The position numbers and the translations under genes were made by a program. Positions 1 to 46,339 of a DNA stretch of 46,339 nt are shown here, in pieces; position 1 is the first letter of the stretch; the number at the start of each line of letters is the position of its first letter. Source of the stretch: Clostridia bacterium (lineage in GTDB: Bacteria; Bacillota; Clostridia; Oscillospirales; CAG-272); NCBI GenBank assembly GCA_017461365.1, contig JAFTYG010000052.1, positions 1 through 46,339 on the forward strand, written 5' to 3'. The notes beneath the pieces are model-generated. The model did not search any database and was not told where the DNA came from. It saw only the letters and a program-made list of their open reading frames with translations.

Positions 1-234
1 ATGGTAAACTATAATAAAGCAGGCGCATGGACGTTGATAGTACATATGATAGCAGGCGCTCTGTGGGGGCTATTACGCGGAGTGGTCGTTGTTATCGCTA
101 ACTTTGCCGCCGCGCAGGGCTTCTGGGCGGTAGTAGGCGCGATTTTAGCGGCTCTGTTTATATTTGCGCTGAATATCCTTGCGTGGGCAATAGGAGTGTT
201 CGTATCATTCGGCTTTTACGATGACAATGCCTGA
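1..234 (+). CDS. Small two-helix membrane protein, unknown function
   Basis: This 77-residue product is almost wholly hydrophobic. It has two probable transmembrane segments at about residues 9-35 and 38-70, rich in Gly, Ala and Val, and a short polar tail ending DDNA. The ATG is the first base of the window, so I cannot see a ribosome binding site, and the true start may lie upstream. It ends 12 bp before the transglutaminase-like gene and probably shares its transcript. I do not recognise a family. The small size and the helix pair would suit a membrane accessory peptide, but that is inference. Confidence 0.55.
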   Translation: MVNYNKAGAWTLIVHMIAGALWGLLRGVVVVIANFAAAQGFWAVVGAILAALFIFALNILAWAIGVFVSFGFYDDNA

Positions 235-246
235 ACCCGAACAGAT

Positions 247-1194
247 ATGACAAAAAACGAGTATTATCAAAGCATAGTTAAGTCTCTTGTAAATTACGAA
301 ACGGAGATCAGAGCAGATGGTGCAATAGACTCAAAAAGTGTCGATGATATTATGTATTACGTAAAATCCATCGATCCGTCGCTCTTTCACGTTGGCAGCC
401 TGCAGGTGGCGGTGTCAATGCTCGGGAATATAATTATACATCCCGAATATTTGTATTCCGAGGCTGAGTATAAGTCACTGAAAAAGCAAATATCCGAAAA
501 AATACGCCCCGTGAAGCAGTATTTGGCAACTCTATCGAACGATGCGGAAAAAGAGAAATATGTACACGACTACGTATGCCGTTCGGTACGGTATTCGGAT
601 AACGGACTTGTATCGCATCTCCTTGTAGGTCCGCTTCTTTACGGAGAGGGCGTGTGCGACGGTATATCTCAATCGGTACAGCTTTTGCTGAAATCGTGCG
701 GAGTGAAAAGCTATATGGTTACGGGTAGCGCGTATAACAGACATCATACCAATGACGGAGCGCACGCATGGAACGTCGTATGCATCGACGGAAGGTGGTA
801 TCATCTTGACGTGACCTTTGACCTTGGAGTGAGCTCGGATTTTCTGAAATACGATTATTATAATCTGACCACAAATCAGATACTTGCAGACCATGTAATA
901 GATTATGCTCCGATAGACTGCAAAAGGGAATGTGTTCACGTTGGCGATTATTACACACAAAGAAAATTGTGCTTTTCGGATTATGATACTCTCAAACGCT
1001 ACTTTCGTCATGTCTTTACTAAACGCAAAGAGCACGTACAGCTACGGATGAGTGCAAGCTACAGCGAAGCGCTGAAAAATGACGTTGTTTTCGTTTGGAA
1101 CAGCGTTGCGAGAGAAATGAACCTCACAATGCGTTCGGGTATGTCGGTAAATGAATTTCAAAGCGTCTTTGCGTGGGACGTGCAATATTTTTGA
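247..1194 (+). CDS. Transglutaminase-fold (cysteine peptidase-like) protein
   Basis: The 315-residue protein carries the three blocks of the transglutaminase-like superfamily: Cys137 in GEGVCDG, His173 in HAWNVV and Asp188 in YHLDVTFD, in the expected order and spacing for a Cys-His-Asp triad. An N-terminal region of about 100 residues is helical and polar. There is no signal peptide, so it is probably cytoplasmic unless exported another way. Bacterial members of this fold act mostly as peptidases or amidases rather than cross-linking enzymes, and the substrate cannot be told from sequence. It follows the small membrane protein by 12 bp, which suggests a two-gene unit. A rho-independent terminator lies downstream at 1285-1326. 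Confidence 0.75.
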   Translation: MTKNEYYQSIVKSLVNYETEIRADGAIDSKSVDDIMYYVKSIDPSLFHVGSLQVAVSMLGNIIIHPEYLYSEAEYKSLKKQISEKIRPVKQYLATLSNDAEKEKYVHDYVCRSVRYSDNGLVSHLLVGPLLYGEGVCDGISQSVQLLLKSCGVKSYMVTGSAYNRHHTNDGAHAWNVVCIDGRWYHLDVTFDLGVSSDFLKYDYYNLTTNQILADHVIDYAPIDCKRECVHVGDYYTQRKLCFSDYDTLKRYFRHVFTKRKEHVQLRMSASYSEALKNDVVFVWNSVAREMNLTMRSGMSVNEFQSVFAWDVQYF

Positions 1195-1284
1195 GCCGAA
1201 AAGCGGAACCGTATGTCCAATATTGAGATAAAACGTAGCAACAAAATAAAAAAGCAGTATAAAAGAAATATGAACCTATAATTA

Positions 1285-1326
1285 CCGCGTCTTGATTTTA
1301 CGACCTTTCGGGACGCGGCAATTTTT
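1285..1326 (+). terminator. Intrinsic terminator after the transglutaminase-like gene
   Basis: The arms CCGCGTC (1285-1291) and GACGCGG (1312-1318) pair perfectly around a 20-nt loop and are followed by CAATTTTTATT. This ends the first transcript before the tRNA promoter. Confidence 0.65.
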
Positions 1327-1360
1327 ATTGAGAAATAAAAAAGAATATTTCGTTTTTCTA

Positions 1361-1389
1361 TTGACAAATCGCATATTTTGTGATAAAAT
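1361..1389 (+). promoter_or_regulatory. Promoter of tRNA-Leu
   Basis: TTGACA (1361-1366), a 17-bp spacer and TAAAAT (1384-1389), with TGA just before the -10 (extended -10). It is 12 bp upstream of the mature tRNA 5' end. Confidence 0.85.
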
Positions 1390-1401
1390 AATGTGCGTTA
1401 C

Positions 1402-1488
1402 GCGGGTATGGCGGAATTGGCAGACGCGCTAGATTCAGGTTCTAGTGGGGGCAACTTCGTGCAGGTTCAACTCCTGTTACCCGCACCA
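1402..1488 (+). tRNA. tRNA-Leu(CAG)
   Basis: This is an 87-nt class II tRNA with encoded CCA. The acceptor GCGGGTA (1402-1408) pairs with TACCCGC (1478-1484), A1485 is the discriminator and CCA occupies 1486-1488. The anticodon stem is CTAGA (1429-1433) with TCTAG (1441-1445); loop 1434-1440 holds anticodon CAG at 1436-1438, reading CUG. A long variable arm follows, and the T arm is GCAGG/CCTGT around TTCAACT. Nucleotides 1435-1488, from the anticodon loop to CCA, recur in decayed form at 5534-5587. The gene is therefore a likely integration site for the segment immediately downstream. Confidence 0.97.
1435..1488 (+). repeat. Direct repeat, left copy (attL-like), 3' part of tRNA-Leu
   Basis: The 54 nt from the anticodon loop to the CCA end match 5534-5587 without gaps at 49 of 54 positions. 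Collinear but weaker similarity runs on through the terminator that follows. Starting at the anticodon loop is typical of attachment cores used by one group of tRNA-targeting tyrosine recombinases. Confidence 0.8.
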
Positions 1489-1490
1489 GT

Positions 1491-1537
1491 CGGCAGTGCC
1501 GACAGCCAATGTCGCTGTTTGTACTGCCGAATTTTTT
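1491..1537 (+). terminator. Intrinsic terminator of tRNA-Leu
   Basis: CGGCAGT (1491-1497) pairs with ACTGCCG (1523-1529), followed by AATTTTTTATT. The tail TTTTTATTCA (1533-1542) is found unchanged after the pseudo-tRNA terminator at 5631-5640. Confidence 0.85.
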
Positions 1538-1584
1538 ATTCAGCACCCGATAACGAGGTTTGCTATAAACGCTCGTACCCAAAA

Positions 1585-1617
1585 TCGACAAACCTCTGTC
1601 GAGATTTGTCGATTTTT
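1585..1617 (+). terminator. Second hairpin terminator downstream of tRNA-Leu
   Basis: TCGACAAA (1585-1592) pairs with TTTGTCGA (1605-1612), and an inner CTC/GAG pair closes a 4-nt loop. Five T residues follow at 1613-1617. Confidence 0.65.
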
Positions 1618-1650
1618 ACTTCTTCACCATTCACTCTTCACTAAAAAATC

Positions 1651-1685
1651 AGCCTTGAAAACACTACGTTTTCGAGGCTTTTATT
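1651..1685 (+). terminator. Third hairpin terminator before the epimerase promoter
   Basis: The 12-bp arms 1651-1662 and 1668-1679 (AGCCTTGAAAAC with GTTTTCGAGGCT) pair with one T-G wobble around a 5-nt loop. TTTTATTTTA follows. With the two preceding hairpins it insulates the cargo operon from tRNA transcription. Confidence 0.75.
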
Positions 1686-1701
1686 TTATATTTCCAATGA
1701 T

Positions 1702-1741
1702 AATTATTTTCAAAAAAAATAATATTGACAATTATTTTCAA
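1702..1741 (+). promoter_or_regulatory. Candidate operator: paired 12-bp direct repeats
   Basis: AATTATTTTCAA occurs exactly at 1702-1713 and again at 1730-1741, 28 bp apart. The second copy fills most of the spacer between the -35 and -10 boxes of the epimerase promoter, so a protein bound there would block RNA polymerase. The RpiR regulator encoded in the same operon is the obvious candidate ligand-responsive binder. That link is inference. Confidence 0.5.
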
Positions 1742-1753
1742 TTATGCTATAAT
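1725..1753 (+). promoter_or_regulatory. Consensus promoter of the AGE-rpiR-nanA-SGNH operon
   Basis: TTGACA (1725-1730), 17-bp spacer, TATAAT (1748-1753) with an extended TGC before it. Both hexamers are perfect, so repression rather than weak initiation probably sets expression. Confidence 0.88.
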
Positions 1754-1784
1754 AATTGCGATGATAATGAAAGGATGTTCTGTT

Positions 1785-2987
1785 ATGAATAAACAAAAGC
1801 TTCGATCCGTCAGAAGCTCGGTTCGTGAGCAACTTGACGGATGTATAAATTTTTGGCTTAACAATGGTATGGACAAAATAAACGGCGGAGTATATACCTG
1901 CCTTGACCGAAGCGGCAAGGTATATTCCACCGACAAGAGCGTTTGGATGCAGGGACGCTGTGCATGGACATTCTCTTGGCTCTGCAAGGTGTATGGCATC
2001 AATGAGGAGTGGTTAAACGCAGCAAAGAGTTGCCTCGACTTCATGGAAAAATACTGCATCAACCGCGAGGCTGGCGACCGTATGTACTTTACAGTCACCG
2101 CTGACGGTAAGCCCCTGCGTCAAAGAAGATATTTTTACTCCGAGACATTCTACTCTATGGCAAACGCCGAATATTACGGTATCACAGGAGAAAAGGAATA
2201 TCTTGACCGCGCAATCAGAGCTTACAACACCTATTGGGAGCTTTGGCACGGTGCTTACGATCCCACGGGACTTGGACCTAAGAGTATCCCCGAAACACGC
2301 ACGGGACGCTCATTTGGATACCCAATGATCTACCTCAATATGACCTCTATTTTATCAAGAGTCGATCCCGAGCATGCAGAGCTTTATGATTCCCGTGCCG
2401 AAGCGTGTATCGAGGATATTTTCAAATATCACGTTCATCCCGAGCTGAAATGTCTTCTTGAAAACGTAGGTCCTGACGGTGAGGCGAGACTTGATTTCAC
2501 CGACGGTCGTATCATCAATCCGGGACACGATATTGAAGGTGTGTGGTTTATTCTGGAATACGCCAAGCGTAAAGGAAGACATGAGCTCGTTGAAGCGTGC
2601 GAGGAGATATTCGTAAATGCCTTTGAAGGTGGTTGGGATAAGGAATACGGAGGACTGCTTTACTTTATCGACGCCCTCGGACTGCCTCCCGAATCCTACG
2701 AGCATGACATGAAGCTTTGGTGGCCTCATAACGAGATTCTTATCGCCTCGCTGATGCTCTACAGAGACACAGGAAAAGAAAAATATCTTGATTATTTCCA
2801 CAAAACCTTTTATTACTGCCTTGAGCATTTTTATGATAAGGAGTACGGAGAGTGGTACGGCTATCTCCGTCGTGACGGTCTGCCTACTATGCCTCCCTGC
2901 AAGGGATCTACCTTCAAGGGACCCTTTCACCTTCCGAGAATGCTCGGCATGGTAGACATAATGTTGGGTGAAATATTAGGAGAATGA
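1785..2987 (+). CDS. N-acylglucosamine 2-epimerase (AGE/RnBP family)
   Basis: This 400-residue (alpha/alpha)6-barrel protein interconverts N-acetylmannosamine and N-acetylglucosamine, or related sugars. Three histidines at family active-site positions are visible: His248 in NPGHDIEG, His315 in WWPHNE and His382 in GPFHLPRM. The start at 1785 (MNKQKL) is preferred over in-frame codons further upstream because it follows GAAAGG with normal spacing, gives the usual family length, and lies downstream of the -10 box. The gene overlaps rpiR by four bases (ATGA). With the lyase downstream it would complete a route from sialic acid to GlcNAc without a ManNAc kinase. Other AGE members act on cellobiose or mannose, so substrate rests partly on context. 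Confidence 0.85.
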   Translation: MNKQKLRSVRSSVREQLDGCINFWLNNGMDKINGGVYTCLDRSGKVYSTDKSVWMQGRCAWTFSWLCKVYGINEEWLNAAKSCLDFMEKYCINREAGDRMYFTVTADGKPLRQRRYFYSETFYSMANAEYYGITGEKEYLDRAIRAYNTYWELWHGAYDPTGLGPKSIPETRTGRSFGYPMIYLNMTSILSRVDPEHAELYDSRAEACIEDIFKYHVHPELKCLLENVGPDGEARLDFTDGRIINPGHDIEGVWFILEYAKRKGRHELVEACEEIFVNAFEGGWDKEYGGLLYFIDALGLPPESYEHDMKLWWPHNEILIASLMLYRDTGKEKYLDYFHKTFYYCLEHFYDKEYGEWYGYLRRDGLPTMPPCKGSTFKGPFHLPRMLGMVDIMLGEILGE

Positions 2988-3832
2988 TTGTGACACACAA
3001 CAATATAATCAATAAGATCCGCTCACGGTATTATAGCCTCAGTCCCGCAGAACAAAAGGTGGCAAATTATGTTTTAAGTAATCACGAAAAAATACAGTTC
3101 ATGTCTATTTCCGAGCTTGCGGAGCTTGTTGAGGTTTCCGATGCCACAGTTACCCGCTTTTGTCGAAGCCTCGGTCTTAAAGGATTTAACCTATTTAAGA
3201 TTGAGCTTGCAACGGCTATCGCCGAAACGCGCGCTCCCTCGATTCAAGAAAAAGCAGACGGTGTTCTCACAAGCGGAGAGGAAAGCGCGGCAGACTCAAA
3301 GAAGGCGATCGATGAAACTATCTCGCTGTTGGATAAGGATGCTATTAAACAAGTGATCGATCTTTTCGGGCTCGCTGACAGAGTACTGTGTGCAGGATCG
3401 GGCGGCAGTATGAGGATTGCAAATGAATGTGCGCACCTGTTTTCCATTGTTGAACCCAAATTTCTGGCTGTAACCGATTTTCATTCTCAAATATCTGCAA
3501 TTGCCACCATGAAGAAAAACGACGTCCTTCTTCTGATCTCCTACTCGGGTGCTACCATAAATGGAATGGAACTTTTGGAACTGACGAAAAAATTGGGGAT
3601 CAAAAGCATCCTCATTACGAGATTTAAAAGATCTCCCTTGGCAAAGCTGGCAGATGTTACACTCTGTTGCGGTTCCAATGAAGGACCTTATCAAATGGGT
3701 TCTATTGCCGCAAAAATCGCACTTTTAACTTTGGGCGACGTAATATTCAGAGAATATCGAAAAGAAAACGCCGAGACGGCTGAGGAAAATATCAAACGGG
3801 TAGCTTCTGCATTATCCGATAAACATTTATAA
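2984..3832 (+). CDS. RpiR-family transcriptional regulator (HTH + SIS)
   Basis: The 282-residue protein has the two-domain plan of the family. An N-terminal helix-turn-helix (about residues 1-80) shows the typical SLSPAEQKVANYVL and SDATVTRFCRSLGLKGF stretches. A C-terminal SIS sugar-phosphate-binding domain (about 125-265) carries GSGGSMRIA and ISYSGAT. Such regulators sense phosphosugars or amino sugars and usually control the operon that encodes them. Here the gene is translationally coupled to the epimerase and 18 bp before the aldolase, and direct repeats in the operon promoter are candidate binding sites. The inducer is likely a sialic acid breakdown product, by context. Confidence 0.9.
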   Translation: MIVTHNNIINKIRSRYYSLSPAEQKVANYVLSNHEKIQFMSISELAELVEVSDATVTRFCRSLGLKGFNLFKIELATAIAETRAPSIQEKADGVLTSGEESAADSKKAIDETISLLDKDAIKQVIDLFGLADRVLCAGSGGSMRIANECAHLFSIVEPKFLAVTDFHSQISAIATMKKNDVLLLISYSGATINGMELLELTKKLGIKSILITRFKRSPLAKLADVTLCCGSNEGPYQMGSIAAKIALLTLGDVIFREYRKENAETAEENIKRVASALSDKHL

Positions 3833-3850
3833 AATAATAAGGAGTCCATT

Positions 3851-4780
3851 ATGACAAACATCAAAAAATATCAGGGAGTTATTCCCGCGTTTTACGCTTG
3901 CTATGACAAAAATGGAAACGTTTCTACTGAAGCGGTTGAAACGTACACGAAATGGCTTGTTGCCAAAGGAGTAAAAGGAATATACGTGGGCGGCTCCTCG
4001 GGCGAGTGTATTTATCAAAGCGTTTCCGAGAGAAAGCAAATACTTGAACATGCGGTAAAGGCGGCAGACGGCAAGCTGACCGTCATTGCTCACGTTGCCT
4101 GTAACAATACAAGAGACAGTATGGAGTTAGCTACCCATGCGGAAAGTCTCGGTGTTGATGCGATCGCTGCAATTCCACCGATCTATTTCAAGCTTCCCGA
4201 TCACGCCATCGCGAGCTATTGGAACGACATATCCTCAGCCGCGCCAAAAACCGATTTCATTATCTACAATATCCCACAGCTTGCGGGAGTTGCCCTCACC
4301 CCCTCTCTGCTTTGTGAGATGTTAAAAAATCCTCGTGTGATCGGCGTAAAGAACAGCTCTATGCCCACAATGGACATTCAGCAGTTCAAGTACGAGGGCA
4401 CGCAAGGAGGCCGCGATTTTGTCGTATTAAACGGCCCTGACGAGCAGTTTATCAGCGGGCTCATCATCGGTGCCGACGGTGGCATCGGAGGTACTTATTC
4501 CGTCATGCCCGAGCTTTATCTCAAGCTTTTCGAGCTCTTCAAAAATGGTGACCTTGAAACCGCCTGCGCTCTCCAACATACGCTCAACAACATCATATAT
4601 AAGCTCTGCTCGGGAAAAGGAAATTTGTACGCTATGATCAAGGCTACTCTTAAAAAACGTGAAGGACTTGATCTTGGCGGAGTACGTCCTCCCCTTGCCA
4701 ACCTCTTCGATGGAGATATGCCCATCGTGGATGAGGCAGCGACTATGATCGACGAGGCTATCAAAAAATACATAGGATAA
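3851..4780 (+). CDS. nanA: N-acetylneuraminate lyase-like aldolase (DHDPS/NAL family)
   Basis: This 309-residue TIM-barrel class I aldolase would cleave N-acetylneuraminate to N-acetylmannosamine and pyruvate. Family landmarks are the carboxylate-binding GGSSGE (47-52), Tyr139 in YNIP and the Schiff-base Lys167 in GVKNSS; these sit two residues from the E. coli NanA positions Tyr137 and Lys165. GADGGIGGTYS also resembles the lyase subgroup more than dihydrodipicolinate synthase. The start follows AAGGAG at good spacing. The epimerase neighbour supports a sialic acid role, but other members of the superfamily act on different keto acids, so the substrate is not proven. Confidence 0.8.
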   Translation: MTNIKKYQGVIPAFYACYDKNGNVSTEAVETYTKWLVAKGVKGIYVGGSSGECIYQSVSERKQILEHAVKAADGKLTVIAHVACNNTRDSMELATHAESLGVDAIAAIPPIYFKLPDHAIASYWNDISSAAPKTDFIIYNIPQLAGVALTPSLLCEMLKNPRVIGVKNSSMPTMDIQQFKYEGTQGGRDFVVLNGPDEQFISGLIIGADGGIGGTYSVMPELYLKLFELFKNGDLETACALQHTLNNIIYKLCSGKGNLYAMIKATLKKREGLDLGGVRPPLANLFDGDMPIVDEAATMIDEAIKKYIG

Positions 4781-4791
4781 GAAACGGTATA

Positions 4792-5433
4792 ATGAAAAAA
4801 CATATTTTATGCTTTGGTGATTCCAATACCCACGGATACTGTGCCGATCCTACCGATTGTGCAAGGGGCGGTAACCGATTCAACGAAAACGAGCGTTGGA
4901 CCTGCCTTTTGCAAAAGCTTCTGGGTGACGAATATCTTGTAATAGAGGAAGGGCTCGGCGGAAGGACCACCGTATATGACGATCCGTATCACGAGGGGCT
5001 GTCAGGGCTTGATTATATTGCTCCCTGTCTTCTCACTCACGAGCCTGTCGACCTATTGATCATTATGCTGGGAACCAACGACACAAAGGCTCGTTTCAAC
5101 GCAAGCGCCCCCTGCATCAGTCTTGGTCTTCAGCGTCTCATCGAAAAAGCAAAATCAACACCCGCATGGAGTGGAAGCAAACCCAACATTTTAGTAATTG
5201 CTCCTCCGCACATTCACGAAGAATTTAACGACTCGTATATGGGCGATGGCTGTATTGAAAAATCCCGCGAGCTGGCAAGATATTACGAAAACGTCTGTAA
5301 GAACAACGGATGTGATTTCCTTGATGCCGAGGGAGTTGCGGAGTTCAACCAAAAAGACCATATGCATCTTAGTAAAAAGGGACATTCTGATCTTGCTAAC
5401 ACGCTCAGTAAGATCGTCCCAACGCTTGTATAG
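4792..5433 (+). CDS. SGNH/GDSL hydrolase, possible sialate or sugar O-acetylesterase
   Basis: The 213-residue protein shows all SGNH blocks: GDSN with nucleophile Ser11, the block II glycine in GLGGRT, GTND (block III) and the Asp189/His192 pair in DHMHLSKKGH (block V). There is no signal peptide, so it is cytoplasmic. It begins 11 bp after the lyase and is the last gene of the operon. Relatives are arylesterases and carbohydrate deacetylases. In this context, removal of O-acetyl groups from imported sialic acid is a reasonable guess, because the lyase acts poorly on O-acetylated forms. The ribosome binding site is weak, and translation may depend on coupling. Confidence 0.75.
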   Translation: MKKHILCFGDSNTHGYCADPTDCARGGNRFNENERWTCLLQKLLGDEYLVIEEGLGGRTTVYDDPYHEGLSGLDYIAPCLLTHEPVDLLIIMLGTNDTKARFNASAPCISLGLQRLIEKAKSTPAWSGSKPNILVIAPPHIHEEFNDSYMGDGCIEKSRELARYYENVCKNNGCDFLDAEGVAEFNQKDHMHLSKKGHSDLANTLSKIVPTLV

Positions 5434-5533
5434 ATGAATGAAATATAATTGAAGTTTGTAATGACGGAAAAGCAAAAAGACCACAAAAACCTTTCACCAA
5501 GTGTGACGGCGTGTCACCAAAGTGACACAACCC
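5434..5533. other. Island right-hand spacer, no gene
   Basis: These 100 bp after the esterase hold a perfect inverted repeat GTGTCAC (5511-5517) / GTGACAC (5522-5528) around CAAA, with no T run, so it is not a classic terminator. It sits against the pseudo-tRNA and could be a remnant of recombinase arm sites or simply an mRNA end structure. Nothing else is recognisable. Confidence 0.4.
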
Positions 5534-5587
5534 TCAGGTTCTGGTGAGGGCAACTTCGTGCAGGTTAAACTCCTGTTAACCGCACAA
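5534..5587 (+). pseudogene. tRNA-Leu 3'-half remnant (attR-like)
   Basis: The 54 nt match tRNA-Leu 1435-1488 at 49 positions without a gap, from the anticodon loop through the variable and T arms to the 3' end. The five changes include the T-loop C (TTCAACT becomes TTAAACT), an acceptor base and CCA to CAA, and there is no 5' half. It cannot fold as a functional tRNA. It is best read as the displaced 3' end of the original gene after integration. Confidence 0.85.
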
Positions 5588-5591
5588 TCAT

Positions 5592-5635
5592 GCAGTGTCG
5601 GTCTCCAAATCGGGGACTGTCACTGCTTGCTTTTT
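5592..5635 (+). terminator. Terminator behind the pseudo-tRNA, end of the island operon
   Basis: GCAGTG (5592-5597) pairs with CACTGC (5621-5626). The stem continues through CGGTCTCC with GGGGACTG, with one mismatch and two G-T pairs, around a 5-nt loop. TTGCTTTTTATT follows. Position and tail mirror the terminator at 1491-1537, so it was probably the tRNA terminator of the displaced copy. Confidence 0.8.
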
Positions 5636-5673
5636 ATTCATACCGCGATTGTGAATTTCGTTATGAACATTTC

Positions 5674-5709
5674 TAAAAAAAGCAGGTAAAGCCGTGTTGC
5701 TTTACCTGC
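5674..5709 (-). terminator. Intrinsic terminator of the SASP gene
   Basis: The perfect 11-bp arms GCAGGTAAAGC (5682-5692) and GCTTTACCTGC (5699-5709) surround a 6-nt loop. On the minus strand the stem is followed by seven T residues (A run 5675-5681). It ends transcription coming from 6013. The stretch 5710-5809 between it and the gene shows nothing I recognise. Confidence 0.9.
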
Positions 5710-5809
5710 CTACCGTTTTCCTTGGGCTTACGGCAAACCCATAACCGCCGTTTATCGATTACCGTTTACCGACGGTACGATCCCACCCATGTCGGGAGGT
5801 TTCATTCAG

Positions 5810-6013
5810 TTATTTTGCAGAGCCCTTGATCGAGTTCTCATAGCTCTCGACCATCTTCTTTACCATCTGACCGCCGATGCTTCCTGCCTGACGCGCTGTA
5901 AGGTCACCGTTGTAACCCTGATTGAGGTTTACGCCCACTTCGTTTGCAGCCTGCATCTTAAACTGGTTAAGTGCTTCCTTTGCCTCGGGAACGAGCTTCT
6001 TGTTGCTTGCCAT
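5810..6013 (-). CDS. Alpha/beta-type small acid-soluble spore protein
   Basis: The 67-residue product matches the SASP family that coats and protects spore DNA. It has an N-terminal helix with LVPEAKEALNQFK, the conserved ANEVGVNL block and the C-terminal GDLTARQAGSIGGQMVKKM helix. Length is normal. AGGAGA lies at good spacing before the ATG. It is monocistronic with its own terminator. Expression would be expected in the forespore under sigma-G, but I could not pick out a convincing sigma-G promoter in the AT-rich upstream region (6014-6110). The gene shows that the organism forms spores or descends from a spore former. Confidence 0.93.
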   Translation of the reverse strand: MASNKKLVPEAKEALNQFKMQAANEVGVNLNQGYNGDLTARQAGSIGGQMVKKMVESYENSIKGSAK

Positions 6014-6188
6014 AATTTTTTCTCCTCTGTTTTGAACAGTTACATTTGTCTTTACACACTAAAGAACAACGCAAGCGTTCAAAATTCTATAATCTATTTT
6101 AATTGAGCTTGCAGGATATTTCCCGTTCGCTCTGATATTATTGTTGACAGAAGAATTCAAAATATTAAAGGCAATTTTTTACTCTTTT

Positions 6189-8108
6189 TTAAAGCTTTTC
6201 GGCTATTTTCAGCCACTCCGCTGCCGACGCGTCGCTGGGGCAGCACCAATCACCTCTCGGGGAAAGTCCCACACTTCCGACCTTAGGCCCGTCGGGAAGG
6301 CAAGAGCGCTTGAACTGCTGTGAGAAGAAACGGCGAAGAAAGCTTATAAGCCACTTTTTAAGTGTTTCATCGTCGTACACGCCCGCAAAGGCAATTTTCG
6401 CAAGACGGTAGAGCTTGTCGGGAGAATATCCGAAACGGAGAGTATAATATATGTAAAAATCATGTATCTCATAAGGTCCTACAAGATCTTCGGTTTTTTG
6501 AGAAATGTTACCGCTTTCGTCTGCGGGGAGGAGCTCGGGACTTACGGGAGTGTCGACAATGTCGCGCAGTACGTCCGCAAGCCTTTGACGCCCGTTCTTT
6601 TCAGCATCGTCGGCGCAATGCGATACGATCTTACGCACAAGCGTCTTGGGAACGTCTGCATTTACGCCGTACATCGACATATGGTCGCCGTTGTACGTCG
6701 CCCAACCGAGAGCAAGCTCAGAAAGGTCTCCCGTTCCGACTACCAAGCCGTTTTCCATGTTTGCGATGTCCATAATTATCTGCGTGCGCTCTCTTGCCTG
6801 CGAATTCTCATATACAACGTTTTTGTTGCTTTCATCGTGACCTATATCCGAAAAATGCTGTCTTACGGCGCTTGTTATGTCGATCTGATTTAGCTGACAT
6901 CCAAGCTCCTCGCAAAGCACCTCCGCATTTGAGCGTGTTCGGGTAGTCGTACCGAAGCAGGGCATAGTGACGCAGACTATATCTGTGTGAGGACGGCAGA
7001 GAATATCCATGGCGCGTACCGAGGCGAGAAGAGCAAGGCAGGAGTCAAGCCCTCCCGATATGCCGATAACGCACTTTTTTGCATACGCTTTTATTATCCT
7101 TTGCGCAAGTCCTTCCGCTTGTATCGAAAGTACCGTTTCACAGCGCCTTGCAAGCTCCGCGCTGTCTTTTGGAATAAACGGATGAGGATCGATCCGCCTT
7201 GTAAGAGATGTATCTGTTATGTCACAATCGAAGCTGTAATCCTCAATACTCTCCGCCGTCTCTGTGTTCGATTTCCAACTTCTCTTGCGCTCTGCGGATA
7301 GGCGCGAGACGTCTATCTCACTTACGGTAAGCTCGCTGTGCGAAAAGGGGAGTGCCTCGGCAAGTAAATTTCCGCACTCTGCTATGATCGAATGTCCGCC
7401 ATAAACGTGATCTGTGGTCGATTCTCCCGCTCCCGCGCCCGAAAGGATGTATCCGCATACACAGCGCGCCGAGTGGGAAAGTACAGACATTCTTCTGTAT
7501 TCCTCACTTCCGACCGTATCGTAGGATGCGCAAGGATTAGCTACTATCAAAGCGCCTCCCACCGCACAGTGTGCGGACAAAGGAACGGGAGATATGAGGT
7601 CATCACCTATCTCTACGCAAAATCTGAAGTTCTTCATATCCTCACAGCATAATATCTGTTCGTTACCAAATAACGGTACGTACTGTCCGCAAAGCTTTGC
7701 CATTCCTGTTTTCTCAGAATACTCCGAAAAATATCTGTATTCAGCCTTGCTTCGTAAATTTTTCTTTGAAAAAACGCCGAGAATTTGTCCTTTTTGACAA
7801 ATTGCGGCAGAATTATAAATTTTGTCATTGACAACAAGAGGAAAACCGATTATACTAATAGTATCGGAATTCTTTGTCTTTGTCAAAAATTCTCCGAGAG
7901 CCTTCTCGGCAGAGTCGGTAAGTACCTCGGATAAAAAGAGATCCCCACAGGTAGCGCCCGTCAGCGAAAGCTCGGGAAAAACAAGGAGCTTAACGCCGAG
8001 CTCCTCGGCTTTTTTGTGCAGTCTCAGTATTTCCGAAAGATTTGCGCCCGTGTCCGCGACCGTTATTTTGGGCGTTGCGGCGGCAACCTTTATAAATCCG
8101 TGTTTCAT
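6189..8108 (-). CDS. nadE: NAD+ synthetase with amidase domain lacking the catalytic cysteine
   Basis: This 639-residue protein has an N-terminal nitrilase-type glutaminase domain (about 1-290) and a C-terminal NAD synthetase domain with the pyrophosphatase loop GISGGLDS, the GTGDLSELALGWATYNGDH segment and SPRGDW near the end. It makes NAD+ from deamido-NAD+ and ATP. Two of the three glutaminase residues are visible (Glu46 in FPELS, Lys115), but the nucleophile cysteine expected in an EICED-like motif reads EIGDD, with Gly168 encoded at 7605-7607. The enzyme may therefore depend on free ammonia. The start at 8108 follows AAGGAAGG; the longer reading frame to 8750 has no support. Confidence 0.9.
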   Translation of the reverse strand: MKHGFIKVAAATPKITVADTGANLSEILRLHKKAEELGVKLLVFPELSLTGATCGDLFLSEVLTDSAEKALGEFLTKTKNSDTISIIGFPLVVNDKIYNSAAICQKGQILGVFSKKNLRSKAEYRYFSEYSEKTGMAKLCGQYVPLFGNEQILCCEDMKNFRFCVEIGDDLISPVPLSAHCAVGGALIVANPCASYDTVGSEEYRRMSVLSHSARCVCGYILSGAGAGESTTDHVYGGHSIIAECGNLLAEALPFSHSELTVSEIDVSRLSAERKRSWKSNTETAESIEDYSFDCDITDTSLTRRIDPHPFIPKDSAELARRCETVLSIQAEGLAQRIIKAYAKKCVIGISGGLDSCLALLASVRAMDILCRPHTDIVCVTMPCFGTTTRTRSNAEVLCEELGCQLNQIDITSAVRQHFSDIGHDESNKNVVYENSQARERTQIIMDIANMENGLVVGTGDLSELALGWATYNGDHMSMYGVNADVPKTLVRKIVSHCADDAEKNGRQRLADVLRDIVDTPVSPELLPADESGNISQKTEDLVGPYEIHDFYIYYTLRFGYSPDKLYRLAKIAFAGVYDDETLKKWLISFLRRFFSQQFKRSCLPDGPKVGSVGLSPRGDWCCPSDASAAEWLKIAEKL

Positions 8109-8141
8109 TATCATCATCCTTCCTTTTTGATGTACACAGAT

Positions 8142-8170
8142 ATTATACATTTTTATTGCGCAAAAAACAA
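8142..8170 (-). promoter_or_regulatory. Probable nadE promoter
   Basis: On the minus strand, TTGTTT (8170-8165), a 17-bp spacer and TATAAT (8147-8142), 34 bp before the nadE start codon. Confidence 0.6.
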
Positions 8171-8210
8171 TATAATTTCGAAAAATAAATAAAAAAGGAT
8201 AAGGTGATCT

Positions 8211-8624
8211 ATGAATGTAATAGTATGTCTTGACGACAGATGCGGTATGATGTTTAACGGACGCAGACAGAGCCGAGACAAGCGCGTGTATGAGGATATT
8301 GTAAAATGCCTGCCCGAGGGCGGAGGAATACTTATGGCAGAGTATTCGAGAAATCTGTTTTTCGACAGCGGAGCTCCTTTTATATGTACCGAGAGCTTTC
8401 TTGATATGGCTGGAGAGAATGACACCTGCTTTGTTGAAAACAGAGCGCTTTCGGCATATGCCGAAAGAATAAAAAAGCTGATAATTTACCGATGGAACAG
8501 ACACTATCCGTCGGATATGACGTTTGATATAGAGCCCGAAAAAGAGGGCTTCAGACTTTTGCATACAGAAGACTTTGAGGGAAATTCCCATGAAAAAATA
8601 ACAAAGGAGATATATGTAAGATGA
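8211..8624 (+). CDS. Conserved hypothetical protein (often mislabelled ribonuclease Z)
   Basis: The 137-residue protein begins MNVIVCLDDRCGMMFNGRRQS and contains CFVENR in the middle. I recognise this pattern from a small Firmicutes family that public annotation often calls ribonuclease Z, although it has none of the HxHxDH metal-binding motifs of that enzyme. It lacks a signal peptide and membrane segments. AAGGATAAGGTG precedes the ATG. The stop overlaps the start of the secreted nuclease gene by four bases (ATGA), so the two are translationally coupled. This suggests a shared process, possibly nucleic acid handling, but no function is established from sequence. Confidence 0.65.
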   Translation: MNVIVCLDDRCGMMFNGRRQSRDKRVYEDIVKCLPEGGGILMAEYSRNLFFDSGAPFICTESFLDMAGENDTCFVENRALSAYAERIKKLIIYRWNRHYPSDMTFDIEPEKEGFRLLHTEDFEGNSHEKITKEIYVR

Positions 8625-9589
8625 ATAAAAGAATACTTGCGCTTCTTTTGGCGCTGATAGTTGCCGTAGGCGTTTTTGCGGGCTGCGACCTGCTTGACGG
8701 AGGCATACAAAACAACGACGGATATGAAAATAACGACGTAAAGGATACAAACGAAGCAGAAAAGGACGAGGGCGTTTACGGCTACGCGTCGGTGGACGGT
8801 ATCCCCGATTATTCGGGTAAGGCTTACGTTGAGCTCAACGGAAATCAGCCCGAATTTACCGAGGAAGAAAAGGTTACAGCGTCTTATGAATTTTACAGCG
8901 AGCTCGACTCTCTCGGCAGATGCGGATATACGGTAGCTTGCGTAGGTAAGGATATAATGCCTACCGAGGACAGAGAGAGCATAAGCTCGGTAAAGCCCTC
9001 GGGATGGGTGAACAACAAGTACGACACCGAGCTTGTGGACGGAGGATACATATACAACCGTTGCCACCTTATCGGATTTCAGCTTACGGGCGAGAACGCC
9101 AATAAGAACAATCTTATAACGGGAACTCGGTACCTCAATATCGAGGGAATGCTTCCTTTTGAGAATATGGTTGCCGACTATGTCAAGGAAACGGGCAATC
9201 ACGTTATGTACCGCGTAACGCCTGTTTTTGTCGGAAACAATCTGCTTGCAAGCGGAGTAAAGATCGAGGGATGGTCTGTCGAGGATAACGGAGAGGGTAT
9301 CTGCTTCAATGTCTTTGCATACAACGTTCAACCGGGTATCACGATAAATTACGCTACGGGAGACAACGTTCTTAACGGCGAGACGCTGCCCGAGGAGGAA
9401 ACGAACAGCGCAGACGCTCCTTCGGAGAACGGAAGCTATATTCTTAATACGTCGAGCAAGAAGATACACAGAGCCGACTGTACTTATGCGGTGAATATAA
9501 AGGAAGAAAATAAGAGGGAATATACTGGAAGCATCGATGATCTTTTAGCCGACGGTTATACCGCCTGCGGAACCTGCAAGCCCGAATGA
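8621..9589 (+). CDS. Secreted DNA/RNA non-specific endonuclease lipoprotein
   Basis: The 322-residue protein has a lipoprotein signal ending VFAGC (Cys22), an acidic linker, and a beta-beta-alpha-metal nuclease domain at about 65-245. The domain carries YNRCHLIG in the place of the DRGH motif, followed by NKNNLITGTRYLN, as in DNA-entry type nucleases. A C-terminal tail of about 50 residues (KKIHRADCTY ... YTACGTCKPE) has one His and three Cys and resembles an Ada-type zinc site, common in clostridial relatives. It probably degrades extracellular nucleic acid for nutrition or uptake. It is coupled to the small gene upstream and has its own terminator. Confidence 0.88.
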   Translation: MNKRILALLLALIVAVGVFAGCDLLDGGIQNNDGYENNDVKDTNEAEKDEGVYGYASVDGIPDYSGKAYVELNGNQPEFTEEEKVTASYEFYSELDSLGRCGYTVACVGKDIMPTEDRESISSVKPSGWVNNKYDTELVDGGYIYNRCHLIGFQLTGENANKNNLITGTRYLNIEGMLPFENMVADYVKETGNHVMYRVTPVFVGNNLLASGVKIEGWSVEDNGEGICFNVFAYNVQPGITINYATGDNVLNGETLPEEETNSADAPSENGSYILNTSSKKIHRADCTYAVNIKEENKREYTGSIDDLLADGYTACGTCKPE

Positions 9590-9600
9590 ATAAAATTTTT

Positions 9601-9636
9601 GGGATATTTCTCCAAGTGGGAAATATCCCGATTTTT
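9601..9636 (+). terminator. Intrinsic terminator of the nuclease gene
   Basis: The perfect 10-bp arms GGGATATTTC (9601-9610) and GAAATATCCC (9620-9629) are followed by GATTTTTATTT. Confidence 0.9.
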
Positions 9637-9660
9637 ATTTAAAATTTTAATAAAAAGTTC

Positions 9661-9689
9661 TTGAATAAAAGAGAATTATGTGATATAAT
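9661..9689 (+). promoter_or_regulatory. Promoter of the dacA operon
   Basis: TTGAAT (9661-9666), 17-bp spacer and TATAAT (9684-9689) with an extended TGA. No later terminator is visible until the HU region, so this may drive a long polycistronic message. Confidence 0.8.
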
Positions 9690-9760
9690 GAAATGTAATT
9701 ATTATAATAGGGGCAGAATATCATTCCCCGAATTTGTGCTATTCGAAAAAGGAGAAAAAA

Positions 9761-10681
9761 GTGGAAGCTGTTTTTGAAAAAGCAAAGGTCTTTTTTGATG
9801 CCTATGTTATTAACGTATTTAAGGATTTCGGCATATTTGACGTTGTAGATATACTTCTTCTCGGGGCAGTGCTTTACTTTGTTTACCGTTTTGTAAGAGA
9901 GAGACGCGCGGGAAAGCTCCTTATAGGACTCGGATGCATACTCGTGCTCTCGCTCGTTGGTGATATATTCGATATGCCCGCTACGCGGTTTATATTCAGT
10001 GACTTCCGTCAGATAGGTGTGCTTGCGATCATAATACTTTTTCAGCCCGAGCTCAGAAGCGCTCTCGAAAAGGTTGGCGGTATGCCTCAGTCGGGTATCA
10101 GAAATATCACCGCAGACTCCCGTGACGCTTCTGTGAGAAGCGCCGAGATAGACGCCCTTTGTACGGCTGTCAGCGACCTTTCGAGAGATAAGGTGGGAGC
10201 GCTTATCGTTATCGAGCGTACCACAAAGCTCGGTGAGTATATAAAATCGGGCGTGTCTGTGGATGCCGCTCTTACTCCTCACCTTATAAGAAACCTGTTT
10301 TTCAATAAAGCGCCCCTGCACGACGGAGCGGTGATCATCCGTTCGGGAAGAATATGCGCGGCGGGTTGCTTTTTACCGCTGTCGACTAAGGACGATATAA
10401 ACAAGGATCTCGGAACTCGGCACAGAGCTGCTATCGGTATGTCGGAGGCGAGTGACGCTATCGTTATAGTTGTCTCGGAGGAAACGGGAACTATATCGCT
10501 GTCGATCGACGGAAATCTGTCGAGAAATTACAATTACAGCTCCTTAAAGCAGGAGCTCAATAAGCTTCTTTCACCCCAAGGGCAGGGCGACCATGCGAAA
10601 AAGCTCTCCAAGAAAGACAAGAAGGGTAAGAAGAATAAAAAAGAGAAAAGCTCCGAGCCTTCGGATAACGAAGAAGAATAA
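9761..10681 (+). CDS. dacA: Diadenylate cyclase CdaA/DacA
   Basis: The enzyme joins two ATP into the second messenger c-di-AMP, which controls potassium and osmolyte balance and cell wall stress. The 306-residue protein has about three N-terminal membrane helices (residues 25-95) and a DAC domain with Asp188-Gly-Ala in LHDGAV and Arg220-His-Arg in GTRHRAAIG. The GTG start at 9761 is chosen because it follows AAAAAGGAG; a frame-open ATG at 9734 has no such site. The C-terminus is a lysine-rich then acidic tail (about 275-306). It is followed 23 bp later by a short membrane protein where cdaR usually sits. Confidence 0.96.
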   Translation: MEAVFEKAKVFFDAYVINVFKDFGIFDVVDILLLGAVLYFVYRFVRERRAGKLLIGLGCILVLSLVGDIFDMPATRFIFSDFRQIGVLAIIILFQPELRSALEKVGGMPQSGIRNITADSRDASVRSAEIDALCTAVSDLSRDKVGALIVIERTTKLGEYIKSGVSVDAALTPHLIRNLFFNKAPLHDGAVIIRSGRICAAGCFLPLSTKDDINKDLGTRHRAAIGMSEASDAIVIVVSEETGTISLSIDGNLSRNYNYSSLKQELNKLLSPQGQGDHAKKLSKKDKKGKKNKKEKSSEPSDNEEE

Positions 10682-10704
10682 TTTACGGTAAAGGCGGAAA
10701 ATAA

Positions 10705-10920
10705 ATGGCTAAACGCGAGAAAAACGAAAACGTGTACGATGACGGTACATATGTAGTCAAGAAAAACAGAAAAGAAAGTATAATCGCTTTTATTATCTGC
10801 GTACTTATTGCCTTTGCTATATGGATATACGCTAAGAATGACGAGATAATGAAAGCGGATGAGCAACCGCCCATGCCGAGCGACCAGCAAACCGAGCAGA
10901 ACGCCTCGGCGGAAGGATAA
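10705..10920 (+). CDS. Short single-helix membrane protein in the CdaR position
   Basis: The 71-residue protein has a charged N-terminus, one transmembrane helix (about 25-43, ending IWIYAKN) and an acidic, Gln- and Pro-rich tail. In many Firmicutes the gene after dacA is cdaR, whose product starts with a helix of this kind, often ending W-x-Y, followed by several extracellular YbbR domains that modulate the cyclase. Here only the helix-like part is present; no YbbR repeats occur in any frame downstream. It may be a reduced CdaR or an unrelated small protein. The next gene begins 7 bp after its stop. Confidence 0.6.
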   Translation: MAKREKNENVYDDGTYVVKKNRKESIIAFIICVLIAFAIWIYAKNDEIMKADEQPPMPSDQQTEQNASAEG

Positions 10921-10927
10921 GCGCTTT

Positions 10928-12550
10928 ATGTGTGAAGAAAAAACCATAGGATACGTTCTCGGAGGGATAAGTCTGTCTCCCGACGCAGCGCCCGAGGAGG
11001 CTTGCCGTATTGCGGCGTCCGAAATGAAGCGTGCAGGGGTAGCCCCTGCACGACTTGATTTTGATATTTGCAAATATTCGGTCGACGCGAGAAAGAAAAA
11101 AGACGTACGGCTCGTGTATTCGGTTTCGGTGCGCTCAAAGGACGGCAGTGAAATAAAAATGCCCTCGGGATGCAGATATACGGTATCTCCTCTTTACGAT
11201 AAAAAGCTGTCTTTGCGCATAGGCAAGGATAAGACAGCTGCGCCCCCGTTGGTGGTAGGTATGGGACCTGCGGGACTTTTTTGCGCGCTCCTTCTGGCAG
11301 AGAACGGCTATGCGCCCGTAATTATCGATAGGGGCGATCCCGTCACAGAACGTATGGCGGCGCACAAAAAATTTTGCGAGCTCGGCATACTTGACACCGA
11401 GTCGAATATACAGTTCGGCGCAGGAGGCGCGGGAACATTTTCCGACGGAAAGCTGCTTACAAGAGTCAACGATCCGAGAGTTGCGTACGTGCTCGAGCGT
11501 TTTTGCGATTTCGGCGCGCCCGAGGAGATAAAGATAAAAGCAAAGCCGCATATAGGCACCGATCTGCTTTGCGGTATAGTCGATACTATGCTGCGAAGAA
11601 TAGAAGAGCTCGGCGGAAAAGTGCTGTACAGAACAAGACTTGAGAAAATAAAAAGACTGGCGGACGGAAGTATCACGGCGACCACGTCAAAGGGCGACGT
11701 TCAGTGCTCGTCGCTCTGTCTTGCCATAGGTCACAGCGCAAGAGACACTTATGCGATGCTCATGGAAAACGGATATTCCGTTGAGGCAAAGCCCTTTTCG
11801 GTCGGCGTCCGTATAGAGCATCTGCAAGCCCGTATCGATGAAGCTATGTACGGAGACTTTGCGGGACATCCGAGAATTGGAAAGGGAGAATATCATCTTT
11901 CCGATACAAAGACGGGCAGGGGAGTTTATACATTCTGTATGTGCCCGGGAGGAGAGGTAGTCGCGGCGGCATCCGAGGATGGCGGCGTGGTCGTAAACGG
12001 TATGAGCCGATTTTCCAGAGACGGTAAAAATGCCAATTCCGCCGTCTGCGTGTCGGTTCGTCCCGAGGATTACGGAAGCTCGCCCGAAAAAGCTATCGCA
12101 TTTCAGCGCAGACTTGAGCGCGCGGCATATATAAACGGCGGAGGCGATTATTACGCGCCCGTGCAGACCGTCGGCGATTTTCTTTCCGAAAGGATCGGAA
12201 GCGAGCCCACAGAGGTGCTCCCGACATACAGAGACGGACGCGTCCGTCTTTCGTCAATGGATGAGGTATTGCCCGAATTCGTTTGCAGAGAGCTCAGACA
12301 CGGGCTTTTGAGCTTTGAGAGAAAGCTGTCGGGATTTTCCTCTCCCACGGCTCTGCTCAGCGGAGTTGAAACGAGAACGTCCTCGCCCGTAAGAATATTG
12401 CGTAATGAGGAGCTTTGCGCGCTCGGACACGACGGAGTATATCCGTGCGGTGAGGGCGCGGGATACGCGGGCGGAATAACGAGCGCCGCCATGGACGGAA
12501 TTCGCGTAGCGGAAAAGATAATGGAAAGATACGCGCCGATAAAAACGTGA
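10928..12550 (+). CDS. FAD-dependent dehydrogenase-like flavoprotein (COG2509 type)
   Basis: The 540-residue protein has an N-terminal segment of about 100 residues with a small ferredoxin-like character. A Rossmann FAD-binding motif VVGMGPAGLFCALLLAENG follows (about 119-137), then NIQFGAGGAGTFSDGKL, and a C-terminal GEGAGYAGGITSAAMDG FAD-contacting block. This order is typical of an uncharacterised FAD-dependent dehydrogenase family widespread in Clostridia; the substrate is unknown. The ATG at 10928 is preferred over the longer frame because GGAAGGA precedes it and the extra N-terminus would overlap the upstream gene. A perfect inverted repeat lies inside the frame at 11030-11052. Confidence 0.85.
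   Translation: MCEEKTIGYVLGGISLSPDAAPEEACRIAASEMKRAGVAPARLDFDICKYSVDARKKKDVRLVYSVSVRSKDGSEIKMPSGCRYTVSPLYDKKLSLRIGKDKTAAPPLVVGMGPAGLFCALLLAENGYAPVIIDRGDPVTERMAAHKKFCELGILDTESNIQFGAGGAGTFSDGKLLTRVNDPRVAYVLERFCDFGAPEEIKIKAKPHIGTDLLCGIVDTMLRRIEELGGKVLYRTRLEKIKRLADGSITATTSKGDVQCSSLCLAIGHSARDTYAMLMENGYSVEAKPFSVGVRIEHLQARIDEAMYGDFAGHPRIGKGEYHLSDTKTGRGVYTFCMCPGGEVVAAASEDGGVVVNGMSRFSRDGKNANSAVCVSVRPEDYGSSPEKAIAFQRRLERAAYINGGGDYYAPVQTVGDFLSERIGSEPTEVLPTYRDGRVRLSSMDEVLPEFVCRELRHGLLSFERKLSGFSSPTALLSGVETRTSSPVRILRNEELCALGHDGVYPCGEGAGYAGGITSAAMDGIRVAEKIMERYAPIKT
11030..11052. repeat. Perfect inverted repeat inside the flavoprotein gene
   Basis: CGTGCAGGGG (11030-11039), TAG, CCCCTGCACG (11043-11052): 10-bp GC-rich arms with a 3-nt spacer, within codons for RAGVAPAR. 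It is much more stable than the surrounding sequence. It may be a small inserted palindromic element or chance. Confidence 0.7.
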
Positions 12551-12589
12551 AGCGTAGCTTTTTAAGATATAGATTTTGAGGTAAACCCA

Positions 12590-14776
12590 ATGAGAAAAAT
12601 AAAAAGAGAGAAGGTGTGGGAGGAGAAGTACGTTTTCGGTGACAAAGAGCGTGACGCGCAGATATACGAAATGGCTGACAGAATGAACGTCAGCGAGCTG
12701 TTTGCCGTTCTTCTTTATAACCGAGGCTACCGCACTGTTGAGGATGCTGAAAGATTTCTGCGTCTCGAACAGAGCGATCTCCACGATCCTTTTCTTTTAG
12801 CGGATATGACATCTGCCGTGGACAGAATACTTGCCGCGGTGGAAAACAAAGAAAAAATATGTATATACGGAGACTATGACGTCGACGGAGTTACCTCCGT
12901 TACCGTTTTATATCTCTATTTGAAAGAGCTCGGAGCGGACGTGTCGTTCCGAATTCCCAAAAGAGAGGGAGAGGGATACGGTGTATCCTGTAATGCTGTA
13001 AAGGAGCTTTACGAGGACGGAGTGGAGCTTATTATTACCGTTGATACGGGAATAACAGCGAACGTCGAGATAGAATTCGCAAAGGAGCTCGGTATCGATT
13101 TCGTTGTGACCGACCATCACGAATGTCACGCCGAGCTGCCCGTCGCTTGCGCGGTGGTAAATCCGCACAGACCTGATTGTCCGTATCCCTTTAAGGAGCT
13201 TGCGGGAGTCGGAGTTGTATTTAAGCTTGTATCTGCGTGCGAAATGACGCGATGTAAGGAGCGCGGAGAGCCCGTTATTGACGGCTTGCGCAGAGTGTGT
13301 CTCGCGTATGCCGATCTTACGGCGGTGGGAACTATCGCGGACGTTATGCCCGTCACAGACGAAAACAGACTTATAGTCAGCCTTGGACTCAAGCTTTTGT
13401 CCGACAGACCGAGGGCAGGGCTCGCGGCGCTTGCCGAGGCATCCTCGTCAAAGGGAAGCACGGATAAAAAGATAACCTCGGGAATGATAGGCTACGGCAT
13501 CGCGCCGAGGCTCAACGCCGCGGGAAGAATTGCCGATGCGGCGATAGCCGTGGAGCTGTTGCTCGAAACAGATATGCAATCGGCGCGTGAGGCGGCGGAG
13601 AGACTTTGTGAGATAAACAAACAGCGTCAGGCGGAGGAAAACAGGATAGCGCTTGCCGCTTATGAACAGATAGAGGATACGGTAGATCCCGAAAACGATC
13701 TTGTTATCGTGCTCGACAGCAATAATTGGCATCAGGGTATCATCGGTATAGTTTCCTCAAGGATAACCGAAAAGTTCGGACTTCCGTCGATACTTATATC
13801 CTTTGACGGCGAAGACGGCGATGAGGATCCGATGGACGACGGAAAGGGTTCGGGAAGAAGCGTTAAGGGACTTAATCTTGTGGAGGCGCTCGGATATTGC
13901 TCGGATCTGCTTGTAAAATACGGTGGACATGAGCTGGCGGCGGGACTTACGGTCAAGCGCGCTAATCTCGACGCATTCCGCGATAAGATAAACGAATATG
14001 TTCGAAAACATCTTACCGACGATATGTTCAAGATACGGATGGAAGCCGACTTTGAGATCTCGATGAAGGATATGAGTATGCACTTTGCAGAGGAAATATC
14101 AGTCCTTGAACCCTTCGGTATCGGAAACGCGACGCCCGCATTCATTATGAGGGACGTCAAGGTAAAAAGAATTACTAATATAGGCGGCGGAAAACATTCG
14201 AGACTTACGCTTGAAAAGGACGGGGACGTTGCCACTGCTCTCTATTTCGGCGTCGTAGAGGGAGAGCTCGGCTTTGAGTGCGGAGATACGGTCGACGTGC
14301 TTTTCAATATCGACATAAACGATTACAGAAATATACGAACCGTGCAAATGGTGCTTCAGGACGCGCGTATTGCCGACTCCTTTGCCAAGGAAGAACTAAG
14401 ACAGAAGGAGAGATACGCTGAGATAAGCGCGGGAGCAGACTTCAGCCTTGCTGAGGACGTTATACCGAGCAGAGAGGACTGCGCGGTAGTTTATAAGGTG
14501 CTCAGACACGAATACAGACTTGAAAACAGCGTAATAGATATTCGTACTCTTATGAAGCATATTGCCGAGGTAAGCGACGTAAAGCAGATAAATTACGTCA
14601 AGCTGAAATATATACTCAGAATATTCAATGAGCTGAGGATATGCGAGGCGGAGGAGCTTGAAAACGATATATACCGCTTCTGCATATTCTTTAACGCTTC
14701 AAAGACGAGTATTGACAAATCGTCCATACTCAAAAAGCTTAAAAGCCAATGTAAGGACAGACACACGGCAGACTAA
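12590..14776 (+). CDS. recJ: Single-stranded-DNA-specific exonuclease RecJ
   Basis: The enzyme degrades single-stranded DNA 5' to 3' in recombination and mismatch repair. The 728-residue product has the DHH phosphoesterase motifs in order: Asp95 in GDYDVDG (motif I), VDTGI, the Asp175-His-His triad in TDHHE (motif III) and NPHR. The DHHA1 domain follows with RLNAAGRI and GSGRSVKGLNLVEAL, then an OB-fold region. A C-terminal extension of about 150 residues resembles the extra domain of Firmicutes RecJ. GAGGT precedes the ATG. It lies 39 bp after the flavoprotein gene and 26 bp before rel. Confidence 0.95.
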   Translation: MRKIKREKVWEEKYVFGDKERDAQIYEMADRMNVSELFAVLLYNRGYRTVEDAERFLRLEQSDLHDPFLLADMTSAVDRILAAVENKEKICIYGDYDVDGVTSVTVLYLYLKELGADVSFRIPKREGEGYGVSCNAVKELYEDGVELIITVDTGITANVEIEFAKELGIDFVVTDHHECHAELPVACAVVNPHRPDCPYPFKELAGVGVVFKLVSACEMTRCKERGEPVIDGLRRVCLAYADLTAVGTIADVMPVTDENRLIVSLGLKLLSDRPRAGLAALAEASSSKGSTDKKITSGMIGYGIAPRLNAAGRIADAAIAVELLLETDMQSAREAAERLCEINKQRQAEENRIALAAYEQIEDTVDPENDLVIVLDSNNWHQGIIGIVSSRITEKFGLPSILISFDGEDGDEDPMDDGKGSGRSVKGLNLVEALGYCSDLLVKYGGHELAAGLTVKRANLDAFRDKINEYVRKHLTDDMFKIRMEADFEISMKDMSMHFAEEISVLEPFGIGNATPAFIMRDVKVKRITNIGGGKHSRLTLEKDGDVATALYFGVVEGELGFECGDTVDVLFNIDINDYRNIRTVQMVLQDARIADSFAKEELRQKERYAEISAGADFSLAEDVIPSREDCAVVYKVLRHEYRLENSVIDIRTLMKHIAEVSDVKQINYVKLKYILRIFNELRICEAEELENDIYRFCIFFNASKTSIDKSSILKKLKSQCKDRHTAD

Positions 14777-14802
14777 CATACTTTTTACGGAGAGGCAGTT
14801 CT

Positions 14803-17019
14803 ATGCATACAGACAAAAATAAGGCAGCATCGCTATATGAGCTTTTGGCTGCATCGGGAAAAAATTACGACGTTGAAAAGATACGCGCGGCGTATGAATA
14901 TGCGGCGGCGCTTCACGAGGGACAGTTCAGAGTCAGCGGAGAGCCATACATATCTCACCCGATCGCCGTAGCCGAGATAGTTACGGGACTCGGACTCGAT
15001 ACAAATTCAATATGCGCGGCTCTGCTTCACGATACGGTGGAGGATTGCTCCGAGAAGACCAACCTCGAAGAGATAGAAAAGAGATTTGGAAAAGAAGTCG
15101 CTATGCTTGTAGACGGTCTTACGAAGCTCGTAACGCCGAATATCGAGGATAAGGAAGAGGCGCATATCGAGAATATCCGCAAGATGCTTTTAGCTATGTC
15201 CAAGGATATTCGTGTAATATTTATAAAGCTTTGCGACCGACTTCACAATATGAGAACGCTTGGTGTAAAGCCCGATCCCAAGAGACGTCAGACAGCGCTT
15301 GAAACGATGCACGTTTACGCGCCCCTTGCGCACCGCCTCGGTATGCAGAAGATAAAGCAGGAGCTTGAAAATCTTTGTATATCCTACCTCGATCCGATAG
15401 GATATGACGAAATACAGAGCTATATCGACGAGAAATACGGCGAAAGTATTAACTTTATTGACAGCATAAAGGCGGCGGTCAATGAAAAAATGACCGAAAA
15501 CAATATTCATTTCACGCTTGAGGGAAGAATAAAATCGGTCTACAGTATCTACCGTAAGATGTTCAATCAGAACAAGAGCTTTGACCAAATATATGACTTT
15601 TACGCGTTGAGAATAATCGTGGATACAGAGCTTGAATGTTATACCGCGCTCGAACTTATCCACGAAATGTATAAATCCGTCCCGGGAAGATTTAAGGATT
15701 ACATATCCACACCTAAGCCCAATATGTACCGCTCGCTCCATACGACGGTAATAGGAAGGGACGGAATACCCTTTGAAGTACAGATAAGAACGTGGGATAT
15801 GCACCACGTTGCCGAATACGGTATTGCAGCGCACTGGAAATATAAGTCGGGCGAAAAATCCAAGGAGGATATGGATAAGAAGCTTGAATGGATAGCAAGA
15901 CTTATTGAGACCGAGGATGAGGCAAAGGATCCCGATGAATTTCTCAACGCTCTCAAAACCGATATATTCCAGGATGAGACCTTTGTCTTTACTCCAAAGG
16001 GAGACGTTATAGCTCTGCCGCAGGGAGCTACGGTCATCGACTTTGCCTACGCGATACATTCGGGCGTCGGAAATAAGATGATCGGAGCGAAGATAAACGG
16101 AGTCATAGTTCCTATCGACAGAACACCCGCAACGGGCGACATCGTTGAAATAATGACCTCGACCTCATCTAAGGGCCCGAGCCGCGATTGGCTGAATATC
16201 GTCAAAACGAGTGAGGCGCGTACAAAGATACGCGGTTGGTTCAAAAAGGAAAAGAGAGCTGATAATATAATCGCGGGTAAGGCGATGATAGACGCTCAGC
16301 TCAAGCACTATACAAGGGCCGTTACCGAGGCTAAGAGAAACGAAATGGTAGCGGCGGTCGGAAAGCGTCTCGGATTTATGAGCGCGGACGACCTTTATAA
16401 TACCCTGGGCTACGGCGGTATCTCTATGGGTAAGATCGCCAATAAGCTCAGGGATGAATATGAGCGTATGCTTGAGGCGGAGGAGACCGAGCCTCAGGTT
16501 GAAATGACCGTGGATAAGGTCAAAACGGTATCCTCAAAGACTATAAAATCGGGAAGCGGTATCATAGTTGACGGCGAAGCTGGCTGTCAGGTCAAATTTG
16601 CGCGTTGCTGTAATCCTCTGCCGGGGGACGACGTTATCGGCTTTATCACAAAGGGCTTCGGTATCTCGATACATAAATGCGATTGCCCCAACGTCAAGCT
16701 CGGACGTGAAAATCCCGAAAATGCAGATCGCTGGGTGGAAGCTCATTGGCAGACCGACGGCGGCGCGTCGGACAACAGTATGTATGAAGCGCAGATCACG
16801 GTTTACGTTGAGAATCGTATGGGCATCGTTGCCGATATATCCGTGGCGCTGTCCGAAATGCGTGTATTTCTGTTGCAGATAAACAGCGCGGGCACTAACA
16901 GTGAGGATTCTGTTATTTCTCTTAAGATCAGTTGTAAAAATGTCGATCACTACAATTCAATAGTTGCGCGCCTGAGATCGATAAACGGAGTCAGGGACGT
17001 TGTAAGAGGATTTTCGTGA
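14803..17019 (+). CDS. relA: Bifunctional (p)ppGpp synthetase/hydrolase Rel
   Basis: This 738-residue stringent-response enzyme has an N-terminal HD hydrolase (His76-Asp77 and Glu80-Asp81 in LLHDTVEDC), a synthetase domain with PGRFKDYI, TGS (about 390-450) and C-terminal zinc-finger and ACT domains. The RFKD form of the synthetase motif and the intact HD box mark a bifunctional Rel rather than a synthesis-only RelA. It both makes and destroys (p)ppGpp in response to uncharged tRNA on ribosomes. GGAGAGG precedes the ATG. It sits between recJ and dtd as in many Firmicutes, except that the usual apt gene is missing. Confidence 0.96.
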   Translation: MHTDKNKAASLYELLAASGKNYDVEKIRAAYEYAAALHEGQFRVSGEPYISHPIAVAEIVTGLGLDTNSICAALLHDTVEDCSEKTNLEEIEKRFGKEVAMLVDGLTKLVTPNIEDKEEAHIENIRKMLLAMSKDIRVIFIKLCDRLHNMRTLGVKPDPKRRQTALETMHVYAPLAHRLGMQKIKQELENLCISYLDPIGYDEIQSYIDEKYGESINFIDSIKAAVNEKMTENNIHFTLEGRIKSVYSIYRKMFNQNKSFDQIYDFYALRIIVDTELECYTALELIHEMYKSVPGRFKDYISTPKPNMYRSLHTTVIGRDGIPFEVQIRTWDMHHVAEYGIAAHWKYKSGEKSKEDMDKKLEWIARLIETEDEAKDPDEFLNALKTDIFQDETFVFTPKGDVIALPQGATVIDFAYAIHSGVGNKMIGAKINGVIVPIDRTPATGDIVEIMTSTSSKGPSRDWLNIVKTSEARTKIRGWFKKEKRADNIIAGKAMIDAQLKHYTRAVTEAKRNEMVAAVGKRLGFMSADDLYNTLGYGGISMGKIANKLRDEYERMLEAEETEPQVEMTVDKVKTVSSKTIKSGSGIIVDGEAGCQVKFARCCNPLPGDDVIGFITKGFGISIHKCDCPNVKLGRENPENADRWVEAHWQTDGGASDNSMYEAQITVYVENRMGIVADISVALSEMRVFLLQINSAGTNSEDSVISLKISCKNVDHYNSIVARLRSINGVRDVVRGFS

Positions 17020-17034
17020 TCTCATGGAGGTAAT

Positions 17035-17499
17035 ATGATAGCAGTATTGCAGAGAGTAAAAAAAGCCGCCGTAAGCGTTGACGGTAACGTAGTGGGAGAA
17101 TGCGGAGAGGGCTTGTATGTCCTGCTCGGAGTGTCGCGTGAGGACACTGAGAGGGATGCAGAGCTCTTGGCTGAAAAGATAGTCGGACTTCGTATATTTA
17201 CCGATGAGGGCGGAAAGATGAACTACTCCCTTATAAATATAGACGGAGAGATGCTCGTCGTATCCAATTTTACTCTCCTTGCATCCTACCGCAAGGGTAA
17301 GCGCCCCGATTATATGGCGGCAGCCGCGCCCGAAGAGGCGGACAGACTTTACAGATACTTTACCGAGCTTTGCGCGAAAAATGTAAAAAAGGTTGCAACG
17401 GGCGTTTTCGGAGCGCATATGATCACCGATATGCAGACCGACGGTCCCGTGACTATAGTTATGGACAGCAAGGTGCTGTCAGCGCCTAAGAATAATTAA
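17035..17499 (+). CDS. dtd: D-aminoacyl-tRNA deacylase Dtd
   Basis: The 154-residue protein hydrolyses D-amino acids and glycine wrongly attached to tRNA. Family marks are the MIAVLQRVKKAAV N-terminus, SNFTLLA (usually SQFTL) and QTDGPVTI (usually NDGPVT), which build the proofreading pocket across the dimer. Length is typical. GGAGG stands 8 bp before the ATG, and only 15 bp separate it from rel, a neighbour arrangement conserved in Firmicutes. The Gln-to-Asn and Asn-to-Thr changes in the two signature motifs are small deviations. Confidence 0.93.
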   Translation: MIAVLQRVKKAAVSVDGNVVGECGEGLYVLLGVSREDTERDAELLAEKIVGLRIFTDEGGKMNYSLINIDGEMLVVSNFTLLASYRKGKRPDYMAAAAPEEADRLYRYFTELCAKNVKKVATGVFGAHMITDMQTDGPVTIVMDSKVLSAPKNN

Positions 17500-17521
17500 A
17501 CGTAAGAGGAAAGAGAACACC

Positions 17522-19051
17522 ATGAAGATTACCTTGGAGTCTCCCGTAAATAAATATTATGTGCAAACACTCGGTATGATATTTTTTCCGGGCGAGCACT
17601 TTGGAAATAAACAAGCCGAGGAGGAACCGTCAGACGAGCCCTGCCTGTACGTCCGCTCCGAAGATCGCGACGGAGGAGTGTATTCCTACGCAAAGGCGGA
17701 ATACAGACAAAAATGCTGTGAGGCGGAATATTTTGCCGAGCAAAAGGACGGAAGAACAGCGGAAAGAACGCTGAAGCTCTCTATAGGCGGCGCGGTGCTT
17801 GCAGCTCTCGGAGATCTTATGGGATACCGTCCCGCATGGGGTATGATGATAGGCGTGCGTCCGTCAAAGGTCGCGTCTGAAATGCTTAACGCGGGCGTCA
17901 GCAAAACGAGGGTAAAAAAGATACTTAATTCCGATTACCTCGTCATTCCCAAAAAAGCCGCATTGGCTACCGATATTGCGCTTACCGAAAAGAGAATAAT
18001 AGGCGAGGTGTCGCCAAAGGATTGCAGTGTTTACATTTCAATACCTTTTTGCCCGTCCAGGTGCACATATTGCTCGTTCGTGTCATATACTTCAAAAAGA
18101 CTCCTTGACCTTATTCCCGAATACATCGAGAGATTAAAGGTCGACATCAGGGCGAATTTTGAGACTATCGACAAGCTTGGGCTTCGCGTCCGTACACTGT
18201 ATATCGGAGGAGGTACTCCGACGATACTCAGCGAAGAACAGCTTAAAGATCTTTTGTCATACATATATACGCTGACTGACGTTACAAAGCTTGATGAATA
18301 TACTATGGAAGCGGGGCGTCCCGATACCATTACAGAGGAAAAGCTTACTATCGCCCGTGAATATGGCGTGACGCGCGTAAGCGTAAATCCGCAGAGTCTT
18401 TCGGACGACGTGCTTTACGGAATTGGACGTCATCATACGGCGGAGGACTTTTTCAGAGCGTTTTCGGATGCCAGACGTGCGAAGATAAAGACTGTGAATG
18501 TAGATCTTATCGCGGGACTTCCCGGGGATAATTTCAAACGCTTTTCGGCAACTATGGATAAGGTGCTTCAGATGGCTCCCGAAAACATCACGGTGCATAC
18601 CTTCTGCGTGAAAAAATCCGCCGAGATACTGAAGCTCAATTCCGACGTTTACTCGATAAGAGGAGGAGACGCGGGCAAGTGCGTGGACTATTCGCAGATA
18701 AAGGCTCAGCAGGCGGGATATATACCTTACTATATGTATAGACAGAAAAATACCGTGGGAAACTATGAAAACGTAGGCTTTGCTCTCCACGGACACGAAG
18801 GGCTATATAACATCTATATGATGGAGGAGATACACAGTATCTTCGCCGCAGGCGCGGGAGCAGTTACAAAGCTTGTAGATAACAGAAATATCGGAAGCAA
18901 GTCTGTCGGTACGGACGGTATCGCGCAGGAAAAGAGAACGATCGAGCGTCTGTTCCATCAAAAATATCCCTATGAGTATCTGGCTGAGGACAGAAGCTGT
19001 CAGTTTGCGAGGACGGCAGAGGAGTTTTACAGAGAACACGGAATGCTTTGA
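17522..19051 (+). CDS. hemZ: Coproporphyrinogen dehydrogenase HemZ (radical SAM)
   Basis: The 509-residue product has an N-terminal region of about 165 residues found in HemZ, then a radical SAM barrel with Cys177, Cys181 and Cys184 in CPSRCTYC for the 4Fe-4S cluster and the YIGGGTPT SAM-binding motif. HemZ/HemN enzymes work on tetrapyrroles in anaerobic porphyrin metabolism. The position after rel-dtd is common in Clostridia and supports HemZ over HemW. No other heme gene is present here, so its real substrate in this organism stays open. Confidence 0.88.
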   Translation: MKITLESPVNKYYVQTLGMIFFPGEHFGNKQAEEEPSDEPCLYVRSEDRDGGVYSYAKAEYRQKCCEAEYFAEQKDGRTAERTLKLSIGGAVLAALGDLMGYRPAWGMMIGVRPSKVASEMLNAGVSKTRVKKILNSDYLVIPKKAALATDIALTEKRIIGEVSPKDCSVYISIPFCPSRCTYCSFVSYTSKRLLDLIPEYIERLKVDIRANFETIDKLGLRVRTLYIGGGTPTILSEEQLKDLLSYIYTLTDVTKLDEYTMEAGRPDTITEEKLTIAREYGVTRVSVNPQSLSDDVLYGIGRHHTAEDFFRAFSDARRAKIKTVNVDLIAGLPGDNFKRFSATMDKVLQMAPENITVHTFCVKKSAEILKLNSDVYSIRGGDAGKCVDYSQIKAQQAGYIPYYMYRQKNTVGNYENVGFALHGHEGLYNIYMMEEIHSIFAAGAGAVTKLVDNRNIGSKSVGTDGIAQEKRTIERLFHQKYPYEYLAEDRSCQFARTAEEFYREHGML

Positions 19052-19072
19052 TCCTCCGAGCCTTTCGGAGGA
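19052..19072 (+). promoter_or_regulatory. Intercistronic hairpin between hemZ and the kinase gene
   Basis: TCCTCCGA (19052-19059) pairs perfectly with TCGGAGGA (19065-19072) around a 5-nt loop, directly after the hemZ stop. No T run follows, so it is more likely an mRNA stabiliser or weak attenuator. It ends about 9 bases before AAGGAG of the next gene. Confidence 0.55.
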
Positions 19073-19091
19073 GTCTTCGAAAGGAGAAGCT

Positions 19092-20027
19092 ATGAACGAA
19101 GAGTTCAAAAGGGAACACAGAAAAACATCAAGACCGCGAAAGCTTAGGGACTTTTCGGCGTGGATAGCCGAATGTGACGGGGTTTTTTCGCAAAAATTGT
19201 GTGAGATAGCCGAGAATGTCAGCAAGGATGACAGCGTAAAGCTGTTGCGGCTCATCGGTCCGACCTGCTCGGGAAAAACAACAGCGGCAAATATGCTAAA
19301 GGAGCGCTTTCTGATGTATGGAAAGCATCTGCACATCGTATCTATTGACGATTTCTATTTGGATACCGAGGTGTTGCGCGAGCTTTCGAGAAAAAACGGT
19401 AAGGAGAACGTGGATTACGATTCGCCCGATACCATTGACGTGGAGGCGCTCGGAGAGTTTGTCGCAAGTATATTTGCAAACGATAAAAGCTATTGCCCCG
19501 TATTTGATTTCAATATCGGCAAACGCTCGGGAACGCGTGAATTTAACTGCGGAAAAGAGGACCTCTTCCTTTTTGAGGGCATACAGGTGCTTTATCCGTC
19601 TGTGAGCGAGATATTCAAAAATACGGGACATCCGTCGGTTGAGATATATATTGCTCCGCAAAGCGCTATCGAGATAGGCGGAAATATTTTCGAGCCCAAT
19701 GAGATACGTCTGATGCGGAGAATAGTTCGCGACAGAAATTTCAGAAGAACAGAGGCGGATTTTACATTTCACCTGTGGAGTTCGGTGAGGGAAAACGAAG
19801 AAAAGAATATCTTTCCGTACATCGGAGAGTGTAAGTACAGTATAGATTCCACGATGCCGTACGAGATAGGCATATTAAAGCCGTATCTGAAAAGCGCGCT
19901 CGATGCGTTGAGTGCGGAAAGCGAATACAGGGCAGAGGCAGACAGATTGCTTGCAAAGATAGATAGGGTATTGCCCCTGTCCGCAAGCCTTATTCCCGAA
20001 GGCTCGCTTTATAAAGAATTTGTGTGA
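19092..20027 (+). CDS. Uridine kinase-like P-loop kinase
   Basis: The 311-residue protein has a Walker A GPTCSGKTT (56-64), VSIDDFYLD as in uridine and phosphoribulokinases, and FLFEGIQVLYP matching the FEGI block of uridine kinase. A later stretch RLMRRIVRDRNFR holds the arginines that usually contact the nucleotide. It probably phosphorylates uridine or another nucleoside. Clostridial relatives often carry N-terminal TGS and threonyl-tRNA-synthetase-like domains; this one has only a short basic N-terminus of about 50 residues. The start at 19092 follows AAGGAG; the longer open frame overlaps hemZ. Confidence 0.78.
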   Translation: MNEEFKREHRKTSRPRKLRDFSAWIAECDGVFSQKLCEIAENVSKDDSVKLLRLIGPTCSGKTTAANMLKERFLMYGKHLHIVSIDDFYLDTEVLRELSRKNGKENVDYDSPDTIDVEALGEFVASIFANDKSYCPVFDFNIGKRSGTREFNCGKEDLFLFEGIQVLYPSVSEIFKNTGHPSVEIYIAPQSAIEIGGNIFEPNEIRLMRRIVRDRNFRRTEADFTFHLWSSVRENEEKNIFPYIGECKYSIDSTMPYEIGILKPYLKSALDALSAESEYRAEADRLLAKIDRVLPLSASLIPEGSLYKEFV

Positions 20028-20113
20028 TACACCGTACATATTGACGAATATGTAAGAGCTTATGTGAATAAAATACACCGTAAGCATTTGCGTATTGATA
20101 TGGCGGTGAAGAT

Positions 20114-21814
20114 GTGATAGAATTTAAAAAAAGTAAACAAAAGAAAGAAGCGCGGGGCATCGGAGGCTTTATGTCGGGTGTGCTCGTGCTTTCGCTTTCA
20201 ACGGTAATAGTAAAAATAATAGGACTTGCGGTCAAGATACCATTGCTTGACACTCTCGGGGCTGTGGGAATGGGATATTTCAACTCCGCATATGAGATAT
20301 ACGCGCTTCTTTGCGTTATCTCAACCGCGGGACTTCCCGTTGCGCTGTCAATGCTCATATCGGCAAACAGAGAGCGCGGAGACGGAAGGGCGGTGCGGAG
20401 AGTGTATCGCTCGGCGCTCGGAATGTTTCTTGTTCTCGGAGCGGTGGGAAGCGGCGTTATGCTCATTTTTTCGGAGCAGATCGCTTCGATCGTGGGGAAT
20501 GCAGAGGCAAGGCTCTGCATAATGGCTATATCTCCCGCGCTGTTTTTTATCTGCTTTTCAAGCGCGGTGAGAGGATATTTTCAGGGATATGAAAATATGA
20601 CTCCAACGGCTGTCTCACAGCTTATCGAGGCGCTCGGAAAGCTCTTGTTCGGCGTGGGATTTGGTGTTATGGCTCTGAAATTGGGCGCGGAGCTCCCCTT
20701 GGCGGCGGCAATGTCCGTGCTCGGGCTTACGCTCGGTATATTTATATCGAGTATTTATCTTTTTATCGTAAAGGCAACGCAAAATCACCGTGACGTATCG
20801 GATATAAATAACCGTTTGGATAACCGTTTTGGTAACGGTTTGGGACAAAGCGGGACTTTAAGTACACTTTTGAGAATAGCCGTGCCGATAACCCTGAGCT
20901 CTGCGGTCCTCAGCCTTTGCAGGATAATAGATATGGCGCTTATTCTGAGGCGGCTTCAAAGCGCGGGAATGAGCCCTACCGAAGCAAACGCCGTGTACGG
21001 CTCATATACGACTCTTGCCGTTCCCGTATTTTCACTCGTGCCGTCGTTGATAACTCCAATATCGCTCTCTCTTGTACCGAGACTTTCGGCGGCGATAGAG
21101 GCGGGGGATAATGACGCCGAGGCAGAGGTCGCTGACAGAGCGCAAAGGCTTACGGTGCTTTTGTCCATACCTGCGTCAATGGGTATCGCTCTTTACGCAA
21201 AGCCCATACTCTCGTTACTGTTTTCGGGGCAGGACGAGGCTGTTGAGGTCGCTTCTCCGCTTTTGGCGATACTCGGCGCATCGGTCGTATTCTCGGGGCT
21301 CATAACGACTACAAATGCAATTCTCCAATCGTACAGACAAACCGTAAGACCTATAGTTTCCATGGCTGTCGGCTCGGTAATTAAGATAATACTTGCGTAT
21401 GTCCTCATAGGAATTCCCGACGTCGGCGTGTACGGCGCGCCCGTGAGCACACTTGTGTGTAATATTACCGTTACGGTAATAAATCTGATATTTATAGGAA
21501 AAAGACTCCCGAAAAGCAAAAATAATTCGGGCATAGGACAGACGTATATGCGTCCGCTTGCGGCGTCTTTGGTCGCTATTGCGGCATCTTTTGGAGTTTA
21601 TCTCGGTATGCTGAACGCAGTCAAGGATATACGGATAGCCTTTGTAGTCGCGCTTCCCGTGGCGGTAGTTGCGTATATATGCCTCGCGCTTATGTTTGGT
21701 GCAGTAAGCGTTAGCGATATTGCCGATATTCCCGTCGGACGGAAAGCTCTTGAAATAATAGAAAAAATAAGAAATAAAAAAGACAAAATAAGTCAAAAAT
21801 ATAAGGAAGGATAG
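20114..21814 (+). CDS. Polysaccharide/lipid flippase, SpoVB-MurJ-like (MOP superfamily)
   Basis: The 566-residue integral membrane protein has about 14 hydrophobic segments and the SpoVB-type opening MSGVLVLSLSTVIVKIIGLAVKIPL. It also shows RGYFQGYENMTPTAVSQLIEALGKLL, a hallmark of the SpoVB/YtgP group that moves lipid-linked oligosaccharide precursors across the membrane. The GTG at 20114 is the only near-upstream start, because a stop lies at 20096-20098 in frame. A cytosolic loop at about 231-246 is coded by three 12-nt near-repeats (20805-20842). It could serve spore cortex or vegetative wall synthesis; the sequence does not decide between them. Confidence 0.85.
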   Translation: MIEFKKSKQKKEARGIGGFMSGVLVLSLSTVIVKIIGLAVKIPLLDTLGAVGMGYFNSAYEIYALLCVISTAGLPVALSMLISANRERGDGRAVRRVYRSALGMFLVLGAVGSGVMLIFSEQIASIVGNAEARLCIMAISPALFFICFSSAVRGYFQGYENMTPTAVSQLIEALGKLLFGVGFGVMALKLGAELPLAAAMSVLGLTLGIFISSIYLFIVKATQNHRDVSDINNRLDNRFGNGLGQSGTLSTLLRIAVPITLSSAVLSLCRIIDMALILRRLQSAGMSPTEANAVYGSYTTLAVPVFSLVPSLITPISLSLVPRLSAAIEAGDNDAEAEVADRAQRLTVLLSIPASMGIALYAKPILSLLFSGQDEAVEVASPLLAILGASVVFSGLITTTNAILQSYRQTVRPIVSMAVGSVIKIILAYVLIGIPDVGVYGAPVSTLVCNITVTVINLIFIGKRLPKSKNNSGIGQTYMRPLAASLVAIAASFGVYLGMLNAVKDIRIAFVVALPVAVVAYICLALMFGAVSVSDIADIPVGRKALEIIEKIRNKKDKISQKYKEG

Positions 21815-21818
21815 ACAT

Positions 21819-22631
21819 ATGACAACAGATGAAAAAATTTCGGCGCTTCTTGGAAAAGAACGCTACAGCTTTGACGATCTTGTAATGCTTGTGGAGGTGC
21901 TGCGCTCGGAAAAGGGATGTCCGTGGGACAGAGAGCAGACACATAAAAGCATACGAAAGGATTTTATAGAGGAGACGTATGAGGTCATCGAAGCGATAGA
22001 TACGGAAAACCCCGAGCTTCTCAGAGAAGAGCTTGGCGACGTGCTTTTGCAGGTGGTGTTCCATGCGGGTATCGAGGCTGAGCAGGAGCGCTTCGATATA
22101 AACGACGTTGCCAACGATATATGCGCAAAGCTCATTCACCGCCATCCCCACGTTTTCGGAGATACTGTAGCTGAAAATACGGATAATGTGCTGTCAAATT
22201 GGGAAAAGATAAAGAGCGAGGAAAAGTCAAGAAAGACGGTTACGGATAAGCTCCGTTCGATACCGCCCATGCTTCCCGCGCTGATGAGAGCAGAGAAAGT
22301 GGGCAAAAAGGCGAAATGCTTTGATTTTGCGGATGAATACGATGTTATGGATAAGGTCTGCGAGGAGCTTACCGAGCTCAGCGATGCTATGTCGGAGGGC
22401 GACAGAGAGAATATCGCGGAAGAGATCGGAGATCTTCTGTTGTCGGTCACGTCGCTGTGCAGAAAGCTGGGCGTTGATCCCGAGGTGGCTCTTAACCGTG
22501 CTACCGATAAGTTTATAGATCGGTTTGAGACGGTCGAGAACGAGGTAACGAAAAGAGGAATGATCATGGAAAATATGACTTCCGAAGAGTTGAACGCCAT
22601 TTGGGATGAAAATAAACATAAAACGGTGTAA
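21819..22631 (+). CDS. mazG: Nucleoside triphosphate pyrophosphohydrolase MazG
   Basis: The 270-residue protein has two tandem MazG repeats. The first contains CPWDREQTH and EETYEVIEAI ... EELGDVLLQVVFH; the second has EELTELSDAM ... EEIGDLLLSV. The EExxE and EExxD acidic clusters bind magnesium. It hydrolyses (d)NTPs to monophosphates and pyrophosphate. In B. subtilis the homologue (YabN C-terminal part) stands before rqcP, yabP, yabQ and divIC, and the same order follows here with a HU gene inserted. It starts 4 bp after the flippase stop behind AAGGAAGG. Confidence 0.93.
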   Translation: MTTDEKISALLGKERYSFDDLVMLVEVLRSEKGCPWDREQTHKSIRKDFIEETYEVIEAIDTENPELLREELGDVLLQVVFHAGIEAEQERFDINDVANDICAKLIHRHPHVFGDTVAENTDNVLSNWEKIKSEEKSRKTVTDKLRSIPPMLPALMRAEKVGKKAKCFDFADEYDVMDKVCEELTELSDAMSEGDRENIAEEIGDLLLSVTSLCRKLGVDPEVALNRATDKFIDRFETVENEVTKRGMIMENMTSEELNAIWDENKHKTV

Positions 22632-22668
22632 AAAAAGAAAATAAATTGGGAAAAAAGTAAAAAAGCAC

Positions 22669-22697
22669 TTGATATTTGAAGAAAAGTGTGGTATAAT
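22669..22697 (+). promoter_or_regulatory. Strong promoter of the HU gene
   Basis: TTGATA (22669-22674), 17-bp spacer, TATAAT (22692-22697) with extended TGG. It lies about 80 bp upstream of the HU start. Confidence 0.85.
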
Positions 22698-22709
22698 TAT
22701 GCCGTTGAA

Positions 22710-22725
22710 TAAGGGAGCTCCCTTA
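22710..22725. promoter_or_regulatory. 16-bp perfect palindrome in the HU leader
   Basis: TAAGGGAGCTCCCTTA is fully self-complementary and lies about 12-28 bp after the -10 box, around the expected start of the transcript. It could be an operator or a 5' stabilising hairpin. Confidence 0.5.
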
Positions 22726-22773
22726 AACAGATGTAAAATATAACAATTATTAGTCAGAAAGGTAAAAGAAAAA

Positions 22774-23046
22774 ATGAACAAGACACAGTTTGTAGAAGCA
22801 GTTGCTCAGAAGTCGGGAATGAATAAGAGAGAGGCAGAGGCAGCAGTTAACGCTATGACAGCAGTTATCGCTGATACTCTCAAGGCAGGCGAAAAGGTAC
22901 AGCTCATCGGCTTCGGTACATTCGAGGTAAAGACACGCGCTGAGAGAACAGGCAGAAACCCCAAGACAGGCGAGGCTATCACAATCGCGGCTTCCAAGAC
23001 TCCTTCCTTCTCCGCAGGAAAGGCTCTCAAGGATTCCATAAACTAA
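22774..23046 (+). CDS. hup: HU-family DNA-binding protein
   Basis: This 90-residue nucleoid protein binds and bends DNA as a dimer. The sequence begins MNKTQFVEAVAQKSGM, has the core GFGTFEVKTRAERTGRNPKTGE with the conserved RNPKTGE tip of the DNA-embracing arm, and ends FSAGKALKDSIN. It has its own consensus promoter and an AGAAAGG ribosome binding site. Its codons are mainly those expected for a highly expressed gene (for example GGC/GGT for Gly and AAG for Lys). It sits between mazG and rqcP. Confidence 0.97.
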   Translation: MNKTQFVEAVAQKSGMNKREAEAAVNAMTAVIADTLKAGEKVQLIGFGTFEVKTRAERTGRNPKTGEAITIAASKTPSFSAGKALKDSIN

Positions 23047-23058
23047 TAAGTAAAAATC

Positions 23059-23081
23059 AGCGGTCGGTCTTGCCGACCGCT
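23059..23081 (+). terminator. Hairpin terminator after HU, probably partial
   Basis: AGCGGTCGG (23059-23067) and CCGACCGCT (23073-23081) pair perfectly around TCTTG. Only ATTTGATTT follows, so some read-through into rqcP is expected, and no separate rqcP promoter is apparent. Confidence 0.6.
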
Positions 23082-23103
23082 ATTTGATTTCAGGAGAGAC
23101 GAT

Positions 23104-23346
23104 ATGCGTTTAGATAAATATTTGAAGGTAGCAAGAATAATCAAGCGCAGGACGGTCGCAAATGATGCCTGCGATACCGAGCACGTTGAGGTCAACGGCA
23201 GACGCGCAAAGGCTTCGTACGACGTTAAGGTCGGAGACGTCATATCGGTGACGTTCGGAGAAAGGACATTGAGGCTTCGCGTGCTTGCAGTAAAGGAGTC
23301 TGTTGCCAAAGCGGACGCTTCGGGAATGTATGAAATTATAGAATAA
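23104..23346 (+). CDS. rqcP: S4-domain RNA-binding protein RqcP (YabO)
   Basis: The 80-residue protein is nearly all S4 domain: MRLDKYLKVARIIKRRTVAN, then VEVNGRRAKASYDVKVGD. Homologues bind stalled 50S subunits with peptidyl-tRNA and act with RqcH in C-terminal alanine tailing during ribosome quality control. The order mazG ... rqcP-yabP-yabQ-divIC is the B. subtilis order. CAGGAGAG stands before the ATG. Confidence 0.92.
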   Translation: MRLDKYLKVARIIKRRTVANDACDTEHVEVNGRRAKASYDVKVGDVISVTFGERTLRLRVLAVKESVAKADASGMYEIIE

Positions 23347-23364
23347 CAGAATAATTGCGTCTGT

Positions 23365-23400
23365 CTCCGCATAAGATTGAAATGTATCACTTATGCGGAG
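23365..23400 (+). promoter_or_regulatory. Hairpin overlapping the yabP Shine-Dalgarno
   Basis: The perfect 11-bp arms CTCCGCATAAG (23365-23375) and CTTATGCGGAG (23390-23400) form a stem whose 3' arm contains GGAG, the ribosome binding site of yabP. GTTTTT follows immediately, so the same structure could also act as an attenuating terminator. Confidence 0.7.
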
Positions 23401-23406
23401 GTTTTT

Positions 23407-23682
23407 ATGAGCGGACAAGACAGACAGGAACATGAGATATTCGTAAAGCAAAGACAGGAAATGAGCGTTCGCGGCGTGAAGGATATAGACAGCTTCGACG
23501 AGACGGGCGCGGTCTTGCAGACGGTGGAGGGCGAGCTTACCGTTGAGGGCAGCGAATTGAAGATAGGTATTCTCGATACGGATAAGGGAGTCGTTACGAT
23601 CACGGGAAAAATAAACGGTATATTTTATTCGGGTGAGAACACGCAGGAAAAAAAGGGAATAATATCCCGATTTTTCAGATAA
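23407..23682 (+). CDS. yabP: Sporulation protein YabP
   Basis: The 91-residue protein belongs to the YabP/YqfC family of small beta-rich sporulation proteins, seen in the core VRGVKDIDSFDETGAVLQTVEGELTVEG pattern with alternating hydrophobic residues. The ATG at 23407 is chosen over the longer frame since GCGGAGG precedes it. It is normally expressed in the mother cell and needed for spore cortex or coat formation together with yabQ. A stable hairpin covers its ribosome binding site, suggesting translational or attenuation control that separates it from the constitutive rqcP upstream. Confidence 0.88.
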   Translation: MSGQDRQEHEIFVKQRQEMSVRGVKDIDSFDETGAVLQTVEGELTVEGSELKIGILDTDKGVVTITGKINGIFYSGENTQEKKGIISRFFR

Positions 23683-23703
23683 AACATATATTCGGGGATA
23701 AAA

Positions 23704-24321
23704 ATGGAAATATCGCCAATACAGATATTCTATATGACGCTCGTATCTCTTGCCCTCGGCGCTACGGCGGGTATTATCAACGACGTAAATCGAGCGGTGA
23801 GGATATTTTTGGGTGTAAGATACGGGGCGCGTCGGTTTGAAAAGCTATACAGCATAAAGCTTCCATTGCTGAAGAGATGTATCAAAGAGCCAAGTGAGAG
23901 TAAGGCGTCAAAAGTTCTGCTGCCCGTTATCATGTTTTTTCAGGATGTGCTTCTTTTTGCTTTTTCGGGCGTTGGCGTAGCCATACTTAATTATTATTTC
24001 AACAGCGGACGGGCGCGTATATATACCCCACTGGCTGTCGTAGCGGGATTTGTGATCTATTATTTTACCGTTGGCAGAGCAGTGTTGTATTTTTCGGAAG
24101 CCGCGGTATTTTTTATAAAAGCCGCCTTTTTGATAATTTTTGAGCTTTTTTACTATCCTGCGCGTCGCATTGTCAATTTTTTTGGGATTTTTGCAAAAAA
24201 AATATGCACAAATCTTTATAAAACTATTGCAAAAAAACAAAAAATGGTGTATAATAATAACAAGATAAATTTTGTGAAGCGCTCCGCCGCGCGCGGATTT
24301 GCGGATGTCACAAAAAAGTGA
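23704..24321 (+). CDS. yabQ: Spore cortex biosynthesis protein YabQ
   Basis: The 205-residue membrane protein has about four or five helices (around 5-30, 75-95, 100-125 and 130-155). It has the YabQ-like opening ISPIQIFYMTLVSLALGATAGIINDVNRAVR with its conserved D-x-x-R. In B. subtilis YabQ is a mother-cell membrane protein required for cortex formation. The last 45 residues are basic and Lys/Asn-rich. The gene follows yabP by 21 bp and precedes divIC by 16 bp. The synteny makes the call firm despite low sequence conservation. Confidence 0.87.
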   Translation: MEISPIQIFYMTLVSLALGATAGIINDVNRAVRIFLGVRYGARRFEKLYSIKLPLLKRCIKEPSESKASKVLLPVIMFFQDVLLFAFSGVGVAILNYYFNSGRARIYTPLAVVAGFVIYYFTVGRAVLYFSEAAVFFIKAAFLIIFELFYYPARRIVNFFGIFAKKICTNLYKTIAKKQKMVYNNNKINFVKRSAARGFADVTKK

Positions 24322-24337
24322 TCTTTGGGGGACCGTA

Positions 24338-24640
24338 ATGTTAGTCAAGAAATATTTCAAGGGCAAAAAAACCGCAGCATCAATGCTGATCCAGGGCTTT
24401 CTGGTTCTGCTTTTTGTTTTTGCGGTCGTTTTTTTTCTCTGGAGCTTGATGAACTATAACGAAACTATGGAACAGACCAAAGAACAGAAAGCAAAGATAG
24501 AACAGCTGAGCGATGAGATAGAGCAGATGCAGTATCTCGTCGACGCGCCTCTTGACGACGATTATAAAATGAGGATAGCGCGCGAAAAGCTTGGAATGTG
24601 CTTTCCCGATGAGATCATATTTCATACGGACATCGAATGA
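24338..24640 (+). CDS. divIC: Septum formation initiator DivIC/FtsB family protein
   Basis: The 100-residue protein has one transmembrane helix (about 18-40) and a short coiled coil (about 45-70, QTKEQKAKIEQLSDEIEQMQ). The helix joins FtsL and DivIB/FtsQ in the division complex at the septum. A C-terminal block YKMRIAREKLGMCFPDE matches the family end motif. The ATG at 24338 follows GGGGG at 8 bp; the open frame begins further up inside yabQ. Unusually, the gene that follows is glgB. Confidence 0.9.
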   Translation: MLVKKYFKGKKTAASMLIQGFLVLLFVFAVVFFLWSLMNYNETMEQTKEQKAKIEQLSDEIEQMQYLVDAPLDDDYKMRIAREKLGMCFPDEIIFHTDIE

Positions 24641-24680
24641 TTGCTGAATATACAAACTAAGGAAGGGTTGGTGATCAACA

Positions 24681-26582
24681 GTGAAACATCAGGATATGGC
24701 TGCGTATTTGTTCCATCAGGGAACGAACTACAAGGCTTATGAATATTTGGGTGCACATAAAACGGAGGAGGGATACGTTTTCCGTGTCTGGGCTCCGAAC
24801 GCCGAACGCGTTTTTGTGGTAGGCGATTTTAATAACTGGACCGACATATGCCCTATGATAAGAACTACCGAGGGCGGTGTATGGGAGGCGCTTATCGCTT
24901 CCGATGCTGTTAAGGTGGGAGACAAGTATAAGTACAAGATATACAATAATGGAAGAGCAGTATGCAAGTCCGATCCCTACGGCATTGAGACCGAGCTTCC
25001 TCCCGATACGGCGACAGTAATAGGTGACATTGACGGCTACGAGTGGCGGGACAGCGGATGGCTATCTCACAGAAAAAGAAAGGCGGGTAAGTTCAGCTCT
25101 GAGCCCTTGAATGTTTATGAGCTTCATCTCGGCTCGTGGAAAAGACACGACGACGGCTCTTTGTACACCTATGCGGAGGTTGCAGCCGAGCTCGCGCCTT
25201 ACGTTAAACAGATGGGATATACTCACATAGAGCTTCTTCCTGTTATGGAGCATCCTTACGACGGCTCTTGGGGCTATCAGGTATGCTCTTATTACGCGCC
25301 TACCGCGAGACACGGCTCACCAAAAGACTTTATGGCATTTGTCGACTCGATGCATGAGGCGGGAATTGGCGTTATACTTGACTGGGTGCCCGCTCATTTT
25401 CCTAAGGACGAACACGGACTTTATGAGTTTGACGGAATGCCCTTGTACGAATATCAGGGCTGGGACCGCATAGAGCACGAGGGCTGGGGAACACGCCGCT
25501 TTGACGTGGGGCGTAACGAGGTAGAGTGCTTCCTTGTTTCCAACGCGATGTTCTGGATAGAGAAATATCACGTCGACGGACTCCGTGTCGATGCGGTTGC
25601 ATCAATGCTTTATCTTGACTACGACAAGCGCCCCGGCGAGTGGGTGCCCAACGTGTACGGCGACAACAAGTGCCTTGAAGCTATCGCCTTCTTCCAGAAG
25701 CTTAACGGTTGGCTTGAGGGCAAGCACCCCGACGTGCTTATGATCGCGGAGGAGTCCACCGCTTGGGGAAATCTGACAAAATTTGCCGACGGCGGTCTCG
25801 GATTTGACGCTAAGTGGAATATGGGTTGGATGAACGATACGCTTTCGTATATTTCGATCGATCCGCTGTTCAGAAAGTACCACCACGAAAAAATGACCTT
25901 TGCGCTTACCTATTCGTTCAACGAGAAGTATATACTCTCGGTATCGCACGATGAGGTCGTTCACGGAAAGAAATCGCTTCTTGACAAGATGTGGGGCGAC
26001 TATTGGCAGAAATTTGCGGGTATGCGCGCATATCTCGGATTTATGATGACTCACCCCGGTAAGAAGCTTCTGTTTATGGGAAGTGAGTTCGGTCAGTTTA
26101 TCGAGTGGAAATACGACGATCAGCTCGATTGGTTCTTGCTCGAATATGAGTCGCATTCCAAGCTTCAGCATTACGTATCCGAGCTTAACCATCTTTATCT
26201 CTCGACTCCCGCTATGTGGCAGATCGACGATTCGTGGGACGGCTTCCATTGGATAGACGCGGATAACAGAGATCAGAGTATATTCTCGTATCGCAGAATA
26301 GATAAAAAGGGTAATGAGATCATCGTTCTGATAAACTTTACGCCCGTCGTAAGAGAGGATTTTCTTCTTGGAGTTCCTTGTTCGGGTGTTTATGAGGAGA
26401 TATTCAATTCTGACAGCGAGGAGTTCGGAGGAAGCGGCGTTGTTAATATAGGAGAGATGAAAACAACGGGCGCGTCGTGGAACTATCTTCCCGATTCCGT
26501 AAGACTTCGCGTTCCGCCTCTCGGAATGACCGTTATCAAACGTAAGAAGAAAAAGCCTGCTGAGGGCGCGCAAAGAACCTAA
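24681..26582 (+). CDS. glgB: 1,4-alpha-glucan branching enzyme GlgB (GH13)
   Basis: The enzyme cuts alpha-1,4 chains and rejoins them as alpha-1,6 branches in glycogen. The 633-residue protein starts with a CBM48 domain (about 15-115, with YLGAHKTEEGYVFRVWAPNA and VVGDFNNW). The catalytic barrel has Asp304 (DGLRVDAV), Glu357 (IAEEST) and Asp424 (SHDEVVHG), with spacing close to the E. coli enzyme. A C-terminal beta domain follows. It lacks the extra N-terminal module of long GlgB proteins. The GTG start at 24681 is 13 bp after GGAAGGG. It is the first gene of the glycogen operon and only 40 bp after divIC. Confidence 0.96.
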   Translation: MKHQDMAAYLFHQGTNYKAYEYLGAHKTEEGYVFRVWAPNAERVFVVGDFNNWTDICPMIRTTEGGVWEALIASDAVKVGDKYKYKIYNNGRAVCKSDPYGIETELPPDTATVIGDIDGYEWRDSGWLSHRKRKAGKFSSEPLNVYELHLGSWKRHDDGSLYTYAEVAAELAPYVKQMGYTHIELLPVMEHPYDGSWGYQVCSYYAPTARHGSPKDFMAFVDSMHEAGIGVILDWVPAHFPKDEHGLYEFDGMPLYEYQGWDRIEHEGWGTRRFDVGRNEVECFLVSNAMFWIEKYHVDGLRVDAVASMLYLDYDKRPGEWVPNVYGDNKCLEAIAFFQKLNGWLEGKHPDVLMIAEESTAWGNLTKFADGGLGFDAKWNMGWMNDTLSYISIDPLFRKYHHEKMTFALTYSFNEKYILSVSHDEVVHGKKSLLDKMWGDYWQKFAGMRAYLGFMMTHPGKKLLFMGSEFGQFIEWKYDDQLDWFLLEYESHSKLQHYVSELNHLYLSTPAMWQIDDSWDGFHWIDADNRDQSIFSYRRIDKKGNEIIVLINFTPVVREDFLLGVPCSGVYEEIFNSDSEEFGGSGVVNIGEMKTTGASWNYLPDSVRLRVPPLGMTVIKRKKKKPAEGAQRT

Positions 26583-26654
26583 AAATAATTTTTGCCAATG
26601 TGCGAATTTTTTTAACATTATTGAGCAAAGACTAAAAAATAAACGGAGGACATT

Positions 26655-27866
26655 ATGTTCAGGAAAAAAGAATGTGTAGCTATGCTATTGGCAGGAGGTC
26701 AGGGAAGCCGCCTTTATGCGCTGACCGAAAAGACCGCAAAGCCTGCCGTACCCTTTGGCGGTAAGTACCGCATTATTGATTTTCCCCTATCAAACTGCGT
26801 AAACTCGGGTATCGACACCGTAGGCGTCCTTACTCAGTATCAGCCCTTAGTCCTTAACGATTATATCGGAAACGGTCTGCCCTGGGACCTTGACAGAGCG
26901 CAGGGAGGTGTTAAGATACTTCCCCCGTATCAGGGTAAAAACGGAGCCGATTGGTACACGGGAACAGCCAACGCGATATATCAGAATATGGCGTTTATCG
27001 AGAGATACGATCCCGAATACGTCATCATCCTCTCGGGAGATCATATATATAAGATGGACTATTCGAAGATGATCGACTATCATAAGAAGATGGGTGCGGA
27101 TGCAACTATCGCGGTTATCGACGTTCCGATAGAAGAAGCAAGCCGCTTCGGTATCATGAGTGTGGACGATAACGGAAGAATATTCAAGTTCTCCGAAAAG
27201 CCCAAAAATCCCGACAGTACGATGGCATCCATGGGTATTTACGTTTTTACAAAGGACGTTCTGTTCCGCTATCTCAACGCGGATGCAGAGGATGAAAACA
27301 GCTCGAATGACTTCGGTAAGAACATAATCCCCGCAATGCTTGCTAACGGCGAAAAGATGGTAGCTTATCCTTTCAGCGGATATTGGAAGGACGTTGGAAC
27401 CATATCCTCTCTCTGGGAGGCTAATATGGATCTTCTCGGTGATGATCCTGAGCTTTCGATAAGCAACGAGGAGTGGCGTATTTATTCGCGTCACGACGCT
27501 CACGCTCCGCAGTACGTCGGAGGTGAGGCTGTTATCGACAACAGCTCCATAACCGAGGGCTGTCAGATATACGGTACTGTACGCAACTCTGTTCTCGGAG
27601 CGGGCGTATGTGTTATGGCAGGCGCGGTAGTTGAGGATGCTGTCATTATGGAGGACGTAGTCATCGGAGAGAACTCCGCGGTCAGATATTCCATAATAGA
27701 CGAGAGAGTTGTTATCGGTAAGGATTGCACCGTCGGTAAGGCTCATAACGAAGCAAAGGGAATTACGGTCGTTGCCGCAGGACTTGAGATAAGCGACGGC
27801 ACGGTTATAGACGATGATAAAATGATCTCAACGCTTCAAGACATCAAAGTAAAGGAGGAGGCATAA
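26655..27866 (+). CDS. glgC: Glucose-1-phosphate adenylyltransferase, catalytic subunit GlgC
   Basis: The 403-residue enzyme makes ADP-glucose from glucose-1-phosphate and ATP, the committed step of glycogen synthesis. It has the nucleotide loop LAGGQGSRL (17-25), [22 protein letters not shown], the [10 protein letters not shown] active-site segment and a C-terminal left-handed beta-helix (about 300-390) of hexapeptide repeats. CGGAGG precedes the ATG. glgD begins one base after its stop, consistent with balanced production of two subunits. Confidence 0.96.
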
Positions 27867-27867
27867 A

Positions 27868-28998
27868 ATGGAAGTTGCAGGATTGATCTTATCCAATATA
27901 CATAACGCTTCTATCCCCGAGCTGACGGGAATAAGAACTATGGCATCCATTCCTTTCGGATGCAGATACCGCCTTGTCGATTTTCCGCTTTCCAATATGG
28001 TAAACTCGGGAATTACAAATATCGGTATCGTTACACATAATAACTACCGTTCGCTTATGGATCATATAGGAACAGGTAAGGACTGGGATCTGGCAAGACG
28101 CTCGGGCGGTATAAAGATATTGCCTCCGTATATTACAACGTACGACACGACAAACGGCGGAAAGTTGTACACGACAAGGCTTGAAGCTCTGATGGGCGTT
28201 GCGGGCTTTATCTCGGGCTGTAAAGAGGATTATATCGTTCTGTCCGATTGCGACGGCATATGCAATATCGACCTCAACGACGTAATTGAGAGACACATAG
28301 ACAGCAACGCGGAGCTGACGATCGTTACAAGAAAGGTCGGCAGCGCGGAGGACGTAGCCCCCAGAAGTAAGGTAATCACCTCCGATGAGAACGGAAGGAT
28401 CACGGATCTGTACTCCTATCTCGGAGACGAGGAGGTTGAGGAGATAAGCACCAATATTATGGTCGCTAATAAGACCTTCCTTGTCAACGCGATAAGTGAG
28501 GCGGGATCGTACGGATACACCGATTTTTACCGTGACGTCGTTGCGCGTGTTCTCGGTAAGGCAAGAATATACAGGTATCTCTATGAGGGCATCTTCGTGC
28601 AGATAACCTCGCTTGAGAGCTACTTCAAGAACTCTATGAAGCTTCTTGAGACCGACGTGAGAGACGGACTCTTTAACGTTGATCAGCGTCCTATATACAC
28701 GAAGCTCCGCAATTCCGCGCCTACCCGTTATACGGGAAAGGCTAAGGTTACAAACAGCTTCGTAGCCGACGGATGCGTAATAGAGGGAACCGTTGAAAAC
28801 TCTATCCTTTTCAGAGGCGTAAGAGTAGGAAAGGGAACGGTAGTCAAAAATTCAATTCTTTTGCAGGATACGTTTACGGGTAACAATGTATCGCTCAACT
28901 GTGTAATTACCGATAAGAATGTTGTTATACGCGACGAAAGAGCTCTCTCGGGACACGAGAGTATGCCCTTCTTTATCCCCAAGGGAAGCATGGTATAA
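27868..28998 (+). CDS. glgD: GlgD, non-catalytic partner of glucose-1-phosphate adenylyltransferase
   Basis: The 376-residue protein aligns with GlgC along its length, including PFGCRYRLVDFPLSNMVNSGI and the C-terminal beta-helix. The nucleotide-binding glycine loop, however, is replaced by LILSNIHNASIPELTGIRTM. In Firmicutes GlgD has little activity alone and raises the activity of GlgC in a GlgCD complex. The missing loop fits that role. It starts one base after the glgC stop with GGAGG inside the end of glgC. Confidence 0.94.
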   Translation: MEVAGLILSNIHNASIPELTGIRTMASIPFGCRYRLVDFPLSNMVNSGITNIGIVTHNNYRSLMDHIGTGKDWDLARRSGGIKILPPYITTYDTTNGGKLYTTRLEALMGVAGFISGCKEDYIVLSDCDGICNIDLNDVIERHIDSNAELTIVTRKVGSAEDVAPRSKVITSDENGRITDLYSYLGDEEVEEISTNIMVANKTFLVNAISEAGSYGYTDFYRDVVARVLGKARIYRYLYEGIFVQITSLESYFKNSMKLLETDVRDGLFNVDQRPIYTKLRNSAPTRYTGKAKVTNSFVADGCVIEGTVENSILFRGVRVGKGTVVKNSILLQDTFTGNNVSLNCVITDKNVVIRDERALSGHESMPFFIPKGSMV

Positions 28999-29006
28999 GA
29001 TCATCT

Positions 29007-29040
29007 TTTTGGAAGTATGTCATATGGCATACTTCCAAAA
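29007..29040. promoter_or_regulatory. 13-bp stem-loop between glgD and glgA
   Basis: TTTTGGAAGTATG (29007-29019) and CATACTTCCAAAA (29028-29040) pair perfectly around an 8-nt loop. Neither strand has a proper T tract after the stem, so an mRNA processing or stability element that sets glgCD apart from glgA is more likely than a terminator. Confidence 0.7.
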
Positions 29041-29087
29041 GTGTTAAAAAAGCAAAACGAATATCAATACAACGGAAAGGATAAAGT

Positions 29088-30524
29088 ATGAAAAAGATAT
29101 TATTTATAGGTGCAGAGGCTATGCCCTTTGCGGCTACGGGCGGTCTTGGCGACGTTATGGGTTCTCTTCCTGCGGCAATATCTGCGGCTGATGGCGACGT
29201 GGACGTCAGAGTCGTTCTGCCTCTTTACGGCGCGGTATCCGAAAAATGGCGTTCGCAGATGACCTTTCTGGGACATTTTGACGTCATGCTTGCATGGAGA
29301 CGGCAGTATTGCGGAATATACAGCCTTGTAAAGGACAACGTTACCTATTATTTTCTTGATAACGAATTTTATTTCAAGCGCGACACGCTTTACGGTTGCT
29401 TTGATGACGGAGAGCGCTTTGCATTTTTCTGCAAGGCTGCCATAGAAATGATCGGATTCGTCGGATATTATCCCGACGTTCTCCACGCGCACGATTGGCA
29501 GGCGGCGCTCTCGCTGATCTATCTTGATACAAAATATCGCCATATCAGCGGATACGAAAACATTAAAACCGTATTTACGATCCATAATATTGAGTATCAG
29601 GGAAAGTACGATCTCGGAATATTGCGCGAGGTGTTTGACCTCTCGGATTGGGATACGCATATCGTTGAATATGACGGATGCATAAATCTTATGAAGGGTG
29701 CTATCGTTTGCGCAAATAAGGTGAGCACCGTAAGCCCGAGATACGCCGAGGAGATCAAGAGCGCAGAATATGCTCACGGTCTTGAAAAGGTTCTTGAGGA
29801 AAATTCCTGCAAGCTTTGCGGTATCCTCAACGGAATAGATTATAATTTTTATGATCCCGAAACAAACGGCGGAATTGCCAAAAATTTCTCTGCAACGTCA
29901 ATTTATGACAAATATGAGAACAAAATTGCCCTCCAGAGAGAGGTTGGACTGCCCGAAAACAAAAATATTCCGATAATTTCGGTAATTTCTCGACTTGCTT
30001 CGCATAAAGGTCTTGACTTAATCACCGAAATGGTATATAATTTAATGTATGAGCGCGATGCGCAGCTTGTGATCCTCGGAAAGGGAGAGGCTGTATATGA
30101 GAGCTTCTTTACCGATCTTGAGCGCGCCTTCCCCGAAAAGGTCAAGGCGCTTATGACATATGACAGAGATCTTGCAAACCGTATCTATGCGGCAACCGAT
30201 ATATTCCTTATGCCGTCAAAGAGCGAGCCTTGCGGACTTTCTCAGATGATCGCTTCAAGATACGGGGCAATTCCCGTTACAAGAGAGACCGGTGGACTTT
30301 ATGACTCTATAAAGAGCTATTATGAGGCTGACGGACAGATACACGGTAACGGATTTACATTCTTCGATTATTCATCGGCAGTTCTTCGCCGCCGTACCGA
30401 CGACGCAATAGACCTCTGGTACGATGAAGGAAAGAGAATGGCGCTTATCGGAAAGATCATGACTACCGACTTTTCTTGGAAAGCATCGGCTATACGCTAT
30501 ATTGAGATGTATTCGTCTCTTTAA
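29088..30524 (+). CDS. glgA: Glycogen synthase GlgA (GT5)
   Basis: The enzyme adds glucose from ADP-glucose to growing alpha-1,4 chains. The 478-residue GT-B protein has the N-terminal glucan/ADP-glucose motif, but it reads ATGGLGDV (Ala16), where the E. coli protein has KTGGL with Lys15. Later landmarks are HAHDWQAAL, FTIHNIEYQG, NGIDY, and the C-terminal PSKSEPCGLSQM with the conserved Glu-Pro-Cys-Gly. Length and order are normal. GGAAAGGAT precedes the ATG. It lies 89 bp after glgD across a stable stem-loop. Confidence 0.94.
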   Translation: MKKILFIGAEAMPFAATGGLGDVMGSLPAAISAADGDVDVRVVLPLYGAVSEKWRSQMTFLGHFDVMLAWRRQYCGIYSLVKDNVTYYFLDNEFYFKRDTLYGCFDDGERFAFFCKAAIEMIGFVGYYPDVLHAHDWQAALSLIYLDTKYRHISGYENIKTVFTIHNIEYQGKYDLGILREVFDLSDWDTHIVEYDGCINLMKGAIVCANKVSTVSPRYAEEIKSAEYAHGLEKVLEENSCKLCGILNGIDYNFYDPETNGGIAKNFSATSIYDKYENKIALQREVGLPENKNIPIISVISRLASHKGLDLITEMVYNLMYERDAQLVILGKGEAVYESFFTDLERAFPEKVKALMTYDRDLANRIYAATDIFLMPSKSEPCGLSQMIASRYGAIPVTRETGGLYDSIKSYYEADGQIHGNGFTFFDYSSAVLRRRTDDAIDLWYDEGKRMALIGKIMTTDFSWKASAIRYIEMYSSL

Positions 30525-30659
30525 GCAAAAATATTATAATTTTTTCTGCTAAAGTGGCAGGATGTCGCTCGGGCGGTATATTGAGACAAAAAATCTGACA
30601 ACGTGTTGAAATACCGTAAATTGAGAAGAGCGTCAGGAAATCAGAAAGGAAACAAAGAA

Positions 30660-33089
30660 ATGGCAAACACCCCAAACAAATCAGACGTAAGAGAAAACAT
30701 TGAAGCAAAGCTGTCGAGATACTTCGGCTGTACGCCTAAGGACGCGTCCAGCGATCAGATGTACAAGGCAGTTGCTATGACAGTCAAAGACATCCTCACT
30801 CAGAAAAGGGGAGATTTTAAGCAGGAGGTAAATGACAAGGGCGCTAAACGCGTATATTATATGTGTATGGAGTTCTTGCTCGGCCGTTCACTGAAAACAA
30901 ATATATGCAATCTGTCTCTCCAAAACGAATATGAGGATGTTCTGAAGGATATGGGCTTTTCGCTTGAGGATCTTTATGAGCTTGAGCCCGACGCAGGCCT
31001 TGGAAACGGAGGTCTCGGCAGACTTGCAGCTTGCTTTATGGATTCTCTGTCTTCTTTGGATTATCCTGCAACGGGCTTCTCGCTCTGCTATGAGTACGGC
31101 TTCTTTAAGCAGATGATAGTGGAGGGAACTCAGATCGAGCTTCCCGATAACTGGCTCCCCGGTGGAGAGGTTTGGCTCGTTCCGAGAACAGACCGTATCT
31201 ATCACGTAAAGATGGGCGGACACATCAAAGAGAATTGGAAAGACGGTCACCTTGAGGTACTTTATGAGGATTGTGAGGACATCGAGGCTGTTCCTTACGA
31301 TATGATGATCTCGGGCTCTGACAGTAAGGCAGTAAGCCAGCTCAGACTCTGGAAGGCAAGAGATACTCATAACTTCAACATGGGACTTTTCACTCAGGGA
31401 CAATATACAAGAGCTATGGAGGAGAGCACGAACGCGGAGATCATATCCAAGGTGCTTTATCCCTCCGACAACCATATAGAGGGTAAGCTCCTTCGTTTGT
31501 CTCAGCAGTATTTCCTCGTGTCCGCATCCTGCCAGAGCATCATCCGCGACCATATGGCAGTTTACGGAACGCTTGAAAACCTTGCGGATAAGGTAGCTAT
31601 CCATATCAACGATACGCACCCCACGCTTTGTATTCCTGAGCTTATGAGAATACTCATAGACGAGTATTTCTATTCTTGGGATAAGGCTTGGGATACCGTT
31701 ACAAAGATCTGCACCTATACCAACCATACAGTTATGCCCGAGGCGCTTGAGACTTGGAATGAGGATCTCTTCCGCCTGAAGCTCCCGAGAATTCACATGA
31801 TAATCGCGGAGATCAACGAGCGTTTCTGCCGCGATGCATGGCAGGCATTCCCCGGAAACTGGAACAGAATTTCCAAGATGAGCATTATCGGATACGGACA
31901 GGTTCGTATGGCTAACCTCTGCGCTGTCGGATGCCACGCCATCAACGGTGTATCCAAGCTCCACTCCGAGATCCTTACAAAGTCTGTATTCAAGGACTTT
32001 TACGCTATGTATCCCGAGAAGTTCTGCAACGTTACAAACGGTATAGCTCACCGCCGTTGGCTCTGCTATTCCAATCCTCAGCTTGCTGGACTGCTCGATG
32101 AGACCATCGGAAGCGGTTATCGCCACAACCCCGAGGAGCTTGCAAACTTCGCGAAGTTCGTTAACGACGAGCAGGTGCTCTCCGAGGTAAGACGCATTAA
32201 GCATGAGAACAAGATAGCTTTCTCCAATTACCTCAATGCAAAGACGGGTAAGACTATCGACACACACTCGCTGTACGACGTGCAGATAAAGAGACTTCAC
32301 GAGTACAAGCGTCAGCTCCTTAACGTTCTTAATATCATCGGGCTTTATATTGATATAAAGGAAAATCCCAATAAGGATTTCCAGCCTCAGACCTTCCTCT
32401 TCGGAGCAAAGGCTGCGCCCGGATATTATATGGCTAAGAAGATAATCAAGCTCATATATTGCCTCGGCAAGGAGATCGAAAACGATCCCGTTGCGAGAGA
32501 GAAGCTGGCTGTTGTATTCCTTGAGGATTATAACGTAAGCCTTGCAGAGCATCTTATCCCCGCGGCTGAGATCAGTGAGCAAATATCCCTTGCAGGTAAG
32601 GAAGCGAGCGGTACGGGCTGTATGAAGCTTATGATGAACGGCGCTATGACCGTAGGTACGCTTGACGGAGCTAACGTTGAGATGCTTGCGGCGGCAGGTA
32701 AGGACAATATGTATATCTTCGGACTTACCAGCACCGAGGTCGACGAGATCTGGCTTCGCGGCTATAACAGTATGGATTACTATACCAATAACGAGCGTCT
32801 CAGAAAGATACTCAACGCGCTTAATATCGGATTTGCGGGCGAATCCTTTGCAGAGATCACGAACTATCTCCTCTCGGGCCCCGGAATTGCCGATCCCTAT
32901 ATGTGTCTTGCTGATTTCGAGTCTTACCGTATCACCAAGGATAGAGCTATCGAGGATTACAACGATAAGAACAAGTGGAACCGTATGTCCCTTATGAACA
33001 TCGCTTCGTCGGGCTACTTTGCCGCTGACCGCTCTATAAACGATTATGCCGAGAATATCTGGCATATCAAGAGAATGACAGATAAATAA
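30660..33089 (+). CDS. glgP: Glycogen/maltodextrin phosphorylase GlgP (GT35)
   Basis: The 809-residue pyridoxal-phosphate enzyme releases glucose-1-phosphate from the chain ends of glycogen. It has GLGNGGLGRLAACF near the N-terminus, HINDTHPTL in the middle and EASGTGCMKLMMNGAMTVGTLDG with the PLP lysine toward the end. The length is normal for bacterial forms. The start at 30660 (MANTPNK) follows AAAGGA; an upstream in-frame ATG at 30603 lacks a site. The 135-bp gap after glgA contains a TATAAT-like box at 30534-30539 but no matching -35, so no clear internal promoter. Confidence 0.96.
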   Translation: MANTPNKSDVRENIEAKLSRYFGCTPKDASSDQMYKAVAMTVKDILTQKRGDFKQEVNDKGAKRVYYMCMEFLLGRSLKTNICNLSLQNEYEDVLKDMGFSLEDLYELEPDAGLGNGGLGRLAACFMDSLSSLDYPATGFSLCYEYGFFKQMIVEGTQIELPDNWLPGGEVWLVPRTDRIYHVKMGGHIKENWKDGHLEVLYEDCEDIEAVPYDMMISGSDSKAVSQLRLWKARDTHNFNMGLFTQGQYTRAMEESTNAEIISKVLYPSDNHIEGKLLRLSQQYFLVSASCQSIIRDHMAVYGTLENLADKVAIHINDTHPTLCIPELMRILIDEYFYSWDKAWDTVTKICTYTNHTVMPEALETWNEDLFRLKLPRIHMIIAEINERFCRDAWQAFPGNWNRISKMSIIGYGQVRMANLCAVGCHAINGVSKLHSEILTKSVFKDFYAMYPEKFCNVTNGIAHRRWLCYSNPQLAGLLDETIGSGYRHNPEELANFAKFVNDEQVLSEVRRIKHENKIAFSNYLNAKTGKTIDTHSLYDVQIKRLHEYKRQLLNVLNIIGLYIDIKENPNKDFQPQTFLFGAKAAPGYYMAKKIIKLIYCLGKEIENDPVAREKLAVVFLEDYNVSLAEHLIPAAEISEQISLAGKEASGTGCMKLMMNGAMTVGTLDGANVEMLAAAGKDNMYIFGLTSTEVDEIWLRGYNSMDYYTNNERLRKILNALNIGFAGESFAEITNYLLSGPGIADPYMCLADFESYRITKDRAIEDYNDKNKWNRMSLMNIASSGYFAADRSINDYAENIWHIKRMTDK

Positions 33090-33110
33090 TTAAAACAAGG
33101 ATAATATCCA

Positions 33111-35021
33111 ATGCTTACAAAAATTTCTGTTTCGGCTATGCCGAATATAAAGAAAAGCGTAAACGGAAAGGATGCCTCCGAGCAGGGGGCATTCGCCGTT
33201 GGAGATAACATTTGTTTTACCGTCGAAGTTCCGAGACGTCTTGGGGCTTCGGCGGTCGTTCTGCGTATTTGTAAGGACGGAGAAAAGGATACAGACCACC
33301 CTTTGACATTCGTAAATACCGAAGAGGGCATCGACGTGTACAGCTATACTGTTGATACAAAGGCTCTTTGCGGCTATGCCGACGACGGTCTTTTTTTCTA
33401 TGAATTTCTGTTTCTTCGCGGAATGGATACGCTTTTCACTTCAACATACAATCAGGTAGATTTTACACTTGAGCGACACTCCGAAAACAGATTTGCGCTT
33501 GTGATCTATGAAAATCATTTCAAAACTCCGTCGTGGTTCGGCGGAAGAATAATGTACCATATTTTTGTAGACCGATTTGCCAAGGGCGAGGGCGAGGTTG
33601 TGACACGCGACGACGTTATCATCAATGAAGATTGGGAGAACGGAATTCCTCAGTACGTAAAGAAAAACGGAGACAGACTTGCAAACAATATGTTTTTCGG
33701 CGGAAATCTTTGGGGAATTGCCGAAAAGCTTGACTATCTTAAATCGCTGGGCGTCGGTATTATTTATCTGAGCCCCATATTCAAGGCGTATTCCAATCAC
33801 AAGTACGATACGGGCGATTATACGCAGATAGACGGAATGTTCGGCGGTGAGGCTGCATTCAAAAATCTTTTGGAAAAGGCAAAAGAAAAGGATATTCGTA
33901 TAATTCTCGACGGCGTATTCAATCATACGGGAGATAACAGTCTGTATTTTGACAGATACGGCGAGTACGGCAACAGCGGCGCATATACAAATGAGAACTC
34001 CCCCTATCGCAGATGGTACAGATTTAAAAAATACCCCGATGAGTACGAAACTTGGTGGGGAATAGACATACTGCCCAAGCTCAATCACGAAATACCCGAG
34101 TGCAGAAAATATTTTGTTGGCGAGGGTGGAATTTGCGAGAAATATGTAAAAGAGGGAATTGCAGGTTGGCGTCTTGATGTTGCTGATGAATTACCCAATG
34201 AATTTCTCGACGAGCTTCGTAAAACGGTTCACAAGGTGTCGGGTGATGAGGCTATTATCATAGGCGAGGTCTGGGAAAATGCCGCGTTGAAGGTCTCTTA
34301 CAGTAAGCGTCGCCGTTATTTTCTCGGCAGACAGCTTGACAGCGTGATGAACTATCCGCTTCGCAACGGCATACTCGGATACCTTTCGGAGGGAGACGCA
34401 GAGTTTCTTGGCGATATTCTGAAGGAGATCTACGCTACGTATCCCAAACAGGTGTGCGATTGCCTTATGAATTTGCTCGGAACGCACGATACCGAAAGAA
34501 TACTGACGGTGCTCGGTGAAGGAAACGAAAAAGAATTTTGTGATGATAATGACGTTTTCGCCAAAAAACGTCTTACCGAGGCTCAGTATAAGCGTGGCGT
34601 TGCGCTCCTGAAGATCGCCGCCGCTATTCAATATACCGTTTACGGTGTGCCGTCGGTATTTTACGGAGACGAGGCAGGACTTGAGGGTTATCACGATCCT
34701 TTCTGTCGCCGTCCCTATCCTTGGGGCAAAGAAAATACGGAGCTGTTGGAGTATTACCGCTTGCTCGGTAAGATCCGTACAGAGCATCCCGTATTTATTG
34801 ACGGAGCTTTCAAATTGGAAACCGCAAAGGGCGGTCTGCTTGTATATAGCCGTAAGGGCAGAGGTGAGCTTATCCGCGTTATCGTTAATATGGAGGATAC
34901 TTCTGTTTCGTATCCCTGGGAGGACTCGGCGGTAGATCTTCTCACGGGTAAGAGCTATTCGGGCAAGATAGGAAGCCATGCGGTCAAGATCTTGTACAGC
35001 AAGCTGCGGGGGGATCACTGA
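33111..35021 (+). CDS. GH13 alpha-amylase family hydrolase (neopullulanase/cyclodextrinase type)
   Basis: The 636-residue protein has an N-terminal beta-sandwich of about 130 residues as in neopullulanases. A GH13 barrel follows with DGVFNHT (region I), Asp356 nucleophile in GWRLDVADE, Glu386 in IIGEVWE and Asp460 in GTHDTER, then a C-terminal beta domain. There is no signal peptide, so it acts inside the cell. As the last gene of the glg operon it would trim limit dextrins or cyclic and branched glucans produced when GlgP stalls. Exact bond preference cannot be read from sequence. Confidence 0.9.
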   Translation: MLTKISVSAMPNIKKSVNGKDASEQGAFAVGDNICFTVEVPRRLGASAVVLRICKDGEKDTDHPLTFVNTEEGIDVYSYTVDTKALCGYADDGLFFYEFLFLRGMDTLFTSTYNQVDFTLERHSENRFALVIYENHFKTPSWFGGRIMYHIFVDRFAKGEGEVVTRDDVIINEDWENGIPQYVKKNGDRLANNMFFGGNLWGIAEKLDYLKSLGVGIIYLSPIFKAYSNHKYDTGDYTQIDGMFGGEAAFKNLLEKAKEKDIRIILDGVFNHTGDNSLYFDRYGEYGNSGAYTNENSPYRRWYRFKKYPDEYETWWGIDILPKLNHEIPECRKYFVGEGGICEKYVKEGIAGWRLDVADELPNEFLDELRKTVHKVSGDEAIIIGEVWENAALKVSYSKRRRYFLGRQLDSVMNYPLRNGILGYLSEGDAEFLGDILKEIYATYPKQVCDCLMNLLGTHDTERILTVLGEGNEKEFCDDNDVFAKKRLTEAQYKRGVALLKIAAAIQYTVYGVPSVFYGDEAGLEGYHDPFCRRPYPWGKENTELLEYYRLLGKIRTEHPVFIDGAFKLETAKGGLLVYSRKGRGELIRVIVNMEDTSVSYPWEDSAVDLLTGKSYSGKIGSHAVKILYSKLRGDH

Positions 35022-35022
35022 G

Positions 35023-35358
35023 GTGGGATTTTTTGACAGATTTAAAAGAAAAAAAGATCCCAACAGTAAGGAGTTCCGAAGAGAATTCGCCCTCGCCATC
35101 AACGGCAGACATATACGTTACGTTACCGAAAAGAGAAACGGAGTTGACGAGGTAATAGGCAGAGAAGGGCATCTTAATATCAAGGATGACGAAATGCTTA
35201 TATATGCTTCATCGGACGTGATATTCCGTGCCAAGATAGATGAGCTTCAGATGTGGGAGCTTTTGTCTAAGGACGGCGTGGTTTTTACGGGTGCAGATCT
35301 CGAGCATGGCGGTGTAGAACGCACCGTTATAGCGTTTTACGTTTATTATAGGAAATAA
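35023..35358 (+). CDS. Small conserved-looking hypothetical protein
   Basis: The 111-residue protein starts at GTG 35023, two bases after the amylase stop, with a GGGGGGA ribosome binding site overlapping the amylase end. After a basic N-terminus (GFFDRFKRKKD) it reads as a small beta-rich domain with no signal or membrane segment. A feature is a run of alternating hydrophobic strands around LNIKDDEMLIYASSDVIFRAKI. I do not recognise a family. Tight coupling to the glycogen operon suggests co-expression. It is followed by a strong terminator. Confidence 0.7.
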   Translation: MGFFDRFKRKKDPNSKEFRREFALAINGRHIRYVTEKRNGVDEVIGREGHLNIKDDEMLIYASSDVIFRAKIDELQMWELLSKDGVVFTGADLEHGGVERTVIAFYVYYRK

Positions 35359-35360
35359 AG

Positions 35361-35402
35361 GCATCGCGCAGTCGCAAAATCAGCGGCGGCGCGATGCTTT
35401 TT
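35361..35402 (+). terminator. Intrinsic terminator closing the glycogen operon
   Basis: GCATCGCGC (35361-35369) pairs with GCGCGATGC (35389-35397), followed by TTTTTCTTT. Confidence 0.88.
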
Positions 35403-35416
35403 CTTTGTTATTTCGG

Positions 35417-35445
35417 TTGACAAAAGCAGGTATTTGTGATAAAAT
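35417..35445 (+). promoter_or_regulatory. Promoter of the large membrane protein gene
   Basis: TTGACA (35417-35422), 17-bp spacer, TAAAAT (35440-35445) with extended TGA; almost the same architecture as the tRNA-Leu promoter. Confidence 0.85.
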
Positions 35446-35478
35446 TATTCTGTATGTTTGTGTGTGTCGGAGGTACGC

Positions 35479-37788
35479 ATGATAAGCTTGTTTTTTATAG
35501 TGCCCGTAGTTGTATTTTTACTCTCCGAAATATTCGATTTTAAGAAATACGGGATCAAAAACAGATTGAAAAGCGTTGGGTTTTGGCTGTCACTTTTCGG
35601 AACGCTCGTCTTTTCGACAGCGGCGCTTATGCTTTTGTTTATGAGCTTTACAGCTTTTATGAGCTTTTCCTTAATAAAGCTCTTGGCGTGTGCGCTGTCG
35701 GCGGTATTCTTTGCTGTAACCGTCAAGCTGATACGTTACTTAAAAACGTCGCAAAAGATATGGTCTGCGGCGCTTGTCGCCGTTGTGATAGCGCTTTTTC
35801 TTGAGAGTACTGTTTTTAATTTCAGATTTTATCAGACGTACGATTATAAAGAAACAGATTTTACTGAAGATTACGGAACGCAATATTTTACAAAGACCGA
35901 GAATGAAAGAGAATACAAAAGACTTTCCAAAAATATGTCTCCGTGCTTCGTTCTCAGCGATATAGATTGCGAAGTAAATAACGTGTATTTCGACGTTACA
36001 ACAAAGAATTCCTACGGAGAGGTCGTAAATTCATACGTTCAGGTCTATATGACCGACGAGTCAAATGAAAATTATCTGAAGCTTCCTGCGCAAACGGTAA
36101 TGACCGACATCGAGGAAACAAAGTATTTAAATCTTGTTACTAACGGCGTGACAGAAAAACTGAAATTTTCTATATCCACCGATTACGGCGAGACGTTTAC
36201 TGTAAACAGCATACGGATAAACGTCCGTCAGAGCTTCAGCTTTAAGATAATAAGATTTGCCGCGGTCGCGCTTATTATATTTATTGCGTATATCCTGAGA
36301 CCTAAGAGTAAGCTGTGGTCTTATGTGTTTACAGGCTCATCGAGACAAAAGGCGGTCATCTGTGCCGTTATTGTTGTTGAGGTCGCCGCGCTTATGGGAA
36401 TAACCTTTTTCAATCCCATATTCCAACGCAATCCGGCAAGCCACACGGCGCAATATCAACAGCTTGCCGAGGCTTTTCTTGATGGACGGCTGTATCTTGC
36501 TCAAGAGCCTCCCGAGTATCTCGCGGAGATGGAAAATCCTTATGACTACGCCGAGAGAGTCGAACAAAAAAATAAGCACGGTGAAAGCTATTATTGGGAT
36601 GCGGCGTATTATAACGGAAAATATTACGTTTATTTCGGTGTTGTTCCCGTACTGTTGACCTATCTGCCGTACAGAGCGATCACGGGGAACGCAATGCCGA
36701 ATGTGATGGCGATAAGAATATTTATGGTATTCTTCGTTGTCGGATCCTTCCTGCTTATTTATGAACTGCTTAAAAGATACTTTAAGTATAAAAAGATACC
36801 CTTCCTATCATATATTTTGACGTGTCTTATTTTTGTAAATGCTTCGGGAGGAGTGTTTATAGCCAAGCGTCCCGACTTTTATTCTGTTCCAATCCTATCG
36901 GGACTTGCGTTTACGGTATTCGGATTATATTTTTGGCTGATCTCCCTGAAAAAAGAGGGAAGGGTGCACGCGGGATATGCCGCTTTGGGTTCGCTTTGTA
37001 TGGCTCTTGTGGCGGGATGCAGACCGCAGCTGCTTGTGGTTTCGGCATTTGCGTTTTTGTTCTTCTGGAACGCCGTATTCAAGGAACGGTCGCTGTTTTC
37101 AAAGAAAGGATTTTGGAGCACGTTTACCATATGCTTGCCCTACGTTCTTGTGGCGGCGGGAATTATGTGGTATAATAACGCCCGCTTCGGTTCGCCCTTT
37201 GATTTCGGTCAGAATTATAATCTTACGACCAACGATATGACGGGTAGAGGCTACCGCGTTGAGCGTGTGGGGCTGTCGCTCTTCACTTACTTTTTCCAGC
37301 TTCCCAATTTCACGGCTGCGTTTCCGTTCTTACAGCCCGTGGATATTGATACGAATTATCTCGGAGTGACTATAACCGAGCCGATGTTCGGAGGTATCTT
37401 TGCGGTCATTCCGCTGTTGTGGTGTCTTGCGCTCGTCCCGATGCTTGCGAAGAAAATGAAAAAAGGACATATTCTTGCGCTTTGTCTTTTGCCGCTTTCG
37501 CTGTCGATATTTTTAGGAGCGTTTGATGCGCAGGGCGCGGGACTTTTGCAAAGATACGTCAGCGATTTTTCTTTCCTTGCAGTTCTTGCGGCGATTGTCG
37601 TTGTGTTCTACGTTTATCAGGGAATGCGCGGAAGGCTCAGACAGTATGTGAACGGATTTTTGGGATTTGCGTCATTTGCAAGCGGTATTTACTGCTTTCT
37701 GATTATATTTGCAAAATACAGTGTTGAGCTGTTTTACAGAAGTCCGTATCTTTTCAACTATGTGTCGGAGCTTGTGCAGTTCTGGTAA
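35479..37788 (+). CDS. Large polytopic membrane protein, GT-C glycosyltransferase-like
   Basis: The 769-residue protein has three N-terminal helices (about 1-110), an extracytoplasmic beta-rich region (about 115-260), then about nine or ten more helices. Two stretches suggest a GT-C-fold sugar or lipid-sugar transferase: WDAAYYNGKYYVYFGVVPVL before a helix pair, and WYNNARFGSPFDFGQNYNL in a later loop. I see no firm catalytic motif. GGAGG stands before the ATG at 35479. It has its own promoter and is followed 25 bp later by a CPBP protease gene. Membrane location is sure; the transferase role is a guess. Confidence 0.6.
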   Translation: MISLFFIVPVVVFLLSEIFDFKKYGIKNRLKSVGFWLSLFGTLVFSTAALMLLFMSFTAFMSFSLIKLLACALSAVFFAVTVKLIRYLKTSQKIWSAALVAVVIALFLESTVFNFRFYQTYDYKETDFTEDYGTQYFTKTENEREYKRLSKNMSPCFVLSDIDCEVNNVYFDVTTKNSYGEVVNSYVQVYMTDESNENYLKLPAQTVMTDIEETKYLNLVTNGVTEKLKFSISTDYGETFTVNSIRINVRQSFSFKIIRFAAVALIIFIAYILRPKSKLWSYVFTGSSRQKAVICAVIVVEVAALMGITFFNPIFQRNPASHTAQYQQLAEAFLDGRLYLAQEPPEYLAEMENPYDYAERVEQKNKHGESYYWDAAYYNGKYYVYFGVVPVLLTYLPYRAITGNAMPNVMAIRIFMVFFVVGSFLLIYELLKRYFKYKKIPFLSYILTCLIFVNASGGVFIAKRPDFYSVPILSGLAFTVFGLYFWLISLKKEGRVHAGYAALGSLCMALVAGCRPQLLVVSAFAFLFFWNAVFKERSLFSKKGFWSTFTICLPYVLVAAGIMWYNNARFGSPFDFGQNYNLTTNDMTGRGYRVERVGLSLFTYFFQLPNFTAAFPFLQPVDIDTNYLGVTITEPMFGGIFAVIPLLWCLALVPMLAKKMKKGHILALCLLPLSLSIFLGAFDAQGAGLLQRYVSDFSFLAVLAAIVVVFYVYQGMRGRLRQYVNGFLGFASFASGIYCFLIIFAKYSVELFYRSPYLFNYVSELVQFW

Positions 37789-37813
37789 TACCATTAAAAA
37801 TGAATAAGGTGAT

Positions 37814-38875
37814 ATGATGAAAAAATTAACTGAAAATGATAAGAGCTTTTTCTGGGTAGCTTTTAAATTGGGAATAGGCGCGCTTGTGTACAGAGGCGCT
37901 ATTGAGCTTTTATCGTACGTGATGCTTGCTCTGTTGGGCATAATAACGGCGAGAGATCCCGAAAATATTGTGCTTTACAATTCGATGAATTACCTTTTGA
38001 GCGGTATGGTTTCGGTGGCTTCTTTTCTGCTTGCCGCTATCACGCTGTGGATAATACTGCGCGTGGGCAAGCATAGGGACTATAAGCCCACGCTTTGGAG
38101 CCCGAGAATAACCATTTTTGCGCCTTTTCTGATCATAGCTACGGTCGCGCTTAACTTCGCGATGGCAGAGATAAATTCGCTTGCGATCTCTTTGCTTGCG
38201 CCGAACGTTTCTATGTACATTACAACAACCCCGACAGAAATAACCGCCATTGAGATAATATTGATGCTGATCTCAACCGCCGTTATTCCCGGTATCGTTG
38301 AAGAAATAATGTTCCGAGGCATAATGCTTACTAATCTTATGCCTTACGGAAAGGGAATGGCGATAGTTTGCAGCGCGTTCCTTTTCGGACTTATGCATAT
38401 GAACCCCTCGCAGTTCTTCTATACCACGCTCATGGGCTTGGTGTTGGGATATATTTACGTTCGTACAAAGTCGATATGGATATGTATGATCATCCACTTT
38501 GTAAATAATGCGTTGGGCGTTTTGCAGCAGATATTCTATCAGTGCAACGAAATGGCTGTGGCAGATGAGCTTATGAGTCAGCTTATGCTCACCGTTATGA
38601 TACTCGGTATTATTTCCATGGGAGTGTTGCTTATCGCAAGAGCGGTGAAAAGGAAAAAAGCTCCCGAAGAGGTGGGAAGCTTTGGATGTACATATGAGCC
38701 GTGTCTGTCGTATGAGGCGCGCTCGATCACAAAATCGAAGAAGATACTTTTGTTCTTCTCGCCAAGCATCAGCTTGTTCACGGTCATCGTATTTGCAAGT
38801 ATGATAATGACGATGGTATCGGTATTTTTGGTAGGTCTGCTTATGGGTATCTTTCCCGGGATGTTTACGTTATGA
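37814..38875 (+). CDS. CPBP family intramembrane metalloprotease
   Basis: The 353-residue protein has about eight helices and the three ABI/CAAX-protease motifs: Glu163-Glu164 and Arg168 in VEEIMFRG, the FGLMHMN histidine, and IHFVNNAL with the last His and Asn. Such proteins cleave membrane-embedded or prenyl-like substrates, or protect against self-made peptides. Two start codons in tandem exist (37814 and 37817); AAGGTG suits the second slightly better. The stop overlaps the tadA start by four bases. No bacteriocin-like gene is nearby, so a general membrane protease role is more likely. Confidence 0.9.
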   Translation: MMKKLTENDKSFFWVAFKLGIGALVYRGAIELLSYVMLALLGIITARDPENIVLYNSMNYLLSGMVSVASFLLAAITLWIILRVGKHRDYKPTLWSPRITIFAPFLIIATVALNFAMAEINSLAISLLAPNVSMYITTTPTEITAIEIILMLISTAVIPGIVEEIMFRGIMLTNLMPYGKGMAIVCSAFLFGLMHMNPSQFFYTTLMGLVLGYIYVRTKSIWICMIIHFVNNALGVLQQIFYQCNEMAVADELMSQLMLTVMILGIISMGVLLIARAVKRKKAPEEVGSFGCTYEPCLSYEARSITKSKKILLFFSPSISLFTVIVFASMIMTMVSVFLVGLLMGIFPGMFTL

Positions 38876-39369
38876 GCTTACCCGATACGGATAGAGACGC
38901 CGAGTTTATGCGCATCGCGCTTGCCGAGGCGGAAAGGGCAAAAGAGATCGGTGAGGTGCCCGTTGGAGCGGCTGTGGTATATGACGGAAAGGTCATATCC
39001 GTCGGTCACAATCAGCGAGAAAAGAACGGGATGGCGACCGCTCACGCAGAGCTCCTTGCCATAGAAGAGGCTTGCCGATCGCTCGGAGGATGGCGGCTGT
39101 CGGGATGTACTCTGTACGTCACGCTTGAGCCCTGTCCCATGTGCGCGGGATCAATAGTGAATTCGAGGATAGACCGCGTCGTGTTCGGCGCGCGGGACAG
39201 CGCCGCAGGGTGTCTCGGAAGTGTTATAAATTTTAATTCCTATCCATTTAACCATGCCTTTTCGGTAAGCAACGGCGTGTGTGAGCCCGAATGTAAACGA
39301 CTATTGCGCGATTTTTTTGAAGAACAAAGACAAAAGAAGAAAAGAGACAATATCCAAAATGAAAAATAA
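38872..39369 (+). CDS. tadA: tRNA-specific adenosine deaminase TadA
   Basis: The enzyme converts adenosine 34 to inosine in tRNA-Arg(ACG). The 165-residue product has the zinc deaminase signature: His58 and Glu60 in HAELLAIEEAC, and Cys88/Cys91 in LEPCPMCAGS. The ARDSAAGCLGS segment also fits TadA. Its ATG overlaps the protease stop. The lysine-rich C-terminus (KKKRD) is longer than in many homologues and overlaps the start of azlC by 11 bases, so all of these genes are translationally coupled. Confidence 0.95.
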   Translation: MSLPDTDRDAEFMRIALAEAERAKEIGEVPVGAAVVYDGKVISVGHNQREKNGMATAHAELLAIEEACRSLGGWRLSGCTLYVTLEPCPMCAGSIVNSRIDRVVFGARDSAAGCLGSVINFNSYPFNHAFSVSNGVCEPECKRLLRDFFEEQRQKKKRDNIQNEK

Positions 39370-40075
39370 AAAGCTGAAAAGCTATCTTTACGGGATCCGT
39401 AAGGGTGTGCCCGTGCTGATAGGATTTTTGCCCGTAGCAATATCATACGCGATTGCGGCGACCGCAAGCGGTATGACGGCGGGGCAGACCGTAGGAATGT
39501 CAGCTGCCGTCTTTGCGGGAGCAAGTCAGATAATGGCGACCGAAATGATAGCGGGCGGCGCGGGAAGCATAGCGATAATAATGACTACTCTTGTCCTTAA
39601 TCTCCGCCATATAATTATGAGCACCTGTGTGTTCAGAAAGCTCAGAGCAAAAAACTTATTCGTAAGGCTTCTTGTCGGATTTGGCGTAACGGATGAGACC
39701 TTTGCCATCTATACGACCGAGGATGATGAAAAAAGCGACGAATATTTTATGCTTGGTCTTATAACTATCTCGTACGCATCGTGGGTGATCGGAGCGCTTG
39801 TGGGGGTAATACTGCAAAGAGCTCTGCCCGAAAGCCTTTCACAGAGCTTTGGTATAGCGCTGTATGCGCTTTTCATCGCGCTCATAGTTCCCGATATTAA
39901 GAAAAGTCTGAAGCTGTTTTTTACAGTGCTTTTAACCGTCGGATTAAATATCGGGCTGTCATTTTTGATAGACAGCAGTTGGGCTATAATCATATCTACG
40001 CTTGTCGGCGCGGCATTCGGCGTTTTACTTATGGAAGGGATGCCTCGGGCAGATAGAGAGGAGAAAAAAGTATGA
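39359..40075 (+). CDS. azlC: Branched-chain amino acid exporter subunit AzlC
   Basis: This 238-residue membrane protein is the large partner of the AzlCD pair, which exports branched-chain amino acids or analogues. The AzlC start block GVPVLIGFLPVAISYAIAA and the AGASQIMATEMIAGGA segment are visible, with about six helices. The start at 39359 (MKNKK) is preferred over the open frame from 39281, which runs inside tadA; a purine-rich AGAAAAGAGA lies upstream. The stop overlaps azlD (ATGA). Confidence 0.9.
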   Translation: MKNKKLKSYLYGIRKGVPVLIGFLPVAISYAIAATASGMTAGQTVGMSAAVFAGASQIMATEMIAGGAGSIAIIMTTLVLNLRHIIMSTCVFRKLRAKNLFVRLLVGFGVTDETFAIYTTEDDEKSDEYFMLGLITISYASWVIGALVGVILQRALPESLSQSFGIALYALFIALIVPDIKKSLKLFFTVLLTVGLNIGLSFLIDSSWAIIISTLVGAAFGVLLMEGMPRADREEKKV

Positions 40076-40371
40076 ATATTCCTCTTCTTATATTCGGAAT
40101 GGCGCTTGTGACCTTTATTCCGAGAATACTGCCCGCGTTTATCGTAGACAAGATCAAGATGAACAGATATGTGGAGCGCTTTCTTAAGCTTATACCTTAT
40201 ACGGCTATGGCGGCGCTTGTTTTCCCCGGAGTTATAGGTGTCGGAGGCGAGAGATGGTATATCGGAGCTATCGGTGCTGTTGTGGCTATCCTGCTTTCAA
40301 TGATACCGAAAATACCGTCGTGGGTAGTGATAATCGTGGCTGTGCTTTCGATTTTTCCGTTTTTTATTTGA
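40072..40371 (+). CDS. azlD: AzlD-family branched-chain amino acid transport subunit
   Basis: The 99-residue, four-helix protein has the AzlD-typical FIPRILPAFIVDKIKMNRYVERFLKLIPYTAMAAL pattern, with Pro residues in the first helix pair. It starts on the last bases of azlC and, together with AzlC, would form the exporter. Nothing in the sequence shows regulation; transcription probably comes from the promoter at 35417. Confidence 0.9.
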   Translation: MNIPLLIFGMALVTFIPRILPAFIVDKIKMNRYVERFLKLIPYTAMAALVFPGVIGVGGERWYIGAIGAVVAILLSMIPKIPSWVVIIVAVLSIFPFFI

Positions 40372-40396
40372 ATTTTATTTTGGAGGATGGATAAAT

Positions 40397-41305
40397 ATGA
40401 GAATTTCAATGAATATTTCAAGTCTCTACGCAAAATATACGAGAGATGAAAAGATCAAGTGTATGCAGCTGTGCAAGGACGCGGGCTTTGACGCAGTTGA
40501 TTTCAGTCTTTGCGAAATGGTAGAGGATGGAAGCGAATTTAACCGTGACGATTACCGTGAGGTAGCTCTTAAATACCGTAAGGCAGCAGATGATATGGGA
40601 TTGGCTATTACGCAGACGCATACGCCGTTTAGGTTTAAAAATTGGGATGACGAAGAAAATTATAAAAACGTTATCTTCCCGAGAATAGTACGCAGTCTTG
40701 AGATCTCTGCGCTTCTCGGAGCTGAGGTAGCTGTGGTACATCCTCTGCATCATATGGAATATCATGGCAGTGAAGAGGAAATATTCGAGATCAATATGGC
40801 TTTTTATAAGAGCCTTATACCGTATTGCCGCGAGTTCGGCATAAAGTGCGGTGTTGAGAATATGTGGAGACACGATCCGCGAAGAAGATATATAACACAC
40901 GATACCTGCTCGCGCAAAGAAGAATTTGTAAGATACGTCGACACGCTTGACAGTGAGTATATGATAGCCTGTCTCGACGTTGGACACGTCGGTCTGCCTA
41001 TGCAGGACGATGAGGCTCACGATTTTGTAAGGTATCTCGGTCACGATCGCTTGCAGTCGCTTCATATTCACGATAACGATTATAAGGGCGACCAGCATAT
41101 TATGCCTTACGCGGGAAAAATGAATTGGACGGAGCTTGCCAAGGCGCTCGGTGAAATAGACTATACGGGAGATTTTACTTATGAGCTTAACGGAAGCTAC
41201 CTTGATACGGCAGATGATGAATTCGCGCCCGTTATCATTAAGTATGCGTACGACGTTGCAAGACATCTTGCCGATATTATAGACAGAAACAGACCGCATA
41301 AATAA
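40397..41305 (+). CDS. Sugar phosphate isomerase/epimerase (xylose isomerase-like TIM barrel)
   Basis: The 302-residue protein belongs to the AP-endonuclease-2 / IolE-like barrel family. Metal-ligand positions are visible in VVHPLHH, GVENMW (Glu), LDVGHVG (Asp and His), HIHDND (His) and near the end YELNG (Glu). Members isomerise or epimerise sugars, inositol intermediates or hydroxypyruvate; the substrate cannot be fixed here. GGAGG stands before the ATG. It is the last gene of the rightward cluster and is closed by the bidirectional terminator at 41331. Confidence 0.85.
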   Translation: MRISMNISSLYAKYTRDEKIKCMQLCKDAGFDAVDFSLCEMVEDGSEFNRDDYREVALKYRKAADDMGLAITQTHTPFRFKNWDDEENYKNVIFPRIVRSLEISALLGAEVAVVHPLHHMEYHGSEEEIFEINMAFYKSLIPYCREFGIKCGVENMWRHDPRRRYITHDTCSRKEEFVRYVDTLDSEYMIACLDVGHVGLPMQDDEAHDFVRYLGHDRLQSLHIHDNDYKGDQHIMPYAGKMNWTELAKALGEIDYTGDFTYELNGSYLDTADDEFAPVIIKYAYDVARHLADIIDRNRPHK

Positions 41306-41330
41306 ACGTTGCTGACAATAAAATAAATAA

Positions 41331-41358
41331 CGGGTAGCTCGTTTGAGCTACCCGTATT
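41331..41358. terminator. Bidirectional terminator between the epimerase and hpf
   Basis: CGGGTAGCTC (41331-41340), GTTT, GAGCTACCCG (41345-41354). TATTTTATT follows on the plus strand and TTATTTATTTTATT on the minus strand, so it serves the two convergent genes. Confidence 0.88.
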
Positions 41359-41375
41359 TTATTAAAATTCACTGA

Positions 41376-41903
41376 TCATTCGTCAGCTTCTATAAGACCG
41401 TAGGAGTTGTCGTGTCTCTTATATACGACACAGACCTTTTCCGTGGTATCTTCCTTGAATACGAAGAATTCGTGACCGAGGAGGTTCATCTGCATTATCG
41501 CTTCCTCTACCGACATCGGCTTTATAGTGAAGCTCTTGCGGCGGATGTTGAATTCATTTTCTTCCTCAAAATCCTCGCCCGTGTCGATAATACCCTGATC
41601 GAACGCGCCGCTGCGAAGTCTCTTTGCAAGCCTTGTTTTATTCTTTCTTATTTGTCTTTCTATGGTGTAAACAGCGTGGTCAAGAGCGTTTCTGAACGTT
41701 TCATCCTGAACCTCGCTTCTGAATATCGTACCTGCCGAGACGATCGTGATCTCCAAGCATTTTGTGGAGCGTCTCGTGCTTAATGTGACAGTCGCGTTAC
41801 ACTCGTCGTTAAAATACTTGTCAAGCTTTTTCAGCTTGTTTTCGATAGTGGCCTTCATTTCATCCCACACGTTCATCTGTCTGCCAACAATGGTTACCTT
41901 CAT
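41376..41903 (-). CDS. hpf: Ribosome hibernation promoting factor, long form
   Basis: The 175-residue protein binds 70S ribosomes and pairs them into inactive 100S dimers when growth stops. The N-terminal S30AE domain (about 1-100) starts MKVTIVGRQMNVWDEMKATI. The C-terminal dimerisation domain (about 118-175) has the conserved IRRKSFTIKPMSVEEAIMQMNLLGHEFFVF. Both domains mark the long HPF of Firmicutes. AAGGAGG precedes the ATG at good spacing. It is monocistronic, with a promoter at 41957-41985 and a leader hairpin. Confidence 0.97.
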   Translation of the reverse strand: MKVTIVGRQMNVWDEMKATIENKLKKLDKYFNDECNATVTLSTRRSTKCLEITIVSAGTIFRSEVQDETFRNALDHAVYTIERQIRKNKTRLAKRLRSGAFDQGIIDTGEDFEEENEFNIRRKSFTIKPMSVEEAIMQMNLLGHEFFVFKEDTTEKVCVVYKRHDNSYGLIEADE

Positions 41904-41931
41904 TTCGTAATCCTCCTTGAGATAAAGTTCC

Positions 41932-41952
41932 TTGGGAAATATTACTTCCCAA
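41932..41952 (-). promoter_or_regulatory. Leader hairpin of hpf
   Basis: TTGGGAA (41932-41938) and TTCCCAA (41946-41952) form a 7-bp stem in the 5' untranslated region, just above the ribosome binding site. It may affect mRNA stability or start access. Confidence 0.5.
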
Positions 41953-41956
41953 TCTC

Positions 41957-41985
41957 ATTATATCATATTTGGTTTGATTTGTAAA
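41957..41985 (-). promoter_or_regulatory. Promoter of hpf
   Basis: On the minus strand, TTTACA (41985-41980), 17-bp spacer, TATAAT (41962-41957) with extended TGA. Confidence 0.85.
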
Positions 41986-42200
41986 TAGTCGGCAATAAAT
42001 TTTTTTTAAAAATCTTAATTTTATTCATAATGCACAATACACACTAGACGCCGTTTATTAGGGAACGGTAAGAAAACAAACAGGTGCTTTGTTCGAAAAT
42101 TCCAAAACAAGAACAAAAATCTGCTATTTGGCACTAAAAAGCGGAGTGATGCGTTAAAATAATTCCTAAAATTTTAAAAAATATCAAAAAATGTCGAGCA
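41986..42200. other. AT-rich intergenic stretch without a gene
   Basis: Between the divergent hpf promoter and the promoter of the small peptide gene I see no open frame with a ribosome binding site, no tRNA and no stable hairpin. It is rich in A and T runs (for example a T8 run near 42001), as is common between divergent promoters. Confidence 0.5.
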
Positions 42201-42226
42201 TTGTCCTTTTTATGATACATATCGTG

Positions 42227-42235
42227 TGATATAAT
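42227..42235 (+). promoter_or_regulatory. Extended -10 promoter of the small membrane peptide gene
   Basis: TG (42227-42228), A, TATAAT (42230-42235). No good -35 hexamer sits 17 bp upstream (TTTTTA), so the extended -10 may carry the activity. Confidence 0.6.
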
Positions 42236-42285
42236 GAAAACACAAAGAGGAAGCAAATACCAAAAAACGGAAAAGGAGAAAAACA

Positions 42286-42438
42286 ATGAACGGAACTATT
42301 AAAAGAGAAAACTACGAACAGATCGAAAACGAAATGATGAGCCGTGATTGCAATTTTTCGGGATATTCCATGGCAACTGTTGCGGGCGGCATACTTCTTT
42401 GCGTAGGTATAGTAATTTACGCTATTCTTACTCACTGA
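42286..42438 (+). CDS. 50-residue single-helix membrane peptide
   Basis: This short frame has an AAAAGGAGA ribosome binding site 7 bp before its ATG and a promoter upstream, so it is probably translated. The peptide has a polar, charged N-terminal half (NGTIKRENYEQIENEM) and one hydrophobic helix (about 28-48, ending IYAILTH). I do not recognise a family. It lies 64 bp before the WYL regulator gene, which has its own promoter, so the two may be regulated together or separately. Confidence 0.6.
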   Translation: MNGTIKRENYEQIENEMMSRDCNFSGYSMATVAGGILLCVGIVIYAILTH

Positions 42439-42441
42439 TAC

Positions 42442-42470
42442 TTGATTTTTTTCTCACTCTGTGGTAAAAT
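42442..42470 (+). promoter_or_regulatory. Promoter of the WYL regulator gene
   Basis: TTGATT (42442-42447), 17-bp spacer, TAAAAT (42465-42470) with extended TGG. It begins 4 bp after the stop of the small peptide gene. Confidence 0.8.
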
Positions 42471-42502
42471 AACAGTAGAAAAATTTTACGCGAGAGGTGC
42501 AT

Positions 42503-43489
42503 ATGCCGAGGTTGCCTAATCAGAAATTGAAGTTAATATACCTTGCGAGGATACTTTCCGAGCGTACCGATAAATATCACGCTCTTACGCTTTCGGAAAT
42601 ATCGGCGGCACTCGGAGAGTACGCTATTTCTGCGGAACGGAAAAGTCTTTATGACGATATTGAGTCGCTGAGGCTGTGCGGATACGATATTAAGGTTACG
42701 AGAGACAGTCACGTGCGTTATTATCTCGATACCCACAAGTTTGATCTGGCAGAGCTGAGGTTACTTTCGGATGCAGTTCAATCCTCCAAGTTCCTTACGC
42801 AAAAAAAGAGCAGGGAGCTTATAAAGAAGATCGGCGAGCTTGGAAGCAAATACGAAGCGGCTCAGCTCAACAGACAGGATTTTTCCGCTAACAGGTTAAA
42901 GACCGAAAACGAAGAAATATACAATAATATCGTTACGGTACATACAGCAATATCGGAAAACAAAAAGATACGCTGTCACTATTTCGAGTGGAATTCTCAC
43001 AAGCAGAGGATTTTGCGAAAAAACGGAGATGAGTATATACTCAGCCCGTGGGCTCTCCTTTGGGATGATGAATTTTATTATCTTGTGGCGTATGACTCCG
43101 ATGCGAACAAGATAAAGCACTTTCGCGTCGATAAAATGTTGCGCGTTAAGCTGATGGATGAAAAACGCGAGGGAGACGGAGCGCTCGGTGATTTTGATGC
43201 TGCTCTGTATTCAAAGCGTGTCTTTAATATGTACGGCGGTGAGCCTACGAACGTGCGCATACTTGCCGATAATTCCTTGGCGGGCGTAGTCCTTGATCGA
43301 TTTGGGACAGACGTAACAATTCTCAATCACGGGGATAAGTTCGAATTTTGCGCCAAGGTCATGATAAGCCCGACGTTTTATTCGTGGGTTATGGGCTTCG
43401 GAAATAAAATGAAAATACTTTCTCCTGAAAGCGTTGCGAACGAAGCTGCGTCTATTGCGCAGGAGATTGTCGATACCTATAAAAATTAA
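42503..43489 (+). CDS. WYL-domain transcriptional regulator
   Basis: The 328-residue protein begins with a winged helix-turn-helix (about 1-75, with LTLSEISAALGEYAISAERKSL). A WYL domain follows (about 135-215), with SPWALLWDDEFYYLVAYD and KHFRVDKM standing for its signature, then a WCX-like C-terminal extension. WYL domains bind nucleic acid or nucleotide ligands and often tune stress, phage-defence or DNA repair genes. GAGAGG suits the ATG at 42503 better than the GTG two codons upstream. Its target may be itself or the small membrane peptide; no operator is evident. Confidence 0.88.
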   Translation: MPRLPNQKLKLIYLARILSERTDKYHALTLSEISAALGEYAISAERKSLYDDIESLRLCGYDIKVTRDSHVRYYLDTHKFDLAELRLLSDAVQSSKFLTQKKSRELIKKIGELGSKYEAAQLNRQDFSANRLKTENEEIYNNIVTVHTAISENKKIRCHYFEWNSHKQRILRKNGDEYILSPWALLWDDEFYYLVAYDSDANKIKHFRVDKMLRVKLMDEKREGDGALGDFDAALYSKRVFNMYGGEPTNVRILADNSLAGVVLDRFGTDVTILNHGDKFEFCAKVMISPTFYSWVMGFGNKMKILSPESVANEAASIAQEIVDTYKN

Positions 43490-43490
43490 A

Positions 43491-43528
43491 AAATCTGTTG
43501 CCGTATTTCGGCAACAGATTTTTTTATA
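43491..43528. terminator. Bidirectional terminator between the WYL gene and ribF
   Basis: The 13-bp arms AAATCTGTTGCCG (43491-43503) and CGGCAACAGATTT (43509-43521) surround TATTT. T residues follow on the plus strand; on the minus strand the stem runs into TTTAATTTTT. It serves both convergent genes. Confidence 0.9.
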
Positions 43529-44450
43529 GAGTTGAGATGTATTCACGGGCGGTCTTTATATCCTCGTTTACCTGCTCGGTAAGTGCCTCAAGATCTTCAA
43601 ATTTTCTTTCTTCGCGGATAAAATGAAGAAATTCGACCTTGACCGATCTTCCGTAAAGATCGTCCGAAAAGTCAAATATGTTTGTTTCGGCAAAAAGCGA
43701 AGTTCCTCCGACAGTTGGGCGGATACCTACGTTGGTTATACCGTAAAATGTCTTCCGTCTGCCTTCAACGGTGACTCGGGAAACATACACGCCGTATTTG
43801 GGGACAAGCATTCGGCTTGAAAATTCCTGATTGACGGTTGGAAATCCGAGCTTTCTTGCAAGATGCTGACCGCTGATAACTACGGTGCGGAGAGAATAAG
43901 GTCTGCCGAGAAGCTCTGTCGCCATGTCGGTCTGCCCCGTAGCAAGAGCATCGCGTATTGCCGAGGAGCTTACGGTAATTCCCGAGACCGAGATCGGAGA
44001 CAGAACGGTAAGTCCTATGCCGTTGTCCTTGCAAAGCCTCTGCAACAGCTCAGAGTTTCCCTCACCGTTTTTTCCGAACGTATAATTAAAGCCGCAGACA
44101 ATATGCAAGACCTTCAGCTTCTTTTTTAATATTTCAAAGAAGAAATCCTCCGCGCTTATGTTCGCCGTCTCCTTTGTAAAGGGAACAGAGATAAATTTAT
44201 CTACGCCGAGCGAAGATATAAGCTTGCTCTTTTCATGCTTGTCGGTTATCAGCGGAACGGCGTGCTTGAGAAAATAATTTTTCGGAGGCTCGTCAAAAGT
44301 CCATACCGCAGAGTCGCATCCAAGCTCATGCGCGATCGAGCAGGCTTTTTTGATGACCTCGCTGTGCCCGAGATGAACTCCGTCAAAACAGCCGAGCGCT
44401 ACCGCGCAGGGGGATTTTGATGAATAGGTTATAGTGGAATAGGATCTCAT
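43524..44450 (-). CDS. ribF: Bifunctional riboflavin kinase/FAD synthetase RibF
   Basis: The enzyme phosphorylates riboflavin to FMN and adenylates FMN to FAD. The 308-residue product has an N-terminal nucleotidyltransferase domain with ALGCFDGVHLGHSEV and SSSAIRDAL (the ATP-binding SSTxIR motif). A C-terminal kinase barrel carries GRPYSL, LGFPTVN, KYGVYVSRV and ITNVGIRPTV. AAAGGAAA precedes the ATG. It is downstream of the PHP gene on the minus strand by 21 bp and shares its transcript. Confidence 0.96.
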   Translation of the reverse strand: MRSYSTITYSSKSPCAVALGCFDGVHLGHSEVIKKACSIAHELGCDSAVWTFDEPPKNYFLKHAVPLITDKHEKSKLISSLGVDKFISVPFTKETANISAEDFFFEILKKKLKVLHIVCGFNYTFGKNGEGNSELLQRLCKDNGIGLTVLSPISVSGITVSSSAIRDALATGQTDMATELLGRPYSLRTVVISGQHLARKLGFPTVNQEFSSRMLVPKYGVYVSRVTVEGRRKTFYGITNVGIRPTVGGTSLFAETNIFDFSDDLYGRSVKVEFLHFIREERKFEDLEALTEQVNEDIKTAREYISTL

Positions 44451-44471
44451 TATATTTCCTTTCGGAGAGTG

Positions 44472-45467
44472 TTACTTTAATTCGTCAAGGCTGTACGCTC
44501 TTGTATATGCAACGGTTCCGTCAATTCCCGTGACCTCGACGTGGAAATATTTTCCGACGCACTCGGGGGTTATCGCTATCTGAGCCGAGGAGCAGTCGCG
44601 CGCCTTTGTGACATATCTGCCCTCTCCCCTGAGTGTGATCGACGATGCTGGCGAGGTGCTGATAAAGAGCTTTCCGTCCTCAAAATAAAGCTCGTTTATC
44701 TCGGGGCCCGTAGAAGCGTAGCTGTCACCGTTCTTGTATGCTTTTATCAAAGCGTCGTATGTAAGCTCGGGAGCTTTTATCATCGTCCAGGCATAGCCTA
44801 TCTGGTTGCCGCTGTGGTTGTCATCTCCTCCTACGGGGACGACCTTCATTCCGTATCTGAGCATCTCCCGAAAATGTATCGTGGAGCAGTCTCCCTGACC
44901 AAAGCACCCTGTGTTCATCGTTTCAATTGCGTGCAAGCCGTCGAGACCGAGATAATCGATGCTGCTTTGCAAAGACCACTGAGGATGATTGTAGGTTATG
45001 AGAAAGCCTGCATCCCGAACCGCAGGGAGGTATGTGTTCAGCCAATCTATACTGTAAACGGTAGTGTCTATCGTGTCGTTCTTATCATACACACCGTATT
45101 TGTCAAGCCATTCCTTTGCGTTACCCGGCATTGAGGGATTGTCTGCAAAGTATCTCGGCATACACAGATTATCCTGATCCTCCGCAATAAAATTGAAATG
45201 GTAGACGGGCATAAACAGTCCCGTGTGACCGTCAAGAGACTTTTTTATCGCAACCTCATATCCGTGAAGCGCGATAAAATCTTCGTCGCAAAGATCCTTG
45301 TGACCGATCAGTACCTCATGGTCTGTGTAGCACACCGCGCTGTAACCGAGCGCTTTGTATTTTTCCTTGACCTCGGCGGGGGAGAGCTTTCCGTCGGAAA
45401 TATCCGTGTGGCAGTGCAGATTAGCTTTGTAAAAATTACCGTTTTGAGGAAGAAGATATTTTTTCAT
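44472..45467 (-). CDS. PHP-domain phosphoesterase
   Basis: The 331-residue protein has the polymerase/histidinol phosphatase metal motifs: HCHTDISDG (about 18-26), YTDHE, LHGYE and YNHPQW, with further ligands in VGGDDNHSG near the middle. Such proteins hydrolyse phosphoesters, for example histidinol phosphate or nucleotide 3'-phosphates. A C-terminal beta region of about 90 residues after the PHP core is typical of a clostridial subgroup of unknown substrate. It is cytoplasmic. It has its own promoter on the minus strand and leads into ribF. Confidence 0.88.
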   Translation of the reverse strand: MKKYLLPQNGNFYKANLHCHTDISDGKLSPAEVKEKYKALGYSAVCYTDHEVLIGHKDLCDEDFIALHGYEVAIKKSLDGHTGLFMPVYHFNFIAEDQDNLCMPRYFADNPSMPGNAKEWLDKYGVYDKNDTIDTTVYSIDWLNTYLPAVRDAGFLITYNHPQWSLQSSIDYLGLDGLHAIETMNTGCFGQGDCSTIHFREMLRYGMKVVPVGGDDNHSGNQIGYAWTMIKAPELTYDALIKAYKNGDSYASTGPEINELYFEDGKLFISTSPASSITLRGEGRYVTKARDCSSAQIAITPECVGKYFHVEVTGIDGTVAYTRAYSLDELK

Positions 45468-45511
45468 ATGCGTTAAACCTCCGATTTTAAAGATTTGTAA
45501 TGACTCATTTA

Positions 45512-45540
45512 ATTATACCTTTAAACTCGGGATTTGTCAA
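45512..45540 (-). promoter_or_regulatory. Promoter of the PHP-ribF operon
   Basis: On the minus strand, TTGACA (45540-45535), 17-bp spacer, TATAAT (45517-45512); both boxes are perfect. Confidence 0.88.
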
Positions 45541-45590
45541 TAAATATATTCAAAAGACGAAGAAAATATTAAAGATTTTGGAAAAAAGAA

Positions 45591-45619
45591 TTGACAAGCA
45601 TTTTAGGATATGATATAAT
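45591..45619 (+). promoter_or_regulatory. Promoter of the last membrane protein gene
   Basis: TTGACA (45591-45596), 17-bp spacer, TATAAT (45614-45619) with extended TGA, about 40 bp before the start codon. It is divergent from the PHP promoter. Confidence 0.88.
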
Positions 45620-45657
45620 AATCTATAATGATATTTGTGTATTCTACGAGGTAAAAA

Positions 45658-46317
45658 ATGAATCAGAATAATTTGAGAAAAATATTTTTGGCAGTGTGCA
45701 TCGCGCTCGGAGTAGTAGGTATAGTTCTTCTTGCTGTCGGCGTCTTTGCAATAAGCTTTGACGACGTTGCCTTTATCAAGGTAATGGTCATCATTATTTC
45801 GGTGCTTTGTATTCTTGCATCGGCTGAATTTGCTTATATGTGCTACATCGAAAACGAAGTAAAGCCGAACTATTTCCTTTACGATCAGCAGGCTAAGAAG
45901 AACATCTCTCTCGAGAAGATGGATTTCAACGTTATAAACAGAAAGATGAACACCTATCTGCGCGGCTTTGCTGCGAGTGAGGGCAAGCTGTGGACAGACC
46001 GTGTCCTTGACGATCCCGATCTCAAAATGGAGGACAAGTTCAAGCCTGCGGTAGCTTACCGTCTCCTTTTCGGACTTGCCGATAAGGACGTTGATCAGGG
46101 TTGGAAATGCTTCGAGCTTGCTTCTGTTGAGACTGTTGAGTTTATTTGCAACGCTCTCGACGCTAACGGGGATACCGACGTGGCGAGAACGCTCCGCCAT
46201 CTTAAAGCGGCAAATCCCATAAATCTCAAGTATGTAAGAGATTATCTCGTAAATAATAAGTCTTATCTGAGAACCAAACTCTGTAACTACGTTTACGATA
46301 ACATAAATAAGTTCTGA
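45658..46317 (+). CDS. Two-helix membrane protein with a cytoplasmic helical domain, unknown
   Basis: The 219-residue protein has two transmembrane helices (about 9-33 and 40-60). A soluble, probably cytoplasmic domain of about 155 residues follows, rich in Lys, Asp and Asn (SLEKMDFNVINRKMNTYL ... KYVRDYLVNN). CGAGGT lies before the ATG, and the promoter is consensus. I do not recognise a domain family; it looks like a conserved clostridial membrane protein. The window ends 22 bp after the stop, so its terminator is not seen. Confidence 0.75.
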   Translation: MNQNNLRKIFLAVCIALGVVGIVLLAVGVFAISFDDVAFIKVMVIIISVLCILASAEFAYMCYIENEVKPNYFLYDQQAKKNISLEKMDFNVINRKMNTYLRGFAASEGKLWTDRVLDDPDLKMEDKFKPAVAYRLLFGLADKDVDQGWKCFELASVETVEFICNALDANGDTDVARTLRHLKAANPINLKYVRDYLVNNKSYLRTKLCNYVYDNINKF

Positions 46318-46339
46318 CAAAAAATGCCTCGCTAAAAAA

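Follow-up and report, generated by a model that had tools for sequence, protein, structure and literature searches.

Cargo cassettes at tRNA-Leu(CAG) in gut Clostridia, apparently inserted by the enzyme of a different mobile element

The locus and its contents

The window is the whole stretch of DNA that was analysed, the 46,339 nucleotides of contig JAFTYG010000052.1 from a Clostridia bacterium of the Oscillospirales. ARAGORN identifies in it an intact tRNA-Leu with anticodon CAG, and no second tRNA. According to a repeat search of the window, positions 1435-1488, which open with the TCAGG of the anticodon loop and close at the tRNA 3' end, are identical to positions 5534-5587 at 49 of 54 nucleotides, with no gaps and a start-to-start spacing of 4099. 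The runner-up 54-mer match on either strand is 27/54, which excludes chance for the pair. The window holds one unit between the repeats (1435-5533, 4,099 bp), and the features of the locus are as follows.

1402..1488, + strand: intact tRNA-Leu, anticodon CAG (ARAGORN); probable target (attB), regenerated as attL
1435..1436, + strand: TC dinucleotide at the start of the repeat, putative crossover of the left junction (from the alignment of forward and mirror junctions in relatives)
1437..1488, + strand: probable element-borne tRNA 3' half, type A, which would complete the gene upon insertion (origin judged from the geometry)
1489..1690, + strand: terminator-like hairpins 3' of the tRNA, one at 1489-1503 and one at 1651-1682 (by eye)
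1725..1753, + strand: promoter-like TTGACA-17 nt-TATAAT (consensus match only, by eye)
1785..2987, + strand: AGE / GlcNAc-2-epimerase family gene, PF07221 (domain search)
2984..3832, + strand: RpiR-type regulator, HTH_6 and SIS (domain search)
3851..4780, + strand: NanA-like lyase of the DHDPS family (best NCBIfam match N-acetylneuraminate lyase, below cut-off)
4792..5433, + strand: SGNH/GDSL hydrolase, possible esterase (domain search)
5488..5533, + strand: X motif, long form, the putative element end (half-site), directly 5' of the displaced tRNA half as in relatives
5534..5535, + strand: TC dinucleotide, putative crossover of the right junction (attR)
5534..5587, + strand: displaced, decayed 3' half of the original tRNA-Leu (49/54, CCA lost)
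5588..5640, + strand: terminator-like hairpin of the displaced half (by eye)

A reading made earlier from the sequence only had described this locus as a segment of sialic-acid cargo in the geometry of a tRNA-integrated element, with the intact tRNA upstream, a promoter, four genes and terminators between the repeats, no integrase, and a distal copy that had lost its CCA. The layout was recovered here in each of these respects. The distal copy ends in CAA where the proximal copy ends in CCA, no recombinase domain was found in the four proteins of the unit, and none of the PF00589 and PF00239 matches of the genome, G000, lies on the contig of the window. The function of the cargo has to be worded with more care. 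The best NCBIfam match of the epimerase is N-acyl-glucosamine 2-epimerase, and together with that of the lyase this makes a sialic-acid role likely, but both proteins score under the cut-offs of their models and the role is therefore not proven.

Recurrence of the layout in relatives

The cargo units found at tRNA-Leu(CAG) in relatives share a conserved terminal motif, here called X, with a displaced tRNA 3' half directly after it, and they often lie in tandem. All 18 of the 18 displaced halves that were laid out have X directly on their 5' side and no tRNA 5' half; a 19th, in G002, is weak, with an end that is X-like but decayed. The displaced copies start at the anticodon loop, and X recurs in unrelated units and genera. 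The window's 1651-1682 hairpin likewise recurs 3' of tRNA-Leu halves in relatives.

The sequence-only reading had named two findings that would count against it. Within the data examined, neither was borne out. The first was that the distal copy is a decayed tandem tRNA-Leu, and this is not the case, since the displaced halves are preceded by a conserved non-tRNA motif and not by a 5' half. The second was that all relatives carry the four genes at this place, between unchanged flanks. A DNA search with the segment over 30 genomes of the genus gave a cargo-length match only in G020, where three of the four genes lie within a sugar-acid-like gene cluster on a contig in which no tRNA, X motif or tRNA half was seen. 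When the tRNA-Leu loci that had been fetched were searched by tblastn with the four proteins, the only matches were partial ones of RpiR, at about 30%.

X is present in 14 of the 30 genus genomes (13 if a doubtful contig, G020:C70, is left out). Its short form has 21 matches in 11 of the 30, against a single match for the backwards pattern. With a strict pattern of X plus core, matches are found in 16/395 genomes of the family, belonging to 9 of 71 genera, with none for the control. X also occurs in further MAGs labelled Clostridia or Oscillospiraceae, where 29 of 30 matches were kept after reading the flanks and one (L115) was dropped as chance.

Directly 5' of displaced halves, X and the core form 41 distinct short-X and five long-X forward junction sequences, one of the short-X ones (G008) having six mismatches, so that it may be decayed or a chance match. 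There are also seven mirror junction sequences, in which X is reversed and follows a tRNA 5' half; the mirror units, which carry that 5' half, sit upstream. The script that collected the junctions required TCAG at the forward core and the 5' half for mirrors, and those letters are therefore partly present by construction. The flush alignment of the two kinds, in which GTTACC and one of A, C or G is followed by TC in the one and GTTACCT is followed by GA in the other, was not imposed by the script. The comparison of the two polarities suggests a crossover at TC or GA.

Among the 27 units bounded on both sides, which are the only ones counted for size, 21 are compact, at 0.9-2.6 kb. The left limits in G113, G251, G002:C14, G014, G000:C64 and others are contig ends or were set by hand. 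In G006 the tRNA is followed after about 1.8 kb by a chromosomal flank that in G023 lies beyond a 12-kb array of three units, and relatives present a layout consistent with tandem cassettes at a regenerated primary site. The unit in the window had been taken for a lone minimal island; it appears rather to be one of a family of cassettes that builds tandem arrays.

Two structural roles were considered for X. Short X folds no better than shuffled sequence (z -0.06), giving no support to an attC-like single-stranded fold, and the long X of the window supports it weakly (z -1.7 and -2.4 by strand). In a palindromic attP, as expected if LSR sites are symmetric, X and the tRNA 3' half should resemble each other in inverted orientation. 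The observed resemblance was matched in 8/2000 shuffles for type B, 109 for type A and 985 for type C; it is thus modest in type B and weak or absent in types A and C, which counts against an LSR (large serine recombinase) as the enzyme. Long X has an extra stretch of about 20 nt which a simple half-site model does not explain.

Viral contigs gave 15 matches with a loose pattern, all judged from their flanks to be chance, and none with two stricter patterns. Plasmids gave partial matches only, and phages two weak ones, MT835865 and OP964054. By eye, MT835865, although labelled a phage, looks like a piece of chromosome in which tryptophan genes neighbour a tRNA-Leu-like sequence. A sequence of that kind also opens OP964054, where the gene next to it is integrase-like. 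No X was seen in the stretches read of either.

Sharing of cassettes between genera

Two cassettes are nearly identical in genomes of different genera. One, common to G023 and G252, is 98.0% identical over 1,420 bp, while the rpoB regions are 77% identical (longest piece); the match ends on the right at the end of the displaced half and on the left inside the tRNA half. The other, common to G087 and G251, is 97.7% identical over 4,776 bp, against 75% for the rpoB region, and ends on the right at the end of the half and on the left at a contig end. The compact units, and the single cassettes that distant genomes have in common and that stop where a tRNA half ends, point to recent movement as individual units.

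A match of 99.5% between G020:C70 and G363 was not used as a case of transfer between genera. A flanking 811-aa ORF (pheT-like by eye) is equally identical, at 99.5% over 400 aa, a sign that this contig may have been misbinned in G020. The bin of G363 may itself be mixed, since it contains two rpoB copies that are 82% alike.

A candidate recombinase

The most promising enzyme is a large serine recombinase (LSR), whose best match of solved structure is TnpX (E 4.6e-20). Homologs of at least 64% identity occur in six of 412 genomes, 395 of them searched with the G002 protein and 17 with the G146 protein. In five of the six (G002, G113, G311, G411 and, as a partial gene, G338) the LSR gene is convergent with tRNA-Leu(CAG) at a distance of about 0.1-2.1 kb. 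In the sixth, G146, one contig has the LSR, then a relaxase and then X, TC and a tRNA-Leu half, with no tRNA half in between. We infer that LSR and X belong here to one element, the left end of which lies off the contig. The LSR is accompanied by a relaxase in G146, G311 and G411, and LSR relics are found about 120-180 bp after X and the half in G007 and G025, with none in the unit of the window.

As controls, none of nine loci of LSRs at no more than 31% identity contains a tRNA, these loci extending only about 1.5 kb past the gene; the tRNA of G411 was found only on a wider look than they reach. No LSR of this clade was found in the genome of the window (95% complete) at E 1e-60, nor in most of the X-bearing genomes searched. 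In the sample of 395, the strict pattern finds X in only one of four LSR carriers (G113) and misses that of G146, which exceeds its mismatch limit. The co-occurrence of LSR and X is not significant, and the case therefore rests on their physical linkage.

TnpX crosses over at a central GA. TndX, which is also an LSR, requires a central GA in its target, according to PMC4430133.

Proposed mechanism and alternatives

On the basis of these observations, we consider it probable that the cassettes enter tRNA-Leu(CAG) at its anticodon loop and are moved in trans by a tRNA-specific LSR. A circular cassette would carry one compound site, consisting of the X half-site, the 2-bp core TC and a tRNA 3' half. 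On recombining with the tRNA gene, the cassette would join its 3' half to the resident 5' half, and so rebuild a working tRNA, while the far end would keep X and the old 3' half. Because the rebuilt left junction would be a complete tRNA gene, the next cassette could enter there, generating tandem arrays. Cassettes with a GA core would carry the 5' half and enter at the other side of the tRNA. The enzyme would most likely be the TnpX-like LSR, supplied by elements that bear a relaxase, have this tRNA as their target and end in X as the cassettes do. The sequences themselves show the att-like structure and its recurrence, the sharp limits of the cassettes, their presence in more than one genus, and the link of the LSR to this tRNA and, in one genome, to X. 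The action of the LSR on the cassettes, the crossover at TC or GA, the circular intermediate and a route from cell to cell are what we infer. The sequence-only reading had also proposed a recombinase from elsewhere; supply in trans is retained here as most likely, but the tyrosine type which it had in mind gives way to a large serine recombinase.

An alternative that we judge unlikely, but which merits attention, is that the units are CIMEs, that is LSR islands decayed to the point of having no recombinase or relaxase, and either fixed or dependent on accretion with a neighbour for their movement. It overlaps with the explanation preferred here, and differs in denying the movement in trans of single cassettes. 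Both CIMEs and accretion have been reported at sites of this kind (PMC5704250 and PMC3146451), and the LSR relics in the G007 and G025 arrays, the partial LSR of G338 and the decayed displaced half of the window would all be expected from it. The compactness of 21 of the 27 units, and the single cassettes common to distant genomes with a boundary at the tRNA-half end, argue against it.

It is improbable, in our view, that a tyrosine recombinase acts in trans (a phage or ICE integrase, the resident Xer-like protein or a widespread 280-aa enzyme), with the six nucleotides TCAGGT of the anticodon loop as the overlap region. A tRNA target and a tRNA fragment carried by the element are both usual for tyrosine integrases, among which crossovers in the anticodon loop are common, as described in PMC4383910. 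PF00589 is matched at least once in each of the 30 genus genomes; in G029 and G013 the only match has the size and score of an Xer-like protein (which we take to be Xer from the G000 sequence). On three X-bearing contigs (G015:C17, G023:C63 and G025:C8) a PF00589 match lies 24-58 kb from the array, and on G020:C50 the window's 1651-1682 terminator is found about 0.8 kb from a PF00589 gene. Against this, no PF00589 or PF00239 match lies inside any unit in the genus survey, and in 12 family genomes PF00589 is found neither inside the units nor on the X-bearing contigs. The 280-aa enzyme is not associated with X (7/16 X-bearing genomes against 108/379 others, Fisher p 0.26), and the tRNA-Leu core pattern was not seen in 34 loci fetched around its genes, G020:C50 included. 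A tyrosine recombinase would moreover leave the link of the LSR to tRNA-Leu and X unexplained.

Tandem duplication or homologous recombination between tRNA-Leu genes or fragments, with no site-specific step, is hardly credible: the repeat does derive from a tRNA, and repeats are places where MAG assemblies may end or be wrongly joined, but X precedes 18/18 displaced halves and recurs in unrelated units and genera, the copies start at the anticodon loop, and there are mirror units. One assembled contig, G013:C254, terminates exactly at X and the core.

Insertion by a trans-acting LSR leads to a broader and more tentative suggestion, to which we give slightly under an even chance: that the system is a serine-recombinase counterpart of the integron, in which the tRNA is a permanent capture site, the cassettes carry compound sites, the core sets the side of entry and the LSR resides on separate mobilizable elements. 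If so, metabolic and lipoprotein genes would be exchanged among gut Clostridia by a recurrent class of mobile cassette, seen in 9 of the 71 sampled genera of the window's family. It would be gene capture with an integron-like logic by an unrelated enzyme, accompanied by a natural swapping of tRNA 3' halves, and would offer a compact set of sites for testing the role of a 2-bp core in the polarity of insertion.

Comparison with known systems

The primary site of an integron is rebuilt at each insertion, and the same would hold for the cassettes described here. Integrons and CALINs, as presented in PMC11389934, also share with them tandem cargo cassettes with one end site each and an enzyme acting in trans. 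The differences are that no attC-like fold is supported for short X, that the primary site is a tRNA and that the candidate enzyme is a serine recombinase.

The tycheposons of Prochlorococcus are cargo elements at tRNA genes that carry a tyrosine recombinase, an enzyme that the units described here were not found to contain.

CIMEs and Islander-type tDNA islands have att-like repeats around cargo, and a regenerated tRNA with a displaced fragment (PMC5704250, PMC4383910). The unit in the window has attL/attR-like flanks and lacks genes for integration or transfer, as in a CIME. Its intact tDNA and displaced fragment are those of an Islander island, but Islander, as described in PMC4383910, requires an integrase gene in the island and covers tyrosine integrases only, and the unit contains no such gene.

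Elements of the Tn4451/Tn4453 and Tn5397 types resemble the present system in the LSR family, in the relaxase found here on the LSR elements, and, putatively, in the core (GA in TndX, a candidate TC/GA here). They have their own LSR and, in the accounts of PMC4430133 and PMC5704250, low target specificity or other preferred sites; the unit in the window encodes neither LSR nor relaxase, and its target is a tRNA.

The Dehalococcoides islands described in PMC3146451 lie in tandem 3' of a small-RNA gene, with the LSR gene DsiB beside attL on the reverse strand, and 15 of them have no integration module and were proposed as possible cis-mobilizable elements. Their site is ssrA (tmRNA), their repeat is of 20 bp and their LSR is CcrB-like (PMC3146451). 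The unit in the window has tRNA-Leu as its target and is therefore not one of these ssrA islands: the family described here is characterised by the anticodon loop of tRNA-Leu, a 54-bp half carried by the element, a TnpX-like LSR, both polarities and mostly small cassettes.

The unit in the window

The following features of the window are referred to below.

1402-1488, intact tRNA-Leu(CAG)
1435-1488, its 3' half, the upstream copy of a 54-nt repeat
1435-5533, the 4,099-bp unit
5488-5533, a copy of motif X (long form)
5534-5587, the displaced copy of the 3' half

The repeat described in the sequence-only reading is confirmed, with 49/54 matches between 1435-1488 and 5534-5587, the runner-up 54-mer in the window reaching only 27/54. 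The distal copy was said to be decayed, and it has indeed lost CCA; it differs from the type-A half (3' halves fall into types A, B and C) at six positions, and the intact tRNA at one. The unit contains four cargo genes, as claimed, which encode an AGE-family epimerase, an RpiR regulator, a NanA-like lyase and an SGNH hydrolase. The claim that it has no integrase also holds: recombinase domains are absent from these four proteins, and the matches of this genome (G000) to the tyrosine (PF00589) and serine (PF00239) recombinase models are on other contigs.

Among the fetched loci, the closest relative of the cargo is in genome G020 (87, 71 and 91% amino acid identity), in a gene cluster followed by a BNR-domain gene; neither tRNA nor X was seen on that contig. 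Separately, the terminator at window positions 1651-1682 recurs on another G020 contig (C50, L073:1108-2530), where a tyrosine integrase gene lies about 0.8 kb away and the tRNA-Leu core pattern was not found.

Related units in other genomes

It had been suggested that other elements should be sought that end in the same 54-bp core, especially ones with a tyrosine recombinase. Many were found in the genus, but none has a PF00589 match inside the unit. In the 30 genus genomes (including G000), extra copies of the half lie downstream of tRNA-Leu(CAG), frequently several in tandem (forward units), and copies of the 5' half lie upstream of it (mirror units). Each of the types A, B and C is represented among the intact tRNAs and among the displaced halves.

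X immediately precedes all 18 of the displaced halves whose junctions were read. Its short form is AACCTTTCACCGAGGTGACGTTACCA; the long form is about 46 nt, with a perfect GTGTCAC-GTGACAC inverted repeat in the window copy. Short X occurs at 21 places in 11 of the 30 genus genomes, compared with one place for the backwards control pattern. Adding the long-form genomes G000, G014 and G016 gives 14/30, or 13 without G020, where the contig carrying X is probably misbinned. A stricter pattern, applied to the wider family, was found in 16/395 genomes and 9/71 genera (control 0). In a named genome collection it gave 30 stretches, some sharing one contig, of which 29 were judged real after reading. 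They come from MAGs whose labels are Oscillospiraceae, Ruminococcaceae, Eubacterium, Eubacteriales or Clostridia; for 16 of the 30, the title mentions a sheep, goat or deer sample.

A second, long-form X is present in the window's own genome (L077:888-944, contig C64, minus strand); beside it are a truncated tRNA half and two genes with relatives in cassettes of G015 and G016. In genome G002, a weak displaced half of CAG type follows tRNA-Leu(TAG) at a distance of 4 kb, behind cargo-like genes (L046:16270-16450, contig C1); its end resembles X but is decayed.

The 27 units bounded on both sides measure 0.9-2.6 kb in 21 cases and 2.9-9.7 kb in six. A Pfam scan covered 72 of the 103 listed cassette ORFs (at least 90 aa); among the best 25 of 72 matched families, the commonest were AraC regulators (6), GFO/IDH/MocA oxidoreductases (5), cupins (5) and beta-lactamase-type hydrolases (3). 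A recurrent lipoprotein family, whose examined members match Pfam models barely or not at all, is found in cassettes of several genera (L069:12124-13338, L072:3693-5165, L064:2504-3925 and others), and several of these proteins finish ...GKG immediately before X.

Sharing of cassettes between genomes

One cassette is common to G023 and G252, at 98.0% over 1,420 bp, in genomes of different genera with 77% identity in the rpoB region (longest piece). The right-hand limit of the match coincides exactly with the end of the displaced half. The left-hand limit falls inside the tRNA half, because an additional stretch of about 160 bp is inserted into the T-loop part of the G023 copy. Pieces of X and tRNA half aside, the adjacent units show either no relationship or at most about 81% identity over 412 bp. 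Similarly, G087 and G251, of one genus (rpoB region 75%), have 4,776 bp in common at 97.7%, the right limit again being the end of the half and the left limit the end of the contig. A chromosomal flank common to G023 and G006 (75% nucleotide identity) lies about 1.8 kb beyond the tRNA in G006; in G023 a three-unit array comes in between.

A match between G020 and G363 was dropped as evidence of transfer, the flanks of the G020 contig (L072, C70) being 98.6-99.5% identical to G363, of another genus; this contig is probably misbinned. The arrays between the tRNA halves differ despite these near-identical flanks, which provides a near-isogenic comparison of cassette content.

Candidate recombinases

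PF00589 matches are present in every genome tested. Positions relative to X were compared in the genus and 12 family genomes: no match lies inside any unit, nor does any X-bearing contig of the 12 family genomes carry one, and on three genus contigs (G015:C17, G023:C63, G025:C8) one lies 24-58 kb from the array. A widespread 280-aa enzyme shows no association with X (7/16 X-bearing genomes, 108/379 others, p 0.26).

PF00239 matched in 20 of 26 X-bearing genomes. In G002, tRNA-Leu(CAG) is followed after 111 bp by the gene of a 541-aa large serine recombinase (LSR), which is convergent with it. The LSR domains are Resolvase, Recombinase and Zn_ribbon_recom, and the best solved-structure match is TnpX. 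Relics of the G002 protein follow X and the half by about 120-180 bp, in the same orientation, in G007 and G025. Searches with the G002 protein (395 genomes) and the G146 protein (17 genomes) placed homologs of at least 64% identity in six genomes, G002, G113, G146, G311, G338 (partial) and G411, the other listed matches being at most 31% identical. At E 1e-60, no member of the clade was found in the window's genome. tRNA-Leu(CAG) lies past the 3' end of the LSR gene in five of the six carriers, at about 0.1, 0.2, 0.3, 1.0 and 2.1 kb, compared with no tRNA within about 1.5 kb at nine control loci of LSRs of at most 31% identity. In the sixth, G146, no tRNA-Leu gene was seen; the order is LSR, PF03432 relaxase, X, TC and tRNA-Leu 3' half, with no tRNA half in between, and the other end of the element is off the contig. 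Relaxases also occur at the LSR loci of G311 (PF03432) and G411 (MobL). From the same site and the same ends, we infer that this LSR may move the cassettes.

Two C-5 cytosine methylase genes and a Vsr endonuclease gene beside the G146 LSR (L216:12736-16740) are probably cargo.

Proposed crossover point and mechanism

Reading X from left to right, forward junctions are ...GTTACC[A/C/G]|TC|AGGTTC (41 short and 5 long sequences) and mirror junctions ...GTTACCT|GA|ATCTAG (6 short, 1 long), under a preset pattern in which forward cores had to read TCAG and mirrors had to follow a 5' half; one further mirror junction, in G113, was read by eye. Forward and mirror X align flush; they differ in the core and in the base just preceding it. 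Assuming a single enzyme with a single centre, TC/GA would be the sole position that fits both polarities. TnpX uses GA. For TndX, the LSR of Tn5397, a central GA in the target is described as necessary (PMC4430133). Integration and excision without a directionality factor are reported for an LSR of this kind (PMC5704250), and LSR half-site structure is treated in PMC3783163.

On the basis of these sequences we propose that the tRNA gene would act as attB and X-TC-3'half as attP, insertion giving attL with the sequence of attB and attR with that of attP. Since attL would equal attB, the capture site would be rebuilt at every insertion, which would explain the tandem arrays. The same model would account for the swapped 3'-half types, the decay of displaced halves and the lack of an on-board enzyme.

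Other tRNA-fragment repeats

Two further kinds of repeat occur at these sites. Inserts of about 160 bp (L057:3222-3249 and 3389-3416; L068:14125-14152 and 15680-15707) duplicate the 3'-terminal 26 nt of the tRNA, with a T-loop breakpoint. They contain large imperfect inverted repeats, lie inside X-type cassettes and make up a second family of mini-elements at this tRNA. A third kind, of about 160-180 bp, opens with the 5'-terminal ~22 nt of tRNA-Leu, with a D-loop breakpoint (L053:3620-3806; L056:15859-15883; L048:8256-8280); one of these is upstream of tRNA-Leu(TAG). It is worth adding that MT835865.1 (L204), a record filed under 'Bacteriophage sp.', appears to be a piece of chromosome in which tryptophan biosynthesis genes (named by eye) adjoin a tRNA-Leu-like sequence.

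Comparison with known systems

As far as titles and the starts of abstracts show, no account of such tRNA-Leu cassettes was found in the literature. CALINs are described as cassette arrays that lack an integrase and are mobilised in trans (PMC11389934). The nearest precedent is the ssrA islands of Dehalococcoides, in which an LSR is reported next to attL and 15 islands are reported to have no integration module (PMC3146451).
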